A DNA stretch of 64,000 nucleotides from Lusitaniella coriacea LEGE 07157 (GTDB lineage: Bacteria; Cyanobacteriota; Cyanobacteriia; Cyanobacteriales; Spirulinaceae), in the NCBI RefSeq assembly GCF_015207425.1, contig NZ_JADEWZ010000010.1, positions 62,001 through 126,000 of the forward strand, in the 5' to 3' direction. A program made the position numbers and the translations under genes. The notes below the pieces were generated by a model that saw nothing but the letters and a program-made list of their open reading frames with translations, had not been told where the DNA came from and did not search any database. Positions 1 to 64,000 of the stretch are shown here, piece after piece (the first letter of the stretch is position 1; the number at the start of each line of letters is the position of its first letter).

Positions 1-404
1 TTGGCTTTAACGCTCCATTCGTCCATAAATGCAATCAAACATTCTGCGAGACCTGCGTCTGCGGCACGAACATCGTCAATTGCTTGAACTCTTCCTGCGG
101 CGTAGCGTTGGCGATATTCTTCGGGAAAAACCTCTTCGGGAAATGTTACTCCAAGAATGGGGTCGTAGTTGGGGAGGACGGCTTCGCTAATGGGCATTCC
201 CGTACCGTCGGTAAAGATTTGGTAGATGAGGACGCGATCGGCTTGAAAAATTCTTTGAACTTCGGTGACGGCGGTTTGAAGAATTTCTTTGAGGTGTAGC
301 GAACGGCGAATCTTGAGGGTAACTTCGGCAAATAACTCTACTCGTTGATGTTGGCGGTGAAGTTCTTCTGCTGCCGCTTTGAGGAATTTGTGTATGCCCT
401 CCAT
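1..404 (-). CDS. GAF-domain sensor protein, N-terminal part (runs off window)
   Basis: The minus strand is open from an ATG at 404 to the window edge, giving about 134 residues with no stop. After a short helical lead (MEGIHKFLKAAAEEL) comes a phytochrome-type GAF start: a helix reading LHLKEILQTAVTEVQRIF, then QADRVLIYQI and later AGRVQAIDDV, as in cyanobacterial multi-GAF histidine kinases and cyclases. GAF domains bind a chromophore or small ligand. The output module lies outside the window, so kinase, cyclase or chemoreceptor cannot be told apart. No chromophore-binding Cys is visible in the part present. Confidence 0.8.
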   Translation of the reverse strand, partial: MEGIHKFLKAAAEELHRQHQRVELFAEVTLKIRRSLHLKEILQTAVTEVQRIFQADRVLIYQIFTDGTGMPISEAVLPNYDPILGVTFPEEVFPEEYRQRYAAGRVQAIDDVRAADAGLAECLIAFMDEWSVKA

Positions 405-1052
405 AACCGAACTGAATGGGGATTGACGTTAAGTAATCTTAACGCAAGGTAATGTTTTTTGATTAATATTTAGGATTTCTCGGTGGAGCGATTAAATGCT
501 TAAAGAGAGACGATATCTCATCTCTCTTCTTATTTGCGTGTTATTTCCTGAGATCGCAACGCGCTACTCGTTCAGTTGGCTCGTTTCTCCTCGCACGATC
601 GCAATCTTTTACAGATTGGGATGTTGAATTTCCAAGCGGCTACTGCCAATAAATGGATGTGGAGCGGGTTTACTGCTCATTTGCAAGGAAAAATAGAGCG
701 ATAGCGTGATGGTACAAGCTAATAAAAGTCTTTCTAACATGGGCGAATTCCTCCCTCCTATAGCCCACATTTCTATTGTGTTCTGTTTTTCCTTGAATGG
801 GTTTGATTTAATCCCCCCGCGACCTATGATCTAGATCTTGCGAAAAGCGCGATCGCGATCGCCAGCCCTGACCTAGAATTTTCCTAACCTAACCCCAAGG
901 TCTTGGCAAAGTGCGACCGACCGACCATAATGAAGGGCGTAGCTGGCGATTTTAGCAGCAGGGGAGATGGCAAGGAAAAAGCGGTAATATTTGGACGTTT
1001 TGTTGTTTGCGTTTTAATTCTCCCAGTCCCCGATCGCAAAGGAATACAAACC
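405..1052. other. Intergenic region upstream of the 1053 gene
   Basis: About 650 bases lie between the divergent GAF gene and the proline-rich protein. They hold a 43-codon reading frame (609-740, minus) with a very good ribosome binding site, listed separately. A HIP1-rich stretch (GCGATCGC repeats near 850-865) precedes the 1053 gene. I see no tRNA, repeat or terminator here. Confidence 0.5.
609..740 (-). CDS. Small membrane-anchored or secreted peptide, 43 aa, unknown
   Basis: The frame starts at ATG 740, preceded on the minus strand by AGGAGGGAGG about 7-8 bases upstream, one of the strongest Shine-Dalgarno sequences in the window. It encodes MLERLLLACTITLSLYFSLQ followed by a short polar tail ending in QHPNL. 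The first 20 residues form a hydrophobic helix like a signal anchor or signal peptide. I do not recognise the family. The strong ribosome site and hydrophobic start favour a real small gene; the only other support is the lack of any competing gene in the region. Confidence 0.45.
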   Translation of the reverse strand: MLERLLLACTITLSLYFSLQMSSKPAPHPFIGSSRLEIQHPNL

Positions 1053-2135
1053 ATGTCTGAGTCTGTCGCTAATCAGCAAGAAATTCAACCGCCTTTGGCA
1101 GAATCAACTCCAATTAAACCGTGGTCAGTCGAAAATGATGCCGACCACTTGATGAACGATCTGTTTCTCGATATCGATCGTCTTCTTGATGTTGGCAGCG
1201 AATTACCCAACGAACCCGTTCAAACCGAATCTCGCGAACGCAAAGCGCTGGTAATCCCCTCCTTAAGACTGTCAGCGGCAGAACCCCTAGCACTACAATC
1301 AGAAGCACCTCCTCTCTCTCCTCCTCAAACCCATCAGCCGAAATCTCTTCCAGAAAAAAAACCTGCACCCCAAAAAAGCCCTGTCGTTCGGCATCTGGAC
1401 AAAATTCTCTTTGGTGTTGCTTGCGTCTCCTTGACGGGCGTTCTCTTTTGGCTGCTCCAAACCGATAAACTGCACTTACCTAAATTTCTCTCGCCCAATG
1501 CGGTAAAAAACTCCCTAACTCAAAACCCTGCGGCTCCTTTATCCGAATCCGACGCTCAGTTTGTGAGCTATATGCTGCGTTCCCTCGATCTTCTCGATAG
1601 CAAGGCGGAAACAAGCCAAGGGAATAATGGAAATAACGGGCAATCCAACCTCCCTCCCGCGCCAGGAGCGGGTAATGGCAATTCAGTTTCCATCCCTCAA
1701 GTGATCGAGCGCGTCTATATTCCCGTTTATCCGCCCACCCAAATGCCTTCTGGCTCGCTCCTGCCCCCCCCACCCTCTCCTGAGCCGCCCTCGCCACAAG
1801 CTCCTGCCAAAAACAATCCCCAAGCGGCTGCACCCGCTCCTAAACCCGCGTCGGCGAAACCATCCACCCCAAGCAATAGCAATACGGACTCACCGCCACA
1901 AGCGGCGGCACCCGCTCCTGTCCCCGAAGTAAGCCGACATACCCTAATGGGTGTAGTTGTAGAATCGAACGGTCGGTCAGCAGCATGGTTTAAAATTGAC
2001 GGCGCAACCCAACGCTTTCAATCCGGACAAGCTATTGGGGACAGCGGTTGGATTCTGGTTTCTGCCGCAAACCAAAATGCTATTATTCGTCGCAACGGTA
2101 AGGTTCGCTCGATTTATGTCGGGCAAAAGTTTTAA
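1053..2135 (+). CDS. Single-pass membrane protein, proline-rich, with GspC/PilP-like C-terminal domain
   Basis: The protein has 360 residues from ATG 1053, which sits 8 bases after AAGGAA; the frame stays open further upstream but without a good start. An acidic cytoplasmic N-terminus (about 1-110) leads to one membrane helix near 117-140 (FGVACVSLTGVLFWLL). A long Pro/Ala/Ser linker (about 190-290) follows, then a compact 65-residue C-terminal domain with the pattern LMGVVVES...AAWFKIDGA...FQSGQAIGDSGWILVSA. That C-terminal pattern resembles the periplasmic beta domains of GspC and PilP, which tie inner-membrane assemblies to secretins. A role in type IV pilus or secretion alignment is inference. 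The next gene starts 15 bases downstream, so the two are probably co-transcribed. Confidence 0.75.
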   Translation: MSESVANQQEIQPPLAESTPIKPWSVENDADHLMNDLFLDIDRLLDVGSELPNEPVQTESRERKALVIPSLRLSAAEPLALQSEAPPLSPPQTHQPKSLPEKKPAPQKSPVVRHLDKILFGVACVSLTGVLFWLLQTDKLHLPKFLSPNAVKNSLTQNPAAPLSESDAQFVSYMLRSLDLLDSKAETSQGNNGNNGQSNLPPAPGAGNGNSVSIPQVIERVYIPVYPPTQMPSGSLLPPPPSPEPPSPQAPAKNNPQAAAPAPKPASAKPSTPSNSNTDSPPQAAAPAPVPEVSRHTLMGVVVESNGRSAAWFKIDGATQRFQSGQAIGDSGWILVSAANQNAIIRRNGKVRSIYVGQKF

Positions 2136-2150
2136 CGAATTTTAGAAATA

Positions 2151-2732
2151 ATGGGTCTATTTGACGATCTCAGCAGTTTCCTCGAAGCGCGATTAGAAGA
2201 GTTTTTGCGCAATAATCCTCATCTGGAACTACAGGCGCTAGAGGAACAACTTCGAGAGCAAGAAGACGGGACGCTACGCTTGATTTTAGATTTGCAGCGG
2301 CAGGAGAAGCAACTCCAAGACGATATTCTCGCGATCGCGAAAGATATTCAACGCTGGCACGATCGCGCGAGTAAAGCAACTGCCGCAGGCAGAAACGACT
2401 TAGCTCAGGCCGCGCAAGAACGGGAAGCCGCGCTCCTGCGTCAGGGAAACCAGCATTGGGGACAAATGGCAGGCGTTAAAGAGCGGATCGAGCGTTCTAA
2501 AGACCTCGTGCGACAAATTCAGCGTCGTCGCCAAGAAGTGAAAGCTCAAATTGCAGCAACTCAAGCCGCACGCGCCAACACCCAAGCAACCCCAAATCGG
2601 GATACCGTCGGCTGGAATCAAACGGGCTATAATCCTCGCGCCAAGAAAGGTTTCGACCCTCTAGAAGACAAGTTTCAGCGCTGGGAGATGGACGATGAAC
2701 TCGAACAAATGAAACGAAATTTAGGCAAGTAA
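2151..2732 (+). CDS. TIGR04376 family coiled-coil protein
   Basis: This 193-residue soluble protein begins MGLFDDLSSFLEARLEEFL and is almost entirely charged helix, with heptad-like segments (ALEEQLREQEDGTLRLILDL) through residue 130 and a polar tail. Its length and opening match the cyanobacterial family TIGR04376, whose function is unknown; the pattern recalls PspA/IM30-type helical proteins. It starts 15 bases after the proline-rich membrane protein, so the pair is likely one transcription unit. The ribosome binding site is weak, consistent with translational coupling. Confidence 0.8.
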   Translation: MGLFDDLSSFLEARLEEFLRNNPHLELQALEEQLREQEDGTLRLILDLQRQEKQLQDDILAIAKDIQRWHDRASKATAAGRNDLAQAAQEREAALLRQGNQHWGQMAGVKERIERSKDLVRQIQRRRQEVKAQIAATQAARANTQATPNRDTVGWNQTGYNPRAKKGFDPLEDKFQRWEMDDELEQMKRNLGK

Positions 2733-2742
2733 CTGACTTTGC

Positions 2743-3024
2743 CTAATGCTTTTCGAGCTTAAAAGAAATCGATCGCGGCGCGACATTAACCGGGGTTTGA
2801 CTCGCATCGGCTTGGGGAATTGTCGGCGGAACGGAAACCTCCCGTTCTTCAATAGCAGAGGGTGGAATGACGAACTCGCGCAGTCCCTTTTTCCAATTGG
2901 ACGCGATCGCCAAAAATACCCCACCTGCCACATAAACCGGGAAAGGAATAGTAAACTTCCCAACCCACTGATACAGCTCAACAAAGCCAAACACGACACA
3001 AAAACTAGCAATCCATACTCTCAT
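2743..3024 (-). CDS. Small two-helix membrane protein, 93 aa
   Basis: The start at ATG 3024 follows GGGAGATAGCA, a good ribosome site. The protein has two hydrophobic segments at the N-terminus (WIASFCVVFGFVELYQWV and PFPVYVAGGVFLAIAS) and a basic then Pro/Ser-rich cytoplasmic tail (SIPQ/TPVN type). I recognise the general type as a conserved cyanobacterial protein of unknown function. It converges with the TIGR04376 gene, whose stop lies 10 bases away. Confidence 0.65.
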   Translation of the reverse strand: MRVWIASFCVVFGFVELYQWVGKFTIPFPVYVAGGVFLAIASNWKKGLREFVIPPSAIEEREVSVPPTIPQADASQTPVNVAPRSISFKLEKH

Positions 3025-3088
3025 TGCTATCTCCCAAGTACGTTCGTTCGCATTATACGCGAATCGCGATCGTACATAGAAGAAAGAA

Positions 3089-3112
3089 TCCCACGCGCTA
3101 CGAGCCGTGGGA
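3089..3112 (-). terminator. Hairpin after prk (terminator or IS200/IS605-type end hairpin)
   Basis: TCCCACG (3089-3095) pairs perfectly with CGTGGGA (3106-3112). Read on the minus strand the hairpin is followed by TTCTTTCTTCT and lies 60 bases past the prk stop, as expected for an intrinsic terminator. The hairpin with its flank GTGGGAGTCTCAA also resembles the right-end hairpins of cyanobacterial IS200/IS605 elements, so it could be a relic co-opted as terminator. Confidence 0.5.
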
Positions 3113-3171
3113 GTCTCAATCGTAGATAACAGCTACAAGATACCGTCTGAATCTATCTCTTAAAAGGCAGT

Positions 3172-4176
3172 CTAAACCTGAGCTGCAACCTTCTCCGCAG
3201 CCACACTCGTCAGCTTTTGATAAGTCTCTCTCATCTTCAGACCCACAAGAACTTGGAACAACCCAGAACCATTACGAGAACCTGGATAATCCTTGTGCTT
3301 CAGTAACAACTCCGTCATCTCGCCGTAATACTTCGTTGAGGTATTACTCAAGTGACTTTCGATATAAATCATCTCTTCAAGGTTGTCAAACTGACCGTCA
3401 ACCTCCAAAATGGAAACCTCATTTCCCATGTAGCTATCCGGTCCGTAATACAACTTGATTCCAGGATAAGAACAGGTCAATTTTCGTCCGCACGGTCTCC
3501 AATCAATCGTAGACCCTTCATCAAACAAATAGACCGGATCGAAATGAGCAACCGCTTCCTTTTGAATCAGGCGAACCCGCAAATGCTTACAATCCTTATC
3601 CTCGATCAGTTGCGTCGGCAAGATCTGAATCACAACATCCGCGTGTTCTTTCTGTGGCTCAATATAAGCCGTAAAGTCTGGTTTTCTGGCATTAATCGAT
3701 GCCAGCACGTCCTCGCGGGTATGACCCCGTTCCTCCATATCGCGCTGGATCTTCCAGTTGATTTTGACCTCATCACTAATATCAAGATAAACGCCAAAGT
3801 CAATCAGGCTGCGCACGCGCTCGTCGTACAACGGATGGAGTCCTTCAATCACAACCACTTTATTCGGTTCGACCCGTTCGGGCGGATCCAATTCCCCAGT
3901 TTCGTGATTGTAAATCGGTTTATCAATCGCGCGACCTTCCTTGAGCGCTTTAATTTGCTCGTACATCAGGTCAAAATTGTTCGCTGCTGGATTCAGCGCG
4001 GTAACGCCTTTTTCCTTTCTTCCTTTACGATCGAGACTGTGATAGTCATCCAAACAGATGACCGTCATAAACTCTTCGCCGAATAAGTCGGTCAAGCGAC
4101 CCAAAAACGTAGATTTACCGCATCCTGAGTCCCCAGCGACTCCGATTAAAACCACGCGGCTTGACTGAGTGGTCAT
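3172..4176 (-). CDS. prk: Phosphoribulokinase
   Basis: Phosphoribulokinase makes ribulose 1,5-bisphosphate from ribulose 5-phosphate and ATP in the Calvin cycle. The 334 residues show the P-loop GVAGDSGCGKST, the redox cysteines C19 and C41 as in plant-type PRK, the family segments RDMEERGHTREDVLASI and EGLHPLYDERVRSLIDFG, and the second Cys pair in DWRPCGRKLTC. These are the residues used for thioredoxin control and for the GAPDH/CP12 inactive complex, so light-dark redox regulation is expected. The start at 4176 follows GAGGGAAG. The gene is divergent from petH, with a 566-base shared upstream region holding a near-perfect palindrome. Confidence 0.98.
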   Translation of the reverse strand: MTTQSSRVVLIGVAGDSGCGKSTFLGRLTDLFGEEFMTVICLDDYHSLDRKGRKEKGVTALNPAANNFDLMYEQIKALKEGRAIDKPIYNHETGELDPPERVEPNKVVVIEGLHPLYDERVRSLIDFGVYLDISDEVKINWKIQRDMEERGHTREDVLASINARKPDFTAYIEPQKEHADVVIQILPTQLIEDKDCKHLRVRLIQKEAVAHFDPVYLFDEGSTIDWRPCGRKLTCSYPGIKLYYGPDSYMGNEVSILEVDGQFDNLEEMIYIESHLSNTSTKYYGEMTELLLKHKDYPGSRNGSGLFQVLVGLKMRETYQKLTSVAAEKVAAQV

Positions 4177-5954
<1,778 letters not shown>

Positions 5955-6256
5955 GGCTAAGTTGAATCGGATTTCATCTCTAGACGGTCGTGATTGGAGA
6001 TGGAAAACCCTTCATTTATTTTCAGTCTCGATCGTCCAACGCTCCCATACTTAGCTTTCAGCGCATCTTTCACCTTGATTTTGTAAGGAGAGAGGTGCGT
6101 TTATTTTTCCTTTTCCTTGCCTCGCGCTTGCAGCAAACCTGAGAATTACGTTAAATTTAGTTAAGCTAAAGATGCATTTTAAGCATTTTTTCAGTAATAG
6201 ACTTTCTCAGACAGTCCTTTAGAACTGAAATTCCCATTAATTAAGATTGTTAAAAG
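5955..6256. other. petH-ftsH intergenic region
   Basis: These 302 bases contain no open frame with a usable ribosome site. The sequence turns AT-rich in the last 120 bases, which probably holds the ftsH promoter and leader. A short inverted repeat (CATCTC/GAGATG near 5978-6003) follows petH but has no T-run. Confidence 0.4.
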
Positions 6257-8143
6257 ATGAAAATTTCCTGGAGAATCATCCTACTTTGGACGTTACCTGC
6301 CCTTGTCATTGGTTTTTTCCTGTGGCAGGGAACCTTTTCGCCGGCTGCTGCCAATTTAGGCAACAATACAGCCAATACGCGCATGACTTACGGCCGCTTC
6401 TTGGAATACTTAGAAACCGATCGCGTCAAGAGCGTGGATCTGTATGAAGGCGGTCGAACCGCGATCGTGCAAGCCACCGACCCGCAACTCGATAGCAGAA
6501 TTCAGACATTGCGCGTCGATTTACCCGGCAATTCTCCAGAACTGATTGCGAAGCTCAGAACTAAAGATATTGCTCTCGATTCCCACCCCCTGCGCAACGA
6601 TGGGGCAATTTGGGGCTTTTTGGGCAATTTAATCTTCCCCATTCTTCTGATTGGCGCGTTGTTCTTTTTGTTCCGTCGCTCCAGCAATATCCCCGGCGGT
6701 CCCGGTCAAGCGATGAGTTTTGGCAAATCTCGCGCTCGCTTCATGATGGAAGCGAAGACTGGCGTGATGTTTGATGATGTTGCGGGGATTGAAGAAGCCA
6801 AAGAAGAGTTAGAGGAAGTTGTGACCTTTCTCAAACAGCCGGAACGATTCACCGCCGTCGGCGCTCGAATTCCTAAAGGCGTTTTATTAGTGGGTCCTCC
6901 AGGAACGGGAAAAACCTTACTCGCTAAAGCGATCGCGGGAGAAGCCGGCGTACCCTTTTTCAGCATTTCCGGTTCGGAGTTTGTGGAAATGTTTGTGGGG
7001 GTTGGAGCCTCTCGCGTGCGCGACTTGTTTAAGAAAGCGAAAGAGAATGCACCCTGTTTGATTTTCATCGATGAAATTGATGCGGTGGGTCGCCAGCGCG
7101 GTGCGGGAATTGGCGGCGGAAACGACGAACGAGAGCAAACCCTCAACCAACTGCTCACGGAAATGGATGGGTTTGAAGGGAATACCGGAATTATTATTAT
7201 TGCAGCCACTAACCGCCCCGATGTATTGGATACAGCCCTGTTGCGTCCGGGACGTTTTGACCGTCAGGTGACGGTGGATGCGCCGGATTTGAAAGGACGA
7301 ATCGGCATTTTGGACGTTCACGCGCGCAATAAAAAGCTCGACCCCGTTGTTTCGATTGAGTCGGTCGCGCGCCGCACTCCTGGCTTCACCGGAGCGGATT
7401 TAGCCAACTTGCTCAACGAAGCGGCAATCTTAACCGCACGGCGGCGCAAAGAGGCAATTACCATGTTGGAAATTAACGATGCGGTCGATCGCGTGGTTGC
7501 GGGAATGGAAGGGACTCCCCTGGTGGATAGCAAGAGCAAGCGCTTGATTGCTTATCACGAAGTCGGTCACGCCATTGTGGGAACGCTGGTGAAGGATCAC
7601 GATCCCGTTCAGAAGGTGACCCTAATTCCGCGCGGACAGGCGCAGGGTTTAACCTGGTTCGTTCCGGATGAGGAGCAAGGATTAACGACTCGCTCTCAAC
7701 TGATTGCTCGCATTGCTGGGGCAATGGGGGGTCGCGCGGCAGAGGAAGAGGTCTTTGGCGATGCAGAAGTGACAACGGGTGCTGGAGGCGATTTGCAGCA
7801 AGCTACGGGACTGGCACGGCAAATGGTCACTCGTTTGGGAATGAGCGATTTGGGTCCCCTATCCCTTGAAGAGCAATCGGGAGAGGTCTTTTTGGGGAAT
7901 GGTTTAATGAATCGTTCGGAATACTCTAACGCGATCGCGACCAAAATTGATAACCAGGTGCGCACGATTATCGAACAGGGGCATCAAGTGGCGCGCGATA
8001 TCGTTCGCGAAAACCGTTTGGTCATCGATCGGTTAGTGGATTTGTTGATTGAGAAAGAAACCGTTGATGGGGAAGAACTCCGTCAAATTGTGGCAGAGTA
8101 CACCGAAGTGCCAGAAAAAGAACGGTTCGTTCCGCAGTTGTAA
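6257..8143 (+). CDS. ftsH: ATP-dependent zinc metalloprotease FtsH
   Basis: This membrane-bound AAA+ protease degrades damaged membrane proteins; cyanobacterial FtsH complexes turn over photosystem II D1 protein. The 628 residues show two membrane helices (about 6-22 and 118-135), Walker A GPPGTGKT, Walker B LIFIDEID, the second region of homology [20 protein letters not shown] and the zinc site HEVGH. Length and the acidic tail fit the thylakoid FtsH2/FtsH4 type, but which paralogue is not settled. It stands alone with a strong terminator after it. The ribosome site is weak (AAAAG). Confidence 0.97.
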
Positions 8144-8165
8144 CCTCGATTAGTCATTATGAATT

Positions 8166-8203
8166 GAAAAAAGGAGCGATCGCGCGATCGCTCCTTTTTT
8201 TTT
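8166..8203. terminator. Bidirectional terminator between ftsH and metF
   Basis: A perfect 22-bp palindrome (GGAGCGATCGC and its complement, 8173-8194) is followed by nine T and preceded by six A, so it can end transcription from both convergent genes. Its core is a doubled HIP1 site, showing HIP1 sequence recruited into a terminator. Confidence 0.92.
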
Positions 8204-8209
8204 GCAATC

Positions 8210-9112
8210 TCAACTCCAGACGGGATCGATAGGAGTAATATCCGCCATATCGAGAATTTGTGGAATTAAATCTTCCCGCTTGACAGCCATCATGTGAACC
8301 CCCTGGCACAATTGTTTTGCCATGCGAACTTGTTCTGCCGCAATTTCCATCCCTTCCTGGAGAGGGTTTTCCGCAGCAGCAAGGCGATCGATAATTGTTT
8401 GGGGAATCTCAACGCCAGGAACGCAGCGATTAATAAAATCAGCATTTTTTGCCGATTTAAGCAAGAAAATTCCCGCCAAAATGGGTTTGTTCGTTCCCGA
8501 CGCAATTTGAGTCATAAACTTATCTAACCGCTCAAAATCCACAATGAGCTGACTTTGGAAAAACTGCGCCCCCGCTGCCAATTTGCGCTCAAAACGCCGT
8601 TGCAACCCCGACCAGCTTTTCAACTGCGGATCGACGGCTGCCCCAGCAAAGAGATCCGTCGGTTCGTCAGGGAGCGATCGCGCGTTAAAATCCAATCCTT
8701 GATTCAGCTTGCCAATCGTTTGTAACAATCGCACCGATTCGAGGTCAAAAACCGCCTTTGCCGTTTTATGATCCCCCGCTTTAACCGGATCTCCCGTGAG
8801 GGCAAGAATGTTGCGGATCCCCAAAGCAGAAGCGCCCATTAAATCTGCCTGCAAGCCAATCGCATTGCGATCGCGACACGCCATTTGACAAATCGGTTCG
8901 ATTCCCTCCTGCAACAGCAAAACCGATGCCGCCAAGGAAGACATTCGCAGGACAGCACGACTCCCATCGGTGATATTCACCGCGTGAACGCGACCTTTAA
9001 GGATTTTTGCCATTTCAACCATGCGGATGGGATTGCCTCCCTTGGGAGGCATCACCTCAGCCGTAATCAGAAAATCTTGAGCTTGGACGGCGCGACGAAA
9101 GCGGTTTGTCAT
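8210..9112 (-). CDS. metF: Methylenetetrahydrofolate reductase family protein
   Basis: The family reduces 5,10-methylene-THF to 5-methyl-THF for methionine synthesis, using FAD. The 300 residues from ATG 9112 begin MTNRFRRAVQAQDFLITAEV and show the family TIM-barrel marks: EVMPPKGGN, HAVNITDGS, CRDRN and NILALTGDPVKAGDH. The frame extends 16 codons upstream, but Met 9112 matches the family start. The length fits the catalytic domain only. The gene converges with ftsH. A corrinoid-linked variant role, seen for some short MTHFRs, is not excluded. Confidence 0.85.
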   Translation of the reverse strand: MTNRFRRAVQAQDFLITAEVMPPKGGNPIRMVEMAKILKGRVHAVNITDGSRAVLRMSSLAASVLLLQEGIEPICQMACRDRNAIGLQADLMGASALGIRNILALTGDPVKAGDHKTAKAVFDLESVRLLQTIGKLNQGLDFNARSLPDEPTDLFAGAAVDPQLKSWSGLQRRFERKLAAGAQFFQSQLIVDFERLDKFMTQIASGTNKPILAGIFLLKSAKNADFINRCVPGVEIPQTIIDRLAAAENPLQEGMEIAAEQVRMAKQLCQGVHMMAVKREDLIPQILDMADITPIDPVWS

Positions 9113-9233
9113 CTGTTGTTTTTTTTGACCAATCTTAGCAGTGAAATGGGCCACAGGCAAAAACGGAGATCGTGGAAATGGATGATAGCATTTTAAGTCC
9201 CATCCATAAAAGGTTGGGGAGAACGGGAAAAGC

Positions 9234-9481
9234 CTAGTGGTTTGTCAACCTCGATCTTGTGCGTTGAGACTGACACGGAGACGCGGAGAGCGGTCGGAAC
9301 GCCTCTGAGGGAACCTCTTACAGCGCGATTGCACAATCTGGAGGACGCGATGCCGGAAAAGGTTCCGGCATTTCAGCCGTCCGATAGGAGACCTCAGAGT
9401 GCCTCGCGCTGAGGACGCAAGCCGACCGAGGAGACACGGAGAAAGAATTGACCCACAAATTGGAAACTGACAGACCACTAG
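9234..9481. repeat. MITE-like element with 14-bp terminal inverted repeats
   Basis: CTAGTGGTTTGTCA (9234-9247) and TGACAGACCACTAG (9468-9481) are inverted repeats with one mismatch, enclosing 248 bases without a gene. AGC flanks both ends and may be a target duplication. The right end (GGAGAAAGAATTGACCC to ACTGACAGACC) recurs near 58190-58233. A second foldback element is nested inside at 9292-9427. Confidence 0.75.
9292..9427. repeat. Nested foldback element (GGTCGG family), copy 1
   Basis: It begins GGTCGGAACGCCTCTGAGG and ends GAGGACGCAAGCCGACC; the two ends are imperfect inverted repeats. In the middle ATGCCGGAA (9350-9358) pairs with TTCCGGCAT (9363-9371). The same ends occur in the 134-bp copy at 40058-40191, and one end at about 56622-56671. 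Confidence 0.75.
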
Positions 9482-9557
9482 AGCATTACCTCTGAACATT
9501 TCTCAAGAAATTTAGTACAATTGTACCAAGCAAGCTTTAGCGATTACCTCAGCAAAG

Positions 9558-9749
9558 ATGAAACAACTTAAATCCCCTCAAAACAAAACACAGAGGCAGT
9601 CTGTACGACAGGAACTCAATAAAAAAGCCCGTTCTTTGGGATTATCTCCAGGCAAAACCCTATTTCCCGAACAACCCCTCAGTCCCCACTATGGCGATCC
9701 CACCCTGGTTGATGACCGTCCTTTTGCGCGACAGAGTGTTTCTTTTTAG
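9558..9749 (+). CDS. Hypothetical small basic protein, 63 aa
   Basis: This frame encodes a basic, polar peptide (MKQLKSPQNKTQRQSVRQEL at the start, ending in RQSVSF) with no hydrophobic segment or known motif. The ribosome site is poor (AAAG), and it lies between a mobile repeat and the sensory operon. I do not recognise it; it could be a chance frame. Confidence 0.3.
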   Translation: MKQLKSPQNKTQRQSVRQELNKKARSLGLSPGKTLFPEQPLSPHYGDPTLVDDRPFARQSVSF

Positions 9750-9869
9750 TTTTGTATAAAGAGAAGTTTTGGACAGTTCCGGGAAAAAGAGCCAAACTGG
9801 TGAAGAAATAAGGTGTAGCCGCAAAAAAATGTTTCTTCTTGTTGTATTCCAACACCTGTATCCCAGTTG

Positions 9870-11198
9870 ATGAAAGCTTACCGAATGACATTCTGTTCTC
9901 TGTTGAGGAAACTTAAGGCAATTTACCCTCAAAGTTGCCTTTTTCTCCTGACGCTTCTCTTTATACTCACCCTCGATCCCCTCTCTATTTCTAGTGTGGC
10001 GCGAAGCGGATCCCTGCGCGATCGCGCCCAAAACAACGATCGCATTGTAATTGGGATGTCTGCCGCTTTCCAAGGCTCCTCTCAAGGCTTGGGAATTGAG
10101 CTGTATCGTGGCTCTACTGCGTATTTTAATGAAATCAATCAAACAGGTGGAATCGACGGCAAAAAGATTGTTCTCCGCACCTACAACGATGGCTACAACC
10201 CTAACCCAGCCATTCACAACACTATCGATTTAATTGAGAAAGATAACGTCTTTCTTCTCTTTAATTACGTGGGTACGCCGACGGTAACTCGGATGCTTCC
10301 CATTCTTAAAAAATATAAAAACAAAAATATTTACCTTTTCTTTCCCTTTACCGGCGCTCAACCCCAAAGAGAAAAACCCTATAATCAATTTGTCTTTAAT
10401 CTGCGAGCCTCTTATCGACAAGAAACGCAAGGATTGGTTGAAAACTTTTTTAAAATCGGACGCAAAAAAATCGCTGTTTTTTATCAAATCGATGCCTACG
10501 GGAGAAGTGGTTGGGACGGAGTGAAACGCGCTCTAGAAAACAAAAACGCTAAAATAGTGGCAGAAGCAACCTATCGTCGCGGAACTGCTTACAAGGAAAG
10601 CTTAAAAGAGCAAGTTGATATTCTCAAAGCAGCCAACCCCGACGCAATTATTTCTATCGGTTCCTACGCGGCTTGCGCTGCTTTTATTCGCGATGCGAGA
10701 GATTCGGGTTGGGATATCCCCATTGCGAACGTTTCCTTTGTCGGTAGCGAAAACCTACTCGCACTCTTGCAAGAAACCGGTAATCAAACAGGAAAAGATT
10801 ACACGAGAAATTTAATCAACTCTCAAGTGGTTCCCAGCTACGAAGATACTTCCATCCCCGTTGTCAAGGAATATCGCCAGTTGATGGATCGCTACAATCC
10901 CAAACCTCCCCAGGGAATTGCCAACGAAAACTATGAGCCGCTTCCCTATAGCTTTGTAAGTTTTGAAGGCTTCCTCAATGCCAAACTACTCGTCACAATT
11001 TTGCGAAAAATGGATCGAACTCCCCAAAGACGCGAAATTGAGGAAGTGGTCGAAAATATCAAAAATCTCGATCTGGGAATTAACACTCCTATCTCTTTTA
11101 GTGCCGACGATCGTCAAGGATTAGATCGAGTTTATTACACAACAGTTAAATCCGATCGATTTGTTCCTTTAAAAGACTGGAAAATGTGGGAAAAATGA
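9870..11198 (+). CDS. ABC-type amino-acid-like substrate-binding protein (periplasmic sensor component)
   Basis: The 442-residue protein has an N-terminal signal segment (SCLFLLTLLFILTLD, about 23-37) and then a type I periplasmic binding fold of the LivJ/AmiC class: IVIGMSAAFQGSSQGLGIEL, GKKIVLRTYNDGY and VFLLFNYVGTPT, with ASYRQETQGLVE and AYGRSGWDGVKRAL in the hinge and second lobe. No ABC permease or ATPase gene is adjacent. Instead its stop overlaps the start of a hybrid histidine kinase (ATGA), so it probably feeds ligand information to that sensor rather than to a transporter; this is inference. ATG 9870 is preferred over TTG 9867. Confidence 0.88.
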   Translation: MKAYRMTFCSLLRKLKAIYPQSCLFLLTLLFILTLDPLSISSVARSGSLRDRAQNNDRIVIGMSAAFQGSSQGLGIELYRGSTAYFNEINQTGGIDGKKIVLRTYNDGYNPNPAIHNTIDLIEKDNVFLLFNYVGTPTVTRMLPILKKYKNKNIYLFFPFTGAQPQREKPYNQFVFNLRASYRQETQGLVENFFKIGRKKIAVFYQIDAYGRSGWDGVKRALENKNAKIVAEATYRRGTAYKESLKEQVDILKAANPDAIISIGSYAACAAFIRDARDSGWDIPIANVSFVGSENLLALLQETGNQTGKDYTRNLINSQVVPSYEDTSIPVVKEYRQLMDRYNPKPPQGIANENYEPLPYSFVSFEGFLNAKLLVTILRKMDRTPQRREIEEVVENIKNLDLGINTPISFSADDRQGLDRVYYTTVKSDRFVPLKDWKMWEK

Positions 11199-13771
11199 AA
11201 ACATCAAAACTCCTACAAAAAACTCTTCTCGGCGAGATCCTCCTCTTTGCCATTATTGCAACGAGTACCTCGATCGTTTCTGGCTTGAATTTGAAAAATC
11301 ACATGACAGAAGAGTTTGAAAGTAAAGGAAAGGCAATTGTCAACAGTATTGCTAACTCTAGCGTGGAAGTTTTGTTTAACCGCGATGCATCAACGCTTCA
11401 ATCCACAATCGACCAATTTCTTGACATTAAAGGAATAGGTTATATTTTTGTCATTGACGATCGCGGCGAAATTATTGCTCATACCTTTGTTCCCACAATC
11501 CCCCCAGAACTGCTCGAACACATTAATAAAGGTCATCACCAGCACACCGAAAACAGAATCGATGAGATTGAGCTTCTCAATCGCGGAGAATTCATCGACA
11601 TCTCTTCCCCCATCTTGGCAGGAGTTGCCGGATACGTTCATGTTGGCATGGAGAAAAGTGCAGTCGCAGCACATGTAACAGAAGCCACCCTGCAACAACT
11701 TGCACTCGTCCTCGCCATCTTTCTCCTCGCCGTCGCCATCGCCTATATCCGCGTCAGTCAAATTTCCAAACCCCTCAACCAACTGACAGAATACGCACAA
11801 CGATTAAAAGCGAGGGACTTTTCTACCTCGGTTAAAATTCAATCCAGAGATGAAATTGGATTGCTCGCACAAACGCTACAGTCGATGTCTGAAGAGTTAA
11901 GTCACTCCTTTGACAACCTCGAACAAGCCGTTAGCGACGCAACAACCGAACTCCTCGTCTCCAATAGCTACCTTAGAGCAATCCTAAAAAATTTAGCAGA
12001 CGGACTGCTGGTTACCGATCCCCAAGGACACATCACGCAGTTTAATCCCGCATTGGCAGAAATGTTCGATTTGGGAAAACAAGACATTCGAGGTCAACTC
12101 TGTTCTGAGATTTTTTGCCGCGAGTTAGCCGAATTAGCCACACAAACCCAACAACAATCTAAGGACGTTTTAACCGCAGAGGTTGCACTCACTAAAAATC
12201 GCGTGGGGAAAGCTGTTGCGACTGCAATCGAGCAAGAATTAACGATGTCAGGAGAGAATGACACCGAACAAATGAGTTCGGCAATTTTAATCCGGGATAT
12301 CACGGTTGAGAAAGAAATCGATCGCATGAAAACCGATTTTCTCTCCACAGTGTCCCACGAACTGAGAACTCCCCTCACTTCTGTTCTGGGTTTCACCAAA
12401 TTAATCAAGAAAAAACTCGAAGATACTCTTTTCCCCAATATCGATACGGGAAACAAGAAACAGCAACGCGCGGTCAAACAGGTTAGCAACAACCTCAATA
12501 TTATCGTCGCTGAGGGAGAGCGTCTCACTACTTTAATCAACGATGTTTTGGATATTGCCAAGATGGAGGCGGGGAAGGTGGATTGGAAAAGCGAACCGAT
12601 TGTTATCGAAGAATTAGTCAATCGTTCTTTGGCAGCAACTTCGGTACTTTTTCAACAAAAAGGATTAGAACCCATTATTGAAATCGAACCAGAACTCCCG
12701 GAAATTATGGGAGATAAAGATCGACTCATCCAAGTGTTGGTCAATCTCCTCTCCAATGCGGTGAAGTTTACCAATGAAGGTTCGGTGACGTGTCGCGTTG
12801 GACGTAACCCAGAGAGTCTGACAATTAGCGTTGTGGATGGGGGAATTGGGATCGCACCGGAAGATTGTTCCCAAGTTTTTGAGAAATTCAAGCAGGTGGG
12901 AGATACCTTAACGGATAAACCTCAAGGAACGGGTTTGGGATTGCCGATTTGCAAACAGATTATCGAACATCACGGCGGGACAATTTGGGTTGAAAGTACT
13001 CTGGGTGAAGGGAGTACCTTCTCATTCTCGCTTCCCCTTTCCGAAATAGCAGAAGTCCCCACAATTAATCTCGATACACTCCTCACCCAACTCAATCATC
13101 ACGTTCGTCCAGCCGCTCTTACGGATGAACTACAAAAGAAATGTATTCTGGTGGTGGACGATGACGCACATATTCGCGAACTCCTCAGACAAGAACTCGA
13201 AGCGCAAGGGTATCAAATTCGGGAGGCGAAAGACGGTTTAGAGGCGATTCAACAGGTGAAAGCGCTTCAACCCGATTTGATTATTATGGATGTGATGATG
13301 CCGCAGATGAGCGGTTTTGACGCGGTTGCGGTGCTAAAAAATGACCCCCAGACGATGGAGATTCCTATTGTGATTCTCTCGATTATGGAAGATAAGGAAC
13401 GGGGATATCGCTTGGGGGTTGACCGCTATTTGCAGAAACCCATTGACGCAGAAATGTTACTACAGGAAATTAGCTTGCTCCTTTCTCAAGGAAAGTCCCG
13501 CAGGAAAGTGTTGCTGGTGGATGAGGATGCGTCGGCGGTGCGAATGCTCGCACAGGTACTACAGGAGCGAGGATATAATGTAGTGGAGGTGTTAGATAGC
13601 AAGGAGCTTTGGGTAAAAGCGTTCTCCGTACAGCCGGATTTAATTATTGCCAATGCAAATCTGTGGCAACAATCCGAGTCGGTGAAGACATTGCGCTTTG
13701 AAAAAGGAATGGAAAATGTTTTATTTATCCTATTAGCAGACGAACATAACGATGAGTCCGATTGCTCTTAA
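11195..13771 (+). CDS. Hybrid histidine kinase (periplasmic sensor-HAMP-PAS-HisKA-HATPase-REC-pseudoREC)
   Basis: The 858 residues hold a membrane helix at about 10-27, an extracytoplasmic sensor (28-165), a second helix (166-187), HAMP, PAS (about 258-370), the H-box STVSHELRTPLTS, an ATPase domain with N and G boxes (LVNLLSNAVKFTNEG, GTGLGLPICKQI), a receiver with DVMMPQMSGFD, and a second receiver-like domain. In that last domain the phospho-acceptor Asp is replaced (PDLIIANANLW), so it cannot be phosphorylated normally. The start overlaps the binding-protein stop by ATGA, and the end overlaps the cyclase gene by 20 bases. A periplasmic binding protein as ligand partner is likely by context. 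Confidence 0.92.
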   Translation: MKTSKLLQKTLLGEILLFAIIATSTSIVSGLNLKNHMTEEFESKGKAIVNSIANSSVEVLFNRDASTLQSTIDQFLDIKGIGYIFVIDDRGEIIAHTFVPTIPPELLEHINKGHHQHTENRIDEIELLNRGEFIDISSPILAGVAGYVHVGMEKSAVAAHVTEATLQQLALVLAIFLLAVAIAYIRVSQISKPLNQLTEYAQRLKARDFSTSVKIQSRDEIGLLAQTLQSMSEELSHSFDNLEQAVSDATTELLVSNSYLRAILKNLADGLLVTDPQGHITQFNPALAEMFDLGKQDIRGQLCSEIFCRELAELATQTQQQSKDVLTAEVALTKNRVGKAVATAIEQELTMSGENDTEQMSSAILIRDITVEKEIDRMKTDFLSTVSHELRTPLTSVLGFTKLIKKKLEDTLFPNIDTGNKKQQRAVKQVSNNLNIIVAEGERLTTLINDVLDIAKMEAGKVDWKSEPIVIEELVNRSLAATSVLFQQKGLEPIIEIEPELPEIMGDKDRLIQVLVNLLSNAVKFTNEGSVTCRVGRNPESLTISVVDGGIGIAPEDCSQVFEKFKQVGDTLTDKPQGTGLGLPICKQIIEHHGGTIWVESTLGEGSTFSFSLPLSEIAEVPTINLDTLLTQLNHHVRPAALTDELQKKCILVVDDDAHIRELLRQELEAQGYQIREAKDGLEAIQQVKALQPDLIIMDVMMPQMSGFDAVAVLKNDPQTMEIPIVILSIMEDKERGYRLGVDRYLQKPIDAEMLLQEISLLLSQGKSRRKVLLVDEDASAVRMLAQVLQERGYNVVEVLDSKELWVKAFSVQPDLIIANANLWQQSESVKTLRFEKGMENVLFILLADEHNDESDCS

Positions 13772-15164
13772 GCGTCTGATTGCTAAAAAAGAAGCGCGAC
13801 AGGTTTTAGGTGAACTTTTCCAAGCGATGAATACTCCCCTAGGGATTCAAGATGTTGGAGGGGAGTGGTTGTTGGGGATGGCAAGTGGGGAAGCGGGGGG
13901 TCGGTATCCGATCGCGCTCGACGGTAAAATATTGGGATGGGTTGTGGGAGAAGGACAAGCTGCCGCGATCGCGAATTTGTTGGGATATTTGGCAAAGCGA
14001 GAAGTAGAACGCAAGGAACTCGCGCGGGAAACCCTGGAAAAATACAAAGAAATTAATCTCCTCTACAAAATTTCAGAACGAATCGCTGCAACTTTGGAAC
14101 TTGAAGATGTTGCTCAATTGGTTCTCGAAGAGGCGAGTAAGATTATTAATGCCGATAGCGGTTCTGTGATGTTGCTCGATCCTCAAACCGAACAACTTGA
14201 TATTCTTGCGGCGTTTGGACAAGAATACCCCATTAAAACCCCTTTAAAGTTCAAACAAGGCATTGCAGGGATTGTGGCTTTGACAGGACGAGCCGAGATC
14301 GTTAATGATGTTACCTCAGACGGACGCTATTTAGAAGGAAGCAATAAGGTTAGTTCGTTAATTTGCGCGCCGTTGAAAATTACAGATCGCGCGATCGGTA
14401 CTATTAATTTAAGTAGTCAATCCCCCGTCCAATATACTGCCGCAGATTTGAAATTATTAAACGCACTGGCATCCCAAGCCGCCGCCGCGATTGAAAATGC
14501 TATTCTTCACGAAAATAAGCTCAAAGAAGAGCGAATTAAAAGTAATTTAGAACGCTATGTTTCCGATCGCGTCGTTCGAGCCATTATGGATTCAACGGGA
14601 GAAATTTCACTCAATCCCACCAAGAAAAATGTTGCAATTTTATTTTCCGATATCCGCAATTTTACTACCTATTGCGAAGAACTCGAACCAGAAACTATTG
14701 TTCAATATTTAAACGAATATTTCACGCACATGGTTGACGTTATTTTTAATCATGAGGGAACGGTAAATAAATTTGTTGGGGATATGATCGTCGCTTTCTT
14801 TGGCGCACCTTCAGAAGTTATTGATTCCGAAGCAAAAGCCATTGAGACGGCAATTTCCATGCAAAAAAGACTGAAAACCATCCCTATTTCCTGGATTGCA
14901 GAACATTTCAATACTGGGATTGGTATCAGTTCGGGACGAGTGGTTGTTGGCAATATTGGCTCGCCTTCCCACATGGACTATACTGCAATTGGGGATGAAG
15001 TTAATATTGCTTCGCGCTTGCAATCGATTGCGAAAGGCGGTCAAATTTTAGTCAGTCGTAGCATTTATAAACAAACCAAAAAGCTATTCAAATTCAAGGA
15101 ATTTGGGGAAATCAGTCTTAAAGGTAAAAAGAACGCGATCGAAGTATTTGAGGTTTTGTACTGA
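13752..15164 (+). CDS. GAF-domain class III adenylate cyclase
   Basis: This cytosolic enzyme has 470 residues. An N-terminal segment of about 85 residues is followed by a GAF domain (about 100-250, LYKISERIAATLELEDVAQL) and a cyclase homology domain (about 275-470). Catalytic residues are intact: both metal-binding Asp (LFSDIRNFT, VGDMIVAFFG), the adenine-selecting Lys (VNKFVGD) and Thr (DYTAIGDEVN), and the transition-state Asn/Arg (VNIASRLQ). It should therefore make cAMP from ATP. Its start lies inside the end of the upstream kinase gene and the downstream receiver follows by 18 bases, so it is likely an output of the same signalling path. Confidence 0.93.
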   Translation: MSPIALKRLIAKKEARQVLGELFQAMNTPLGIQDVGGEWLLGMASGEAGGRYPIALDGKILGWVVGEGQAAAIANLLGYLAKREVERKELARETLEKYKEINLLYKISERIAATLELEDVAQLVLEEASKIINADSGSVMLLDPQTEQLDILAAFGQEYPIKTPLKFKQGIAGIVALTGRAEIVNDVTSDGRYLEGSNKVSSLICAPLKITDRAIGTINLSSQSPVQYTAADLKLLNALASQAAAAIENAILHENKLKEERIKSNLERYVSDRVVRAIMDSTGEISLNPTKKNVAILFSDIRNFTTYCEELEPETIVQYLNEYFTHMVDVIFNHEGTVNKFVGDMIVAFFGAPSEVIDSEAKAIETAISMQKRLKTIPISWIAEHFNTGIGISSGRVVVGNIGSPSHMDYTAIGDEVNIASRLQSIAKGGQILVSRSIYKQTKKLFKFKEFGEISLKGKKNAIEVFEVLY

Positions 15165-15182
15165 TCGAAATTGGAGAATATG

Positions 15183-15563
15183 ATGCAGAAAAAAATATTG
15201 ATTGTCGATGACGAACCTCACATTCGGATGCTTCTCGAACAAACCTTTGAAGAACTTGAAGACGAAGGTGTAGAATTGTTCGTGGCAACTAACGGACAGG
15301 AAGCATTAGATTTAATCGAAGCAGAAAAGCCGAATTTGGTTTTTTTGGATGTTATGATGCCAAAAGTTAATGGTTTTGATGTTTGTAATATTGTTAAAAA
15401 TACATTAAAAATTAGCGATATTTATATCATTCTGCTGACTGCAAAAGGTCAAGAATTTGATAAGAAAAAGGGCGAAAAAGTAGGGGCCAATTTATATATG
15501 ACCAAACCTTTCGATCCCGACGAAGTTGTAGAAAAAGCAGAGGAAATTTTGGGGATTTCTTGA
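15183..15563 (+). CDS. CheY-like single-domain response regulator
   Basis: The 126 residues form one receiver domain: acidic pair ILIVDDEPHIRML, phospho-acceptor FLDVMMPKVNGFD, Thr switch LLTAKG and Lys TKPFDPDE. No output domain is present. GGAG at 15173 gives best spacing to ATG 15183; ATG 15180 is too close. It is the last gene of the binding protein-kinase-cyclase operon and may shuttle phosphate from the hybrid kinase. Confidence 0.92.
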   Translation: MQKKILIVDDEPHIRMLLEQTFEELEDEGVELFVATNGQEALDLIEAEKPNLVFLDVMMPKVNGFDVCNIVKNTLKISDIYIILLTAKGQEFDKKKGEKVGANLYMTKPFDPDEVVEKAEEILGIS

Positions 15564-15713
15564 ATGTTAGAAAAGTGAGATAAAGCGTGCAAAGGAACCA
15601 CTCACGCTTGAGGAAGACTGTGAGTTGCGCATAATATTACATAAAATCACGAACTTGTTGGCACAGTCTTAATTTCGCGGTACGTTGAGGGCGAGATTAT
15701 ACGCAATCTGTCG

Positions 15714-16901
15714 ATGAAGAGTCACCCGCAATTCTACCGAAGTGCCGCGATTATTGCTGGCAGTATTTTTTTGAGTTGCGCGATCGCGCGCCCCACCCTT
15801 GCCCAGCTTATCCCCGACACTACCCTTGGTGCGGAAAACTCCGTCGTTACCCCCATCGATCTGCTCAACCAGCGCATTGACGGGGGTGCAGCACGGGGAA
15901 TTAACCTCTTCCACAGCTTCCTGGAATTCAACATTGGCAACGGCAGCAGCGTCTATTTCGCCAACCCCACAGGCATTGAAAATATCCTCACCCGCGTCAC
16001 CGGAAACAACGCCTCCAACATTCTCGGCACATTAGGCGTACTCGGCAATGCCAACCTTTTCCTCATCAATCCCAACGGCATTTATTTCGGTGAAAACGCC
16101 CAATTGGATGTGAGCGGTTCCTTCCTCGCCACAACCGCAGACGGAATTCAACTGGGAACTCAGGGCTATTTTAGCGCCACCGACCCCCAAAGCTCTCAAC
16201 TCCTCTCCGTTCAACCCAGTGCCTTATTCTCCAATACTTTGCGCAACTGGACGGCAGGCATTAAGAATGAGGGAAATTTGTCTGTTGGGGGCGATTTAAC
16301 GCTAATTGCCGACGAATTGGACTTACAAGGTCAACTCTCCGCAGGAGGAAACCTCACTTTAGTGGGGGCAAATCTCATCAATTCTCCCTGGAACCTACAA
16401 ACCAACTCCCAACAAACCCCCTCCACTCAAGGAACCCTGCAAATCCGAGACAGCACAACCAATCCCTTCATCGCTGCTGCGGGAGGCGAATTATTGGTGC
16501 AAGGCAACGAAACAGTGGATATCTTTGCATTGAATCATCCCGATAGTGGCTTATTTTCTGGTGGGGATATGGTTCTGCGCAGTGGGAACCAAGTCAGCGG
16601 CGACGCACATTATTACGCGGGAGGAAGTTTCCGCATCGAGCAGTTAGATGGAAATTTAGGTGATTTATTCAGTCCCTTCGACCCCGTGATTCGCGCTCTG
16701 GGAGATGTCAATATGGGTAACTATATCGGAGCATCTTTGCACATTTTGGCAGGGGGTAAAATCAATATTACATCTGTTATTGTCACGGGTACGGATACGA
16801 TAGGAAACAGCATTAATCCCACCAGTACGCCGGATTTAGCCAATGTAACCCTCTCTAACGGCAAATCGGAATTATTAACGGGAATGCGCGTGCAACCTTA
16901 G
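15714..16901 (+). pseudogene. Haemagglutinin-type (two-partner secretion) exoprotein, N-terminal part, frameshifted
   Basis: The 395 residues start with a signal peptide (AIIAGSIFLSCAIARPTLAQ) and the TPS/FHA N-terminal domain: FHSFLEFNIGNGSSVYFANP, ILTRVTGNNASNILGTLGVL and NLFLINPNGIYFGENAQLDV. The NPNGI motif is diagnostic of TpsA proteins exported by an Omp85-type TpsB partner, which is not in this window. The frame ends at TAG 16901 just where the expected sequence INGNARATLDVRAG continues in the next frame. One base appears lost around 16869-16871. Restoring one base makes 15714-19534 a single 1,273-residue gene. Confidence 0.85.
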
Positions 16902-19534
16902 ACGTTCGTGCGGGAATGAACCCCGCAGATATTGGCATTCCCGGCATAACTGGCACGGTTTTCCCCAATCCAACCCTCAACCCCACCGCGACGGGAAGCG
17001 ATATTACTATTGGCTTTGCTCAAATCAGTCAACCTGACGGCATCATCTTCTTAACCAATCAATTTCGCCCTAACCCGAACTTACCTCCCGGCACTATTCA
17101 CATCACCAACGATCCTACTCAACCTAATCTCAATCTCCCTACATTTCCCGGTGGGGGGGGCGACGTTATCTTCGACTCTCGCGGTGGCATTATTGTGGAT
17201 CGCGCGATCGCGGTTGAGAATGGTTTTGGGGCATTCTCCGGAGACGGGGGCAATGTAACAATACTCGCAGAAGGCAATATTTCCTTTGCCTCCAACACGC
17301 TAAGAAATAGTTCTATCTCTTCTAGGGGGCAAATTGGAGGAAATATACTCTTGCAGAGCGATCGCGATATCTTTATCAGAGGTGGAGTCTTTTCCCAGAG
17401 TAGGTCTCAGAGCAACGTGCCACGTACCGGAGGAGACATTACCATCCGAGCTAGAAATTTATCCTTGCTCGACAACGGAGTCATTGTCGGATTGACAACA
17501 GGAACGGCAAAGACCGGAACAGTTGATATTTCCGTTTCCCAAAGCTTAACGGCTAACGGAGAATTCTCTCCAGGCGTACCCGGTGGAATTTATAATCAAG
17601 CCTCGTCAACCGGGACAGGCAATATCGGGGATATTCGCATTGCAGCCAACACCGTGTCCCTCACCAATGGAACTAAAATTGACTCAACTGCTCTCCAACA
17701 GGGAAATTCAGGCAACATCGAGATTGTCGCGAGAGAAAGCTTCAATGCTGATGGAGAAGGCAGTCGCCCGGATTTAACAAGCGGGGTCTACAGCAGTACG
17801 GTCGATGTTAATGCAGGAAAAATCGACATCCGCACTCTCTCCCTCAACCTAACGAATGGGGCGAGGATTGGCTCGACTTCTCTTGGTCAGGGAAGTACCA
17901 GCAGCATTGAAATTGCTGTTGCACAAGGCTTCACTGCTGACGGGACAACGAGCTTGGGTCAGGTTAGTGGAGTCTTTAGCCGTGCAGTTAATGGCGAAGC
18001 GGAAGAGATTGACATTCGGGCTAACTCGGTGAAGTTGACCAATGGGGCTAATTTGAGTTCATTTGCTACCAGTTTAACGATTGTGTCGCCCCTCGATCCC
18101 GCTAATAATTTATCTCCCCTAGCTCAAGCCAGTTCTAGCAATATTTCAATTCGAGCAACTCAAACCTTTGAAGCGGATGGAGCCTCTCCCTTGGGCGCAC
18201 CGAGTGGCGTTTTCACTAATTTATCGCCTGGGGTAGAGGGGCGTGGAGGAGACATCAACATCGAAACAAATGCTCTCAGGTTTACCAATGGGGCTAAACT
18301 GGATACTTCAACTTTCGGACGCGGCGATGGGGGGCAAATCTCAGTCGTTGCAACAAATTCAGTTGTTTTCGATGGCAGAAATCCCGCAGGCAATTTTGGT
18401 GGGGGAATTACCAGTTTCGTTGCTCCCGGAGCGATTGGTGATGGTGGAGACGTTAGGATTACAACAGGTTCTTTAGCAGTAACGAATGGTGCGGGGTTAG
18501 CTAGTGTTACCTTTGGGCGGGGAAATGGAGGAAACTTTGACATTCAGGCTGCGGATTCAGTTCTCGTGCAGGGAGAATCGGTAATTACAACTTCAAGTGA
18601 GCCTGGTGGAATTGGCGACTCAGGGAATATTAATATTTCAGCCGGAACCATTACGTTAAGCAACGATTCGGGCAGCCTAGCATTTATTAGCACTTTTTCA
18701 AAAGGACAAGGAAGGGCGGGGGATATCGATATTCGCGCTCGCTCTCTTTCTTTAGATCAATTTTCTATTGATACTGACGGTTTCTCTGGATCTGGGGGAA
18801 ATATCAACCCGGGAATTGATGGGCTATTGGTGATGCGTAACGGGTCGCGCATTTCTACAACGGCTGGTTTCTTGGGTTCCGGTGGCGATGGGGGAAATAT
18901 TGATATCGCCGCTAGCTTCATTGTGGGGATTCGGGAGGAAAATAGCGATATTACTGCCAATGCCTTTAGCGGACAGGGTGGAAATATTCGGATTGCGACG
19001 AATGGAATTTTTGGGCTGAAATTCCGTCCTCGCCTTACGCCGTTGAGCGATATTACCGCGTCTTCCGAAATCGGGATTGATGGCACGTTTGACCTAGATT
19101 TACTGAGTTTTCCATCCGAGCAAGGGTTGAACGAATTACCGAGCAGTTTGGTGGATGCGGAAAGTGCTTTTGCGCGAGATGTCTGCGGGATTCAGGATGG
19201 GAAGATTGCGGGGGGAAGTTCGCTAACGATTACGGGACGAGGAGGAATGCCCCCAAGCCCGTTAGAACCTCTTACACCCTTGAATGGGTCGGTAGAGTGG
19301 TCAAGGCGCAATGGGAATTCGGGGGAGAATGAAACGGCGCGTCCGGCAGCGATTTTGCGAGACAGATCGCGCGCCGAAGCTGATGAGAGCGGAAATCCCA
19401 AGGAAATTCGCCCCGCACAGGGATGGAGGGTTACGCCGGAAGGTCGGGTTTTGTTGACCGCAGAGGTGCCAGCACCGGGAGCATTTTCGGTGGGGTGGGT
19501 TCATCCGGATTGCACGAAACGTCCTACGGAGTAG
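16870..19534 (+). pseudogene. Haemagglutinin-type exoprotein, C-terminal part, in shifted frame
   Basis: This frame is open from about 16870 (first ATG 16916) and continues the TpsA protein: beta-helix repeats with recurrent SLTNGTKIDS/LTNGARIGS strands alternating with VVATNSVVFDG-like strands. It closes with the cyanobacterial TpsA tail CGIQDGKIAGGSSLTITGRGG and GWRVTPEGRVLLTA. The passenger is built of more than eight LTNGA-type repeats. As written, the second part lacks a signal peptide and could not be secreted alone, so either the gene is inactive or the shift is a sequencing error or a phase-variable site. Confidence 0.85.
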
Positions 19535-19593
19535 CGAGACGTTCTACGTTCTCCAGTTGAGAAATTTCCGCGATCGCGCGCACTTCCAATCTT

Positions 19594-20028
19594 CTACGAA
19601 TTCGATGAATCTGAGGCAAACAGGGCAAATAATTCTTCTCCTGTCATATTCTTGGTTCGATTGGCAAAAGCGTAATATTCTGGCTTTTCTTCAATGAAAA
19701 CCTGAAGATCGAAAATAAACCCTTCATCGCCATCAAAAATTCCTGCGGGAATATAGTAATGATTGTTTTCTTTCAATTTATAAAACAGATGAGTGCCACA
19801 CTTGTTGCAAAATCCGCGTTCTGCCCATTCTGAGGATTGATATCTTCCAATATTTTCTTCTCCCTCAAAACGAACGCCCTCGTTACATTCAACACCCAAT
19901 AAAGCGCCTCCACCCCATTTGCGACACATATTGCAATGGCACGCCGCGATGTGATGATTGATGTGGGTTGTGGAAAGACTGACTGTCCCACACAGGCAAC
20001 GACCTTTAAAAACACTGAGTTCAGACAT
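19594..20028 (-). CDS. GFA family zinc protein (glutathione-dependent formaldehyde-activating fold)
   Basis: The 144 residues contain the Mss4-like zinc sites of the GFA family: GRCLCGTVSL, ACHCNMCRKWGGG and GFCNKCGTHLFYKL. Family members include S-(hydroxymethyl)glutathione synthase and CENP-V-type proteins. Residues around FEGEENIGRYQSSEWAERGF match the general GFA pattern. The exact substrate is unknown, since formaldehyde activation is proven for only a few members. It is convergent with the exoprotein gene. Confidence 0.88.
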   Translation of the reverse strand: MSELSVFKGRCLCGTVSLSTTHINHHIAACHCNMCRKWGGGALLGVECNEGVRFEGEENIGRYQSSEWAERGFCNKCGTHLFYKLKENNHYYIPAGIFDGDEGFIFDLQVFIEEKPEYYAFANRTKNMTGEELFALFASDSSNS

Positions 20029-20176
20029 CTTTTTTTCTTTTGGGATATGTGTTCGATTAATTTTGCGGAATTAAAATCAAACGCTCCTGTGGCAATAGCG
20101 TTCCTCCATATTAAGATATGAGTTGCGATCGACCGAGCAAAAGGTTTTAACGGTATTCCCTCAACCCTCACGATTT

Positions 20177-20485
20177 ATGGAAAAATCCCTATCCTTTCGA
20201 GAAACCGACCCTTCGTATCTCTCTTTCTGGGTTGAGAATCCCACTTTTCCAGAAAGTAATAACGAACCCACCGAACCCTCATCTGCGACGCAAACGCCTC
20301 AAATCCCCCCCGAACCCGATACACTCATTCATTTCACCGCTCAGAATTTCGTCTATTTGGGCGTTTTTCTCTTATTTCTGAGTATTATTGCCGCGATTGG
20401 ACTTGTGAGCCGAAAAATCACTCACATCGCTATCTTTGTCATCCTGGTTAGTTTAGCTGTCATTGCCCTTTTTTGGTCAATTTAG
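20177..20485 (+). CDS. Small two-helix membrane protein upstream of glgA
   Basis: From ATG 20177 the protein has 102 residues: a polar, Pro-rich N-terminal half (about 1-50), then two membrane helices (FVYLGVFLLFLSIIAAIGLV and IAIFVILVSLAVIALFW). The frame stays open back to a TTG at 20123 but ATG is the likely start. I do not recognise a named family. It is followed after 97 bases by glgA. Confidence 0.6.
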   Translation: MEKSLSFRETDPSYLSFWVENPTFPESNNEPTEPSSATQTPQIPPEPDTLIHFTAQNFVYLGVFLLFLSIIAAIGLVSRKITHIAIFVILVSLAVIALFWSI

Positions 20486-20500
20486 CGATCGCGCGTAATT

Positions 20501-20534
20501 TTGACAGAAGAATGTATACTTTTGTAAATATAAT
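20501..20534 (+). promoter_or_regulatory. Possible glgA promoter
   Basis: TTGACA at 20501-20506 is followed after 18 bases by TAAATA (20525-20530), overlapping a TATAAT at 20529-20534. The glgA start is about 50 bases further. A GAGGAG ribosome site precedes ATG 20583. The -35 to TATAAT distance of 22 is too long, so the TAAATA pairing is the workable one. Confidence 0.35.
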
Positions 20535-20582
20535 CCGTATCTTTAAGAATCGTTCGTAATTTAGTGAGGAGTAAAAGTCAGT

Positions 20583-22055
20583 ATGTACATTGTGCAAATT
20601 GCCTCGGAGTGCGCACCAGTCATTAAGGCTGGCGGTTTAGGCGATGTCGTTTATGGACTCAGCCGAGAACTAGAAACCCAAGGTCATTGCGTCGAGCTAA
20701 TTCTGCCAATGTATGACTGCATGAGATACGACCACGTTTGGGGAATGCACGATGCCTATAGAGATTTGTGGGTTCCCTGGTCTGGGGGTACAATCCACTG
20801 TTCGGTTTTTTGCGGTTGGGTACACGGACGATTGTGTTTCTTCATTCAACCCCACTCTGACGATAACTTCTTCAATCGCGGCTACTACTACGGTGGGAAG
20901 GACGATGCGATGCGCTTCGCCTTCTTCAGCAAAGCAGCCTTAGAATTTATTCTCAAATCCAACAAACGTCCCAATATTATCCACTGTCACGACTGGCAGA
21001 CGGGTCTAATTCCGCCAATGCTGTTTGAGATGTACAAATGGTATGGCATGGAAAACCAGCGCATTTGCTATACGATTCATAACTTCAAACACCAAGGCGT
21101 AGCAGGTGCAGAAGTCCTTTGGGCGACAGGACTCCATAAGGATGAGTATTACTATCACCCCGACCGCTTGCGAGACAATAATCACGATGCGATCAACTTC
21201 ATGAAAGGGGGAATTGTCTATTCCAATTTCGTGAATACCGTTTCTCCCCATCACGCTTGGGAAGCCCGTTTTTCTGAAGTTGGGTGTGGCTTAGGGCCGA
21301 CTTTGGATGCTCACCAGAATAAATTTAGCGGTATTCTGAATGGGATTGCTGATGACGTTTGGAACCCGGAAATCGATCGTTATATTCCGACTCAGTACGC
21401 GATCGATAACTTTGAAGGCAAAGCCCAGAATAAAAAAGCGCTGCGAGAACGCTTGCTATTGCGAGATGTTGATAAGCCGCTGATTGCCTTTATCGGTCGT
21501 TTAGACGCACAAAAGGGCGTTCACCTCGTCCACCATGCCATTTACCACGCCCTCAATCGCGGCGCGCAGTTTGTCTTATTGGGTTCGGCGACGGAACCAG
21601 GGATTAATACTTGGTTTTGGCACGAGAAGCAATTCTTAAACGATAATCCCGACGTTCATTTGGAACTGGGTTTTAATGAAGAACTCTCCCACCTCATTTA
21701 TGCGGGTGCAGATATTATTGTCGTACCGAGTAATTACGAACCCTGTGGATTGACGCAAATGATTGGATTAACTTACGGGACGGTTCCCGTGGTGCGCGGC
21801 GTTGGTGGATTAGTCAATACGGTGTTTGACTGGGATTACGACCCAGAACGCTCGCCAGAAGAACGAAATGGTTTTGTATTCTATCAAACGGATTCTTCTG
21901 CGGTGGAATCCGCGCTCAATCGCGCTCTTGATTTGTACTATGAAAACCCTAAGTTATTCCGTCAACTGGCACTTCAGGGAATGAAACAAGACTTTTCTTG
22001 GAAGAATTCCGTTGAAAAATATGTAGAGGTTTATGATTATGTGCGCCATCGTTGA
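20583..22055 (+). CDS. glgA: Glycogen (starch) synthase, GT5
   Basis: The enzyme transfers glucose from ADP-glucose to alpha-1,4-glucan. The 490 residues show the N-terminal ADP-glucose motif KAGGLGDV, the RICYTIHNFKHQG segment, and the C-terminal GT-B motif ADIIVVPSNYEPCGLTQMIG followed by GTVPVVRGVGGLVNTV. The length is typical of cyanobacterial GlgA. The downstream AAA gene starts within or just after its stop, making a likely transcription unit with ycf46 and ycf35. Confidence 0.97.
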   Translation: MYIVQIASECAPVIKAGGLGDVVYGLSRELETQGHCVELILPMYDCMRYDHVWGMHDAYRDLWVPWSGGTIHCSVFCGWVHGRLCFFIQPHSDDNFFNRGYYYGGKDDAMRFAFFSKAALEFILKSNKRPNIIHCHDWQTGLIPPMLFEMYKWYGMENQRICYTIHNFKHQGVAGAEVLWATGLHKDEYYYHPDRLRDNNHDAINFMKGGIVYSNFVNTVSPHHAWEARFSEVGCGLGPTLDAHQNKFSGILNGIADDVWNPEIDRYIPTQYAIDNFEGKAQNKKALRERLLLRDVDKPLIAFIGRLDAQKGVHLVHHAIYHALNRGAQFVLLGSATEPGINTWFWHEKQFLNDNPDVHLELGFNEELSHLIYAGADIIVVPSNYEPCGLTQMIGLTYGTVPVVRGVGGLVNTVFDWDYDPERSPEERNGFVFYQTDSSAVESALNRALDLYYENPKLFRQLALQGMKQDFSWKNSVEKYVEVYDYVRHR

Positions 22056-22066
22056 GGGATAAGATT

Positions 22067-23656
22067 GTGACTTCTTCCCATCATGCCTTAGTTGAAGAAT
22101 TGGATTTGGCAATCCGGGCGCGCTATCCCCTGTTGTACATTGTGACGGTGGAAGAAGAGCCTGTTGATGAGGTTTTGCAGCAAGTGGCGGCAAAAACAAC
22201 ACCGCCTCGTCGGGTGTTGTATTGGGATATCGTGCGGGGTTGGGGGGACAATGGCGCGGATAAAAATTCGGTGATGGGGGCGTTGGCGCGCATTAGCCGC
22301 GATCGACAACAGGATAATACGATTTTCGTCCTGCGAGATTTGCATTTTATCCTGAAATTCCCCCTCGATCCGCGCAATGCGCCTGTTATTCGGGCGATTA
22401 AAAACTTAATTCCCGATCTGCAACGCAGTCGCAAAACGGCGATCTTAACCAGCCATACCTTGGAAGTGCCGGAGGAGTTGCGCGAGGGGATTACGGCGAT
22501 TGATTTTCCTTTACCCCAGGTGGAAGAAATCGATCGCGCGATCGCGCAACTGGTCAATCCCGAACAACTCAAATTAAGCCGCCTCGGACGAGAACAACTG
22601 GTAAAAGCCTGTCAGGGATTGAGTCGTACCCGAATTCAGCGCGTTCTCGCCAAAGCGATCGCGGCGAAGCAATCGATTAACGAAACCGACATCGACCTCA
22701 TCCTCGAAGAAAAGCGACAAGTCATTCGCCAAACCGGAACCCTCGAATTCTGCCCGGTTCAAGAATCCCTCAAACAAGTGGGGGGGTTGGAAAATCTCAA
22801 ACAATGGGTGCGGATGCGTCGAGATGCCCTCACCGAAGAAGCCCGACGCTACGGCATTCCCGCCCCAAAAGGGGTGCTATTAGCCGGGATTCAAGGCACG
22901 GGAAAATCCCTCTCTGCTAAAACCATTGCCCGCGAGTGGCGTTTGCCCCTATTACGCTTGGATACCGGGCGATTGTTCGGCGGACTGGTGGGGGAGAGTG
23001 AAAGCCGCGTGCGCCAAACGATTCAGATTGTTGAAGCGATCGCGCCCTGCGTCCTTTGGATTGACGAAATCGACAAAGCCTTTGGCAACATCACCGCAGG
23101 GGTAGACGGCGATTCCGGCACCTCTCGGCGCGTCTTTGGCTCATTGGTCACCTGGATGCAGGAAAAAACCAGTCCCGTATTCATCGTTGCCACGGCGAAC
23201 AACGTGCGCATTTTACCCGCAGAATTGCTGCGCAAGGGTCGCTTTGATGAAATTTTCTTTTTGAATTTACCCACAGAAAGAGAACGTCAAGAAATTTTCA
23301 AAGTCCACCTTCAACCCCTGCGTCCTTCGCGCCTGCGAGAGTTCGATCTGTCCCTTCTCGCCCAACAAACGCCCCAATTTAGCGGCGCAGAAATCCAACA
23401 AGTGATTATCGACGGAATGCACCGCGCCTTCGCCACCAGAACCAACGAACAGCGACGAGACTTCACCACAGAAGATATTTTACGGGCAATTGAAGAAACC
23501 GTTCCCCTCGCCGCGATCGCGCGGGAACAAGTTGATGCCCTCAAAGCCTGGGCTGCGGTTGCTGGGGCAAGAACGGCATCCAATGACACGCAACTCACCG
23601 AAGAATTGAAACGCCTCAGCCAAAAACGGGGCATTGACTCCCTCGAAGTCGATTAA
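22067..23656 (+). CDS. ycf46: AAA family ATPase, Ycf46-like
   Basis: This soluble AAA protein has 529 residues from GTG 22067, which follows GAGGG; TTG 22052 overlapping the glgA stop is an alternative. The N-terminal third (HHALVEELDLAIRARYPLLY...) is the typical Ycf46 module. The AAA domain has Walker A LLAGIQGTGKSLSAK, Walker B CVLWIDEIDKAF and the arginine-finger region LLRKGRFDEIFFLNLP. Ycf46 is implicated in cyanobacterial CO2 uptake and photosynthesis control, without a settled activity. The Walker A reads GIQGTGKS rather than GPPGTGKT, normal for this family. Confidence 0.93.
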   Translation: MTSSHHALVEELDLAIRARYPLLYIVTVEEEPVDEVLQQVAAKTTPPRRVLYWDIVRGWGDNGADKNSVMGALARISRDRQQDNTIFVLRDLHFILKFPLDPRNAPVIRAIKNLIPDLQRSRKTAILTSHTLEVPEELREGITAIDFPLPQVEEIDRAIAQLVNPEQLKLSRLGREQLVKACQGLSRTRIQRVLAKAIAAKQSINETDIDLILEEKRQVIRQTGTLEFCPVQESLKQVGGLENLKQWVRMRRDALTEEARRYGIPAPKGVLLAGIQGTGKSLSAKTIAREWRLPLLRLDTGRLFGGLVGESESRVRQTIQIVEAIAPCVLWIDEIDKAFGNITAGVDGDSGTSRRVFGSLVTWMQEKTSPVFIVATANNVRILPAELLRKGRFDEIFFLNLPTERERQEIFKVHLQPLRPSRLREFDLSLLAQQTPQFSGAEIQQVIIDGMHRAFATRTNEQRRDFTTEDILRAIEETVPLAAIAREQVDALKAWAAVAGARTASNDTQLTEELKRLSQKRGIDSLEVD

Positions 23657-23692
23657 AATAACGAGTATTCTGCTCGAACCCAGAAGGAAACT

Positions 23693-24067
23693 ATGTCTCA
23701 TTTCACCACCATCAACGTCCAGATCAAAAATGGCGATATCCTGCACCAAACCCTACAGGAATTAGGATATTCCGTCGAATCCAATACCTTCGTTCGAGGC
23801 TATCAAGGCAACCAAACCCAAGCAGAATACGTGCTGCGCCAAAAAAATGGCTACGACTTAGGATTCCGTCGTCAGGGAGAAACCTACGAATTGGTTGCAG
23901 ACTTTTGGGGTGCAAAAATCGATCGCAACGCCTTTGTTAATCAAGTCAACCAAAAATATGCCTACAACACCCTAATGGCATCCGTCGAAGAACAAGGATT
24001 CAATATCGAAGAAGAGGAAAACCTATCCGATGGAACGATTCGAGTAGTCGTCGGGAAATGGGTTTAA
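23693..24067 (+). CDS. ycf35: DUF1257 protein, Ycf35-like
   Basis: The 124 residues from ATG 23693 (ribosome site AGAAGGAAAC) match DUF1257: SHFTTINVQIKNGDIL, QAEYVLRQKNGYDLGFRRQG and YELVADFWG. The family is found in cyanobacteria and plastids; its function is not known. It lies 36 bases after ycf46 and both are plastid-retained gene families, so a shared role is plausible. I see no ferredoxin-like gene after it, which often accompanies DUF1257. Confidence 0.93.
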   Translation: MSHFTTINVQIKNGDILHQTLQELGYSVESNTFVRGYQGNQTQAEYVLRQKNGYDLGFRRQGETYELVADFWGAKIDRNAFVNQVNQKYAYNTLMASVEEQGFNIEEEENLSDGTIRVVVGKWV

Positions 24068-24076
24068 TTGAGTTTT

Positions 24077-24175
24077 GATCTCAAATCCTCCTAATTGCAC
24101 ATCATGAAAATTCTCCGTGTCACCGCGTCACCGTGTCAGTCCTCACTGAGGGCATTCAACCGGATTTTATATGAC
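24077..24175. repeat. Dispersed foldback repeat family A, copy 1
   Basis: About 99 bases beginning TCAAATCCTCCTAATTGCAC and ending in CGGATTTTATATGAC, with an internal ACCGTGTC/ACCGCGTC satellite segment. The two ends are imperfect inverted repeats of about 22 bases. Matching copies occur near 28711-28890, 45472-45523, 50477-50575 and (inverted) 57941-57985. Confidence 0.75.
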
Positions 24176-24177
24176 GG

Positions 24178-24566
24178 CTCCCCCATTGGCACATAGGGCA
24201 TCGAGAGCGCATTAAAGATGGGGGCGCGGCATGGTCGATGCGGCTCTGCGAGATCGCGCCCTTGCCGAATTTGGGATAGAATTAATCCATTCGCGCGTTA
24301 ACGGGCGTGGGATAACAGCCTTGCAATCCGGATGGTGGATCGCCATCCTTGCGCGCAGTTCAACCACGCATCACTAGCCGTCTCTTGACTGTACGGACTT
24401 ACGGTAACTAGTCATCTTACGGTTTGGCTTCCGAGAAGCTGAAGGTTGACTAGTTACCGAGTCCGCTTGAGTTGAGCCGTCTAGTCCCAAGGGATTTACG
24501 AAGGGGTAACCCGCTCGTAGCGCGCGATTTATATTAAGGGTGTATGCAATACGCCCTCTTCATATT
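24178..24566 (+). ncRNA. Highly structured RNA candidate, stand-alone HEARO/omega-RNA-like
   Basis: No gene fits this 390-base stretch, but it holds several nested helices. CCCCCAT (24180-24186) pairs with ATGGGGG (24218-24224). GCGTGG (24305-24310) pairs with CCACGC (24365-24370) around a GGATGG/CCATCC hairpin. CGGACT plus GGTAACTAGTCA (24395-24415) pair with TGACTAGTTACC plus AGTCCG (24448-24466) around an inner hairpin (GGCTTC/GAAGCT). ACGAAGGG and CCCGCTCGT enclose a GTAA tetraloop (24499-24519). A terminator-like hairpin follows. The architecture recalls HEARO RNAs linked to iscB, which can occur alone; that identity is a hypothesis, as is the strand. Confidence 0.5.
24237..24260. repeat. 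24-bp dispersed repeat (GATGCGGCTC...), copy 1
   Basis: This 24-base sequence, beginning GATGCGGCTCTGCGA and ending GATCGCGCC, is identical to 34676-34699, where it lies inside a glycosyltransferase gene. Here it is embedded in the structured RNA candidate. Confidence 0.8.
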
Positions 24567-24571
24567 TTTAT
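24538..24571 (+). terminator. Terminator-like hairpin ending the structured segment
   Basis: AGGGTGTAT (24538-24546) pairs with ATACGCCCT (24550-24558), loop GCA, followed on the plus strand by CTTCATATTTTTA. It fits an intrinsic terminator for plus-strand transcripts and lies 10 bases from the stop of the convergent Spy-like gene. Confidence 0.5.
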
Positions 24572-25017
24572 CGTTGAGAACGACCCTCTCTGCGTTGACC
24601 GCGACGACCTTGACGGGATTCTTTTAATTCTTGCATCCGTTGGCGCTGTTCTGGGGTTAACAGGTTTTGCATTTGTTCGCGCGTTTGTTGGCGAATAGAG
24701 CGCATTTGCTCGCGTTGTTGTTCGGTAAGATTGATCGAGCGCATGGCCTGTCGTGGATTTTGACCTTGCGCGATCGCGTTTCTAACTGTTTGTTGTTGTT
24801 CGCTTGTCAAGATATTCTTAATCTGCTCGCGGGTTTGTTCGTGAAGTTGCTCGAACTGGTTTCTTTGAGCATCAGTTAAATTTAATTCGGATTGCAACCG
24901 TTCCATACGAGGGGGGCGACCTTGACGTTCTCCCTGTTGGGCGCTAACAATCATGGGGGTAAATCCGAGGGTTAATACCGTTACACCTGCGAGAAGCGGT
25001 AAAAGTTTGATTTTCAT
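24568..25017 (-). CDS. Spy/CpxP-like periplasmic protein
   Basis: The 149 residues start with a signal peptide (LLPLLAGVTVLTLGFTPMIV then SAQ) and are rich in Gln, Arg and Glu. LTDAQRNQFEQL, LTSEQQQTV, LTEQQREQM and LTPEQRQRM are four LTxxQ motifs, the signature of Spy/CpxP envelope-stress chaperones. The tail is highly basic (RRGQRREGRSQR). It probably binds unfolded proteins in the periplasm; an exact stress role is inferred from the family. Confidence 0.8.
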   Translation of the reverse strand: MKIKLLPLLAGVTVLTLGFTPMIVSAQQGERQGRPPRMERLQSELNLTDAQRNQFEQLHEQTREQIKNILTSEQQQTVRNAIAQGQNPRQAMRSINLTEQQREQMRSIRQQTREQMQNLLTPEQRQRMQELKESRQGRRGQRREGRSQR

Positions 25018-25202
25018 GGAGTTAATTCCAACTTGTTTGCTTGATATCTCAATACTAGCCAGAGCAAGTTAGTAATGTCATGAGGCGCAAGTCCCGATTT
25101 TTCCTAGGACTAAAGTCCTATTTCTTTAATTTGCTCGTAACGATTCAGGGGGAGAGAAGGTAAAAACTCACCCTAAACGAGGCAATTCACGCCTAATACG
25201 AG

Positions 25203-25697
25203 TTAAGATGTAGCGATCGCGCTTATTTTTGAAGAATCTTGTCCTTGAAGATGATCGACTAATGCTTGCAATCCCAAACGATAACTTTCTGCGCCAAAAC
25301 CACTGATTTGACCGATCGCGATAGGTGCAATATAAGAATGGTGGCGGAAGGGTTCGCGCTTGTAAATATTACTGAGGTGAACTTCAACCGTAGGGATTTC
25401 AACCGCAGCAAGGGCATCTCGCAGGGCAATGCTGGTGTGGGTGTAAGCGCCTGCATTAATCAAGATACCGCGATCGCGCCCTCTGGCATCGTGGATTGCA
25501 TCGACTAAGGCTCCTTCATGATTCGATTGAAAACACGAAACGTTTACCCCCAGTTCCTCTCCCAATTGTTCGAGTTGGGAGTTAATATCCTCCAATGTCA
25601 CCGAACCGTAAATACCTGGCTCTCGTTGTCCTAAAAGATTAAGGTTAGGACCGTGTAGAACCAGGATATTGTATCTTTGCAAAACCTCAGACAGCAT
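25203..25697 (-). CDS. aroQ: 3-dehydroquinate dehydratase, type II
   Basis: This enzyme dehydrates 3-dehydroquinate in the shikimate pathway. The 164 residues carry all type II motifs: [18 protein letters not shown] with the catalytic Tyr, [30 protein letters not shown] and [16 protein letters not shown] with the catalytic His. It is slightly extended at the N-terminus (MLSEVLQRY). A gene for a 46-aa protein lies 37 bases upstream on the same strand. Confidence 0.97.
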
Positions 25698-25733
25698 TGA
25701 GAAAACGCATTAATATTAACGGCTTGCAATGAA

Positions 25734-25874
25734 TTAACGCCGATGACGCTGTGGATCATTGACGGGTATGGGAATCAGCTCTGGTTCTGGTTCGGCTTCT
25801 GGCCCTAGTAGGGAGTCAATCAGACGGCGCGCCCAATCTTTTAGCTTTTCCAACACCTTATCTAAATAATCCAT
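25734..25874 (-). CDS. Small protein, 46 aa, amphipathic helix plus Pro/Glu tail
   Basis: Starting at ATG 25874 after AGGAGC, this frame encodes MDYLDKVLEKLKDWARRLID, then a PEAEPEPELIPIPV segment and a basic end (DPQRHRR). It looks like a conserved cyanobacterial small-protein type: amphipathic helix, acidic Pro-Glu repeat, basic tail. Good ribosome site and position just upstream of aroQ on the same strand support reality. Function unknown; membrane-surface binding by the helix is a guess. Confidence 0.7.
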   Translation of the reverse strand: MDYLDKVLEKLKDWARRLIDSLLGPEAEPEPELIPIPVNDPQRHRR

Positions 25875-26059
25875 TTAACAAAAAGCTCCTGTTGAAACTT
25901 ATCTTTATTGTATCTAGAGGTCGATAAACTGCAAGTCCGAGGAATTCCCGATCTTTCCCCATGTGCCTGAGTTTCTGTACGCTTCTCTATTTATTATGTT
26001 TGTTTGTCAATTATGTATTTATGTTAAGAATAACACAGTTTTGGTAAAAAGTATACATC

Positions 26060-27313
26060 TTAAGAATCGCTTAATAGCTTTCGGCGCAATCGATCGAGAG
26101 CGTGACAGGCGCTAATGTAACGAATCGTCGCGCGATCGCGCGCTTCTCCAAAACGGTATTCAAAAATTTCCACCGAGTCATCAGGAGCCGCCAATCCAAT
26201 ATAAACCAACCCCACGGGTTTATAGGCGCTGCCCCCCTCTGGCCCTGCAATCCCCGTAATACTCAAACTCCAAGAAGAATCCAACTTTTCCTTGACCCCC
26301 AACGCCATTTGCTGGGCAACAGGCTCGCTGACTGCCCCCAATTGCGCAAGAATTTCTTGACTAACACCCAAGAGGGATGTTTTCACAACGTTGCTATAGG
26401 TAATAACGCCGCCTCTAAAGTATGCCGAACTGCCGGGAATTTCCGTTAGCATTGCCCCCAATCCCCCTCCAGTACAGGATTCCGCCACGCTCAACGTTTC
26501 GCCGCGATCGCGCAACAACTCTCCCACCACCGAAGCCAACGTCGCCTCATCCGCTCCCACATAGTCCAATCCGGCAATCTCCTGTAATTGCTTGGCGACG
26601 GGTTTGATGAGTTGAATCGCCGACACTTCCGAATCTGCACGAGCAGATACTCGCAACTTGACACTCCCCTCCATTGCATAGGGCGCAACTGTTGGATTTT
26701 GCAGTTCAAAAAAAGACGCAACCTTACTCGCCAATGCCGACTCGCCAATCCCCCAAAACTTTAACAAGCGACTGTAAATAATATGCTCGCCCCACCCCTG
26801 ACTTTTCAGGTAAGGAACCGCCGTTTCCTCCCACATCCGCCGCATTTCTGACGGTACGCCCGGAAACGTGAGAATCGTCAAATCTTTCTTGGGCTGCCAA
26901 ATCATCCCTGGTGCCGTACCGCTTGGATTGGGGAGAATTTCTGCTCCTTCGGGTAAAAGGGCTTGCTTGCGGTTATTTGGGGTCATTTGCCGCCGCCTTT
27001 GGGCAAACTTCTCGGCAATATCTCGCACGATTTCCGGACGTTCGAGCAGAGGCGTATCGAACAAATTTGCGATTGTTTCTGTGGTGAGGTCGTCAGGTGT
27101 GGGTCCCAGTCCCCCGGTGAAAATTAAAATAGATGCGCGACTCTGCGCCACTTTAATCACTTGTTGGAGGCGTTCGGGATTATCGCCCACCACACTTTGA
27201 TAATAGTGAGGAATTCCCAGATCGGCGAGTTGCTGAGCGAGATATTGAACATTGGTGTTGACAATATTCCCCAGTAACAATTCCGTTCCTACGCAAATAA
27301 TTTCTGCACTCAT
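26060..27313 (-). CDS. cinA: CinA family protein (competence/damage-inducible, nicotinamide-nucleotide amidase)
   Basis: The 417-residue protein starts at ATG 27313 after a perfect CGGAGG site; the open frame continues 16 codons upstream. Residues 1-165 are the MoCF-like domain (TELLLGNIVNTN, FTGGLGPTPDDLTTE) linked to ADP-ribose pyrophosphatase activity. The C-terminal part (about 255-417) is the PncC-type amidase (VAESCTGGGLGAMLT, GVITYSNVVKTSLLGV, SITGIAGPEGG). The family recycles NMN to nicotinate mononucleotide; an additional role in cyanobacterial natural competence is established for the family. Confidence 0.95.
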   Translation of the reverse strand: MSAEIICVGTELLLGNIVNTNVQYLAQQLADLGIPHYYQSVVGDNPERLQQVIKVAQSRASILIFTGGLGPTPDDLTTETIANLFDTPLLERPEIVRDIAEKFAQRRRQMTPNNRKQALLPEGAEILPNPSGTAPGMIWQPKKDLTILTFPGVPSEMRRMWEETAVPYLKSQGWGEHIIYSRLLKFWGIGESALASKVASFFELQNPTVAPYAMEGSVKLRVSARADSEVSAIQLIKPVAKQLQEIAGLDYVGADEATLASVVGELLRDRGETLSVAESCTGGGLGAMLTEIPGSSAYFRGGVITYSNVVKTSLLGVSQEILAQLGAVSEPVAQQMALGVKEKLDSSWSLSITGIAGPEGGSAYKPVGLVYIGLAAPDDSVEIFEYRFGEARDRATIRYISACHALDRLRRKLLSDS

Positions 27314-27415
27314 CAAAAACCTCCGAGAAACCCTGCCGTTATAGTACAGGGAGGATGTCAAGGAACGTTCTCGATCGTACCATCGCGATCGCGAGTTTTG
27401 CTGGTGAGTGGGTCA

Positions 27416-27560
27416 TATAGCAATAGCCAGGAGTATTAGGATACTGGTGAAGGTGAGCTGGGGAAGCGGGGGGAGCTGGGGGAGATAAGATGACGCGGAG
27501 ACATGGGGACAGGTTAGCAATCCATCTTCCCTTCTGCCTCCTACAATGGCGACTGCTATA
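27416..27560. repeat. Dispersed repeat family B, copy 1 (TATAGCA ends)
   Basis: About 145 bases begin TATAGCAATAGCCAGGAGTA and end GGCGACTGCTATA, giving short TATAGCA inverted ends. The interior has a purine-rich GCTGGGG satellite and GGTTAGCAATCCATCTTCCC. Close copies are at 53738-53911 and partial ones near 28591-28679, 41700-41780 and 50577-50661. Confidence 0.7.
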
Positions 27561-27602
27561 TCAACCCCTGCTGGGATCTATGCATTCAACTTAATCGATT
27601 GT

Positions 27603-28502
27603 CTAACCAGAATAGAGGGGTGTGCTGGAATGAATTGTGCCATTTTCATCAATCCAAATCAGGTCAATGGTTTTAACTCGACCTCCTTGGAGGGAAACGA
27701 GGGAAAAGTTGCGGACGACATCGCCCCCAATTTGAATGATGCGGGGAACGGCGGCAGCATTGAGATAAATCGTACCTTGGGGGGTGGTGCAAATATTGGT
27801 TCGCAATTGTTCTCTGGTATGGCGCAGGCGGTGGTGCATATGCCCGAAGGTGACTAATGGAATGTGTTTGCCAAGATCGAGGACTTGCGCGATCGCGCCT
27901 GCAAAATCGAGATCGCCATGATCGCCGCCCAGTTCGCCCCAATCTCTACCGCAAATATCCTCCGCGCGATCGCCTAAACCCGATGGCCCATTGTGACCGA
28001 GAAAAATGAGAGTTTGGTGGGCTGCATCCTTTGCCACCTCTACAATTCGAGCGGTCGATTCTTCAAAATCATTAATTCCGTAACGATCGCGGTAAAAGTC
28101 TCTATTTCGCCAATCGCTTCCTCCCCAACTGAAAGGACGACCCCCCACCACGGATAATCCGAGTTCGGGAAACTCAAGTTTGCCATAGCCAACGTGCGCT
28201 TTTCCCAATAAATCGAGCTGTTGCTGCACGCGATCTTCAATTTCGCGATCGTAGGGAGATTTTTTGCGTCCCCATTCCGAAGCGGAGTACCACGCATCGT
28301 GATTGCCTAAAATGGCGGCAAAGGGAACCTCAAGGGTAGAAATTTCTCGAACCACCTCGACGGACTCGTTACCAAAATCTCCTACAAACAAGGCGAGATC
28401 GACCCCTAACTGTTGAAGCGCGAGATTATCTTCTTTTTCCCACTGGTCGTGAACGTCGCCAATCACAGCAATTTGAATCGACCGCTCGGCTGTATTTTCC
28501 AT
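27603..28502 (-). CDS. Metallophosphoesterase, TIGR04168 family
   Basis: The 299 residues have the calcineurin-type phosphoesterase motifs: AVIGDVHDQW, LFVGDFGNES, AILGNHDAW, LGHNGPSG and FGHMHHRL. The dimetal ligands are therefore complete. Length and order match the cyanobacterial/plant TIGR04168 family, of unknown substrate. It is a single gene between two repeat-filled intergenic stretches. Confidence 0.92.
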   Translation of the reverse strand: MENTAERSIQIAVIGDVHDQWEKEDNLALQQLGVDLALFVGDFGNESVEVVREISTLEVPFAAILGNHDAWYSASEWGRKKSPYDREIEDRVQQQLDLLGKAHVGYGKLEFPELGLSVVGGRPFSWGGSDWRNRDFYRDRYGINDFEESTARIVEVAKDAAHQTLIFLGHNGPSGLGDRAEDICGRDWGELGGDHGDLDFAGAIAQVLDLGKHIPLVTFGHMHHRLRHTREQLRTNICTTPQGTIYLNAAAVPRIIQIGGDVVRNFSLVSLQGGRVKTIDLIWIDENGTIHSSTPLYSG

Positions 28503-28882
28503 ATTTGCCCCTAAAACCGTCCTTTAAGATTATGAACGATTGACAAGGAAATGTAAGCAATCAGCCATTAGCGCCTAACGGTGAAGCAGAGGAGCTGGGG
28601 GAGCTGGGGAAGCGGGGGAAGCTGAGGGAGCTGGGAAACTGTGACTTTGGATGTCCTAACTGTTATGGCGACTGCTATAAAATCTGTTTGAATCGCCTTG
28701 GTTAGGGGTTCATACAAAATCTTTCAAATTGCCCATCCTAAAAATTTACTGCGTCGCTGTATCTCCGTGTCTGGTGTGTCATACAAAATCCTTCAAATTG
28801 CCCATCCTAAAAATTCACCGCGTCCCCGTGTCCCCGTGTCCCCGCGTCAGTCCTCACTGAGGGTATTCAACCAGATTTCATA
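28503..28882. repeat. Composite of family A and B repeats
   Basis: No gene is visible. A family B end (28591-28679, ending GACTGCTATA) is followed by an inverted family A right half (28677-28710), a forward family A left half (28711-28768) and then a nearly full family A copy (28770-28888) ending CATATCAC. The arrangement indicates repeated insertion of one element into another. The last part runs into the anti-sigma gene's stop. Confidence 0.7.
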
Positions 28883-29770
28883 TCACTGTGTAATAACAGT
28901 TGTGGCAAGGTGCTGGAGTTCAGTGGGAGAACCGTTGGCAACGAGGACATAGAGAAAGTCGCGATCGCGCCAAAGGACTAAATCGGGTTCTTGGGAACGG
29001 TGGAGATAGAGGCGTTCTTGGGTGAGTTTGGGAAAGGAGGCGTTAGGGGTAAGTTCAAGTTGATAGAAGGAAATGATGCGTGCGGGATCCTGTTGATACG
29101 TTAAACGAATCCCTCGGGTTTTGCCCAGTTTGCAAAAACTTCCACCTAATAGTTTTAAGCCGCGATCGTTTAGGAGGGGAAGGGGAGAGGGCAATTGGGT
29201 TTTGGGTTGAAATTGCTTGACAATTTCGGCGGGTTGCGAAGAGGCAAAATCCACGGGACCCGTATTGCGGTTGAGGGAGTTTTGACGATCTTCCAATAAT
29301 TCTTCAATGCCTTCCCAGTTTTGCAGGAGAAAGGTTTCAGAGGCGGTAAACGCGATCGCGTCCTGGGATATTTGCAATTGTTGCGCTTGTAAAAATTGGA
29401 GTCGTCGGTGCAAGCGAAAATTATTAATCCCCAGGGCGATCGCGAGCAGTGCAGCAACCCCAATCGCTGGCCCAGAACGAGAGAGACACGATTTTTGAGT
29501 TTGGCGAACGAAATGGGAAATTCGGGATGTTTTAGGGGGAACGCGGGCAGAAAAGAGGATTTTTTCGCGCAGAGAAGGGGAAGGGGCGCGCTCGGAGACA
29601 TCGTAGCTCATTAATCCCAACACTTCTTGCAAGCGATCGATTTCCTTGGCAAATTCGGGATGCGCGGTTAATGATTTTTGAAATTCTTCCGCTTCTTCCG
29701 AGTTTAAATTACCCAGAACGTATCCGGCAGCAAGGTCTTGAAATCTTTTTGACATGGGCGATTCACTCAT
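28883..29770 (-). CDS. Anti-sigma factor (RskA-like, membrane-anchored)
   Basis: The 295 residues contain a cytosolic anti-sigma N-terminus (AAGYVLGNLNSEEAEEFQKSL), one membrane helix (GPAIGVAALLAIALGI, about 97-112) and an extracytoplasmic domain ending FLYVLVANGSPTELQHLATT. The ATGAGTGA overlap with the sigma gene stop shows translational coupling. It should hold the adjacent ECF sigma factor inactive until an envelope signal arrives. There is no HxxxCxxC zinc motif, so it is of the non-ZAS type. The last codons lie next to a family A repeat. Confidence 0.88.
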   Translation of the reverse strand: MSESPMSKRFQDLAAGYVLGNLNSEEAEEFQKSLTAHPEFAKEIDRLQEVLGLMSYDVSERAPSPSLREKILFSARVPPKTSRISHFVRQTQKSCLSRSGPAIGVAALLAIALGINNFRLHRRLQFLQAQQLQISQDAIAFTASETFLLQNWEGIEELLEDRQNSLNRNTGPVDFASSQPAEIVKQFQPKTQLPSPLPLLNDRGLKLLGGSFCKLGKTRGIRLTYQQDPARIISFYQLELTPNASFPKLTQERLYLHRSQEPDLVLWRDRDFLYVLVANGSPTELQHLATTVITQ

Positions 29771-30347
29771 ACTCCCCCAAAAAATGCTTCAAATTTTCTC
29801 TCAATTGCAATAATCCTTTCCTTGCCCAGGTTTTGACGGTTCCGAGGGGCGTGTTGAGTCGTTTGGCGATTTGCGACTGACTGCACCCTTCGTAATAACT
29901 GAGTTCTAAGACTTGTCGCTGTTGGGGGGGGAGTTGGGCGAGGGCTTGTCTGACGCGATCGCGTCGTTCTTGGAGGGACGCGCGATCGAAAGGGGAGGAC
30001 GGGGTTACATCTGCACTCATGGTTCGCTGCCAACGGGTGAGAAACTTTTGTTTGGAGGTTCGCGATCGCAAACGATCGATGGCGCGCGATCGCGTCAGAG
30101 TCGCTAAAAAGCTGCTCAAGGAACCCCGACGCGGATCGTAGGTGGGTTTGCGCCAGAGAATCAGAAAAATTTCCTGGGTCAAATCCTCTGCGTCTGTGGG
30201 TTCTGCTAAAATTCTCAGAGCTAAACTATACACTAGACTCGAATAGCGATCGTAGAGTTGTCCTAACGCTTCCAAGTGACCCGCATACAAAGCGCATAAT
30301 AACTCCGCATCGGGGGTTTCCAGGGAAGGGGGATGGCGATGGGTCAT
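29763..30347 (-). CDS. ECF-type sigma-70 family RNA polymerase sigma factor
   Basis: The 194 residues hold region 2 (ALGQLYDRYSSLVYSLALRI, DAEDLTQEIFLILW, RRGSLSSFLATLTRSRAIDR) and region 4 with a helix-turn-helix (LAQLPPQQRQVLELSYYEG, QSQIAKRLNTPLGTVKTWAR). Region 3 is missing, as in ECF/group 4 sigma factors. The downstream overlapping anti-sigma gene sets the regulatory logic. Cyanobacterial SigG-like function is possible but not shown. Confidence 0.95.
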   Translation of the reverse strand: MTHRHPPSLETPDAELLCALYAGHLEALGQLYDRYSSLVYSLALRILAEPTDAEDLTQEIFLILWRKPTYDPRRGSLSSFLATLTRSRAIDRLRSRTSKQKFLTRWQRTMSADVTPSSPFDRASLQERRDRVRQALAQLPPQQRQVLELSYYEGCSQSQIAKRLNTPLGTVKTWARKGLLQLRENLKHFLGEYE

Positions 30348-30455
30348 GGCTCAAGGAAATTTTATTATTTCTGGGCGCGATCGGCTAAAATTCATCTCAA
30401 TTGGGTGTTGAATAGTTTGTATCAAAATCATCACCCCGTCTCCCCAACACTCGGT

Positions 30456-30884
30456 TTATTGCGAATTGGCTAATTGCTGTCGTCTCCAACGCTTCGCATC
30501 CATACTATAAGCTCCAGAACCGCGAATTAGTAGCGCGATTGCGCCCCCAGCAGTTGCAAAAGCATAGGCAAAGTGGGGAACGTCTCGGATGATTATCATC
30601 CCCGGAATAATAATGGTAATAATCGCCATCAGTGCCAATAGTGCCGCCGAGATGCGGCTGTAAAACCCAACAATCATCATCGCACCGAGGATAATTTGAA
30701 CAATTCCCGCGATCGTCAGGAAGAATTTGACATCAACAAATAAAAAGCTCTGATAATCTTTGACATAGGTGGTTGCAAGTTTGGGCAAAACCAGTTTTTC
30801 GTAGCCCCAAAAGATGAGGGTCAAGCCCAAAAAGACTCTCAAAATCAAACTCTCATAGCGTTCGTACCGTTTAAAATCGATCAT
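30456..30884 (-). CDS. DoxX family membrane protein
   Basis: The 142 residues form four membrane helices: ESLILRVFLGLTLIFWGYEK, FFLTIAGIVQIILGAMMIVG, ALLALMAIITIIIPGMIII and AYAFATAGGAIALLIRGSGA. This layout and the RVFLGLTLIFWGYEKL start match DoxX/SURF4-like proteins, several of which act in thiol-redox control. Function here is unknown. It sits upstream of the sigma/anti-sigma pair on the same strand. Confidence 0.85.
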   Translation of the reverse strand: MIDFKRYERYESLILRVFLGLTLIFWGYEKLVLPKLATTYVKDYQSFLFVDVKFFLTIAGIVQIILGAMMIVGFYSRISAALLALMAIITIIIPGMIIIRDVPHFAYAFATAGGAIALLIRGSGAYSMDAKRWRRQQLANSQ

Positions 30885-31054
30885 TATTCAATTCCCCATT
30901 TCTCGCTTCCTTTTCTATACGAGTGAGTTGACGAATTGGATGTTCGAGGAAATCAAAAATGCTATCTTCCTCCTCTGTCTTGAAGCTCAAACTTTTGATT
31001 TGGCTAGCTTTTTCTAGTCTTTCAGGACTAATATCAATTCCCAATCATCTTGCA

Positions 31055-32941
31055 TCAAATACCATCTTCCTCTCCCCGCGTCACCGCGTCACCGTGTCCC
31101 CTGTCTCCCTCTCCCTCTCGAACCGGAAGTTGAATAACAAACTCCGTTCCCTCGCCAAGGGTCGAAAAACACTCCAACGTCCCCTCATGTCGTTCCGTGA
31201 TAATTTGATAGCTGATAGACATTCCCATACCCGTTCCTTTGCCAATCGGCTTAGTCGTGAAAAATGGGTCAAAGATGCGCTGTTTAACTTCTAGGGAGAT
31301 ACCAGAACCGTTATCGGCTATTGCAATCCGCACGTATTTCCCCTCAACCAGAGAGGTGCGCAGCATGATTTGACGAGGGTTATTCCGTGTCCCCACTTCT
31401 TCCAAAGCATCTATCCCATTGGTAAGAATGTTCATAAATACTTGATTGAGCAGTCCGGGATAACATTCAACCGCTGGGAGAAGAGCATAATCTTTAATAA
31501 TTTGAATTTCCGGTCGCTCTGGGGACGCTTTGAGGCGATGATTTAAAATCATCAGCGTACTGTCCAATCCCTCATGGATATCGACGAGTTTGATTTCCGC
31601 TTCATCAATGCGAGAAAAGTTGCGCAGAGATAATACGATTTCGCGAATGCGATCGGTTCCCATCTTCATTGAAGAAAGAGTTTTTGGCAAATCGTCTTGA
31701 ATGAATTCCAAATCGATTTCTTCGGCTTCGGTTTGAATGTCGTCAACAGGATTGGGGTAGTGCATTTGATACATATATATTATCCCCAACAAGTCTTTCG
31801 CATATTCTTGAACGTGAGCGAGATTGCCATGAATAAAACTAACTGGATTGTTGATTTCGTGGGCAACACCTGCAACCATTTGTCCCAAGCTCGACATTTT
31901 TTCATTTTGAAGCATCTGTCCTTGGGTACGTTGCAACTTTTCTAGGGTGGTTTGAAGTTTTTGATTTGTAGTTTTGTGTTGCACCAGTAGTTGGTTGACA
32001 AACTGTATATAAGTATTAAAAGTCTCAGCTAAAATTCCCGCTTCATCTTGACTCGTTACCGGAACTTTCAAATCGAAATTACTATCTTGGATCGACTGCT
32101 GTGCAATCTTGGTCATATATTGTAGGGGGCGCAGGAGAATGCGGCTCATTGCCCATATTACAAGCAACCCTATCGCTCCAGACAAAATCATGCTACTCAG
32201 CATTATTTCCATTTTTCTTATGGAGGCTTGCTGCAAGACTGCCACTGCCTCCCTGTGTTCTTCTTTCGTTGCGTCTGCTAATGCGGATGTTTTTCCGATA
32301 AAACTGTCTAGCTCTTTAATAAAAGAACTCCGGTCTGATTTTTCCAGACTTGTCTGAATTACCGAAATTTGTTCTGGTTTGAGGAGAGAGGGGTCGAGTT
32401 GTTCCAAGAACAGATCCATCTGCTGCATATAGTTCTTCACTGCCACCTCGTGGTCTTGTAAAATAGCGGTTGCTATCTCAGCTTCCGTTTCAGTTGTGTC
32501 TTCTGTGGCTTTGGTTTCTTCAAACTCATCTGAATCCCTGAAATCCTGCCAATCTTCCTTGAACTGCTGATAATCTTCGATAAAATGGGCAAACTCTTTT
32601 TGGAATTCTAGAGTGGCGACTTCGGTGGTAGGCTTTTCCAGAAGAGATTTTTTACGGATTAAAAACTTAACCAAACTCCCTTGCATCTGGCTGACATTTT
32701 GCATATCTTCAATTGCTTCTGCATGAATCTCCTGAGCTTTATCCTCGGCGTGCTTGGCAATGAGAAAACCGCTTGCAATTCCAGTAACTATAACGGCAAA
32801 TGCGACCCCGTACCCCACAAGCATTTTGCGACCTAGCGACCAACGACTGAACCAGCTTTGCACGTTTGTTTGGTTGAGGATGGTTGGTGGAGCTACTTCT
32901 GTACTAGAGGAGGCTCTGGGAGTATGGAGATTCGCGCTCAT
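31055..32941 (-). CDS. Membrane sensor histidine kinase with HAMP domain
   Basis: The 628 residues have a first membrane helix (LVGYGVAFAVIVTGIASGFL, about 40-60), a mainly helical sensor domain rich in Lys and Glu (about 65-245), a second helix (SSMILSGAIGLLVIWAM), HAMP (about 268-318), a coiled segment, the H-box GVAHEINNPVSFIHGNL and an ATPase domain (NQVFMNILTNGIDAL, GKGTGMGMSISYQI). The closest known architecture is cyanobacterial CACHE/4HB kinases. No response regulator is adjacent. Its last about 20 residues (GEGDRGHGDAVTRGEE) are encoded by the octanucleotide satellite found in intergenic DNA elsewhere. Confidence 0.93.
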   Translation of the reverse strand: MSANLHTPRASSSTEVAPPTILNQTNVQSWFSRWSLGRKMLVGYGVAFAVIVTGIASGFLIAKHAEDKAQEIHAEAIEDMQNVSQMQGSLVKFLIRKKSLLEKPTTEVATLEFQKEFAHFIEDYQQFKEDWQDFRDSDEFEETKATEDTTETEAEIATAILQDHEVAVKNYMQQMDLFLEQLDPSLLKPEQISVIQTSLEKSDRSSFIKELDSFIGKTSALADATKEEHREAVAVLQQASIRKMEIMLSSMILSGAIGLLVIWAMSRILLRPLQYMTKIAQQSIQDSNFDLKVPVTSQDEAGILAETFNTYIQFVNQLLVQHKTTNQKLQTTLEKLQRTQGQMLQNEKMSSLGQMVAGVAHEINNPVSFIHGNLAHVQEYAKDLLGIIYMYQMHYPNPVDDIQTEAEEIDLEFIQDDLPKTLSSMKMGTDRIREIVLSLRNFSRIDEAEIKLVDIHEGLDSTLMILNHRLKASPERPEIQIIKDYALLPAVECYPGLLNQVFMNILTNGIDALEEVGTRNNPRQIMLRTSLVEGKYVRIAIADNGSGISLEVKQRIFDPFFTTKPIGKGTGMGMSISYQIITERHEGTLECFSTLGEGTEFVIQLPVREGEGDRGHGDAVTRGEEDGI

Positions 32942-33037
32942 GAAAACTTATCACTAGAATACGACTATCCTTAGTATTCCCATATTCAACTTGTGAGAGG
33001 CGATTAGTGATAAGAGAATCAGCATTTTATTTCATGA

Positions 33038-35125
33038 CTAATTGAGGTTTTTTGCGACAATTTCTTGATAAAATTCCTCTAAACCTCGAACGCATAAGGG
33101 ATCGTCAAAAAGACGATCGCGCCGTTCTTTCATTTTGGTTTCAATCTCTTCTCGCCACGCGCGATCGCGTCCTAATTTAACGGCAATTTCAATATACTCT
33201 GCTTCATCCCGTGCAATCGTTTCGGTCACTCCAATCATTTTTAGGAAACTGTCGGTGTGGCGACCGCGCATAAATTCTCCTGGAGAGGTGACAATGGGAC
33301 GATAGCACGCGATCGCTTCTAAACTGGTATTTCCCCCAGACCAGGTTAAGGTGTCGAGATAGACATCGCAATGTAGGTTAACTAGGAGATAGTCGAGGCG
33401 TTCGGGAATGGTTAGAAACAAGCAATAGTCTTGATAGTTTAAACCTACCGTGGCAAACGCGCGATCGAGACGCGGTTTGAGGATTTCTCCTCGTAAAAAG
33501 ATGAATTGTGCTTGGGGAACGCGCAAGGCAATTTCTGCCAAAATATAATCGTACTGGGGTAAATATTTAAAGGGTGCTTGACAGCAAAGATACAAAATTG
33601 CATCTTCGGGTAAGTTCAATTCTGCGCGACTTTTAATCAGAGGAGGAAGTGTTGGTTGTGGATATGCAACGCCAATATTTGGTAAGAGAATGAGCTTTTC
33701 TGAATAATGTTCTTGTGCATTTTTGGGTTCCATTAACTCGCTGGATAAAAAGTAGTCAATGGTTGGCAATCCGGTGGTGACGGGATGTCCCCAAGCAGTA
33801 CATTGAATGGGTGCAAGGCGCAATCCTGCTGTTGCAAAAGTTGGTGCATCCATGCCAATTTCGGGGAAGATGAGAATGTGCAGGCGATCGCGCCGAATTT
33901 GTTCGCAAGTCGCGGCTAAATTGTGGGGAATGTGGTGAAAAACATCGCTATACTCCCGAAATTGCTGGGTTACGGGATCTGGAGTATCGCTAGTGTAGTA
34001 ACAATAGACCTCAAACTGCTCGCGGTTGTGCTGTTTCAGCCAACCCGTCAACCATAATGTCCCACTATAGGAATGCAAATAAGCGGAAACGTAACCGATC
34101 CGAATTTTACCCGCTTTGGTGAGAGCAGGCATAGATAAAGGTTCTCTCCATTGAGGATAATTGGCGGTGACAATACGATGCACTAGATTGCCATACTTGC
34201 ACTGCAATTCAACATCATTTTGCGCTTGATAAGCGAGATAGAAGTTGGTTAAGCGACAAATTCCGGCGAGTGCATTGCTGCGTTCTTCGGGGGTTGCGAA
34301 AGAGGTTTCTTGAATTAAAGCTTCCAACCCCTTGATAAAGCGCTGGCGATTGGGTTCAATATCTGCTGGGTTTTGGTAAATTGCGGGGAGAATGAGGTTT
34401 TTGAGGAGGGTGAAAGTGTAGTCCTGGGGGAGGTTTTGGGAAGCGTTATTGACGATCGCGATCGCGTCCTCCACAAGTCCGTTATTTTGCAGGTGAACAA
34501 TTGCAGCAAAATAAAAATGACCTTCTTTTGGATATAACTGACTCGCTGTTGCCAGGGTCTTTAACATCAACTCGTGTTGCTGTAACATCCGATAGCATTC
34601 TGCAAAGTTTGCATAGATGGATGATGGGTTGAAATGAGTTTCGAGAGCAAGTTCGTATTGCGCGATCGCATCAGAGATGCGGCTCTGCGAGATCGCGCCT
34701 TGCCAATTTCCCTGTTGAAATAAGCGATCGCCAAGGGATGCAAATAACGGTTCGAGGGGAAGGGTTGAAACCTCTTCTAGTGTGCAACTTGGAAGCGTTT
34801 GCGGGATAATTGCGTCATTTTCTCGCGAGAGTATGATAAGCGCGTGACTCTGTTGCGCGATCGCGTCCCCCCATTTCACCAATGCAATTTCTGGCATTTC
34901 TTCACCTTCCAGCACTTCCTCCAGCAACAAATTCATGACCACGCCAGAGAGGAGTAAATTCGCTTCTTCCTCCAAAATTCCACTGGTTTCGATGAGGAGA
35001 GTTATTTGATGACAATTGGGATGTGCCTCGATTGCGCAAATCGCTTTTCCCAACTCAATCCCAACCGCATCCGACCATTGCGTCCAATCTGGAAAGACAA
35101 TTAAATTAATTAAACGATTCGACAT
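33038..35125 (-). CDS. TPR protein with O-GlcNAc-transferase-like (SPY/GT41) domain
   Basis: The 695 residues begin with an accessory domain (about 5-85, LIVFPDWTQWSDAVGIELGK) shared with the next gene's C-terminus. A TPR region (about 140-260) follows, then a GT41-type catalytic domain (about 340-695) with RIGYVSAYLHSYSG, HILIFPEIGMDAPTFATAGL, APIQCTAWGHPVTTGLPTID and DTLTWSGGNTSLEAIA. It may glycosylate proteins or sugars on the cell surface. The TPR region carries an in-frame insertion (SQSRISDAI) from a 24-bp dispersed repeat at 34676-34699. It sits 49 bases downstream of the other glycosyltransferase gene. Confidence 0.92.
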   Translation of the reverse strand: MSNRLINLIVFPDWTQWSDAVGIELGKAICAIEAHPNCHQITLLIETSGILEEEANLLLSGVVMNLLLEEVLEGEEMPEIALVKWGDAIAQQSHALIILSRENDAIIPQTLPSCTLEEVSTLPLEPLFASLGDRLFQQGNWQGAISQSRISDAIAQYELALETHFNPSSIYANFAECYRMLQQHELMLKTLATASQLYPKEGHFYFAAIVHLQNNGLVEDAIAIVNNASQNLPQDYTFTLLKNLILPAIYQNPADIEPNRQRFIKGLEALIQETSFATPEERSNALAGICRLTNFYLAYQAQNDVELQCKYGNLVHRIVTANYPQWREPLSMPALTKAGKIRIGYVSAYLHSYSGTLWLTGWLKQHNREQFEVYCYYTSDTPDPVTQQFREYSDVFHHIPHNLAATCEQIRRDRLHILIFPEIGMDAPTFATAGLRLAPIQCTAWGHPVTTGLPTIDYFLSSELMEPKNAQEHYSEKLILLPNIGVAYPQPTLPPLIKSRAELNLPEDAILYLCCQAPFKYLPQYDYILAEIALRVPQAQFIFLRGEILKPRLDRAFATVGLNYQDYCLFLTIPERLDYLLVNLHCDVYLDTLTWSGGNTSLEAIACYRPIVTSPGEFMRGRHTDSFLKMIGVTETIARDEAEYIEIAVKLGRDRAWREEIETKMKERRDRLFDDPLCVRGLEEFYQEIVAKNLN
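34676..34699. repeat. 24-bp dispersed repeat inserted in the TPR gene
   Basis: Identical to 24237-24260. Here it lies in a coding region, flanked by duplicated GCGATC hexamers 27 bases apart, and adds nine residues (SQSRISDAI) between GAI and AQYELALE of a TPR. The insertion keeps the frame. Confidence 0.8.
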
Positions 35126-35174
35126 TTATTGCAATTCTCACTTCAATTCAATTATTCCCCATTCCTTCACCGGA

Positions 35175-37448
35175 TTAAGGCGCGCGATCGCGTAGAGAAG
35201 AATCTTCTAAGGTATAAGCAGGCAATGATTCTGCGCCCACTCGTGCAATACTATCTCGATTGTCGCATTCTAAGATTAGGCGACCTTGCAGGTGAGGGAA
35301 AAGTGCTTGCCATTGAATGTCTCCAAGCGGTTCAACAAAGGAAATTGCTGTATCCTCAACCTCTTCTAAATCCTCTTCCAGCAACAGATTCATCGCCACT
35401 CCCGACACCAGTAAATTTGCATCCTCCTGGGAAATCCCTTGGATGTCGATTAAGAGGGTCATTTTGTTGCAATTGGGATGTCGCGCGATCCCGCGAATCG
35501 CGTCCTGTAACCCCAAACCCACCGCCTCTTCCGATTGCGACCAATCCGGAAAAACAATCCAATTTTCCTCTCGTAAATTCAAGGGTAACAGCGTTGCGTC
35601 AATTAAAGCATTCTGCATCAAACCCGCCATTTTCGACCAAGAAAACTTTTTCGCCTGTTCCAATCCCGCCTCAATCAGCGCTTGGCGCACAGAGGGTTTC
35701 TGCACTTCGCACAACGCATCCATCATCCCCTCAATATCATCGTCCTTCACGTATAACGCTGCATCTCCCGCCACTTCGGGGAGGGAGGCATTCGGAGTTG
35801 TAATCACCGGACAACCGCACGCAAGTGCCTCCAAAACCGGCAAGCCAAACCCCTCATATTTAGAAGGATAAACCAATGCCACCGCACCCCCATAAGCCAA
35901 CCTTAATTCTTCATCGCTGAGGGGAAGTGTATGAATACAAATTCCGGGGACTTCATTTCTTAATTCGTCTTCCAAAAGCCCTTTATTTCCCGTACAAACT
36001 AATTCAAAACCAAACTTCGTACACAATTTTGCAAACGCTTTAAAAAACACCTGTGAATTTTTATATCCCGTTCCCGGTGCAACTAAAAGGAAATAGGGTT
36101 TGGCAATCCCATATTTGAATTTAAATTGGTCGATTTCCTCCAAACTCGCGAGTGAAAATATGCGATTCACACCGCAATGAGCAACTTTCACCGAGTCTTG
36201 AGGAATATTAGGGAAACACTGAACTAAATCGCGAGCCGTATTTTCTGAAATTGCAAGATAAGCAGAAGCGTGTTGAATGCCATAGTGTTTTTCTCGCCAC
36301 ATCGGTTGTGTGAAATCTGCACCCAAAACCTCTGGAATCATGTCATACGCCATAAAGACAGAAGGCGTTGAGATAGGAGTAGTGTAATAACTTGAAATAA
36401 ATAGATCTGCACCTTCTTCATCACAAATTTGCTGAAGCAGTTCGCGATCTGCATCTGAATTTTGATAATTATGATTGGGGATAACGCGATAGTCAATCCC
36501 AGAAATTTCTGGCGTAGTACCCCCGCGACTGAGAACCAATAAATGTTTAGAAAAACCAGACTCTACCCACTCTTCTAATAAAGTCCTCCAAACGCGAGCG
36601 ATTCCCGTACGATAATATTGAAAGAAAACCCCATCAAGGACAATTTTCAAGATTGAGTTTTTATGTTTTTTATTGATCTTATTATTTCGATCTAATAAGC
36701 CAACATAAATATCTCCCCAAAGGGTTTTGCTTATATCATCAAATATATTACCGTATTTAGGGAAATTCAATATCTGAGCGACATTTGATGGCAATCTTTT
36801 TTCCGTAAGTAAATGGATAAAGCAACCGTCAGTGTATAAGTTTAGATTGAACTTCTTTGCGATTATCTCTAAAGACTTAACAGTATAGATTGCAATATGC
36901 TGACCTTCGTGAGTAGCATAATATCCCCATTGTTCGGGAGTTGGGTTATTATGAGGAAGTAATTCTGTACTCAACAAAATGTTACGAGAGAATTCCAGGA
37001 TTTTTGATATTTCTTGAAGGGGGTTTGTGAAATGCTCAAAAACCTCAAAAGCAGTAACTAATTGATAAGGTTCTTCTTCTGGCTGAGTTACAACCCTTTC
37101 CGTAAAAACACTTTTGCAATATTTATCGTAGCCGTAAAAATTAAGTCCAATATATTGCATTAGGATACCGAGAAGACCATAGCCAGAACCATAATCTAAA
37201 AACTTCCCTTTTGGATTAAAAACATTAAGAGCAACGCTAGCTGTCAATCTAGAAAATGCAATATTTCTTGCAGCTAATCCATAGTCACTTTTAGCAATAG
37301 GATTAATATATGCTTCTTCTAACCAGTAAGGAGCTTCAGTTTGAATAAAATTACAATTTTTACACTGAAAATAATCAACATCATATTTTTCTAATACTTT
37401 AGCTCTAGCAAAAAAAGTTACAGCAGAATCACAAATCTTACATTTCAT
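35175..37448 (-). CDS. Methyltransferase-glycosyltransferase (GT4) fusion with C-terminal FPDW domain
   Basis: From ATG 37448 the protein has 757 residues; TTG 37484 is a weaker start. The first part (about 1-230) is a SAM methyltransferase with zinc pairs CKICDS and CKNCNF and the SAM loop FLDYGSGYGLLG. The middle (about 265-620) is a GT-B GT4 enzyme with PYFLLVAPGTGYKNSQVFF and VALVYPSKYEGFGLPVLEAL. The end (about 625-700) repeats the accessory domain of the neighbouring gene (ENWIVFPDWSQSEEAVGL). It probably methylates and glycosylates a surface glycan; this is inferred. Confidence 0.9.
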   Translation of the reverse strand: MKCKICDSAVTFFARAKVLEKYDVDYFQCKNCNFIQTEAPYWLEEAYINPIAKSDYGLAARNIAFSRLTASVALNVFNPKGKFLDYGSGYGLLGILMQYIGLNFYGYDKYCKSVFTERVVTQPEEEPYQLVTAFEVFEHFTNPLQEISKILEFSRNILLSTELLPHNNPTPEQWGYYATHEGQHIAIYTVKSLEIIAKKFNLNLYTDGCFIHLLTEKRLPSNVAQILNFPKYGNIFDDISKTLWGDIYVGLLDRNNKINKKHKNSILKIVLDGVFFQYYRTGIARVWRTLLEEWVESGFSKHLLVLSRGGTTPEISGIDYRVIPNHNYQNSDADRELLQQICDEEGADLFISSYYTTPISTPSVFMAYDMIPEVLGADFTQPMWREKHYGIQHASAYLAISENTARDLVQCFPNIPQDSVKVAHCGVNRIFSLASLEEIDQFKFKYGIAKPYFLLVAPGTGYKNSQVFFKAFAKLCTKFGFELVCTGNKGLLEDELRNEVPGICIHTLPLSDEELRLAYGGAVALVYPSKYEGFGLPVLEALACGCPVITTPNASLPEVAGDAALYVKDDDIEGMMDALCEVQKPSVRQALIEAGLEQAKKFSWSKMAGLMQNALIDATLLPLNLREENWIVFPDWSQSEEAVGLGLQDAIRGIARHPNCNKMTLLIDIQGISQEDANLLVSGVAMNLLLEEDLEEVEDTAISFVEPLGDIQWQALFPHLQGRLILECDNRDSIARVGAESLPAYTLEDSSLRDRAP

Positions 37449-37507
37449 TTTCTGACACTGATTTTGAGGGTTTTCTTGAGGCAAACAATAAAAACAAAAG
37501 AGCAGTA

Positions 37508-38002
37508 TTAATCTTTTGCCTTATCTTCTTGTGTTCCTGCTTCAATCTGCTGTTTAACCTGAGTCAGTTGATCTTTCAACTGAGCATTTTCGGGGTTGAG
37601 AGCAACCAGTTTTTCAATATAGGGAATCGCTTCGTTAGGATTTCCAGTTTGAATATGAGCGGCGGCTAAAATTTGTAAAGCTTCTTGGTTTTCGGGTTCT
37701 AACTCCACCAACTTTTCGAGGGGAGGAATTGCTTCTTTTACTTTCCCCAATTCGATGCGCGCACTCACCAAATTTTGTAGTGCAAAGAGATTATCGGGTT
37801 CGCGTTCGAGAACTTTTTGAAATCCTTCTTCTGCAACTAACAGATTTTGAGTCGCTGCGTCCGCTGGTGTTTCGTTAGTAGATTGAGGAGAATTATTGCC
37901 ACTATTGCGAAAAAGACCCGCCGCCATCAGTCCAGTGGAACCGACAAAGGCGAGAATTGAGACGATAATGAGGATTTGTTGTACGGGTTTTTTTTCTGCC
38001 AC
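37508..38002 (-). CDS. Membrane-anchored TPR protein
   Basis: From GTG 38002 the protein has 164 residues: AEKKPVQQILIIVSILAFVG... gives an N-terminal membrane anchor (about 7-30), followed by two to three TPR units (ALQNLVSARIELGKVKEAIP, ALQILAAAHIQTGNPNEAIP). The frame remains open 19 codons upstream to an ATG at 38059, but the GTG gives the expected short lead before the anchor. It probably scaffolds protein complexes at the membrane. Confidence 0.8.
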   Translation of the reverse strand: MAEKKPVQQILIIVSILAFVGSTGLMAAGLFRNSGNNSPQSTNETPADAATQNLLVAEEGFQKVLEREPDNLFALQNLVSARIELGKVKEAIPPLEKLVELEPENQEALQILAAAHIQTGNPNEAIPYIEKLVALNPENAQLKDQLTQVKQQIEAGTQEDKAKD

Positions 38003-38143
38003 GATGCTTACACTGAAAAAGAGAATGGGTTGAAATGGGGTTATTCTAAAAGTACCCAATTTTGAGGCGATCGCGCACTGCCTTCAGCAAATCCCTGCCA
38101 AGATCGTACACTTGCCCATTTCCAACTGTAACAGAGTGTCAAA

Positions 38144-38983
38144 ATGTCTACGAACGCGCGCACCGCGAAGCGGATCTCTCCGAAATCGCGCTCTAATTTT
38201 AGCCAATCTCTTCCAATTTATCTCGTTCTCCTATTGGGAATGATTGCAATAGGCACGTTGCAACTCCCCCAGCTTCGCAAAATCCAGCAACAAGGACAAA
38301 CTCTTTCCCCCGAAGAACTTAAAGAAGCCGAACAATCAGCAAAAGCTAACCTTGCACTCCTCCGAAAGGTTCCGACGTTTGGGTTTGATAATTTAATTGC
38401 AAATTGGACGATACTGGAGTTTTTTGAGTATTTTGGCGATAACGAAGCGCGTGAAGTCACGGGTTACGATCTCAGCCTCGATTATTTTGATGTAATTATC
38501 GATCGCGATCCTCGGTTTTTAGCCGCTTACAACGGTTTAGCCACAAGCGGTTCGATTTACGCAGCAAGACCCGAAAAAACCAATACACTCATTGAGAAAG
38601 GACTTCAATCCGTCACTCCAAAAGTCCCATTTCGGTCTTACTACATTCTGCGGCATAAGGGAATTAACGAGATACTCTTCCTTCCCAATTCCCAGGAGGA
38701 TGCGAGAAAATCCTTTGAAACCGCCGCAGAATGGGCAAATTCTTACAGCGATGAGGAAAGTCAATATGTGGCTGAACTTTCCCGACAAACAGCACAATAT
38801 CTCGCTAACAATCCCGAAAGTAAAACCGCTAAAGTCTCCGCATGGGTCATGGTTTTGCAGGCGATTCCTCCTTCTGATAAAAGTACGAGAAAAAGAGCGA
38901 TTCGAGAGATTGAGAAATTAGGTGGAAAAGTGGTACAAACTCCAGAGGGTAACTGGACGATTCAACCACCAGAGACGGATTGA
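38144..38983 (+). CDS. Conserved cyanobacterial membrane-anchored TPR-like protein
   Basis: The 279 residues have one membrane helix (SLPIYLVLLLGMIAIGTLQL) after a basic N-terminus. The following domain has VPTFGFDNLIANWTILEFFE, the ANWTxLxFxxYFGD motif, and SYYILRHKGINEILFLPNSQ. I recognise it as a cyanobacterial family of unknown function with TPR-like helical repeats. It is divergent from the TPR gene at 37508-38002; the two starts are about 140 bases apart. Confidence 0.75.
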   Translation: MSTNARTAKRISPKSRSNFSQSLPIYLVLLLGMIAIGTLQLPQLRKIQQQGQTLSPEELKEAEQSAKANLALLRKVPTFGFDNLIANWTILEFFEYFGDNEAREVTGYDLSLDYFDVIIDRDPRFLAAYNGLATSGSIYAARPEKTNTLIEKGLQSVTPKVPFRSYYILRHKGINEILFLPNSQEDARKSFETAAEWANSYSDEESQYVAELSRQTAQYLANNPESKTAKVSAWVMVLQAIPPSDKSTRKRAIREIEKLGGKVVQTPEGNWTIQPPETD

Positions 38984-39379
38984 GGTTATTTTTGAAACTC
39001 CCGAAATCTCCAATTTAATAATTTGTAAAGAACGAAGAAAGTAATTAAGAAAGCTATCGATCGTTTTTTATCTTTAATTCCGGTGAAAAGCAACTTTCAG
39101 ACTCATAAGGTATTAACTTATTTCCCTTTACCTTAGCTGAGAGAAGGTTTAAATCACCCAACTGAGAAATGCCATAACAAAGTTTTACCTCGCTTCACCG
39201 ATGACCTATTTTGGACGCTAGTAGGCTTGAGCTATAATTGAGGGAAAGAAGATATTGCTGAAATATCGGAGTAACAAACCCAATTTTCCGATCGTCCCTT
39301 GATTAACATTTAAATACGATCGCGCGTCTGGCTCCTTAGCAATATTAACAACTTTTAATTAAATTTAGAATTGGAAACA
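38984..39379. other. AT-rich intergenic region before the NfeD-flotillin genes
   Basis: These 396 bases hold no frame with a good start, no dispersed repeat of the families described, and no tRNA. They likely include the promoter of the NfeD-flotillin cluster. Confidence 0.5.
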
Positions 39380-39985
39380 ATGTTATCGTTATACGGCTTA
39401 TTTTTTATCGTTGGCGGAACATTTGTGCTATTTGCGGCGGTAGCAGGATTAGATGGCCCGGATTTCGAGTTAGAGTTTGATCCCGATATCGAAACCCTCG
39501 CGCCGAAAAACGAGGAAGAAGAAACCCTATCCGTTCGAGGAAAACGTCCTAGAAGGAGATTATGGCTGCCTTTTCTAAGTTTGAGGTTTTGGACCTTTGG
39601 CAGTTGTTTCTTTGGCTTAACCGGGATTCTGCTCACCCTCTTCCAAGGTAGCATTGCAGAGCCAATCGTTCTCTGGCTCGCGATCGCGGTGGGTTTGCTT
39701 TTTGGAACAACAATCACCGCAATTCTGCACAATCTCAGGCAAAATCAAGCCAACAGTCTCGTTAATTCCAACGATCTGATCGGTCTTCCCGGAATTGTCG
39801 AGATTCCTTTTGATTCCAATAGTAAGGGAAAAATTCGCGTCAGCGTTCGAGGCTCGATCCTAGATTTAATTGCCTTAACCGAAGATCGGCAAATGTTTCA
39901 ACCCGGAGAACAAGTTTATATTGTTGGGATGGAGAACAATAAAGTGTGGGTTGTTTCCCAAAATACGTTAGGCAATTACGAGTAG
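39380..39985 (+). CDS. NfeD-like membrane protein
   Basis: From ATG 39380 (TTG 39371 precedes it) the 201 residues show membrane helices near 3-20, 70-90 and 95-115 (SLRFWTFGSCFFGLTGILLT and EPIVLWLAIAVGLLFGTTIT) and a C-terminal beta/OB-like domain (LIGLPGIVEIPFDSNSKGKI, RQMFQPGEQVYIVGMENNKV) as in NfeD proteins. NfeD proteins accompany flotillins in membrane microdomains. Two flotillin genes follow on the same strand, which supports the call. It lacks the serine protease domain of long NfeD proteins. Confidence 0.85.
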   Translation: MLSLYGLFFIVGGTFVLFAAVAGLDGPDFELEFDPDIETLAPKNEEEETLSVRGKRPRRRLWLPFLSLRFWTFGSCFFGLTGILLTLFQGSIAEPIVLWLAIAVGLLFGTTITAILHNLRQNQANSLVNSNDLIGLPGIVEIPFDSNSKGKIRVSVRGSILDLIALTEDRQMFQPGEQVYIVGMENNKVWVVSQNTLGNYE

Positions 39986-40057
39986 AAGAAAAGGGAGCAT
40001 CCCAATTATGCAACTCTGTTACTTTGCTCTAGCTCCTCTTCTCCCAGATTTGGGAGA

Positions 40058-40191
40058 GGTCGGAACGCCTCTGAGGTTTCACGGCGGTCACAAGCATCTG
40101 AGGAAAACTGAGGGGCTGTGTTTCGAGGAAACCTCGAAACCCTGTACGCCCCGTCAGATGTCGCCACCTCCTCAGAGGATGCAAGCCGACC
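40058..40191. repeat. Foldback element (GGTCGG family), copy 2
   Basis: A 134-bp element from GGTCGGAACGCCTCTGAGG to GAGGATGCAAGCCGACC folds nearly end to end: CATCTGA/TCAGATG, GGGGC/GCCCC and TTTCGAGG/CCTCGAAA are nested. It lies between NfeD and the first flotillin gene, a distance that could affect co-transcription. Confidence 0.8.
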
Positions 40192-40325
40192 TTGAGGGGT
40201 TGGGGGATGAGGGCGACAAAAGTTGGATACTCCCGAAGAAAAAAACCTGAATTTCCTGGAAAATGGGAACACTCAGCAATAGTATCGAGCGCATCAGAAC
40301 AATAAATTCAAGGACAACGGTCATC

Positions 40326-41696
40326 ATGACAAATTCAAAACAATTCAACACCTTTTGGGAAGAAGAAGTTGCAGTCGTTGAGAGCGTTGCGATAAGAAAT
40401 GAATCGCCAATTCTCGCTCAAACCAACTCCTTAAGCCAGCAAATGTGGACGGCACTTCCCGTCGCACTTGGCATCTTTGGAGTCATTTTGATTATTTTAT
40501 TTCTCAACAGTTTCCTCTGTATTTGTAAACCCAATGAAATTCTCATTTTGTCCGGTCGCAAACACAAAACAAAAACCGGAAAAGAAGTTGGGTATCGCAC
40601 GATTTTTGGCGGACGAGCGATTCGCATTCCTGTTCTAGAAACCGTCAAAAGCATGGACTTAACAATCATGCCCGTTCCCGTAGAGGTGAGTAACGCTTAT
40701 TCTAAAGGGGGAACGCCACTGGATATTCACGCGATCGCGAACGTCAAAATCTCCAGTAACCCCGCTATTGTCGGGAACGCCATCGAACGCTTCCTCGACC
40801 ACGACCGTGCCGAACTGGCTCGCGTGGCACGAGAAACCCTAGAAGGCAAACTGCGCGGTGTTGTCGCCACCCTCACCCCCGAAGAACTCAACGAAGATCG
40901 CCTCAGTTTCGCCGAACGCATCGCCGAAGATGTGGACCGGGATTTAACCAAACTCGGCTTGCAACTGGATACCCTGAAAATTCAAAGCGTTTCCGATGAT
41001 GTGGATTATCTCAGTTCCATCGGTCGCAAGCAAATTGCCCTGATCGTGCGCGATGCAGAAATCGCCGAATCCAACGCTATTGGGGAAGCCGACCGCATCG
41101 AAGCCGATTGTCAGCGAGAAGCTGAAGTTTCCAAAACCCAAGCGAAAACCGTCGTCCTGCAAAAACACAACGAACTGCGGACAATTAAAGCCGAACTCGA
41201 ACAGCAGGCAAGATCCGAAGAAGAGCGTACCGAAGCTGCTGCTAAAGAAGCCAGAGCAAAAGCCGAACAAATCCTGCAAACCGTGCGCGCCGAATTAGAA
41301 CGATTGCGCCTCGAAGCCGATGAAGTGTTACCCGCCGAAGCGAACCGACAAGCCAAAGCGTTGCACGCCAAAGGTACCGCCGCCAGTTTAGCGGAAAATT
41401 CCAAAGCCGCCGCTTTAGCGAATACGATGCTCTCTGAGGTGTGGCAAGAAATTGGTGCGGATGCGTCAGAATTGTTCCTGATTCAACAAATCGAAACTGT
41501 TCTCAACGAAGCCACCCAAATTCCCGGAAAACTGCACTTAGAAAATGTCAACGTTATTGATAACGGCGATGGTCAATCCATTGCCAGTCTGATGAACGCC
41601 TATCCCGAAATTGTTCGTCAGTTCCTCGTGCAAGTGGATAACACCCTCGGCATTGATGTGGCGGGAACCTTGAGTAGTAAGAAAATTCGCAATTGA
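40326..41696 (+). CDS. Flotillin-family protein 1
   Basis: The 456 residues start at ATG 40326; an upstream ATG at 40263 is less likely. A membrane helix (TALPVALGIFGVILIILFLN) is followed by the SPFH/Band 7 domain (ICKPNEILILSGR, GYRTIFGGRAIRIPVLETVK, ANVKISSNPAIVGNAIERFL) and a long Ala/Glu/Lys-rich coiled coil (about 220-380). Flotillins organise lipid microdomains. It has a short acidic lead of about 35 residues before the helix. The second flotillin follows after 120 bases. Confidence 0.92.
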   Translation: MTNSKQFNTFWEEEVAVVESVAIRNESPILAQTNSLSQQMWTALPVALGIFGVILIILFLNSFLCICKPNEILILSGRKHKTKTGKEVGYRTIFGGRAIRIPVLETVKSMDLTIMPVPVEVSNAYSKGGTPLDIHAIANVKISSNPAIVGNAIERFLDHDRAELARVARETLEGKLRGVVATLTPEELNEDRLSFAERIAEDVDRDLTKLGLQLDTLKIQSVSDDVDYLSSIGRKQIALIVRDAEIAESNAIGEADRIEADCQREAEVSKTQAKTVVLQKHNELRTIKAELEQQARSEEERTEAAAKEARAKAEQILQTVRAELERLRLEADEVLPAEANRQAKALHAKGTAASLAENSKAAALANTMLSEVWQEIGADASELFLIQQIETVLNEATQIPGKLHLENVNVIDNGDGQSIASLMNAYPEIVRQFLVQVDNTLGIDVAGTLSSKKIRN

Positions 41697-41699
41697 GTG

Positions 41700-41780
41700 A
41701 CGGGGAGATAGGGTGAAACGGAGATGAGGTGACACGGGGATAGGTTTGCAATCCGTCCTTTCTTCTGCCGTCTGCCTTCA
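41700..41780. repeat. Family B-like repeat fragment
   Basis: The segment contains GACGGGGAGATAGGGTG, ACACGGGGATAGGTTTGCAA and TCCTTTCTTCTGCCGTCTGCC, matching the interior of family B, and lies between the two flotillin genes. Confidence 0.55.
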
Positions 41781-41817
41781 CCGATAACTGATGACTGAAA
41801 AAAGGAGATAACAATCG

Positions 41818-43371
41818 ATGGAAGTTATTGTATTACTGCTGGGAATTTTAGGACTGGGAACTGGTGCTGGCGCGCTCGTGATTCGCAACCTTTATTACAT
41901 TTGTCAGCCGAGTGAAGTGCTGATTTTTGCGGGAACGACAACAAAAACCGCAGACCGAAAGAGAGTGGGTTATCGCCTGGTGAAAGGGGGAAGCAGCATT
42001 CGGGTTCCTCTGTTAGAGCAAACCTTTCGCATGGATTTAACCAACATCATCATTGAATTGAAGGTTGCCAATGCTTACTCGAAAGGGGGAATTCCCTTAA
42101 CCGTCGAAGGGGTGGCAAATATTAAAGTGGCGGGGGAAGAACCAACAATTCATAACGCCATTGAGCGTTTGTTGGGTAAGAGTCGCAAGGAAATCGAGCA
42201 ATTTGCTAAAGAAACCCTAGAAGGGAATTTGCGCGGGGTTTTAGCGAGTTTGACTCCCGAACAAGTGAATGAAGATAAGCTGGCGTTTGCCAAAAGCCTC
42301 CTCGATGAAGCGGAAGAGGATTTGGAGAAATTGGGGTTAATCCTGGATAACTTGCAAATTCAGAATATTTCCGATGAGGTGGGATATTTGGATTCCCTCG
42401 GTCGTCAGCAGCAGGCGGATTTGATTCGAGACGCGCGAATTGCAGAAGCAGAGGCGAAGTCAGCTTCTATGATTCAGGATGCGGAAAACGAGAAAGTGAC
42501 CGCGTTGCGACGCATTGCGCGGGATGTGGAAATTGCTAAGGCGCAGGCAGAACGGCGAGTTCAGGATGCTTTAACCAAGCGCGTGGCGGTGGTTGCAGAG
42601 GTCGAGGCAGAGATTGCGGCGGAAGTGGTGCGCCGACAGGCAGAAGTTTCCGTGCAAAAAGAGCGAATCAAACAGGCGGAACAACAATTGCAAGCGGATG
42701 TGGTTGCTCCCGCAGAAGCCGATAGCAAGCGCGCGATCGCGCGAGCCAAAGGTGAGGCATCCCAGATCGTTGAGGATGGGAAAGCTCAGGCTGAGGGGAT
42801 CAGAAGCCTCGCTGAGTCCTGGCAAGCGGCGGGGGACAGTGCGAAGGATATCTTCCTCTTCCAGAAACTGGACGTTCTCATGAAAACAATGGCAGCAGCA
42901 GTTCCCGACGTGGCAGTACAAAATGTCACCGTTGTCGATGCGAAAGGCGGTGGGAGTGCGGCGAAAATCGCTTCCTTTCTCGAACAGTTGCGACAAACCA
43001 CGGGAATGGATCTGAGTGGCGTGGTGAATAACCTCACCGGGAATGGTTTGGAAAACGGATCTGCGCACCCCCTGAACCCTCAACCCATCGCACAAGAGTT
43101 GCCGCCAACCCCTGCCGCAGATGCCACAACGGATTATGCGCTTTTGCACTTAGAAGTGAAACAACTTCTCGACAAACTGGTACAGAACCGCGCCACCCCA
43201 CCGGAAGCAGAAAAAGCTGTTGCACGGAGCATTGAGCGCTATCCCAAATTCAAAAACCGTCTCAAACGAGCGTTCCACACCGGAGGAGAAGAAACCCTGC
43301 GAGCAATTTTCACCCATCCTCTGATCCACATTCCCATGAGTATGGTGGAGTCGTGGTTAGATGAGGATTAG
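41818..43371 (+). CDS. Flotillin-family protein 2 with extra C-terminal domain
   Basis: The 517 residues (ribosome site AAGGAGATAAC) have a membrane helix at the start (VIVLLLGILGLGTGAGALVI), an SPFH domain nearly parallel to flotillin 1 (AYSKGGIPLTVEGVANIKVA), a coiled coil (about 215-330), and then an extra C-terminal domain of about 90 residues (about 430-517: LEVKQLLDKLVQNRATPPEA...). That last helical part ends in a pattern THPLIHIPMSMVESWL seen at the ends of other cyanobacterial proteins; its function is unknown to me. Paralogue of its neighbour; a hetero-oligomeric raft is likely. Confidence 0.92.
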   Translation: MEVIVLLLGILGLGTGAGALVIRNLYYICQPSEVLIFAGTTTKTADRKRVGYRLVKGGSSIRVPLLEQTFRMDLTNIIIELKVANAYSKGGIPLTVEGVANIKVAGEEPTIHNAIERLLGKSRKEIEQFAKETLEGNLRGVLASLTPEQVNEDKLAFAKSLLDEAEEDLEKLGLILDNLQIQNISDEVGYLDSLGRQQQADLIRDARIAEAEAKSASMIQDAENEKVTALRRIARDVEIAKAQAERRVQDALTKRVAVVAEVEAEIAAEVVRRQAEVSVQKERIKQAEQQLQADVVAPAEADSKRAIARAKGEASQIVEDGKAQAEGIRSLAESWQAAGDSAKDIFLFQKLDVLMKTMAAAVPDVAVQNVTVVDAKGGGSAAKIASFLEQLRQTTGMDLSGVVNNLTGNGLENGSAHPLNPQPIAQELPPTPAADATTDYALLHLEVKQLLDKLVQNRATPPEAEKAVARSIERYPKFKNRLKRAFHTGGEETLRAIFTHPLIHIPMSMVESWLDED

Positions 43372-43710
43372 GGGTTCGTCAGTTTTGAATTGATGGGTTG
43401 AGGGGGTGACAATTACCAATTACCAATTGGGGAGACGGGGAGACGGGGAGACGGGGAGACGGGGAGACGGGGTGATATCCTGTTCCGCAAATTGATGACT
43501 GATAACTCTTCAGAAACTAAAAATCACGCTCCGTCCCTCAAACCTATGTATGATTAGGAGTCTAGCAAGTTTCTCCCTTTCTTTGTCGGCGTGGGTTTGT
43601 CCCATCTGCCGACTGCCCTCTGCCCTCTGCCTCGTCGTCAGGCGCTGATAAGCGTCACCGCTAACCTGTTAATCTGGAACAAAATTTCTTCACTTTAACA
43701 AGTTCTATTA
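43372..43710. other. Repeat-filled intergenic region with octamer satellite
   Basis: The region contains five head-to-tail copies of GGGGAGAC (43429-43468), then degenerate sequence with TCTGCCGACTGCCCTC-like runs. No gene is visible. The octamer belongs to the satellite seen at many sites of this window. Confidence 0.6.
43429..43472. repeat. Octanucleotide tandem repeat (GGGGAGAC)x5
   Basis: Five exact 8-base units plus a final GGGG. Related octamer stretches occur near 9270, 27480, 31080, 50580, 53790 and 57977. Confidence 0.9.
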
Positions 43711-44058
43711 ATGCCCAACTCACCCATCCCGCAAATCTCTGTCGAAGAACTGCGATCGCGCATGAGCGATTCTTCACAACCCTTACAATTGATAGATGTG
43801 CGGGAACCCCAAGAAACCGCGATCGCGAAAATCGAAGGATTTGAAGTCTTACCCTTGAGCGAATTTAACCAATGGTCAGAGCAAATCTTTACCCGCTTTG
43901 ACACCCATACCGAAACCTTGGTGATGTGCCATCATGGGGTTCGTTCCGCTCAAATGTGCCAGTGGTTACGGATGCAAGGCTTTACCAATGTTAAAAATAT
44001 TGTGGGCGGGATCGATGCCTATTCCGCGATTGTCGATTCGAGCATTCCCCAATATTAA
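43711..44058 (+). CDS. Rhodanese-like sulfurtransferase
   Basis: The 115-residue single rhodanese domain has the start PQISVEELRSRM, the LIDVREPQE motif and the active-site loop CHHGVRSAQ with catalytic Cys. It transfers sulfane sulfur to thiophilic acceptors in vivo. It lies 278 bases before hrcA on the same strand. Confidence 0.95.
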   Translation: MPNSPIPQISVEELRSRMSDSSQPLQLIDVREPQETAIAKIEGFEVLPLSEFNQWSEQIFTRFDTHTETLVMCHHGVRSAQMCQWLRMQGFTNVKNIVGGIDAYSAIVDSSIPQY

Positions 44059-44336
44059 GATCGGAGAAAAGCATCTCACCAACCCCAAAAGAAAAATTGT
44101 GCTTTTGAAGAGAGGTCATTCGGACAGTCTTGGGTTAACCTAATTTTGAGAGAGAACCGCGATCGCGAAACTCTATTCGCTCGCGAACTTATTGGTAATC
44201 AGGAGGGAATTGGAAACAAAAAAATTAGAGATCGTCATTTTCCTCTGTTCGCGATCGCGCATTGTAAGCAATCCCTCGGCGTGCGTCAATTGAGTCAAAC
44301 CCCATAACAGTTCTTGAACAATCGGTTTTTGAGATA

Positions 44337-45413
44337 ATGTCTCTTGAATATCCTCTAAGCGAACGCCACCACAACATCCTTCGAGCCACAGTGCGCCATT
44401 ACATCGCCACCGCCGAACCCGTGGGATCGAAAACCCTCGCCGAAGAATACGACTTCAAAGTCAGTTCGGCAACCATTCGCAACGCAATGGGACGCTTGGA
44501 AAAAATAGGATTGCTCTATCAACCTCACATCTCCGCCGGACGCATCCCCTCAGACTCCGGGTATCGCATTTATGTCGATCGTCTCATGACCCCCAACGAA
44601 GCCTGGGGACGACAATTGGAAGAGTTATATACCCAAGAACTTGATTGGGGAAACTACGAAATTGAAACCTTAGTCCAAAGAGCCGCTCAAATTTTAGCCA
44701 CCCTAAGCGGTCATATTGCCTTAATTACACTGCCCCAGAATGCCAATAATACATTGCATCACCTCCAGTTGATTCAACTGAATGCAAAACAGGCAATGTT
44801 AATTATCGTCATGGATTCCTACCAAACTCAATCAGTTCTGGTGGAGTTACCCTTGCTGCTAGAAAATGAATCCGATCGCGAATTAGTAGAAGAAGAGCTA
44901 CAAATTCTATCGAACTTCTTAAATCATAAATTGCGCGGCCGCTCCCTCTCAACCCTCGCTCAACTCAATTGGGGAGAATTAGATCGAGACTTTCAACACT
45001 ACACCGACTTTTTGCGCCTCCTCCTCAAAGAAATTAGCCGCCGCACGCAACTTCCCTCCTCAACCCCCATCGCCATTCGAGGCATTTCAGAAGTATTGCG
45101 ACAGCCGGAATTTTCTCAACTGCAACAAGTTCAAATGTTGCTGCACCTCCTAGAAGAAGAACAAAACCAACTCCTTCCTTCAATCTTTGAAATTCCCGAA
45201 GTTGAAACCCCCGCCGATCGCGTTAGAATCCGTATTGGCGCGGAAAATCAACTCGAACCCCTCAACATTTGTACCCTGATCGCAGCCAACTATCATCAAG
45301 GAGACATTCCCGTGGGAAGTATTGGTATAATTGGCCCGACGCGAATGTTTTACGAAAACGCGATCGCGCTCGTTGAAGCGGCGGCGGATTACCTTTCAGA
45401 AGCCTTGAGTTAG
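44337..45413 (+). CDS. hrcA: Heat-inducible transcription repressor HrcA
   Basis: The 358 residues match HrcA: a winged-helix N-terminus (LSERHHNILRATVRHYIATA, VSSATIRNAMGRLEKIGLLY, GRIPSDSGYRIYVDRL) and the C-terminal GAF-like domain ending RIGAENQLEPLNICTLIAAN and VGSIGIIGPTRMFYENAI. HrcA represses groESL and similar chaperone genes at CIRCE operators. I find no CIRCE site in this window, so its targets are elsewhere. Confidence 0.96.
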   Translation: MSLEYPLSERHHNILRATVRHYIATAEPVGSKTLAEEYDFKVSSATIRNAMGRLEKIGLLYQPHISAGRIPSDSGYRIYVDRLMTPNEAWGRQLEELYTQELDWGNYEIETLVQRAAQILATLSGHIALITLPQNANNTLHHLQLIQLNAKQAMLIIVMDSYQTQSVLVELPLLLENESDRELVEEELQILSNFLNHKLRGRSLSTLAQLNWGELDRDFQHYTDFLRLLLKEISRRTQLPSSTPIAIRGISEVLRQPEFSQLQQVQMLLHLLEEEQNQLLPSIFEIPEVETPADRVRIRIGAENQLEPLNICTLIAANYHQGDIPVGSIGIIGPTRMFYENAIALVEAAADYLSEALS

Positions 45414-45634
45414 GCGCGATGTTGATTCAGTTGCGCAAGTTCCCCGTTGACGTTCAAATTATCCATTATAAAAAATCCCCGTGTCAGCCTTAACCAAGGC
45501 GATTCAAACGGATTTTGTATGATTCGCCAAAGATGGGACGAGTAACCCATCTCTGAATATACAAAGGTGGTCAATGCTGCAATTTGATGGATAATCTCCT
45601 TGTTAGCTTTTGTATTCGCCATAACCCACCACAA
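45410..45634 (-). CDS. Possible small gene, C-terminus overlapped by a repeat
   Basis: The frame encodes 74 residues with a plausible start (MWWVMANTKANKEIIHQIAA) preceded by GGTGG. Its second half is encoded by the right half of a family A repeat (45478-45523), so the gene may be truncated, or the frame may be chance. The frame overlaps the hrcA end by four bases. No family recognised. Confidence 0.25.
   Translation of the reverse strand: MWWVMANTKANKEIIHQIAALTTFVYSEMGYSSHLWRIIQNPFESPWLRLTRGFFIMDNLNVNGELAQLNQHRA
45472..45523. repeat. Family A repeat, right half
   Basis: The segment CCGTGTCAGCCTTAACCAAGG followed by GATTCAAACGGATTTTG matches the right half of the family A element at 50477-50575. 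No left end is seen; it may be a solo end or a remnant. Confidence 0.6.
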
Positions 45635-45650
45635 CTGAGGTTTTTAAATT

Positions 45651-46718
45651 ATGACCCAAAATATTTTAATCTTAGGCGGTGCGGGGTTTATTGGCAGTTC
45701 CCTAGCGATTGGTTTGAAACAACGGCATCCCGACTGGAAAATAACTTGTTTGGATAACTTGCGGCGGCGAGGTTCGGAACTCAATCTCTCGCGTTTTAAA
45801 GCTTGCGATATCCAATTTATTCACGGCGATATTCGTTTCCCCTCCGATCTCGATTCGAGCATTTTCGATGTAGAAAAAATCATTGATTGTTCTGCCGAAC
45901 CCTCCGTTCTCGCCGGATTTACCTCACCCCAATATATGCTTCATACCAATTTATTGGGAACGATCAATATATTAGAACTCGCACGAGAAATCAAAGCCGA
46001 TCTCCTCTTTTTATCCACCAGCCGAGTGTATCCTATTGAAGCTCTTAAATCGATTCACTTAACAGAATCGGATACCCGATTTGACATTGCAAAACATCAA
46101 GAAACTTTAGGCATTTCAGAATTGGGAATAGCAGAAAATTTTCCCCTCCACGGCGCGCGTTCTCTCTATGGAACCACAAAACTAGCATCCGAACTCCTCA
46201 TTGAAGAATACCGACAAGCTTATGGAATTCGTGCCATTATTAATCGCTGTGGTGTCGTTGCAGGTTCGTGGCAAATGGGAAAAGTAGATCAAGGGGTTTT
46301 TACCCTTTGGGTTGCAGCGCACTATTTCCAAAAATCCCTCAGTTATATTGGCTATGGCGGAACGGGAAAACAGGTGAGAGATGTTTTAAATGTAAGGGAC
46401 TTGTTGGAACTAATTGACGTTCAATTTGCGCGCTTTTCCGAATTAGATGGCGAGATTTTGAACGTGGGTGGTGGCGTGAAGAATAGCCTTTCGTTGTGGG
46501 AAACAACTCAACTATGCCAAGCAATTACAGGAAACACCATTCCCATTCATCCCGTACCCGAAGAACGTCCCGGCGATGTTCCCTTGTTTATCACAGATTC
46601 GTCGCGTGCAATCGCGCAAACCGGATGGAAACCTAAACTCAATCCCCGCGAAACCCTAGAAGAGATTTATCAATGGATTAGTGAAAATGAAAAAATGGTT
46701 CGAGCAATTTTGGCATAA
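45651..46718 (+). CDS. NAD-dependent sugar epimerase/dehydratase (CDP-paratose/tyvelose epimerase-like)
   Basis: The 355 residues form an extended SDR: NAD-binding ILILGGAGFIGSSLAI, the Ser/Tyr/Lys catalytic set (LFLSTSRVYPIE and YGTTKLASEL), then the substrate domain with DVLNVRDLLELIDVQF and TGWKPKLNPRETLEEIYQWI. The pattern is close to CDP-tyvelose/CDP-paratose 2-epimerases, which epimerise dideoxyhexoses for surface glycans. The exact sugar is not certain. No other glycan gene is directly adjacent. Confidence 0.85.
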   Translation: MTQNILILGGAGFIGSSLAIGLKQRHPDWKITCLDNLRRRGSELNLSRFKACDIQFIHGDIRFPSDLDSSIFDVEKIIDCSAEPSVLAGFTSPQYMLHTNLLGTINILELAREIKADLLFLSTSRVYPIEALKSIHLTESDTRFDIAKHQETLGISELGIAENFPLHGARSLYGTTKLASELLIEEYRQAYGIRAIINRCGVVAGSWQMGKVDQGVFTLWVAAHYFQKSLSYIGYGGTGKQVRDVLNVRDLLELIDVQFARFSELDGEILNVGGGVKNSLSLWETTQLCQAITGNTIPIHPVPEERPGDVPLFITDSSRAIAQTGWKPKLNPRETLEEIYQWISENEKMVRAILA

Positions 46719-47069
46719 CTCATCACCCTTCAATAACTTTCACCTCACCGTTATCACCCCAATTGTCATCTTTTTGCACAATTCATTCGAGAAAATTCCA
46801 ATAAGAATTACACGATTGACAGTATCGCTGCTCGATTTACCCTTAATTATCAAATTCCCAAAAATACGCTTGATTGGAACTTTTCCCAACCTGCCCCAGA
46901 TCTTTGGCCTATTTCAATTACTCAAAAAAAATCCAACAGAATTTGGGTTATTTCGCCCTCGCGAGGATCTGCGATTCAAGGGTTACCAGATTATTCTAAG
47001 GTCAAGTTCTTGGGTCGAGAGTTTACCAGCATTCCCAGCAAGCCTCACGACTTGATGATTATTGAATAA
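46719..47069 (+). pseudogene. Decayed gene remnant, glycosyltransferase-like tail
   Basis: No intact start or single frame covers this stretch. One frame begins KKWFEQFWHNSSPF, overlapping the epimerase end; a different frame is open from about 46743 to TAA at 47069 and reads NYTIDSIAARFTLNYQIPKN, RIWVISPSRGSAIQGLPDYS and KFLGREFTSIPSKPHDLMII. The second frame looks like natural protein, so a gene with a frameshift is likely. A link to membrane glycosyltransferase C-termini is a guess. Confidence 0.4.
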
Positions 47070-47070
47070 C

Positions 47071-47886
47071 TTAATTCTTAATTCCCGTCGTTCCAATCCC
47101 GCGAATAAATTGTCGCTGTCCGAGGAGGAAAAGAACCACCACGGGAATTGTGGCAATAATGACGGCCGCCATTAATAACGACCAACTATTCGTGAATTGT
47201 TCTTGGAACTCTGCTAACGCCAATTGTACGGTGCGTAATTCCGGTTTTGTGGTAAATATCAGGGGTTTGAAAAGATCGTTCCACTCGCCAATAAACGTGA
47301 AGAGAAACAGTGTGACTAAAGCGGGACGAGAGAGAGGGAGCATAATTCGCCAGAGAACTTGCAAGCGATTTGCTCCATCCAAAGCAGCCGCTTCTTCCAA
47401 TTCCACCGGAACTGTGGAGAAGTATTGACGCATGAGAAAAATGCCAAAACCGTTGGCAGCAGTTGGGAGAATGAGCGCCCAATAGGTATTAATGGCGTGT
47501 CCCCACTTCAAAATTAGGAAGATGGGAATGACTAGAAGTTGGAAGGGAATCACGAGGGTTGCCAGGATGAGGAGTAAAATTGCTTCCCGTCCGCGAAATT
47601 TAAGTCTGGCTAAGGCATACCCTGCTAAAGCAGAGGTGAAAATTTGCAAGGCGGTGACGGCTAATGCCACGAAGGTTGAATTGGCAAAGGCGAGGAGAAA
47701 TTTGCCTCTGTGCCATGCCTGTTGATAGTTCTCTAGGGTGAAGGACGCGCTGAAAATACCTTCCTCTGGGGAGATTCCGGGGGGAGTGAGGGAGGTTAAA
47801 AAGACAATGCCGAGGGGCAGTAAAATCAAACCCGCTCCTACAATAAGCAACAAGCTAAGAAGTGCTTTTTTCATTTTTGGGGTCAT
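47071..47886 (-). CDS. Sugar ABC transporter permease, MalG-like
   Basis: The 271 residues show six membrane helices and the EAA loop EEAAALDGANRLQVLWRIML before LSRPALVTLFLFTFIGEWND, characteristic of the MalG/UgpE permease class. It would carry a carbohydrate across the inner membrane with a partner permease, a binding protein and an ATPase, none of which is in this window. The start may be at Met5 (MKKALLSLLLIVG). Confidence 0.92.
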   Translation of the reverse strand: MTPKMKKALLSLLLIVGAGLILLPLGIVFLTSLTPPGISPEEGIFSASFTLENYQQAWHRGKFLLAFANSTFVALAVTALQIFTSALAGYALARLKFRGREAILLLILATLVIPFQLLVIPIFLILKWGHAINTYWALILPTAANGFGIFLMRQYFSTVPVELEEAAALDGANRLQVLWRIMLPLSRPALVTLFLFTFIGEWNDLFKPLIFTTKPELRTVQLALAEFQEQFTNSWSLLMAAVIIATIPVVVLFLLGQRQFIRGIGTTGIKN

Positions 47887-48023
47887 TGATAAGAATATGT
47901 GCTTATTTTGATTCTGTTTTATAAGTTATTCTCTCTTGTTGAAAGTAGTTCTTAGACTTATATGAACCGATAACATAGAAAAAGGGGTGTTAACAATCTT
48001 GGGCAGTTGTCCATTTTACTTGA

Positions 48024-48037
48024 CCTCCCTAGGGAGG
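48024..48037. promoter_or_regulatory. 14-bp perfect palindrome upstream of ado
   Basis: CCTCCCTAGGGAGG is a perfect palindrome 79 bases before the ado start. It has no adjacent T-run, so it is not a classic terminator; it may be an operator or leader hairpin. Confidence 0.35.
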
Positions 48038-48115
48038 ATTTTCCAACCAACCTGTCCTTTAGCCTTAAGGTTAAGGGTCGGGACGATATTAGAACAGTAG
48101 GAGATAGCCTAATCT

Positions 48116-48808
48116 ATGCAAGAACTTGCAGTACGCTCGGAATTCGACTATACCAGCGAAACCTATAAAGATGCCTATAGCCGCATTAATGCGATTGTTA
48201 TTGAGGGCGAACAGGAAGCTCATGAAAATTACACTGTAATGGGCGAAATGCTGCCAGAACATCAAGAGCAGCTCGCTCGCCTTGCCAAGATGGAAAGCCG
48301 CCACAAGAAAGGGTTTCAAGCCTGCGGTCGGAACTTGAGCGTAACGCCGGATATGGAATTTGCTCGCGAGTATTTTTCCCAATTGCACGGCAATTTCCAG
48401 AAGGCAAAAGCGGAGGGGAAGATTCCGACGTGCTTTTTGATTCAATCGTTGATTATCGAAGCTTTCGCGATCGCGGCATACAATATTTACATTCCCGTTG
48501 CCGATCCTTTTGCTCGCAAAATCACGGAAGGTGTGGTGAAAGATGAATACACTCACCTCAATTTTGGCGAAGTCTGGTTAAAGGAACACTTTGGGGAAGT
48601 GAAAGCGGAACTCGAAGAAGCCAATCAGGAAAACCTTCCCATTGTCTGGCAAATGCTCAACCAAGTTGAAGCGGATGCCGATGTCTTGGGAATGGAAAAA
48701 GCCGCGTTGGTGGAAGACTTCATGATTAGTTATGGGGAAGCCCTTGCCAACATTGGTTTTACCACGGGAGAACTGATGCGGATGTCTGCTTACGGACTGG
48801 CGGCTTAG
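48116..48808 (+). CDS. ado: Aldehyde deformylating oxygenase (alkane synthesis)
   Basis: The 230-residue protein matches cyanobacterial ADO, which converts fatty aldehydes to alkanes and formate with a di-iron centre. Iron-ligand motifs are present: [32 protein letters not shown] and [12 protein letters not shown]. In most cyanobacteria the acyl-ACP reductase gene (aar) follows ado directly; here a B12-radical SAM gene follows instead, and no aar is visible in the window. Fatty aldehyde must come from elsewhere. Confidence 0.98.
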
Positions 48809-48849
48809 TATAACTTATTGCCCACCCTGTCTGTAAATCGATCTATAAC

Positions 48850-48887
48850 GGGGGTAATTGACAAACTCTTTTTAGGAAATTACCCCC
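48850..48887 (+). promoter_or_regulatory. Hairpin directly against the radical SAM start codon
   Basis: GGGGGTAATT (48850-48859) pairs perfectly with AATTACCCCC (48878-48887); the ATG begins at 48888. The loop (18 bases) contains AGGA, the only candidate ribosome site. The 10-bp stem could block ribosome loading, so translational control is likely. The absence of a T-run argues against a terminator of ado. Confidence 0.6.
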
Positions 48888-50474
48888 ATGAAGGTCTTAC
48901 TCTTATACCCCCATTTTCCAAAAACCTTCTGGTCTTACGATGAATTTATGAAAATGGCGGATCTCAAGGCGTTTATTCCGCCCTTGGGAATCCTTACGGT
49001 GGCTGCTCTTCTGCCCCAAGACTGGGAAATTCGTTTCCGCGATCGTAATGTAAAAGAGGAAACGGCTGCGGATTGGCAATGGTGCGATGTCATAGTTCTC
49101 TCCGCAATGCTCGCCCAAAAAGAAGATTTTCTTGCCCTCATCCAAAAAGCGCAGCAAGTTGGCAAGCAGGTGGCAGTGGGCGGCCCTTACCCTACGTCAA
49201 TCCCTGACGATGCCTTGGATGCAGGGGCAAACTACCTTATTTTAGATGAGGGAGAAATCACCGTTCCTAATTTCCTGGACGCGATCGCGCGAGGAGAAAA
49301 ACAAGGTGTTTTCCGCACCACAGAAAAGCCCGATGTCAGCCAAAGTCCTACCCCTCGCTTCGATTTGCTCCAACGGGATGATTACCTGATGATGGCAGTG
49401 CAATTTTCGCGCGGTTGCCCCTTCCAATGCGAATTTTGCGATATTATCAACCTCTACGGTCGCAAGCCCCGCACCAAAGAACCCGCGCAAATGCTCCTAG
49501 AACTGCAAACCCTCTACGATTTAGGTTGGCGGGGTTCCATTTTAGTCGTCGATGATAACTTTATTGGCAATCAGCGCAACGTCAAGCGATTGTTGAAAGA
49601 ACTCATCCCTTGGATGCAAGAACGCAATTATCCCTTTACCTTCCTCACCGAAGCCTCTGTCAACCTCGCAGAGGATACCGAACTCCTCGAACTCATGGCA
49701 GAAGCAGGATTTTATGGGGTCTTTTTGGGCATCGAAACCCCAGACCAAGACAGCTTGCAAGTGACCCAAAAGTTCCAAAATACCCGAAATTCACTGCAAG
49801 AATCTTGTCAAGCGATTAATGACGCGGGATTGCTGATTTATTCGGGATTTATTATTGGCTTTGATGGAGAGCGATCCGGTGCGGGTCAGCGCATTCAAAA
49901 CTTTGTGGAAGAGACAAACATTCCCCAACCCATGTTAGGGGTACTGCAAGCCCTCCCCAACACTGCACTGTGGGATCGACTCAAGAAGGAAGAGCGCTTA
50001 ATAGAAGGGTCGGGTTGCATTGAAGTGGGGGATCAAAATTCTCTGATGAACTTCCACCCCACTCGTCCTTTAGCAGAAATTGCCAAGGAGTATGTAGAGG
50101 CGCTGTGGGAAATGTACGATCCCAGTGATTATCTACGTCGCTGCTTCGAGCAATGCCTGCAAATTGCGCCAAATCCCAAACTCCAACAAAATCTATATTT
50201 TCCACCGGGAAAAGGACTGCACTTAGCCATCCACCTATTTTGGCGACAAGGGTTTCAGAACAAAGCCATTCGCGCTCAATTTTGGCAGCAGTTGTGGGCG
50301 ATTATGCGCCAGAAACCGCAATTTGTGAATATGTATTTGGGGTTATGCGCGGCGGGAGAACATTTTTGGGAGTATCGGGAACTTGCCAGGGAACGGATTA
50401 GCGAGCAGTTGGGCTTCGATCCCCTTACGGAGTCTCCTCCTGTGGTAGAGAAGCCTATACTTGCGGGGGTTTGA
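48888..50474 (+). CDS. B12-binding radical SAM protein (DUF4070 type)
   Basis: The 528 residues have an N-terminal B12-binding-like domain (about 1-150, MKVLLLYPHFPKTFWSYDEF, AVGGPYPTS), then the radical SAM core with CPFQCEFCD iron-sulfur motif, and a C-terminal DUF4070 region (LIYSGFIIGFDGE, QALPNTALWDRLKKEERL). Radical SAM enzymes of this class use SAM and often methylate or rearrange unactivated carbons. No substrate can be named. It is 79 bases downstream of ado on the same strand. Confidence 0.93.
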   Translation: MKVLLLYPHFPKTFWSYDEFMKMADLKAFIPPLGILTVAALLPQDWEIRFRDRNVKEETAADWQWCDVIVLSAMLAQKEDFLALIQKAQQVGKQVAVGGPYPTSIPDDALDAGANYLILDEGEITVPNFLDAIARGEKQGVFRTTEKPDVSQSPTPRFDLLQRDDYLMMAVQFSRGCPFQCEFCDIINLYGRKPRTKEPAQMLLELQTLYDLGWRGSILVVDDNFIGNQRNVKRLLKELIPWMQERNYPFTFLTEASVNLAEDTELLELMAEAGFYGVFLGIETPDQDSLQVTQKFQNTRNSLQESCQAINDAGLLIYSGFIIGFDGERSGAGQRIQNFVEETNIPQPMLGVLQALPNTALWDRLKKEERLIEGSGCIEVGDQNSLMNFHPTRPLAEIAKEYVEALWEMYDPSDYLRRCFEQCLQIAPNPKLQQNLYFPPGKGLHLAIHLFWRQGFQNKAIRAQFWQQLWAIMRQKPQFVNMYLGLCAAGEHFWEYRELARERISEQLGFDPLTESPPVVEKPILAGV

Positions 50475-50476
50475 TT

Positions 50477-50709
50477 GATATCAAATCCTTCAAATTGCAC
50501 ATCATGAAAATTCACCGTGTCACCGCGTCCCCGTGTCAGCCCTAACTAAGGCGATTCAAACGGATTTTATATGACAGGGAGACGGAGAGAGAGCTGGGGA
50601 AGCTGGGGGAGAAAGATGCTATGAATTTGGACTGTCCTAACTGTTATGGCTACAGATATAGCAAGGTTTGGGCTTGACACCTGATAGCTGACTAGCTGAA
50701 AGCTGAATG
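50477..50709. repeat. Family A full copy (50477-50575) plus family B fragment (50577-50661)
   Basis: The first part runs from ATATCAAATCCTTCAAATTG to CGGATTTTATATGAC, the best family A copy in this window; it begins one to three bases after the radical SAM stop. The second part carries GCTGGGGAAGCTGGGGGAG and ends GGCTACAGATATAGC as in family B. No gene is present up to the CHAT gene stop at 50710. Confidence 0.75.
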
Positions 50710-53532
50710 CTATAACCAATTCCCCACCAGGACAAATGCAGCCCAGAAATAGGGATCTTCAAAATTCTCGTCTTGTAACAGTTTGAGTTGTGCGCGTTGC
50801 AGGGCTTGGGCTTTTGTGGCTCCTTGGTTAAATTCCTGGTAAAAATGAGCCATGAGTTCGGAGGTGGCGCGATCGCTCACTTTCCACAGGGAAGCCATTG
50901 TACTGCGCGCCCCGGCGCGAACGGCAACCCCCGCTAACCCCAAGGCGGCGCGTTCGTCTCCCGTTGCAGTTTCGCAGGCACTCAAAACGAGGAGTTCGAT
51001 GGGGCGTTTTTGGCGAGAATCGGCTTGAAGCAATTCCTTCAATTCCTTGGCATTGAGGGTTTCGTCCCAGGTGAGAACAAAGGTTTTTTCGGCATCGGAG
51101 CTAAATTGACCGTGGGTGGCGAGGTGAACGATGGGTGCGGTGGAGGATGCGGCTAGCTTGCTAAAATTTGCTTTGGTGAAGGTTTCGTTGAGCAGTTCTT
51201 CAGAAGAAATTGCGGTTTGAATTTGTTGCAGTTCTGCATCGACGTTGGGAATAGGGGGGAAGTTGGGGTGCGACTCGCTTTGTTTGCTGAGTCCTGCCGC
51301 GATCGCGCGCAATTCCGATCGCGCTAAAGGTTTAGGATCGAGGAGTTGCAATCCCGGCGTGAGGGCGAGAGAATATTTTTCGATTAAGTACTGTTCCCCA
51401 TCATTCAAAGCAGCCATTGGAATGTTGCGCAATGCCCCATCCAGAACGAAAACAAGGGTTTGTACCCCACTCGCATTAAGGTCGGACTCCGCAGGGCGAA
51501 TCAGCCAGTTGTATAATCGCTCGGCGGCGCTTTCCCAGTTGGCACTGTCGGGATCTTTCGCGCGCACGGCGACAATTCCCCGCGATGGATTTTCGTAGGT
51601 TTCGAGGGTTTGTTCGATAATTTCAGATCGACTGCTGTGACTGGCAAACAGATCCACCCCCAAAAAGCGTCCCAGAATAAATACAGCCCTTTCCACCTCT
51701 TTTTTCTTAACTGAAGTCGTGTAGCTTTTGAGGCGGGGCTTTCCGTCATCACTGGGCAGCGCGAGAATCACCTCCAAGCGATCTTCTAAGATCGCTGCGT
51801 ACAAAACTGCCGTTTGCGCGTCTACTTGGTCGATTTGCACGGGAATCGTTTCGGTACAAGCTTCCCGGAAAAAGTTATCCAGTTCGGCGAGTTGCAGCGC
51901 TTCGAGGGCGAGACGCGCCCGTTGCAAGTCTTCTTGGGTTTCCTCTCCCGTTGTGGGGGAAGGGGTCAGGAGTAAGTCTACAAATTCTCGATAAATGGGT
52001 TCGACACTTTCGCGAAAGGCGAATTGCGCGTCTGAGGTGACTGCCGCGAGGTCGCTACGGATGGATTTCAGGGCGCTCAGGGATTGGGAATAGGCGGCTT
52101 TTGCAGCTTCGCGATCGCCCTGCTGTTTGAGAATTTTCCCTAATTCCCCTTGCCATTGATAGGCGATATCGGTGGCGTTGATGGATTGCGCGATCGCGCT
52201 TCCTTGTTCCAGAGCTTTTCTTGCTTCAGCCCAGCGCTGTTGTTGGGCGTAAAGTTTCCCCAAACCGCCCAGGGCGTAAGCTTCTGAGCGGCGATCTCCC
52301 AATTGCTTTGCTTCTTGAATTCCCGTGGCGAGAAACTGGGCAATTTGCCGTTGAGAAATCACTCCATCGAGGAGATTGGGTTGAAGTTCTTCGATCTTCA
52401 GCAGGGTCTGAGCGAAATTGATTCGGGCGTAAATCCCAGCGCGATTGGCGGGTAATTGCTCAATTTGGGGTTTAATTTGCCTAATTAAGGCTAAAACTAG
52501 GTCTTCGGTTTTAACCTCTCCTAAAAAGTCTCCCGGAGGATGATTTGAAGCTTCTGCTTGGGGATTGTAGGTCAAGGCGAGGAGTAATTGTTGCTTATCG
52601 GGCAGTCCCTCCGCCAGATCCGGTTTATCCGTTAACAAACTGAGGGCATTTAATTGTGTCTGTACGCGCAGTTCAGGGTTGGGGGCGCTCAGAACCGCTT
52701 GACGGTATCGGTTGAGGGCGGTTTGGAAGAGAGTTGGATCGAATTTGTGCTGCAAGCGCGCCCTTGTGGTGTTGCCCGAACTGAGAAGAATGGGCGCGAT
52801 CGCGCTCTTGTCCTCTAGGGTTTCCGCGATCGTTAAACTTTGCGCCAAAACGGCTTGGGAACCCTCCAAGTCTCCCAGCGCCCGCAACACATCCCCCAAA
52901 TGTTTCAATGCCTTAGCCTTAAGAGCCGTATCCGGTTGCCCTTCAAGGCGCTCCTGCAAGGCTTCTAGGCGATCTTTCGCTTGGGCATACAATCCCAAAG
53001 TTTGCCACGCGATCGCTTGGTTAATTTGGCTGTTGGTTATCCCTTCAATATCCCCCACCCGTTCGTAGGCATCCGCCGCTTGTTTCCAAACCTCCAACGC
53101 CCCTTCTGCATTGCCTGCGGCTAATTGCAATTGTCCTTGCACGTCCCAAATTTGAGCGAGGAGTTGGGTTTGTTCCTCATTTTCCTCAAGGGTTTGAACC
53201 TGTTGCAAACTCTCTGTAATCGCGGTGTCTGCTTCGGTTAAATTCCCCGTTTTGAGATGAATGAGGGCTAAATTTCGCAACGCCGTGGCGATCCCTAAAC
53301 TGTCCCCTTGAATTTTATAGTCCGCGATCGCGCGTTCCAAGCGTTGAATTGCTTCTGCAACCCTCCCCGCTTCATAAAGCTGCTGCGCTTCTTGTTCTAA
53401 GGTTTGTGCCACAACCCGAACGTCTTGAGGTGCGATAGATGAATCAAACCCCTTTGCCTGAAGGGTTTTTCCCACACCCACTGTGCAGATTAAGGCAACC
53501 ATTAATAGAACAAGAAAACGCAACCTTTTCAT
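50710..53532 (-). CDS. Secreted or periplasmic CHAT peptidase with TPR repeats
   Basis: From ATG 53532 (ribosome site GGAGTTCCAC) the protein has 940 residues; the frame continues 15 codons upstream. A signal peptide (KRLRFLVLLMVALICTVGVG) is followed by many TPRs (about 35-520) and a CHAT domain with the dyad HLATHGQFSS (His) and LSACETATGDERAAL (Cys). CHAT proteases are caspase-like. Secreted TPR-CHAT proteins are common in filamentous cyanobacteria; whether this one is active is not known. Confidence 0.92.
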   Translation of the reverse strand: MKRLRFLVLLMVALICTVGVGKTLQAKGFDSSIAPQDVRVVAQTLEQEAQQLYEAGRVAEAIQRLERAIADYKIQGDSLGIATALRNLALIHLKTGNLTEADTAITESLQQVQTLEENEEQTQLLAQIWDVQGQLQLAAGNAEGALEVWKQAADAYERVGDIEGITNSQINQAIAWQTLGLYAQAKDRLEALQERLEGQPDTALKAKALKHLGDVLRALGDLEGSQAVLAQSLTIAETLEDKSAIAPILLSSGNTTRARLQHKFDPTLFQTALNRYRQAVLSAPNPELRVQTQLNALSLLTDKPDLAEGLPDKQQLLLALTYNPQAEASNHPPGDFLGEVKTEDLVLALIRQIKPQIEQLPANRAGIYARINFAQTLLKIEELQPNLLDGVISQRQIAQFLATGIQEAKQLGDRRSEAYALGGLGKLYAQQQRWAEARKALEQGSAIAQSINATDIAYQWQGELGKILKQQGDREAAKAAYSQSLSALKSIRSDLAAVTSDAQFAFRESVEPIYREFVDLLLTPSPTTGEETQEDLQRARLALEALQLAELDNFFREACTETIPVQIDQVDAQTAVLYAAILEDRLEVILALPSDDGKPRLKSYTTSVKKKEVERAVFILGRFLGVDLFASHSSRSEIIEQTLETYENPSRGIVAVRAKDPDSANWESAAERLYNWLIRPAESDLNASGVQTLVFVLDGALRNIPMAALNDGEQYLIEKYSLALTPGLQLLDPKPLARSELRAIAAGLSKQSESHPNFPPIPNVDAELQQIQTAISSEELLNETFTKANFSKLAASSTAPIVHLATHGQFSSDAEKTFVLTWDETLNAKELKELLQADSRQKRPIELLVLSACETATGDERAALGLAGVAVRAGARSTMASLWKVSDRATSELMAHFYQEFNQGATKAQALQRAQLKLLQDENFEDPYFWAAFVLVGNWL

Positions 53533-53911
53533 GTGGAACTCCGAATATATAGCAATTCTCACTCTGGTGAGGTACAAAGCTTGAGGCAGTTGGCAGTAGT
53601 AGGGTTGGCAGCGCCCACCAGCCTTAAGTCAGTGCCATTCATTCATTTATAGCTTTTAGCCAAGATGTCTAAGCTTAATGCGTAGTGCGATGCGATCCCC
53701 GAACCTCTAATTTATAGCAATTCTTGCTCTGGGGGAAATAGCACAAGCCAGGAGTATTAGGACATTGGTGAAGGCGAGCAGGGGAAGCTGGGGACGCGGG
53801 GAGTGGGAGACACGGGGACAGGTTAGCAATCCATCTTCCCTTCTGCCTCCTGCCATCTGCCATATGCCTTCTACAATAGCGACTGTCCTAACTGTTATGG
53901 CGACTGCTATA
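53533..53911. repeat. Intergenic region with family B copy
   Basis: Family B occupies about 53738-53911 (AATAGCACAAGCCAGGAGTA to GACTGCTATA). The left part (53533-53730) carries two TATAGCAATTCT boxes, repeats of the element end, but no gene. The end of the copy touches the stop of the carotenoid oxygenase gene. Confidence 0.7.
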
Positions 53912-56293
53912 CTATTCCCCTTTCGGAAAATGAGGATAAATTTCGCGATCGAATAGTTTTTGAATTCGGGCTTGAATTTCCCGGTATCTTGGCGCAATCT
54001 CATCAACAATTTCCTGAAAATCTTCCTTAACCGGAATGCAATAGGTGCTATTACGCGGCGCGATCGCGTCCAACCAAGCGCTATGGGTGCTAAAAGCAAA
54101 ACTCATTTGGGGATGGCGCAACTTGCAAACAGGCCCTCCTTGGAGATTGCCCGCATCAAAAATCCAAATTTCGCTCAAACTGGCTTTCAGGGAGTTGTTG
54201 GGATCGGGAGTGTAATCGACGGTACAGAAGAGATAGCCATCCGTAGACCCACCGCTACCATTCGCGCGAGGGATAAAGTGAGGAGAGTTGGCAAAATGAC
54301 CATCAGGAAGCGTGTAGCCGTCTTGCAACTCCATTGTTTTGGTGTTGAGGCGACAGAGGTTTGCGGGTTTGCCGCTATTGGAATTTGCCCGAACTTTTAC
54401 AGCAGGGATTTCGCGATATTTGTAGTCTTTGTATAGATCGTAGATGAACTCCGGTAGCAAATCTTTCCACGCGCCGTAGGAGTTGAGATAAATATTTTCA
54501 AACTGTTCTGGGGGATACCAATGGTCGCCGATTTTTTCGGGACTGTAGGCATAGAGTCCCGTTGCCCAGGTGTAATCGAGATCGTAGGTTAATGTGCTAT
54601 TGAGGAGTTTTGCGGTTTTGCCCTGAATTTGATAACGTCCCATTTGATTGATATCCATACCATCAATCAGCATTCCCAAAGGGGGACGGGGATTTTCGGT
54701 GAGGGGGATGTCAATTTTGCGCAACCATTCCGCAACATCCCAAGCACAGGCATGAATCGCATGGAGAGTGACGGTATCGTTGGGATTGGCGTAGTCTACG
54801 TGGTAGTGAAAACCTTCCCGTGGAATTTGCAGTTTTTGGACGACAATTTCTTTACTATTGCCCGTCCCACTACTCTCTTTCGTTAATTTTTCGCCGTCTT
54901 TGAGTTCGTTGCGAGGGACAAGATAAATTGTGCTGTCGGGAAGTTGGGGATAGTCAAGGAGTTTGCGAACAAGTCTGTCGAGTTTTTGATCCTTAAGGGT
55001 AACGAGTTGAGAAAGTCCGATTTTTAAGGAGGTGTCCATCAGAACGATGTAATCTTCGGTTACGCCGATCTGGTGCATGGTTTGTTGGATTGTGACGGGA
55101 GTTCCGTCGGGATTCATCAGTTTCCAGCGTTCGAGGTTATCGCCACCATCCCAGCGCAGAACGTAGGTGATATCTTGAAGATTTTCTGCGTTTTCGATGA
55201 ATTGCAGGGCGAGGTTAATGAATTGAATGAGGTCTTGGAGGTGTTCTTGGCAATCCTCCAAACATTCAGAATCGTGCAAGTCCTCAATAATGACTTGTTT
55301 GAGTTCGCGACAAAATTCGGTGAGTTCTCCATTGGGGGCGAGTCGTACCAGATCGATTTTGAAGAGGAAGAGTGTGGAGAGGAACGTGCGTTCGAGTTTG
55401 CGCAGGGCTTTGAGGAAGGGGAATTTTTGTTCCCAACGCAGGACGCGCGCGATCGCGTGACTCAGATCCCCCACCACGAATTTCAATAGTTTGAGGAAGT
55501 TGCCCAAAAGTTCGACGAGTTCGGCAACCGTTCGCCCTAAAGCGGCGGATTTGAGGGCGGGAGAAATTAAGGTTTTGAAGGATTTGCCGTAATTAACAGT
55601 GATGACGCAGGGTTTTGGTTTTCCGTTTTCGTCCTTAGTACGGGGATCGAAGTAAGGGTGCGCAGTACTCATAATCAACCCAAAGGGCAATTTGAGGACG
55701 ATTTGTTGAACCCAGTTTTTTTGCCATCCCAAAGCGGTGATCGTTTCGAGGGAAATGGGATCGATTTCGTAGGGACGACCCGCATCTAAAGTGACCAGGA
55801 GACGGGTATTTTCTCCTGGGAATTTGGCGACCAACCAGGCAGTATTCACCACGTTGCGAACGCCCAGCCATTCGGAGAGACGGGCAACGCCCAGATCGAA
55901 ATACTCAAATTGTTGATATTCCGAATTTTCAAAGATCGCGCGATCGGCTTGTTGGGAAGGTGTTGCGGCGATTTTTCCCGTCAGCCACACTTTTCCGGGA
56001 GTTTCTTGTTGATTGTCGCGATCGACTTTTTTATTAAAATCAAAGCGGTACATCATCCCATCGCCATTGATCACCGGCGCGCCGTCGATGGAGGGCAGGA
56101 TGAGGGGCGTTCCCGCCAGGGGTTTTGAGTTGGCAAACCCTGCTGCTGCTAGTAGGTAGAGATGACCTTGGAGGTCGCTGGGGAAGGTTCCTTCAACTTG
56201 TTCCATCTCACTCGTCTCGATGTCGTGTCGGTTGACGGTGAGGATCGCGGAGGGGAAATACGGCCCGTACATTGATTCGCCCATTGGAGTCAT
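53912..56293 (-). CDS. Carotenoid oxygenase family protein, enlarged
   Basis: The 793 residues are far longer than usual (about 470-500). The seven-bladed propeller motifs are present: GMMYRFDF near the start, His in TAHPYFDP (H212), QTMHQIGVTEDYIVLMD (H407), TLHAIHACAWD and FAFSTHSAWLD near the end, giving four candidate iron ligands. Between H212 and H407 lies a helical insertion of about 135 residues (240-375). The family cleaves carotenoids or stilbenes with Fe(II). ATG 56293 has GAGG only two bases before it; ATG 56284 is a likely alternative start. Confidence 0.88.
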   Translation of the reverse strand: MTPMGESMYGPYFPSAILTVNRHDIETSEMEQVEGTFPSDLQGHLYLLAAAGFANSKPLAGTPLILPSIDGAPVINGDGMMYRFDFNKKVDRDNQQETPGKVWLTGKIAATPSQQADRAIFENSEYQQFEYFDLGVARLSEWLGVRNVVNTAWLVAKFPGENTRLLVTLDAGRPYEIDPISLETITALGWQKNWVQQIVLKLPFGLIMSTAHPYFDPRTKDENGKPKPCVITVNYGKSFKTLISPALKSAALGRTVAELVELLGNFLKLLKFVVGDLSHAIARVLRWEQKFPFLKALRKLERTFLSTLFLFKIDLVRLAPNGELTEFCRELKQVIIEDLHDSECLEDCQEHLQDLIQFINLALQFIENAENLQDITYVLRWDGGDNLERWKLMNPDGTPVTIQQTMHQIGVTEDYIVLMDTSLKIGLSQLVTLKDQKLDRLVRKLLDYPQLPDSTIYLVPRNELKDGEKLTKESSGTGNSKEIVVQKLQIPREGFHYHVDYANPNDTVTLHAIHACAWDVAEWLRKIDIPLTENPRPPLGMLIDGMDINQMGRYQIQGKTAKLLNSTLTYDLDYTWATGLYAYSPEKIGDHWYPPEQFENIYLNSYGAWKDLLPEFIYDLYKDYKYREIPAVKVRANSNSGKPANLCRLNTKTMELQDGYTLPDGHFANSPHFIPRANGSGGSTDGYLFCTVDYTPDPNNSLKASLSEIWIFDAGNLQGGPVCKLRHPQMSFAFSTHSAWLDAIAPRNSTYCIPVKEDFQEIVDEIAPRYREIQARIQKLFDREIYPHFPKGE

Positions 56294-56688
56294 ACCTCGG
56301 CAAAATTTGCATTTCCATTGTACTGACTTATTTTTTGAGCAAATGGACTCAATATCCGCAATCGTGCTTAAATTCTGCCTATAAATTCTCTATTTTGAAT
56401 ACCGATTGTTTTAACGGGGCAACCCAAAAGCCTGGGCTATTTTTACGCCTCTATCTTAAGACAGAGCTGCATTACGGTATTTTTACGCGAGTTTCGCTCG
56501 CAATGGGCTTACGGGAACAGGAGAAGTATCGTAGAAATTTTTTCTTCTTGTTATGGATTGTGTTATCTCTGCAAATTTAGAGTTATGGGTTCAGAATTAC
56601 ATCACCCAGAAGCCCTGCAAGAGGAAACCTCAGAGGCGTTCCGACCTCTCCCAAATCTGGGCAGAGGGGAGATAGATACAAGGGTTTC
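56294..56688. other. Intergenic region with half foldback repeat
   Basis: No gene is supported. A GGTCGG-family end lies at about 56622-56671 (GAGGAAACCTCAGAGGCGTT then CCGACCTCTCCCAAATCTGG), in the opposite orientation to the copy at 40058. The remainder is AT-rich. Confidence 0.55.
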
Positions 56689-57516
56689 TCACCCCGTCTC
56701 CCCCTGAAGAGATCGCGCCCAAAGTGCCAGAACGCTAATAAATAAAATTCCCATCCCACCCGCTACGGGATTGCCATCTACGCCAGTAATCCAATCAGAA
56801 ACGCGGTTGGTGTAGCGAAGGATTTGACCGATATTGAGAATGTAATAGCCCCAAACTAACCCGGCGTGCAAGCCAATTGTAATGCCCAAACGCCCTCGGC
56901 GCGATCGCTTTGCCCAAACGAGAGCGAGTCCTAAAATAATTAAACCGGGAAACTGCGGTAGGGTGCGAATCACCTCTGAGATGGGTTTGAGGAAGTGTAG
57001 GGTTGCATAAGCAAGAGCATCCGTCCAGAGGGCGGTTTTTGGGGAGTAATCCCGTTCGAGTTCGTCCAGTAACCAGCCGCGAAAAACCAATTCTTCAGCA
57101 AAACCAATTCCTAACGCGCTGAGGAATCCCTCTGCAATGGTTTGTCCTAAATTGGATGCGGATTGAAATTGCACCCATCCCAACCCCGCCATCAGTGCAA
57201 AGAGTGCAAAGGTGAGTAATAGCCCAATACTCAACCCATTGAGCAGATCGATCCCGTTGCGGCGACTCAATTCTAAACCGTAGTGTTTAAAAATTCGCGG
57301 CTCTCGGCAAACGTATTGACCCCAAAAGTGCAGCAAAACGATAAAAAGGATCGCGAGCAATCCCATTGTGAGGATGGTTGTGAGGTTAGGATCGTGCCGG
57401 AAAATGAGGAATAGGGGAAGGGCAAAAGGCAACCAAATCCCCAGAAGCGCGATCGCGAAAAGCCCCAGCCGAAGGGGAGTGGGGAACGCAGCAATCCGAC
57501 GAAATTTAAGTTTCAA
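56689..57516 (-). CDS. CPBP family intramembrane metalloprotease
   Basis: The 275 residues contain several membrane helices and the CPBP/CAAX motifs: EELVFRGWLLDELERD (EExxxR) and a C-terminal HAGLVWGYYILN. Membrane proteases of this class cut or process peptides and prenylated substrates. It sits 9 bases downstream of clpS on the same strand, so the two are co-transcribed; function is otherwise unknown. Confidence 0.92.
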   Translation of the reverse strand: MKLKFRRIAAFPTPLRLGLFAIALLGIWLPFALPLFLIFRHDPNLTTILTMGLLAILFIVLLHFWGQYVCREPRIFKHYGLELSRRNGIDLLNGLSIGLLLTFALFALMAGLGWVQFQSASNLGQTIAEGFLSALGIGFAEELVFRGWLLDELERDYSPKTALWTDALAYATLHFLKPISEVIRTLPQFPGLIILGLALVWAKRSRRGRLGITIGLHAGLVWGYYILNIGQILRYTNRVSDWITGVDGNPVAGGMGILFISVLALWARSLQGETG

Positions 57517-57524
57517 GATTTAAT

Positions 57525-57818
57525 TTAATCGTCCGGTTCGATGGTGCTGGTTAAGCCGTGGTTTTTCAAAGTTTCGCAGTAAAACTCAGCGTGTTCCAAC
57601 GCGCAGGTGATGACCAAAGCCATCCCGTTATTATGAGCTTCCATCATAATATTGACCGCTTGTGCCTGGGTCATTCCCGCCACGGTTTTCATTAACGTTT
57701 GGGTGACATACTCCATTGAATTAACATCGTCGTTGTGGAGTAGAACGCGATAGCGAGGTGCGGGTTTGCGGACGGTGGATGTGGAACTTGTAGGTTTAGT
57801 CAGCACTTCAGTAGACAC
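57525..57818 (-). CDS. clpS: ATP-dependent Clp protease adaptor ClpS
   Basis: The 97-residue protein has the ClpS core: YRVLLHNDDVNSMEYVTQTL, VNIMMEAHNNGMALVITCAL and HAEFYCETLKNHGL. It delivers N-end-rule substrates to ClpAP-type proteases (ClpC in cyanobacteria). Residues near the N-degron pocket are conserved. It is followed by the CPBP protease gene. Confidence 0.97.
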   Translation of the reverse strand: MSTEVLTKPTSSTSTVRKPAPRYRVLLHNDDVNSMEYVTQTLMKTVAGMTQAQAVNIMMEAHNNGMALVITCALEHAEFYCETLKNHGLTSTIEPDD

Positions 57819-57940
57819 GATTTTCCTCCTTCAAATTGACAAACAAGATCGACGCGCGATCGGTGTCGCGCCTATTTTAAAAATACTAACTTGAAATGAG
57901 AAAACAGGGCATCCGCGATCGCGCCCATAAATTCTCACTC

Positions 57941-57985
57941 CTATCAAATCCGCTTGAATCTCCCCAGTTGGGGCTAACACGGAGA
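57941..57985. repeat. Family A repeat end, inverted
   Basis: CTATCAAATCCGCTTGAATC (57941-57960) and the following CCCCAGTTGGGG hairpin followed by CTAACACGG match the inverted right half of family A. Confidence 0.6.
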
Positions 57986-58196
57986 CACGGAGACACGGAG
58001 ACGCGGGGACACGGAGACACGGCACTTCGACACGCTCAGTGACCGGGGGACACGGGGACGCGGGGACACGGGGACACGGCACTTCGACACGCTCAGTGAC
58101 CGGGGGACACGGAGATACGGAGATACGGAGATACGGCACTTCGACACGCTCAGTGACCGGGAGACACGGAGACACGGAGACACGGAGATACGGAGA
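57977..58196. repeat. 57-bp tandem repeat array with octamer satellite
   Basis: A 27-base core starting GGCACTTCGACACGCTCAGT repeats at 58021, 58078 and 58135, an exact 57-bp period. Each core is followed by three to four octamers of the ACACGGAG/ATACGGAG type; further octamers precede the first core. The 57-bp length is divisible by three, so a long open frame exists in every copy, but I do not think it is coding. Confidence 0.9.
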
Positions 58197-58233
58197 AAGA
58201 ATCGATCCACAAATTGAAAACTGACAGACGGCT
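58190..58233. repeat. Right end of the 14-bp-TIR element (CTAGTGG family)
   Basis: GGAGAAAGAATCGATCCACA followed by AATTGAAAACTGACAGAC matches the right end of the 248-bp element at 9234-9481. Confidence 0.65.
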
Positions 58234-58237
58234 ACTC

Positions 58238-60007
58238 TCAATCAATCCGACGACCGCTCAACGCCACCCGAAACCCAATACTACTATCATCCACATCTGG
58301 GTCGTATTTCAGGCGAGATGCGCAGCGACAATCATCGGGATTCGCCAACCACGCACCACCGCGCAGCAGCCTAGGAGAGCGTCTATTGTGCGCCAGCCAA
58401 GGCGTTCCATCCCCCGGCGCTCCCTTATAATCCTCATGCCAACAATCCGCACACCATTCTCGAACATTACCGTGCATATCGTATAATCCAAAAGCATTGG
58501 GAAAAAATTCGCCCACATCGGTTGTTTGTTCGCGATAAATTCCCTTAGAAGCCCTCACATTAATATCGCGTCCATTGTAATTTGCTAAATCCGTTGTTAT
58601 CGTTTCCCCAAAATGAAATGGGGTCGCAGTTCCCCCGCGACAAGCATATTCCCATTCCGCTTCGCTGGGAAGGCGATAGGGCTTCCCGGTTTGTCCTGAT
58701 AACCGCCCACAAAACTGCTCCGCTTCATACCACGAAACTTGCTCGACAGGGCGATTTTTTCCCTTGAAGCGAGACGGATTATTCCCCATCACCATTTCCC
58801 ACTGCGCCTGGGTAATCGGATACTTGCTCAGAAAAAAAGGTTTGAGCCTCACTCTGTGTTGCGGACTTTCCTCCTTATTTCCTTCCCATTCGGACGAACC
58901 CATCCAAAAAATCCCCCCAGGAATGCAAACCATTTCCAGGGAAACGCCATTATCAAAATCTTCCTTAAAATACTCCGCTTTGCCAGGAAAACGCTGTAGT
59001 TCTACATTTTTGCGAAATAACTTCTGTTGCAATTGAACCATCACACTCTCAAACTCAAAACTTTGTAGGGGTGAAGTTTGGGTTTGAAAAGTTGTTGGAC
59101 TAAAGATCGCTCTACTTTTCCGTTGCATCGGGATAGAAGCTTGCAGCGCAACCATCACCTCCTCTGCGGTTCCCCAGCGATCGCGCAAAGAATTTTGTAC
59201 CATCTTATCCAAAATCTTCCCCAATTCCGGACTAATCGGATTATTCATCAAATACTGTCGCCACGCCCACTTTCCTTCATAAAGATCGAACAAATCAAAC
59301 GGAGACATTTGCACAAGCAGGTGTAAGCAGGTTGCCCCTAAACTATAAATATCGCTAGCAAACGTGGCTTTACCCTTAAGCTGTTCGGGAGCAACGTATT
59401 CCGCACTGCCAATCGTGGTTCCGGTTTTCGCTAAAGCCGTTGCTGTGGCGTACTTTGCCGCACCAAAATCCACTAATACCAATCGTTTATCCTGACGACG
59501 GCAGATAATATTTTCCGGTTTAATATCCCGGTGAATGACCTCCCCTTGGTGGAGAAATTGCAAAACCGGAAGCAAATCTTTTAACACATCTCTAATTTGA
59601 GCCTCCTTAAAAACCCCCTGTTCCTTCAGTTCTTGGGCTAGGTTTTTCCCGTCAATAAATTCTTGAACGATATATTGGCAATTATCTTGTTTTACGCGAT
59701 CGTAGAGAGTAGGAATTTGAGGATGAGTGCCAACTTGTTCTAAGCGAATTGCTTCGAGTTCAAAGAGTTCGGCAGCTTTTTGAGAATCGTTTTGTCCTGC
59801 GGGATAGAATTGCTTGATGACGCAGCGAGGACGGGAGGGTTTTTGTTCGTCCTCCACGAGATAAGTTCGTCCAAAACCCCCTTGACCAATGAGCTTGAGG
59901 GGACGGTAACGATTGCCCAGAAGTAGCTTTGTGCCGCAAGTTTGACAGAAATTGTTATTCGGTGGATTGCGTGGCTGAGTGCAAGCGGGATTGAAGCAAT
60001 AGCTCAT
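58238..60007 (-). CDS. Serine/threonine kinase fused to FGE-sulfatase-like domain, with zinc ribbon
   Basis: The 589 residues have a zinc-ribbon start (CFNPACTQP and CQTCG, residues 4-25), a Hanks-type kinase (about 33-290: IGQGGFGRTYLVEDE, VIHRDIKPEN, LVLVDFGAA, APEQLKGKATFASDIYSLGA), a linker, and a formylglycine-generating-like C-terminal domain (about 350-585: EMVCIPGGIFWMGSSEWEGN, RLPSEAEWEYACRGG, DMHGNVREWC, GGAWLANPDDCRCASRLKYD). Domain order zinc ribbon-kinase-FGE is typical of cyanobacteria. Start at ATG 60007 fits well. Confidence 0.93.
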   Translation of the reverse strand: MSYCFNPACTQPRNPPNNNFCQTCGTKLLLGNRYRPLKLIGQGGFGRTYLVEDEQKPSRPRCVIKQFYPAGQNDSQKAAELFELEAIRLEQVGTHPQIPTLYDRVKQDNCQYIVQEFIDGKNLAQELKEQGVFKEAQIRDVLKDLLPVLQFLHQGEVIHRDIKPENIICRRQDKRLVLVDFGAAKYATATALAKTGTTIGSAEYVAPEQLKGKATFASDIYSLGATCLHLLVQMSPFDLFDLYEGKWAWRQYLMNNPISPELGKILDKMVQNSLRDRWGTAEEVMVALQASIPMQRKSRAIFSPTTFQTQTSPLQSFEFESVMVQLQQKLFRKNVELQRFPGKAEYFKEDFDNGVSLEMVCIPGGIFWMGSSEWEGNKEESPQHRVRLKPFFLSKYPITQAQWEMVMGNNPSRFKGKNRPVEQVSWYEAEQFCGRLSGQTGKPYRLPSEAEWEYACRGGTATPFHFGETITTDLANYNGRDINVRASKGIYREQTTDVGEFFPNAFGLYDMHGNVREWCADCWHEDYKGAPGDGTPWLAHNRRSPRLLRGGAWLANPDDCRCASRLKYDPDVDDSSIGFRVALSGRRID

Positions 60008-60112
60008 CGTTTAAGGATGCGGTGGTTCTATTCCCATTGTGCCATTGTCCTCCGTGGGGATAGGGACAGGAGTTCTACAATACGAGTACCACAGGAAGTC
60101 AAGGAGCGTGCC

Positions 60113-60694
60113 ATGACAGTCGCAACGAAAAAACTCTCCTTTGCCGAATATCTCCAGTACGACGACGGTACGGACACAGTATATGAATTAGTAAAGGGAA
60201 AATTAATTCCCATGAGTTTGGGTACGGGAAAGCACAGCGGAATCACTAAATTCTTAGAACGAGGATTTGATGACGCGATCGCGAAAATCGTTGAAAATTG
60301 GACAACACAACGGTTTGCTGTTGGCGTGCGTTCGCCTCGTGGGGGACGTTGGGACACCTCAAGAATTCCCGATATCGTCGCTCTTCCCATCCCCCAGTGG
60401 GAAAGTCTTGCCAATCGAGAAGCAGTTATCGAATTCAACGAACCCCCTCCCCTTCTCGTCGTGGAAGTGGTCAGCAAATCGACGCAAACCACAGACTACC
60501 GCAGCAAGCGTTCTGAGTACGCCGTTCTTGAAATTCCCGAATATTGGATCGTTGACCCGCTTCAGGATGTTATTACAGTTTGTACGCTGGTGGAGGGGTT
60601 TTACGATGCTACCGAGTTTCGAGGGGAAGAATCCATTATCTCTCTCACCTTTCCAGAATTAGCGTTGACTGCGGCACAAGTTCTTGGGGATTAA
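60113..60694 (+). CDS. Uma2 family endonuclease-like protein
   Basis: From ATG 60113 after AAGGAGCGTGCC the protein has 193 residues with the Uma2/DUF820 core: SFAEYLQYDDGTDTVYELVK, RIPDIVALPIPQ with the catalytic Asp, and PLLVVEVVSKSTQTTDYRSK with the Glu-x-Val and Lys. The fold is a PD-(D/E)XK nuclease. The family is expanded in cyanobacteria and its function is unknown. It precedes xisI by 63 bases on the same strand. Confidence 0.93.
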   Translation: MTVATKKLSFAEYLQYDDGTDTVYELVKGKLIPMSLGTGKHSGITKFLERGFDDAIAKIVENWTTQRFAVGVRSPRGGRWDTSRIPDIVALPIPQWESLANREAVIEFNEPPPLLVVEVVSKSTQTTDYRSKRSEYAVLEIPEYWIVDPLQDVITVCTLVEGFYDATEFRGEESIISLTFPELALTAAQVLGD

Positions 60695-60757
60695 TGTTAT
60701 GAGTTCAAATGTGGGATCGCGCATTCTCTTAAACTCAAATAAGGAAGGCACGAGCCG

Positions 60758-61093
60758 ATGGATGAGTTAGCTTGGTATCGAGATATTCTACAAGCCATCG
60801 TTCATCAATACGCTCAGTTTACCCCCAGTCACGGACAAATTGAAGCGCTAGCAATTTGTGATATTCCCTCTGATAATTATCTGTTAATCGATACGGGGTG
60901 GGATAATACGGGACGAGTTCACGCCGTTGTATTTCATCTGCGCTTGGTGGGAGATGAAATCTGGCTGGAAGTAGACGGAACAACCCCAGGTATTGCCCAA
61001 GAGTTGCTGGAACATGGGGTTGAGAAGGAAGATATTATTTTGGGGTTTTATCGTCCTGAGAGAAGAAAGATTGTCGATTTTTCGTTGGCGTAG
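60758..61093 (+). CDS. xisI: XisI family protein
   Basis: The 111-residue protein matches the XisI (fdxN element excision controlling) family: YRDILQAIVHQYAQFTPSHG, DNTGRVHAVVFHLRL, DEIWLEVDGTTPGIAQELLE and GFYRPERR. In Nostoc, XisI works with XisH and XisF; no xisH is near here, but an Uma2 gene of related nuclease fold sits in the usual xisH position. Outside fdxN elements the XisHI proteins are common and their function is unclear. Confidence 0.92.
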   Translation: MDELAWYRDILQAIVHQYAQFTPSHGQIEALAICDIPSDNYLLIDTGWDNTGRVHAVVFHLRLVGDEIWLEVDGTTPGIAQELLEHGVEKEDIILGFYRPERRKIVDFSLA

Positions 61094-61231
61094 GAGATCG
61101 CGCTATTGTCTTGGAGAATATCAATCTGATGTTAACCGTTGAGACGATCTTTGCTTGGTTGAAGATTTCGGGAAGTTAGCGGCAGAAGATGAGCGCGATC
61201 GCTGATTTCAATGTTTCTAGTCTTACATCAA

Positions 61232-61972
61232 TCAATGATTTTCTAGAGTGTATCGCATTAATGTATTGTGTTGTAATTGAGAAATAAGTAAGGCTGGCTT
61301 TTCTTGAATATTTCTTTGAATATTACCAAGGCGCTCAATAACTTGCTGGGGAGTATTGATTTCCCTACTAACAATCATTTTTTTTAGGTTCCTTAAATAA
61401 TTATTCGCTATCGAGCGAGACAATAATTTATCACATTGTTTCTTTGTCAATCCTTCACATCTTGGATCGGTCAGCAGAACGTCTTCAAATATTCTATCAT
61501 TGCCAAATATTCCTTCAATCTCCCTGATTAATTTTTCAAAGTTTCGATGTAACTCTCTTTCTGGTTCTTGTGTTGTGTCTTCTCCACTTGGCTTGCTTAT
61601 TTTTGCTTCTTCGATCTCTAGAATTTTTATCGCTTCTATTAACTGACTTTCTCCACTAGAAAAGAAATCGAAATCTCCACCAGCAAGAGGTCTCCTACTA
61701 GAAACAACTCCTTCATCAGCGAGAGGTTCTTCATTAGAAAGAATTTCTCTTATTTGCATCAATAAAGATTTAGCTATCAGGAGAGATGATTGTCTGTTAC
61801 AAAAATCTGGTGGTGGATTTTTGTAACATCTTGGATCGGTTAGCTTCACTATTTCATAAACAGCATCAGAAAAATTATCTATAATGTTTTGCGCTTTTCC
61901 TCTATCTTCCCTTTCGGACTGAATCAATCCTTCTTTAAGCTCTATTTTTTCGATCGCTTCTATTAATCTCAT
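61232..61972 (-). CDS. Unknown protein with two LTDPRC repeat modules, 246 aa
   Basis: I do not recognise this family. The protein is an internal duplication: MRLIEAIEKIELKEG... and QLIEAIKILEIEEAK... each start a module of about 100-120 residues, with VKLTDPRCYKNPPPDFCNRQ and VLLTDPRCEGLTKKQCDKLL at equivalent positions, so LTDPRC and a second Cys seven to eight residues on are conserved. Both modules end in a long helix (LLMQIREIL, NNYLRNLKKMI). It is mostly helical and cytosolic. It lies 14 bases after the STAND/WD40 gene on the same strand, suggesting functional coupling. Confidence 0.75.
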   Translation of the reverse strand: MRLIEAIEKIELKEGLIQSEREDRGKAQNIIDNFSDAVYEIVKLTDPRCYKNPPPDFCNRQSSLLIAKSLLMQIREILSNEEPLADEGVVSSRRPLAGGDFDFFSSGESQLIEAIKILEIEEAKISKPSGEDTTQEPERELHRNFEKLIREIEGIFGNDRIFEDVLLTDPRCEGLTKKQCDKLLSRSIANNYLRNLKKMIVSREINTPQQVIERLGNIQRNIQEKPALLISQLQHNTLMRYTLENH

Positions 61973-61986
61973 GTCTTTTTTTTATA

Positions 61987-64000
61987 TTAAATTGTGCAAA
62001 TTTTATTGATTTTTTGCTTCTCTTCTTTAAATTTTTCTTGGTTTTTTACATACTCCTTCAATCTATCACAACTATAATTCATAAGAGTGGTTAAATTTAA
62101 TTGTTTCAATTTTTCCTGATTGTCAATTCTCCAAATTCTTATCGTTTTATCTTCACTAGCAGATATTAATACTTCTCCTTCTGGGTCAGTGGGATGAAAT
62201 TTAGCAGACATAATTTCGTCTTTATGACCTTTCAGATTTTCTATCATCTTCAAATTTGATAAAGACCAGACTTTGATACCTTGATAAACTCCTGCGGAAA
62301 CAATTTTCTCGCCATTTGAGCTAAAATCCAAGCCGTGAGAAGAATCTTCATCGCTCATAACTATTGTTTGGTGACTCCCTTTTTCTAAATCCCATATTTT
62401 GATTTTATTTCCATAAAGGCTGCTAGATGCCAATATATTATGTTTTGCAGGATTGAATTTAACAGAACTAGCTTGTCGGTGACTGCCAATTGGTTCGATT
62501 TCGTCGCTACTCAAGTTCCATATTTTTACTTCTGAAGCACTTGTAAAAGCAATTTTAGAGCCATCATGATTGAAATCTAGATTGAGAATGGCTTGCTGAG
62601 GTGGAGCCTCCCTAATTGGTCTTCCTTCTTCAATATCCCAAATGATTATTTTCCCATCAGCACTGGTTGATGCAATAAAATTTGTATTGAGGGGATGAAA
62701 TTTAATATCGTAAAGTGAAGCAGAGTGTTTTAATATTTTCTTGAGTGTTAAATTTTTATCCCAAACCTTAATCGTTGTATCGCTACTAGCAGAAACAATT
62801 GTTTGGTTATCAGGACTAAATTCTATACCCCAAATTGGTTTTTTGTGAGCCTGCTGTCCCGTGATTTTTTTATGCAACTTCCCCTCTGGACTCCGAAGCC
62901 AAATCTGACCATCTCGATCGCCAGACATGATAAATTTACCATCAGGACTAAAATCAACTGAACTAAGAACGCTATTGTGCTGCAATCGATTGACTTCCTT
63001 AATTTGAGCAACGATAGATTTAATCCTTCTGAATTCTTCTGAATTTTGTTTTCTCGTTTTTTCGATTTCACGCAGTGCTTCTACACTAGCTATCAAAGCT
63101 TCAAGTTGATTGCCAGTTTCTAAAAGTTGTTTTGCTTTACCAATTAGAAATCCGATCGCGGCTGCATCGCTGGCTGCTTTTTGGGTATAAAGCGTTCCTC
63201 CTGCTCCTAAGAGACAAGCAACAACGACTCCTGCGGCGATCGCGGATATTGTTGCTCGCTTCTGTACTTTAACCCTCGCTTCCGCCTCTTGTGTGCGTCC
63301 CTGTTCCGCTTCCGCTCTTTTTTCCGCCTCAACCTTCATCTCCAATTCTGCTAATGCTCTCGCTTCTGCTTCTTTGGCGCGTTCTTCCTCCGCTTTCGCC
63401 TTGGCTTCTGCGGCTGCAAGTTTTTCTTGCTGTTCTCGTTCCCTCTGTGCCAAACTCGCTTCAATAAACGCTTCGGATTCTTCAGATAAGCGGGGATGAG
63501 TCTCTCGTCGCCACTCCACCACATCGCTTAAGCGCAACCCCCCTAACAGCGCCTCCTCCGAACGATTGTAACGATCGCGCCATTCCAGAAAATCAGCCTC
63601 AAACCGCCGCTTCAAGCGAATTGCATCCCGATTCTCTTCAATCCACTTTTTGAGCATTTCCCACTTGGAGAGTAAGGCTTCGTGGGTGACTTCCACGTAG
63701 GTGATAAACTCGTCGCGTCCTTTCTTATCGGTTGTCACGAATAGCAAGCGGTGTTTGGCGAGCTGTCCTAGAAGTTTTTCCAACTGTTCTGACGAGTCTG
63801 TAACGGCGTTTAAACTCTCCTTCGTCACTCTGCGCCGCGTGACAGTTTCCCCTTCTCCCAACTCCACCAATTCGAGAAAGAGTCGTCGCACGCAAGCTTG
63901 CTGCGCGTCAGAACTCAGACTGTTGTAGATCGAGTTTGCGCTTTTGTCCAATGCGCCGCCAACTTTCCCAATTTGTTCGTATCCTTGCCAAGTTAAGTGG
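61987..64000 (-). CDS. STAND NTPase-type WD40 repeat protein, C-terminal part (runs off window)
   Basis: The frame is open to the window edge (HLTWQGYEQIGKVGGALDKS before the first in-window start at 63951), so the N-terminus is missing. What is present starts with the end of a novel STAND region (VRRLFLELVELGEGETVTRR, VTHEALLSKWEMLKKWIEEN), then a helical RLS domain, a charged coiled coil (about 175-235), one membrane helix (TISAIAAGVVVACLLGAGGT) and seven WD40 repeats forming one propeller (about 315-615), ending in the usual SCDRLKEYVKN tail. STAND proteins act as signal-triggered switches, several of them antiviral sensors. ATPase motifs lie outside the window. Confidence 0.9.
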   Translation of the reverse strand, partial: HLTWQGYEQIGKVGGALDKSANSIYNSLSSDAQQACVRRLFLELVELGEGETVTRRRVTKESLNAVTDSSEQLEKLLGQLAKHRLLFVTTDKKGRDEFITYVEVTHEALLSKWEMLKKWIEENRDAIRLKRRFEADFLEWRDRYNRSEEALLGGLRLSDVVEWRRETHPRLSEESEAFIEASLAQREREQQEKLAAAEAKAKAEEERAKEAEARALAELEMKVEAEKRAEAEQGRTQEAEARVKVQKRATISAIAAGVVVACLLGAGGTLYTQKAASDAAAIGFLIGKAKQLLETGNQLEALIASVEALREIEKTRKQNSEEFRRIKSIVAQIKEVNRLQHNSVLSSVDFSPDGKFIMSGDRDGQIWLRSPEGKLHKKITGQQAHKKPIWGIEFSPDNQTIVSASSDTTIKVWDKNLTLKKILKHSASLYDIKFHPLNTNFIASTSADGKIIIWDIEEGRPIREAPPQQAILNLDFNHDGSKIAFTSASEVKIWNLSSDEIEPIGSHRQASSVKFNPAKHNILASSSLYGNKIKIWDLEKGSHQTIVMSDEDSSHGLDFSSNGEKIVSAGVYQGIKVWSLSNLKMIENLKGHKDEIMSAKFHPTDPEGEVLISASEDKTIRIWRIDNQEKLKQLNLTTLMNYSCDRLKEYVKNQEKFKEEKQKINKICTI

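What the first reader, a model, noticed from the sequence alone, without database searches (positions are those of the whole stretch)
24178..24566. Structured non-coding RNA candidate, possibly a stand-alone HEARO/omega-type RNA
Seen in sequence: several nested perfect stems (CCCCCAT/ATGGGGG; GCGTGG/CCACGC; a CGGACT plus 12-bp GGTAACTAGTCA stem around an inner hairpin, total 24395-24466; a hairpin with a GTAA tetraloop at 24499-24519) and a terminator-like hairpin at the end, with no protein-coding gene. Known: HEARO RNAs are large multi-stem RNAs found next to iscB nucleases and also as lone copies in cyanobacteria. Inference: this may be a lone guide-like RNA moved in trans, or a new class. 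It also contains a 24-bp repeat identical to one in a coding gene.
Basis: partly seen in the sequence, partly recalled or inferred. Interest (0 to 1): 0.78.

Follow-up and report, generated by a model that had tools for sequence, protein, structure and literature searches.

The report
Lone RNA of a scattered retron
The stretch is the RNA part of a cyanobacterial retron (a reverse-transcriptase-based system of a kind that often defends bacteria against viruses), and in this genome its three parts, RNA, reverse transcriptase and zinc-finger protein, sit far apart instead of side by side, so programs that look for neighbouring genes would miss it.

Summary
Window 24291-24527 (+) is the msr-msd-type non-coding RNA of a type XIII retron. 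Homologues occur in about 60 of 293 sampled genomes of the same cyanobacterial order. In the full arrangement they lie between a SWIM zinc-finger gene (PADLOC SWIM_XIII) and a retron reverse transcriptase gene (RT_XIII). The a1/a2 closing stem and a ~113-nt msd hairpin covary strongly, and the window copy keeps all 82 strongly conserved positions. In this genome the only RNA copy, the only RT_XIII and the only SWIM_XIII lie on three contigs, at least 75 kb apart by contig geometry. Strong RNA and strong RT_XIII occur in exactly the same 60 genomes. Of the 59 genomes with all three parts, 22 have them together, 26 have RNA+SWIM with RT elsewhere, 5 have RNA+RT with SWIM elsewhere, and 6 have all apart (4 assembly-proof). 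Best reading: a dispersed, trans-acting, probably domesticated type XIII retron. That msDNA is made and that the system defends are inferred. I found no earlier report of unlinked retrons, but the paper defining type XIII (Mestre 2020) could not be read here.

The parts
24291..24527 (+). Retron type XIII non-coding RNA (msr-msd type), the only copy in the genome
   Evidence: CM R1 234.5 bits, E 2e-67, 24292-24530; blastn homologues in 28 of 98 relatives, E down to 3e-39; single copy in genome; fold z -6.0
24291..24322 (+). a1 arm of the long closing stem, ending in the invariant CCTT (24319-24322)
   Evidence: Cognate a1/a2 duplex -34.0 kcal/mol, best of 45 possible partners for this copy; CCUU/AAGG paired in 40 of 40 sequences
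24323..24323 (+). Candidate priming (branching) guanosine, invariant, directly after a1; alternative G at 24318 in CAGC
   Evidence: Invariant column in 40 sequences; position as in known retrons (PMC6868368); assignment is inference
24323..24352 (+). msr hairpin (GGATGGTG 24330-24337 / CGCCATCC 24341-24348, plus GCA/TGC)
   Evidence: Helices 2 and 3, 97-99% of cells paired, 4 pairs with changes on both sides
24373..24485 (+). msd: 113-nt hairpin domain (ACTAG/CTAGT base; CGGACT/AGTCCG and GGTAACTAGTCA/TGACTAGTTACC upper stem), putative reverse-transcription template
   Evidence: Cognate arms rank first in 45 of 45 homologues; length 110-115 nt throughout; covariation score 0.354 against 0.136 shuffled
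24501..24527 (+). a2 arm of the closing stem (starts with the invariant AAGG); reverse transcription would start just 5' of it
   Evidence: start of template is inference
24537..24557 (+). Terminator-like hairpin followed by T-rich stretch
   Evidence: 1 found, 0.6 expected in shuffles: weak
24277..24282 (+). Possible -10 box (TAGAAT) just upstream of a1
   Evidence: Read from sequence; no -35 box; suggestive only
24229..24258 (+). 30-bp dispersed repeat just upstream, not part of the RNA
   Evidence: 15 places in the genome including itself

Best explanation
Window 24291-24527 is the msr-msd-type non-coding RNA of a type XIII retron whose three parts are dispersed over the chromosome. The RNA stands alone at this locus, the retron reverse transcriptase (RT_XIII, 540 aa) is on contig C14 and the SWIM zinc-finger partner (SWIM_XIII, 548 aa) is on contig C12. 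Mechanism: the RNA is transcribed on its own (or by read-through from the DUF1257/ycf35-type gene), folds by its a1/a2 stem, and is bound in trans by the RT. The RT primes on the 2'-OH of a conserved G next to a1 and copies the msd hairpin into msDNA. The RT-msDNA complex then controls the SWIM protein, by analogy with other retrons a growth-stopping effector released when a phage disturbs the complex. Shown here: identity, structure, covariation, co-occurrence, intact partners, physical separation. Inferred: transcription, msDNA synthesis, the priming G, the effector role and defence.
For: Homologues sit ~20 bp downstream of SWIM_XIII and directly upstream of RT_XIII, same strand (G014: gaps of 20 and 22 bp). 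G000 has exactly one strong match each: RNA C10, RT C14:120696-122111, SWIM C12:63792-65420. PADLOC confirms both proteins (RT_XIII E 3e-194, SWIM_XIII E 2e-248). Strong RNA and strong RT_XIII occur in exactly the same 60 of 293 genomes, although linked in only 28. All 59 RTs read keep NAxxH, VTG and YADD, and all 58 SWIM proteins read keep CxC...CxH. a1/a2 and msd arms covary by cognate-pair tests and column counts. The window copy has 0 deviations at 82 conserved columns and 10 double compensatory pair changes against its relative G004. Minimum separations in G000 are 129, 77 and 75 kb. RT and SWIM distances correlate (r 0.86) in 26 genomes with a part elsewhere.
Against: No transcript, msDNA or phenotype was seen. 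The promoter at the lone locus is not clear (only a -10-like box). The common retron AGC priming context (CAGC 24316-24319) is present in the window but not in all homologues, so the priming G is uncertain. Type XIII retrons have, to my knowledge, no published functional test.
Confidence: 0.88

Rival explanations
1. Retron-derived but dead: the RNA is a stranded remnant of a broken retron, left behind when the genes moved.
For: It stands alone between ordinary genes; dispersed repeats lie directly upstream; degraded second copies exist elsewhere (e.g. L033, L037).
Against: 0 deviations at 82 conserved columns and compensatory changes against G004; a1/a2 best with its own partner; it is the only copy while RT and SWIM are intact; no sampled genome has strong RT_XIII without the RNA.
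Confidence: 0.07
2. The RNA is a regulatory or stabilising 3'-UTR element that goes with the SWIM gene and is not the RT's template.
For: In 48 of 59 genomes it lies near SWIM, usually ~20 bp after its stop codon.
Against: In 5 genomes it lies beside RT and not SWIM, in G000 and others beside neither; the a1/a2 plus msd anatomy with an invariant G after a1 is that of retron RNAs; weak model hits beside a sister clade of retron RTs occur without any SWIM gene.
Confidence: 0.04
3. Stand-alone HEARO or IscB/TnpB omega RNA.
Against: No HEARO match at gathering or at E up to 10 with permissive filters; no iscB/tnpB seen beside the window copy or in the homologue loci inspected; neighbours are retron genes.
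Confidence: 0.005
4. Fragment of a group II intron or template RNA of a diversity-generating retroelement.
For: Association with a reverse transcriptase.
Against: No Rfam group II match; the RT is retron-type with NAxxH and VTG, and its best PADLOC models are retron RTs. A DGR target repeat was not looked for.
Confidence: 0.005

Closest known systems
Retron type XIII (RT_XIII + SWIM_XIII, PADLOC-DB; classification credited to Mestre et al. 2020, cited in PMC9252829)
   Same: Same RT family and same SWIM partner in the same genome; homologous RNA between or beside them in relatives.
   Different: In this genome all three parts are unlinked; in more than half of the genomes with all three at least one part is elsewhere. 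The RT carries a ~70-aa C-terminal extension.
Classical retrons such as Retron-Eco1 (Ec86)
   Same: a1/a2 closing stem, G right after a1, msr hairpin, long msd hairpin, RT with NAxxH, VTG and YADD (features from PMC6868368).
   Different: Classical retrons are described as one compact polycistronic cassette; this one is spread over three loci. msDNA not shown.
HEARO / IscB omega RNA (RF02033)
   Same: Large lone structured RNA in cyanobacteria.
   Different: No covariance match; no IscB.

Membership tests
Retron type XIII | Retron reverse transcriptase of the RT_XIII family in the genome | tested here: met
   C14:120696-122111, PDLC02956 E 3e-194; NAxxH, VTG, YADD present
Retron type XIII | SWIM zinc-finger partner protein | tested here: met
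   C12:63792-65420, PDLC02972 E 2e-248, CTC...CEH intact
Retron type XIII | Non-coding RNA homologous to the RNA beside linked type XIII genes | tested here: met
Retron type XIII | RNA with complementary 5'/3' ends (a1/a2), priming G beside a1, and msd hairpin | tested here: met
   a1/a2 and msd covary; exact priming G uncertain
Retron type XIII | RNA, RT and effector encoded in one compact cassette | tested here: not met
   Three contigs, minimum 75-129 kb apart; met in 22 of 59 relatives. Hence filed as a dispersed variant, with linkage dropped as a defining feature on the strength of the relatives.
Retron type XIII | Produces branched msDNA | not testable with these tools
   needs wet-lab work
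Retron type XIII | Anti-phage effect | not testable with these tools
   needs wet-lab work
HEARO (RF02033) | Match to covariance model | tested here: not met
   none at E up to 10
HEARO (RF02033) | Adjacent or related iscB | tested here: not met
   not among ORFs and family hits beside the window copy or in the homologue loci inspected
Group II intron fragment | Match to intron covariance models | tested here: not met

The most novel reading that the evidence does not exclude
A host-domesticated retron that works entirely in trans: in several cyanobacterial lineages the template RNA, reverse transcriptase and SWIM effector became separate chromosomal genes, repeatedly lost linkage, yet are always kept together and co-evolve, so the system is inherited as a cellular pathway and no longer as a transferable defence cassette, perhaps with the RT's added C-terminal domain helping it find its partners.
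Probability: 0.55. Interest if true: 0.78.

Novelty: new variant of a known kind. Interest (0 to 1): 0.68.

Why it matters
Retrons are described and detected as compact cassettes. If their parts can be unlinked and still be kept together, neighbourhood-based surveys undercount them and leave 'orphan' RTs, RNAs and SWIM proteins unexplained. The six unlinked and 31 partly linked genomes form a natural series for asking whether a retron can be domesticated, how RT and RNA recognise each other in trans, and what the untested SWIM effector does. A covariance model of the type XIII RNA makes the search direct.

Tried and rejected
HEARO, omega RNA and group II intron by Rfam at permissive threshold: only chance microRNA-like hits to the msd hairpin and a weak Cyano-2 hit. 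Plasmid collection: no match. Viral contigs: no match to the conserved 3' pattern. Promoter scan of the lone locus: nothing on the + strand. Dispersed repeats as the cause of dispersal: the 24100-24180 repeat (about 44 other places) and the 30-bp repeat have no listed copy beside the C12 SWIM or C14 RT genes, so they do not explain the dispersal; not pursued. A second RNA copy beside the RT or SWIM in G000: none by CM. Assembly breaks as the cause of 'unlinked': excluded for G000, G004, G007, G010 by contig-end distances, G007 being on one 5.4-Mb contig; not excluded for G006 and G243. Mestre et al. 2020 is not held, so whether it already drew the type XIII RNA or noted unlinked cases could not be checked; searches for such reports found none.

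Full report
Observation. No listed ORF covers it. Its neighbours are a glycogen/starch synthase-type gene, an AAA ATPase, a DUF1257 (ycf35-type) gene ending at 24067, and an LTXXQ (Spy-type) gene on the other strand. No Rfam family reaches its threshold in the window, and at E up to 10 only chance microRNA-like hits to the perfect hairpin and a weak Cyano-2 hit appear. The HEARO idea is therefore not supported.

Homologues. A blastn of the stretch against 99 genomes (G000 and 98 relatives) found matches in 28 relatives besides G000, up to 78% identity over ~200 bases, with sharp common boundaries. A DNA pattern from the alignment found 46 contigs among GTDB genomes, all cyanobacterial by title: Moorena, Tychonema, Calothrix, Trichodesmium, Fischerella, Chlorogloeopsis, Oscillatoria, Spirulina and others. 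It found none in viral contigs, and a blastn found none in plasmids.

What the neighbours are. In most homologues the RNA begins ~20 bases after the stop codon of a ~550-aa protein with a C-terminal SWIM zinc finger. In several a second gene follows directly. PADLOC identifies the first as SWIM_XIII (E 8e-215) and the second as RT_XIII (E 2e-202), and Pfam calls the second a reverse transcriptase. The order SWIM - RNA - RT, all on one strand with gaps of 20 and 22 bases in G014, is that of a type XIII retron with its RNA just upstream of the RT.

Anatomy. Three tests, none of which used the RT or SWIM genes, support a retron-type RNA. (1) The 5' and 3' ends pair with each other: over 45 diverse copies the cognate a1/a2 duplex averages -28.3 kcal/mol against -17.5 for swapped partners (0 of 10,000 permutations as low), and the window copy prefers its own partner of all 45 (-34.0). 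(2) The ~113-nt msd domain has nearly constant length but a freely varying, nearly perfect stem: cognate arms rank first in 45 of 45. (3) On a structure-naive MAFFT alignment of 40 copies, 94.3% of cells pair, 26 of 47 pairs have changes on both sides, and the covariation score is 0.354 against 0.136 in shuffles and at most 0.094 when slid. The innermost a1/a2 pairs CCUU/AAGG never vary and are followed by an invariant G (24323), the place where known retrons prime reverse transcription (PMC6868368). Another candidate is G24318 in CAGC, a context listed in the same review, but it is not conserved across the family.

The three parts in this genome. The genome has one RNA (C10:86292-86530, the window copy), one RT_XIII (C14:120696-122111, minus) and one SWIM_XIII (C12:63792-65420, plus). 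The proteins are full length and confirmed by PADLOC. Even if the contigs were adjacent end to end, the parts would be at least 129 kb (RNA-SWIM), 77 kb (RNA-RT) and 75 kb (SWIM-RT) apart. No second RNA lies near the RT or SWIM gene.

Across the order. In 293 genomes, strong RNA hits (over 100 bits) occur in 60 and strong RT_XIII hits (E below 1e-180) in the same 60; SWIM_XIII occurs in 59 of these. Among the 59 with all three, 22 have all within 20 kb, 26 have RNA+SWIM with RT elsewhere, 5 have RNA+RT with SWIM elsewhere, and 6 have none linked (G000, G004, G006, G007, G010, G243). Twenty-five of these separations cannot be assembly effects, four of them with all three parts apart. G007 (contig length equal to that of ESFC-1, KB904821.1) is a single 5.4-Mb contig with RNA-RT 1.1 Mb and RNA-SWIM 45 kb apart. 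On the SWIM tree the RT-RNA linkage changed at least 12 times and RNA-SWIM linkage at least 6 times, some of which may be contig breaks. RT and SWIM distances correlate at r 0.86 in 26 genomes with a part elsewhere, against at most 0.28 in 2,000 permutations; shared species history explains part of this.

Is the lone copy alive? All 59 RTs keep NAxxH, VTG and YADD and all 58 readable SWIM proteins keep their metal ligands. The window RNA has no deviation at 82 columns conserved in the other copies, while some other lone copies have 3-10. Against its relative G004, also fully unlinked, 10 stem pairs differ on both sides and still pair. Drift in a dead remnant would not do this, so I rate the remnant reading at 7%.

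Mechanism. Inferred from retron biology: the lone RNA is transcribed, bound in trans by the RT, and partly copied into msDNA starting near 24500 and running through the msd hairpin. The complex holds the SWIM protein until a trigger, by analogy with the effector-sequestering model of other retrons (abstract of PMC12548924). What the SWIM protein does is unknown. Dispersal argues that the system is now inherited with the chromosome and is probably domesticated, since it can no longer move as a unit.

Known versus new. Type XIII retrons are a known class in PADLOC. The review consulted describes a retron as one compact polycistronic cassette (PMC6868368), and the dispersed arrangement departs from that. 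I found no paper describing unlinked retrons, but the defining paper for type XIII is not held here, so the novelty of the RNA structure itself is unverified. Verdict: a new variant of a known kind.

Noticed in passing
L117 6484-8106 (G000 RT), also RTs of G004, G006, G007, G010, G015: These RTs have a ~70-aa C-terminal extension (tail after VTG of 150-176 aa against 76-92 in the other 53); sequence like ..CYKQGSKLKVRVVSPGYNPDWNVQFPRNLREEGARF.. in five of them, no Pfam match in G000 or G004. All six RTs are unlinked from the RNA.
   Followed up: partly
G116, G210, G282, G118, G134, G131 C4, G156 C396: Weak hits of the RNA model (44-70 bits) lie 130-450 bp from a sister clade of retron RTs (longer ORF in most) with no SWIM gene nearby: probably the RNA of a related retron type.
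   Followed up: no
L030, L031, L033, L037: Two RNA copies within about 0.3-1.3 kb; in L031 an antisense DUF6745 gene lies between them, and one copy of some pairs has extra sequence in the msd.
   Followed up: no
window 24100-24180: Interspersed repeat with about 44 other places in the genome, 78-98% identical, directly upstream of the RNA locus.
   Followed up: partly
window 24229-24258: 30-bp repeat with 14 other full or partial copies in the genome, some perfect.
   Followed up: partly
L046 5652-5890 (Tychonema bourrellyi): The 5' part of this RNA copy (a1 and msr) is replaced by sequence that looks like SWIM coding sequence, so it is probably a recombined or dead copy.
   Followed up: no
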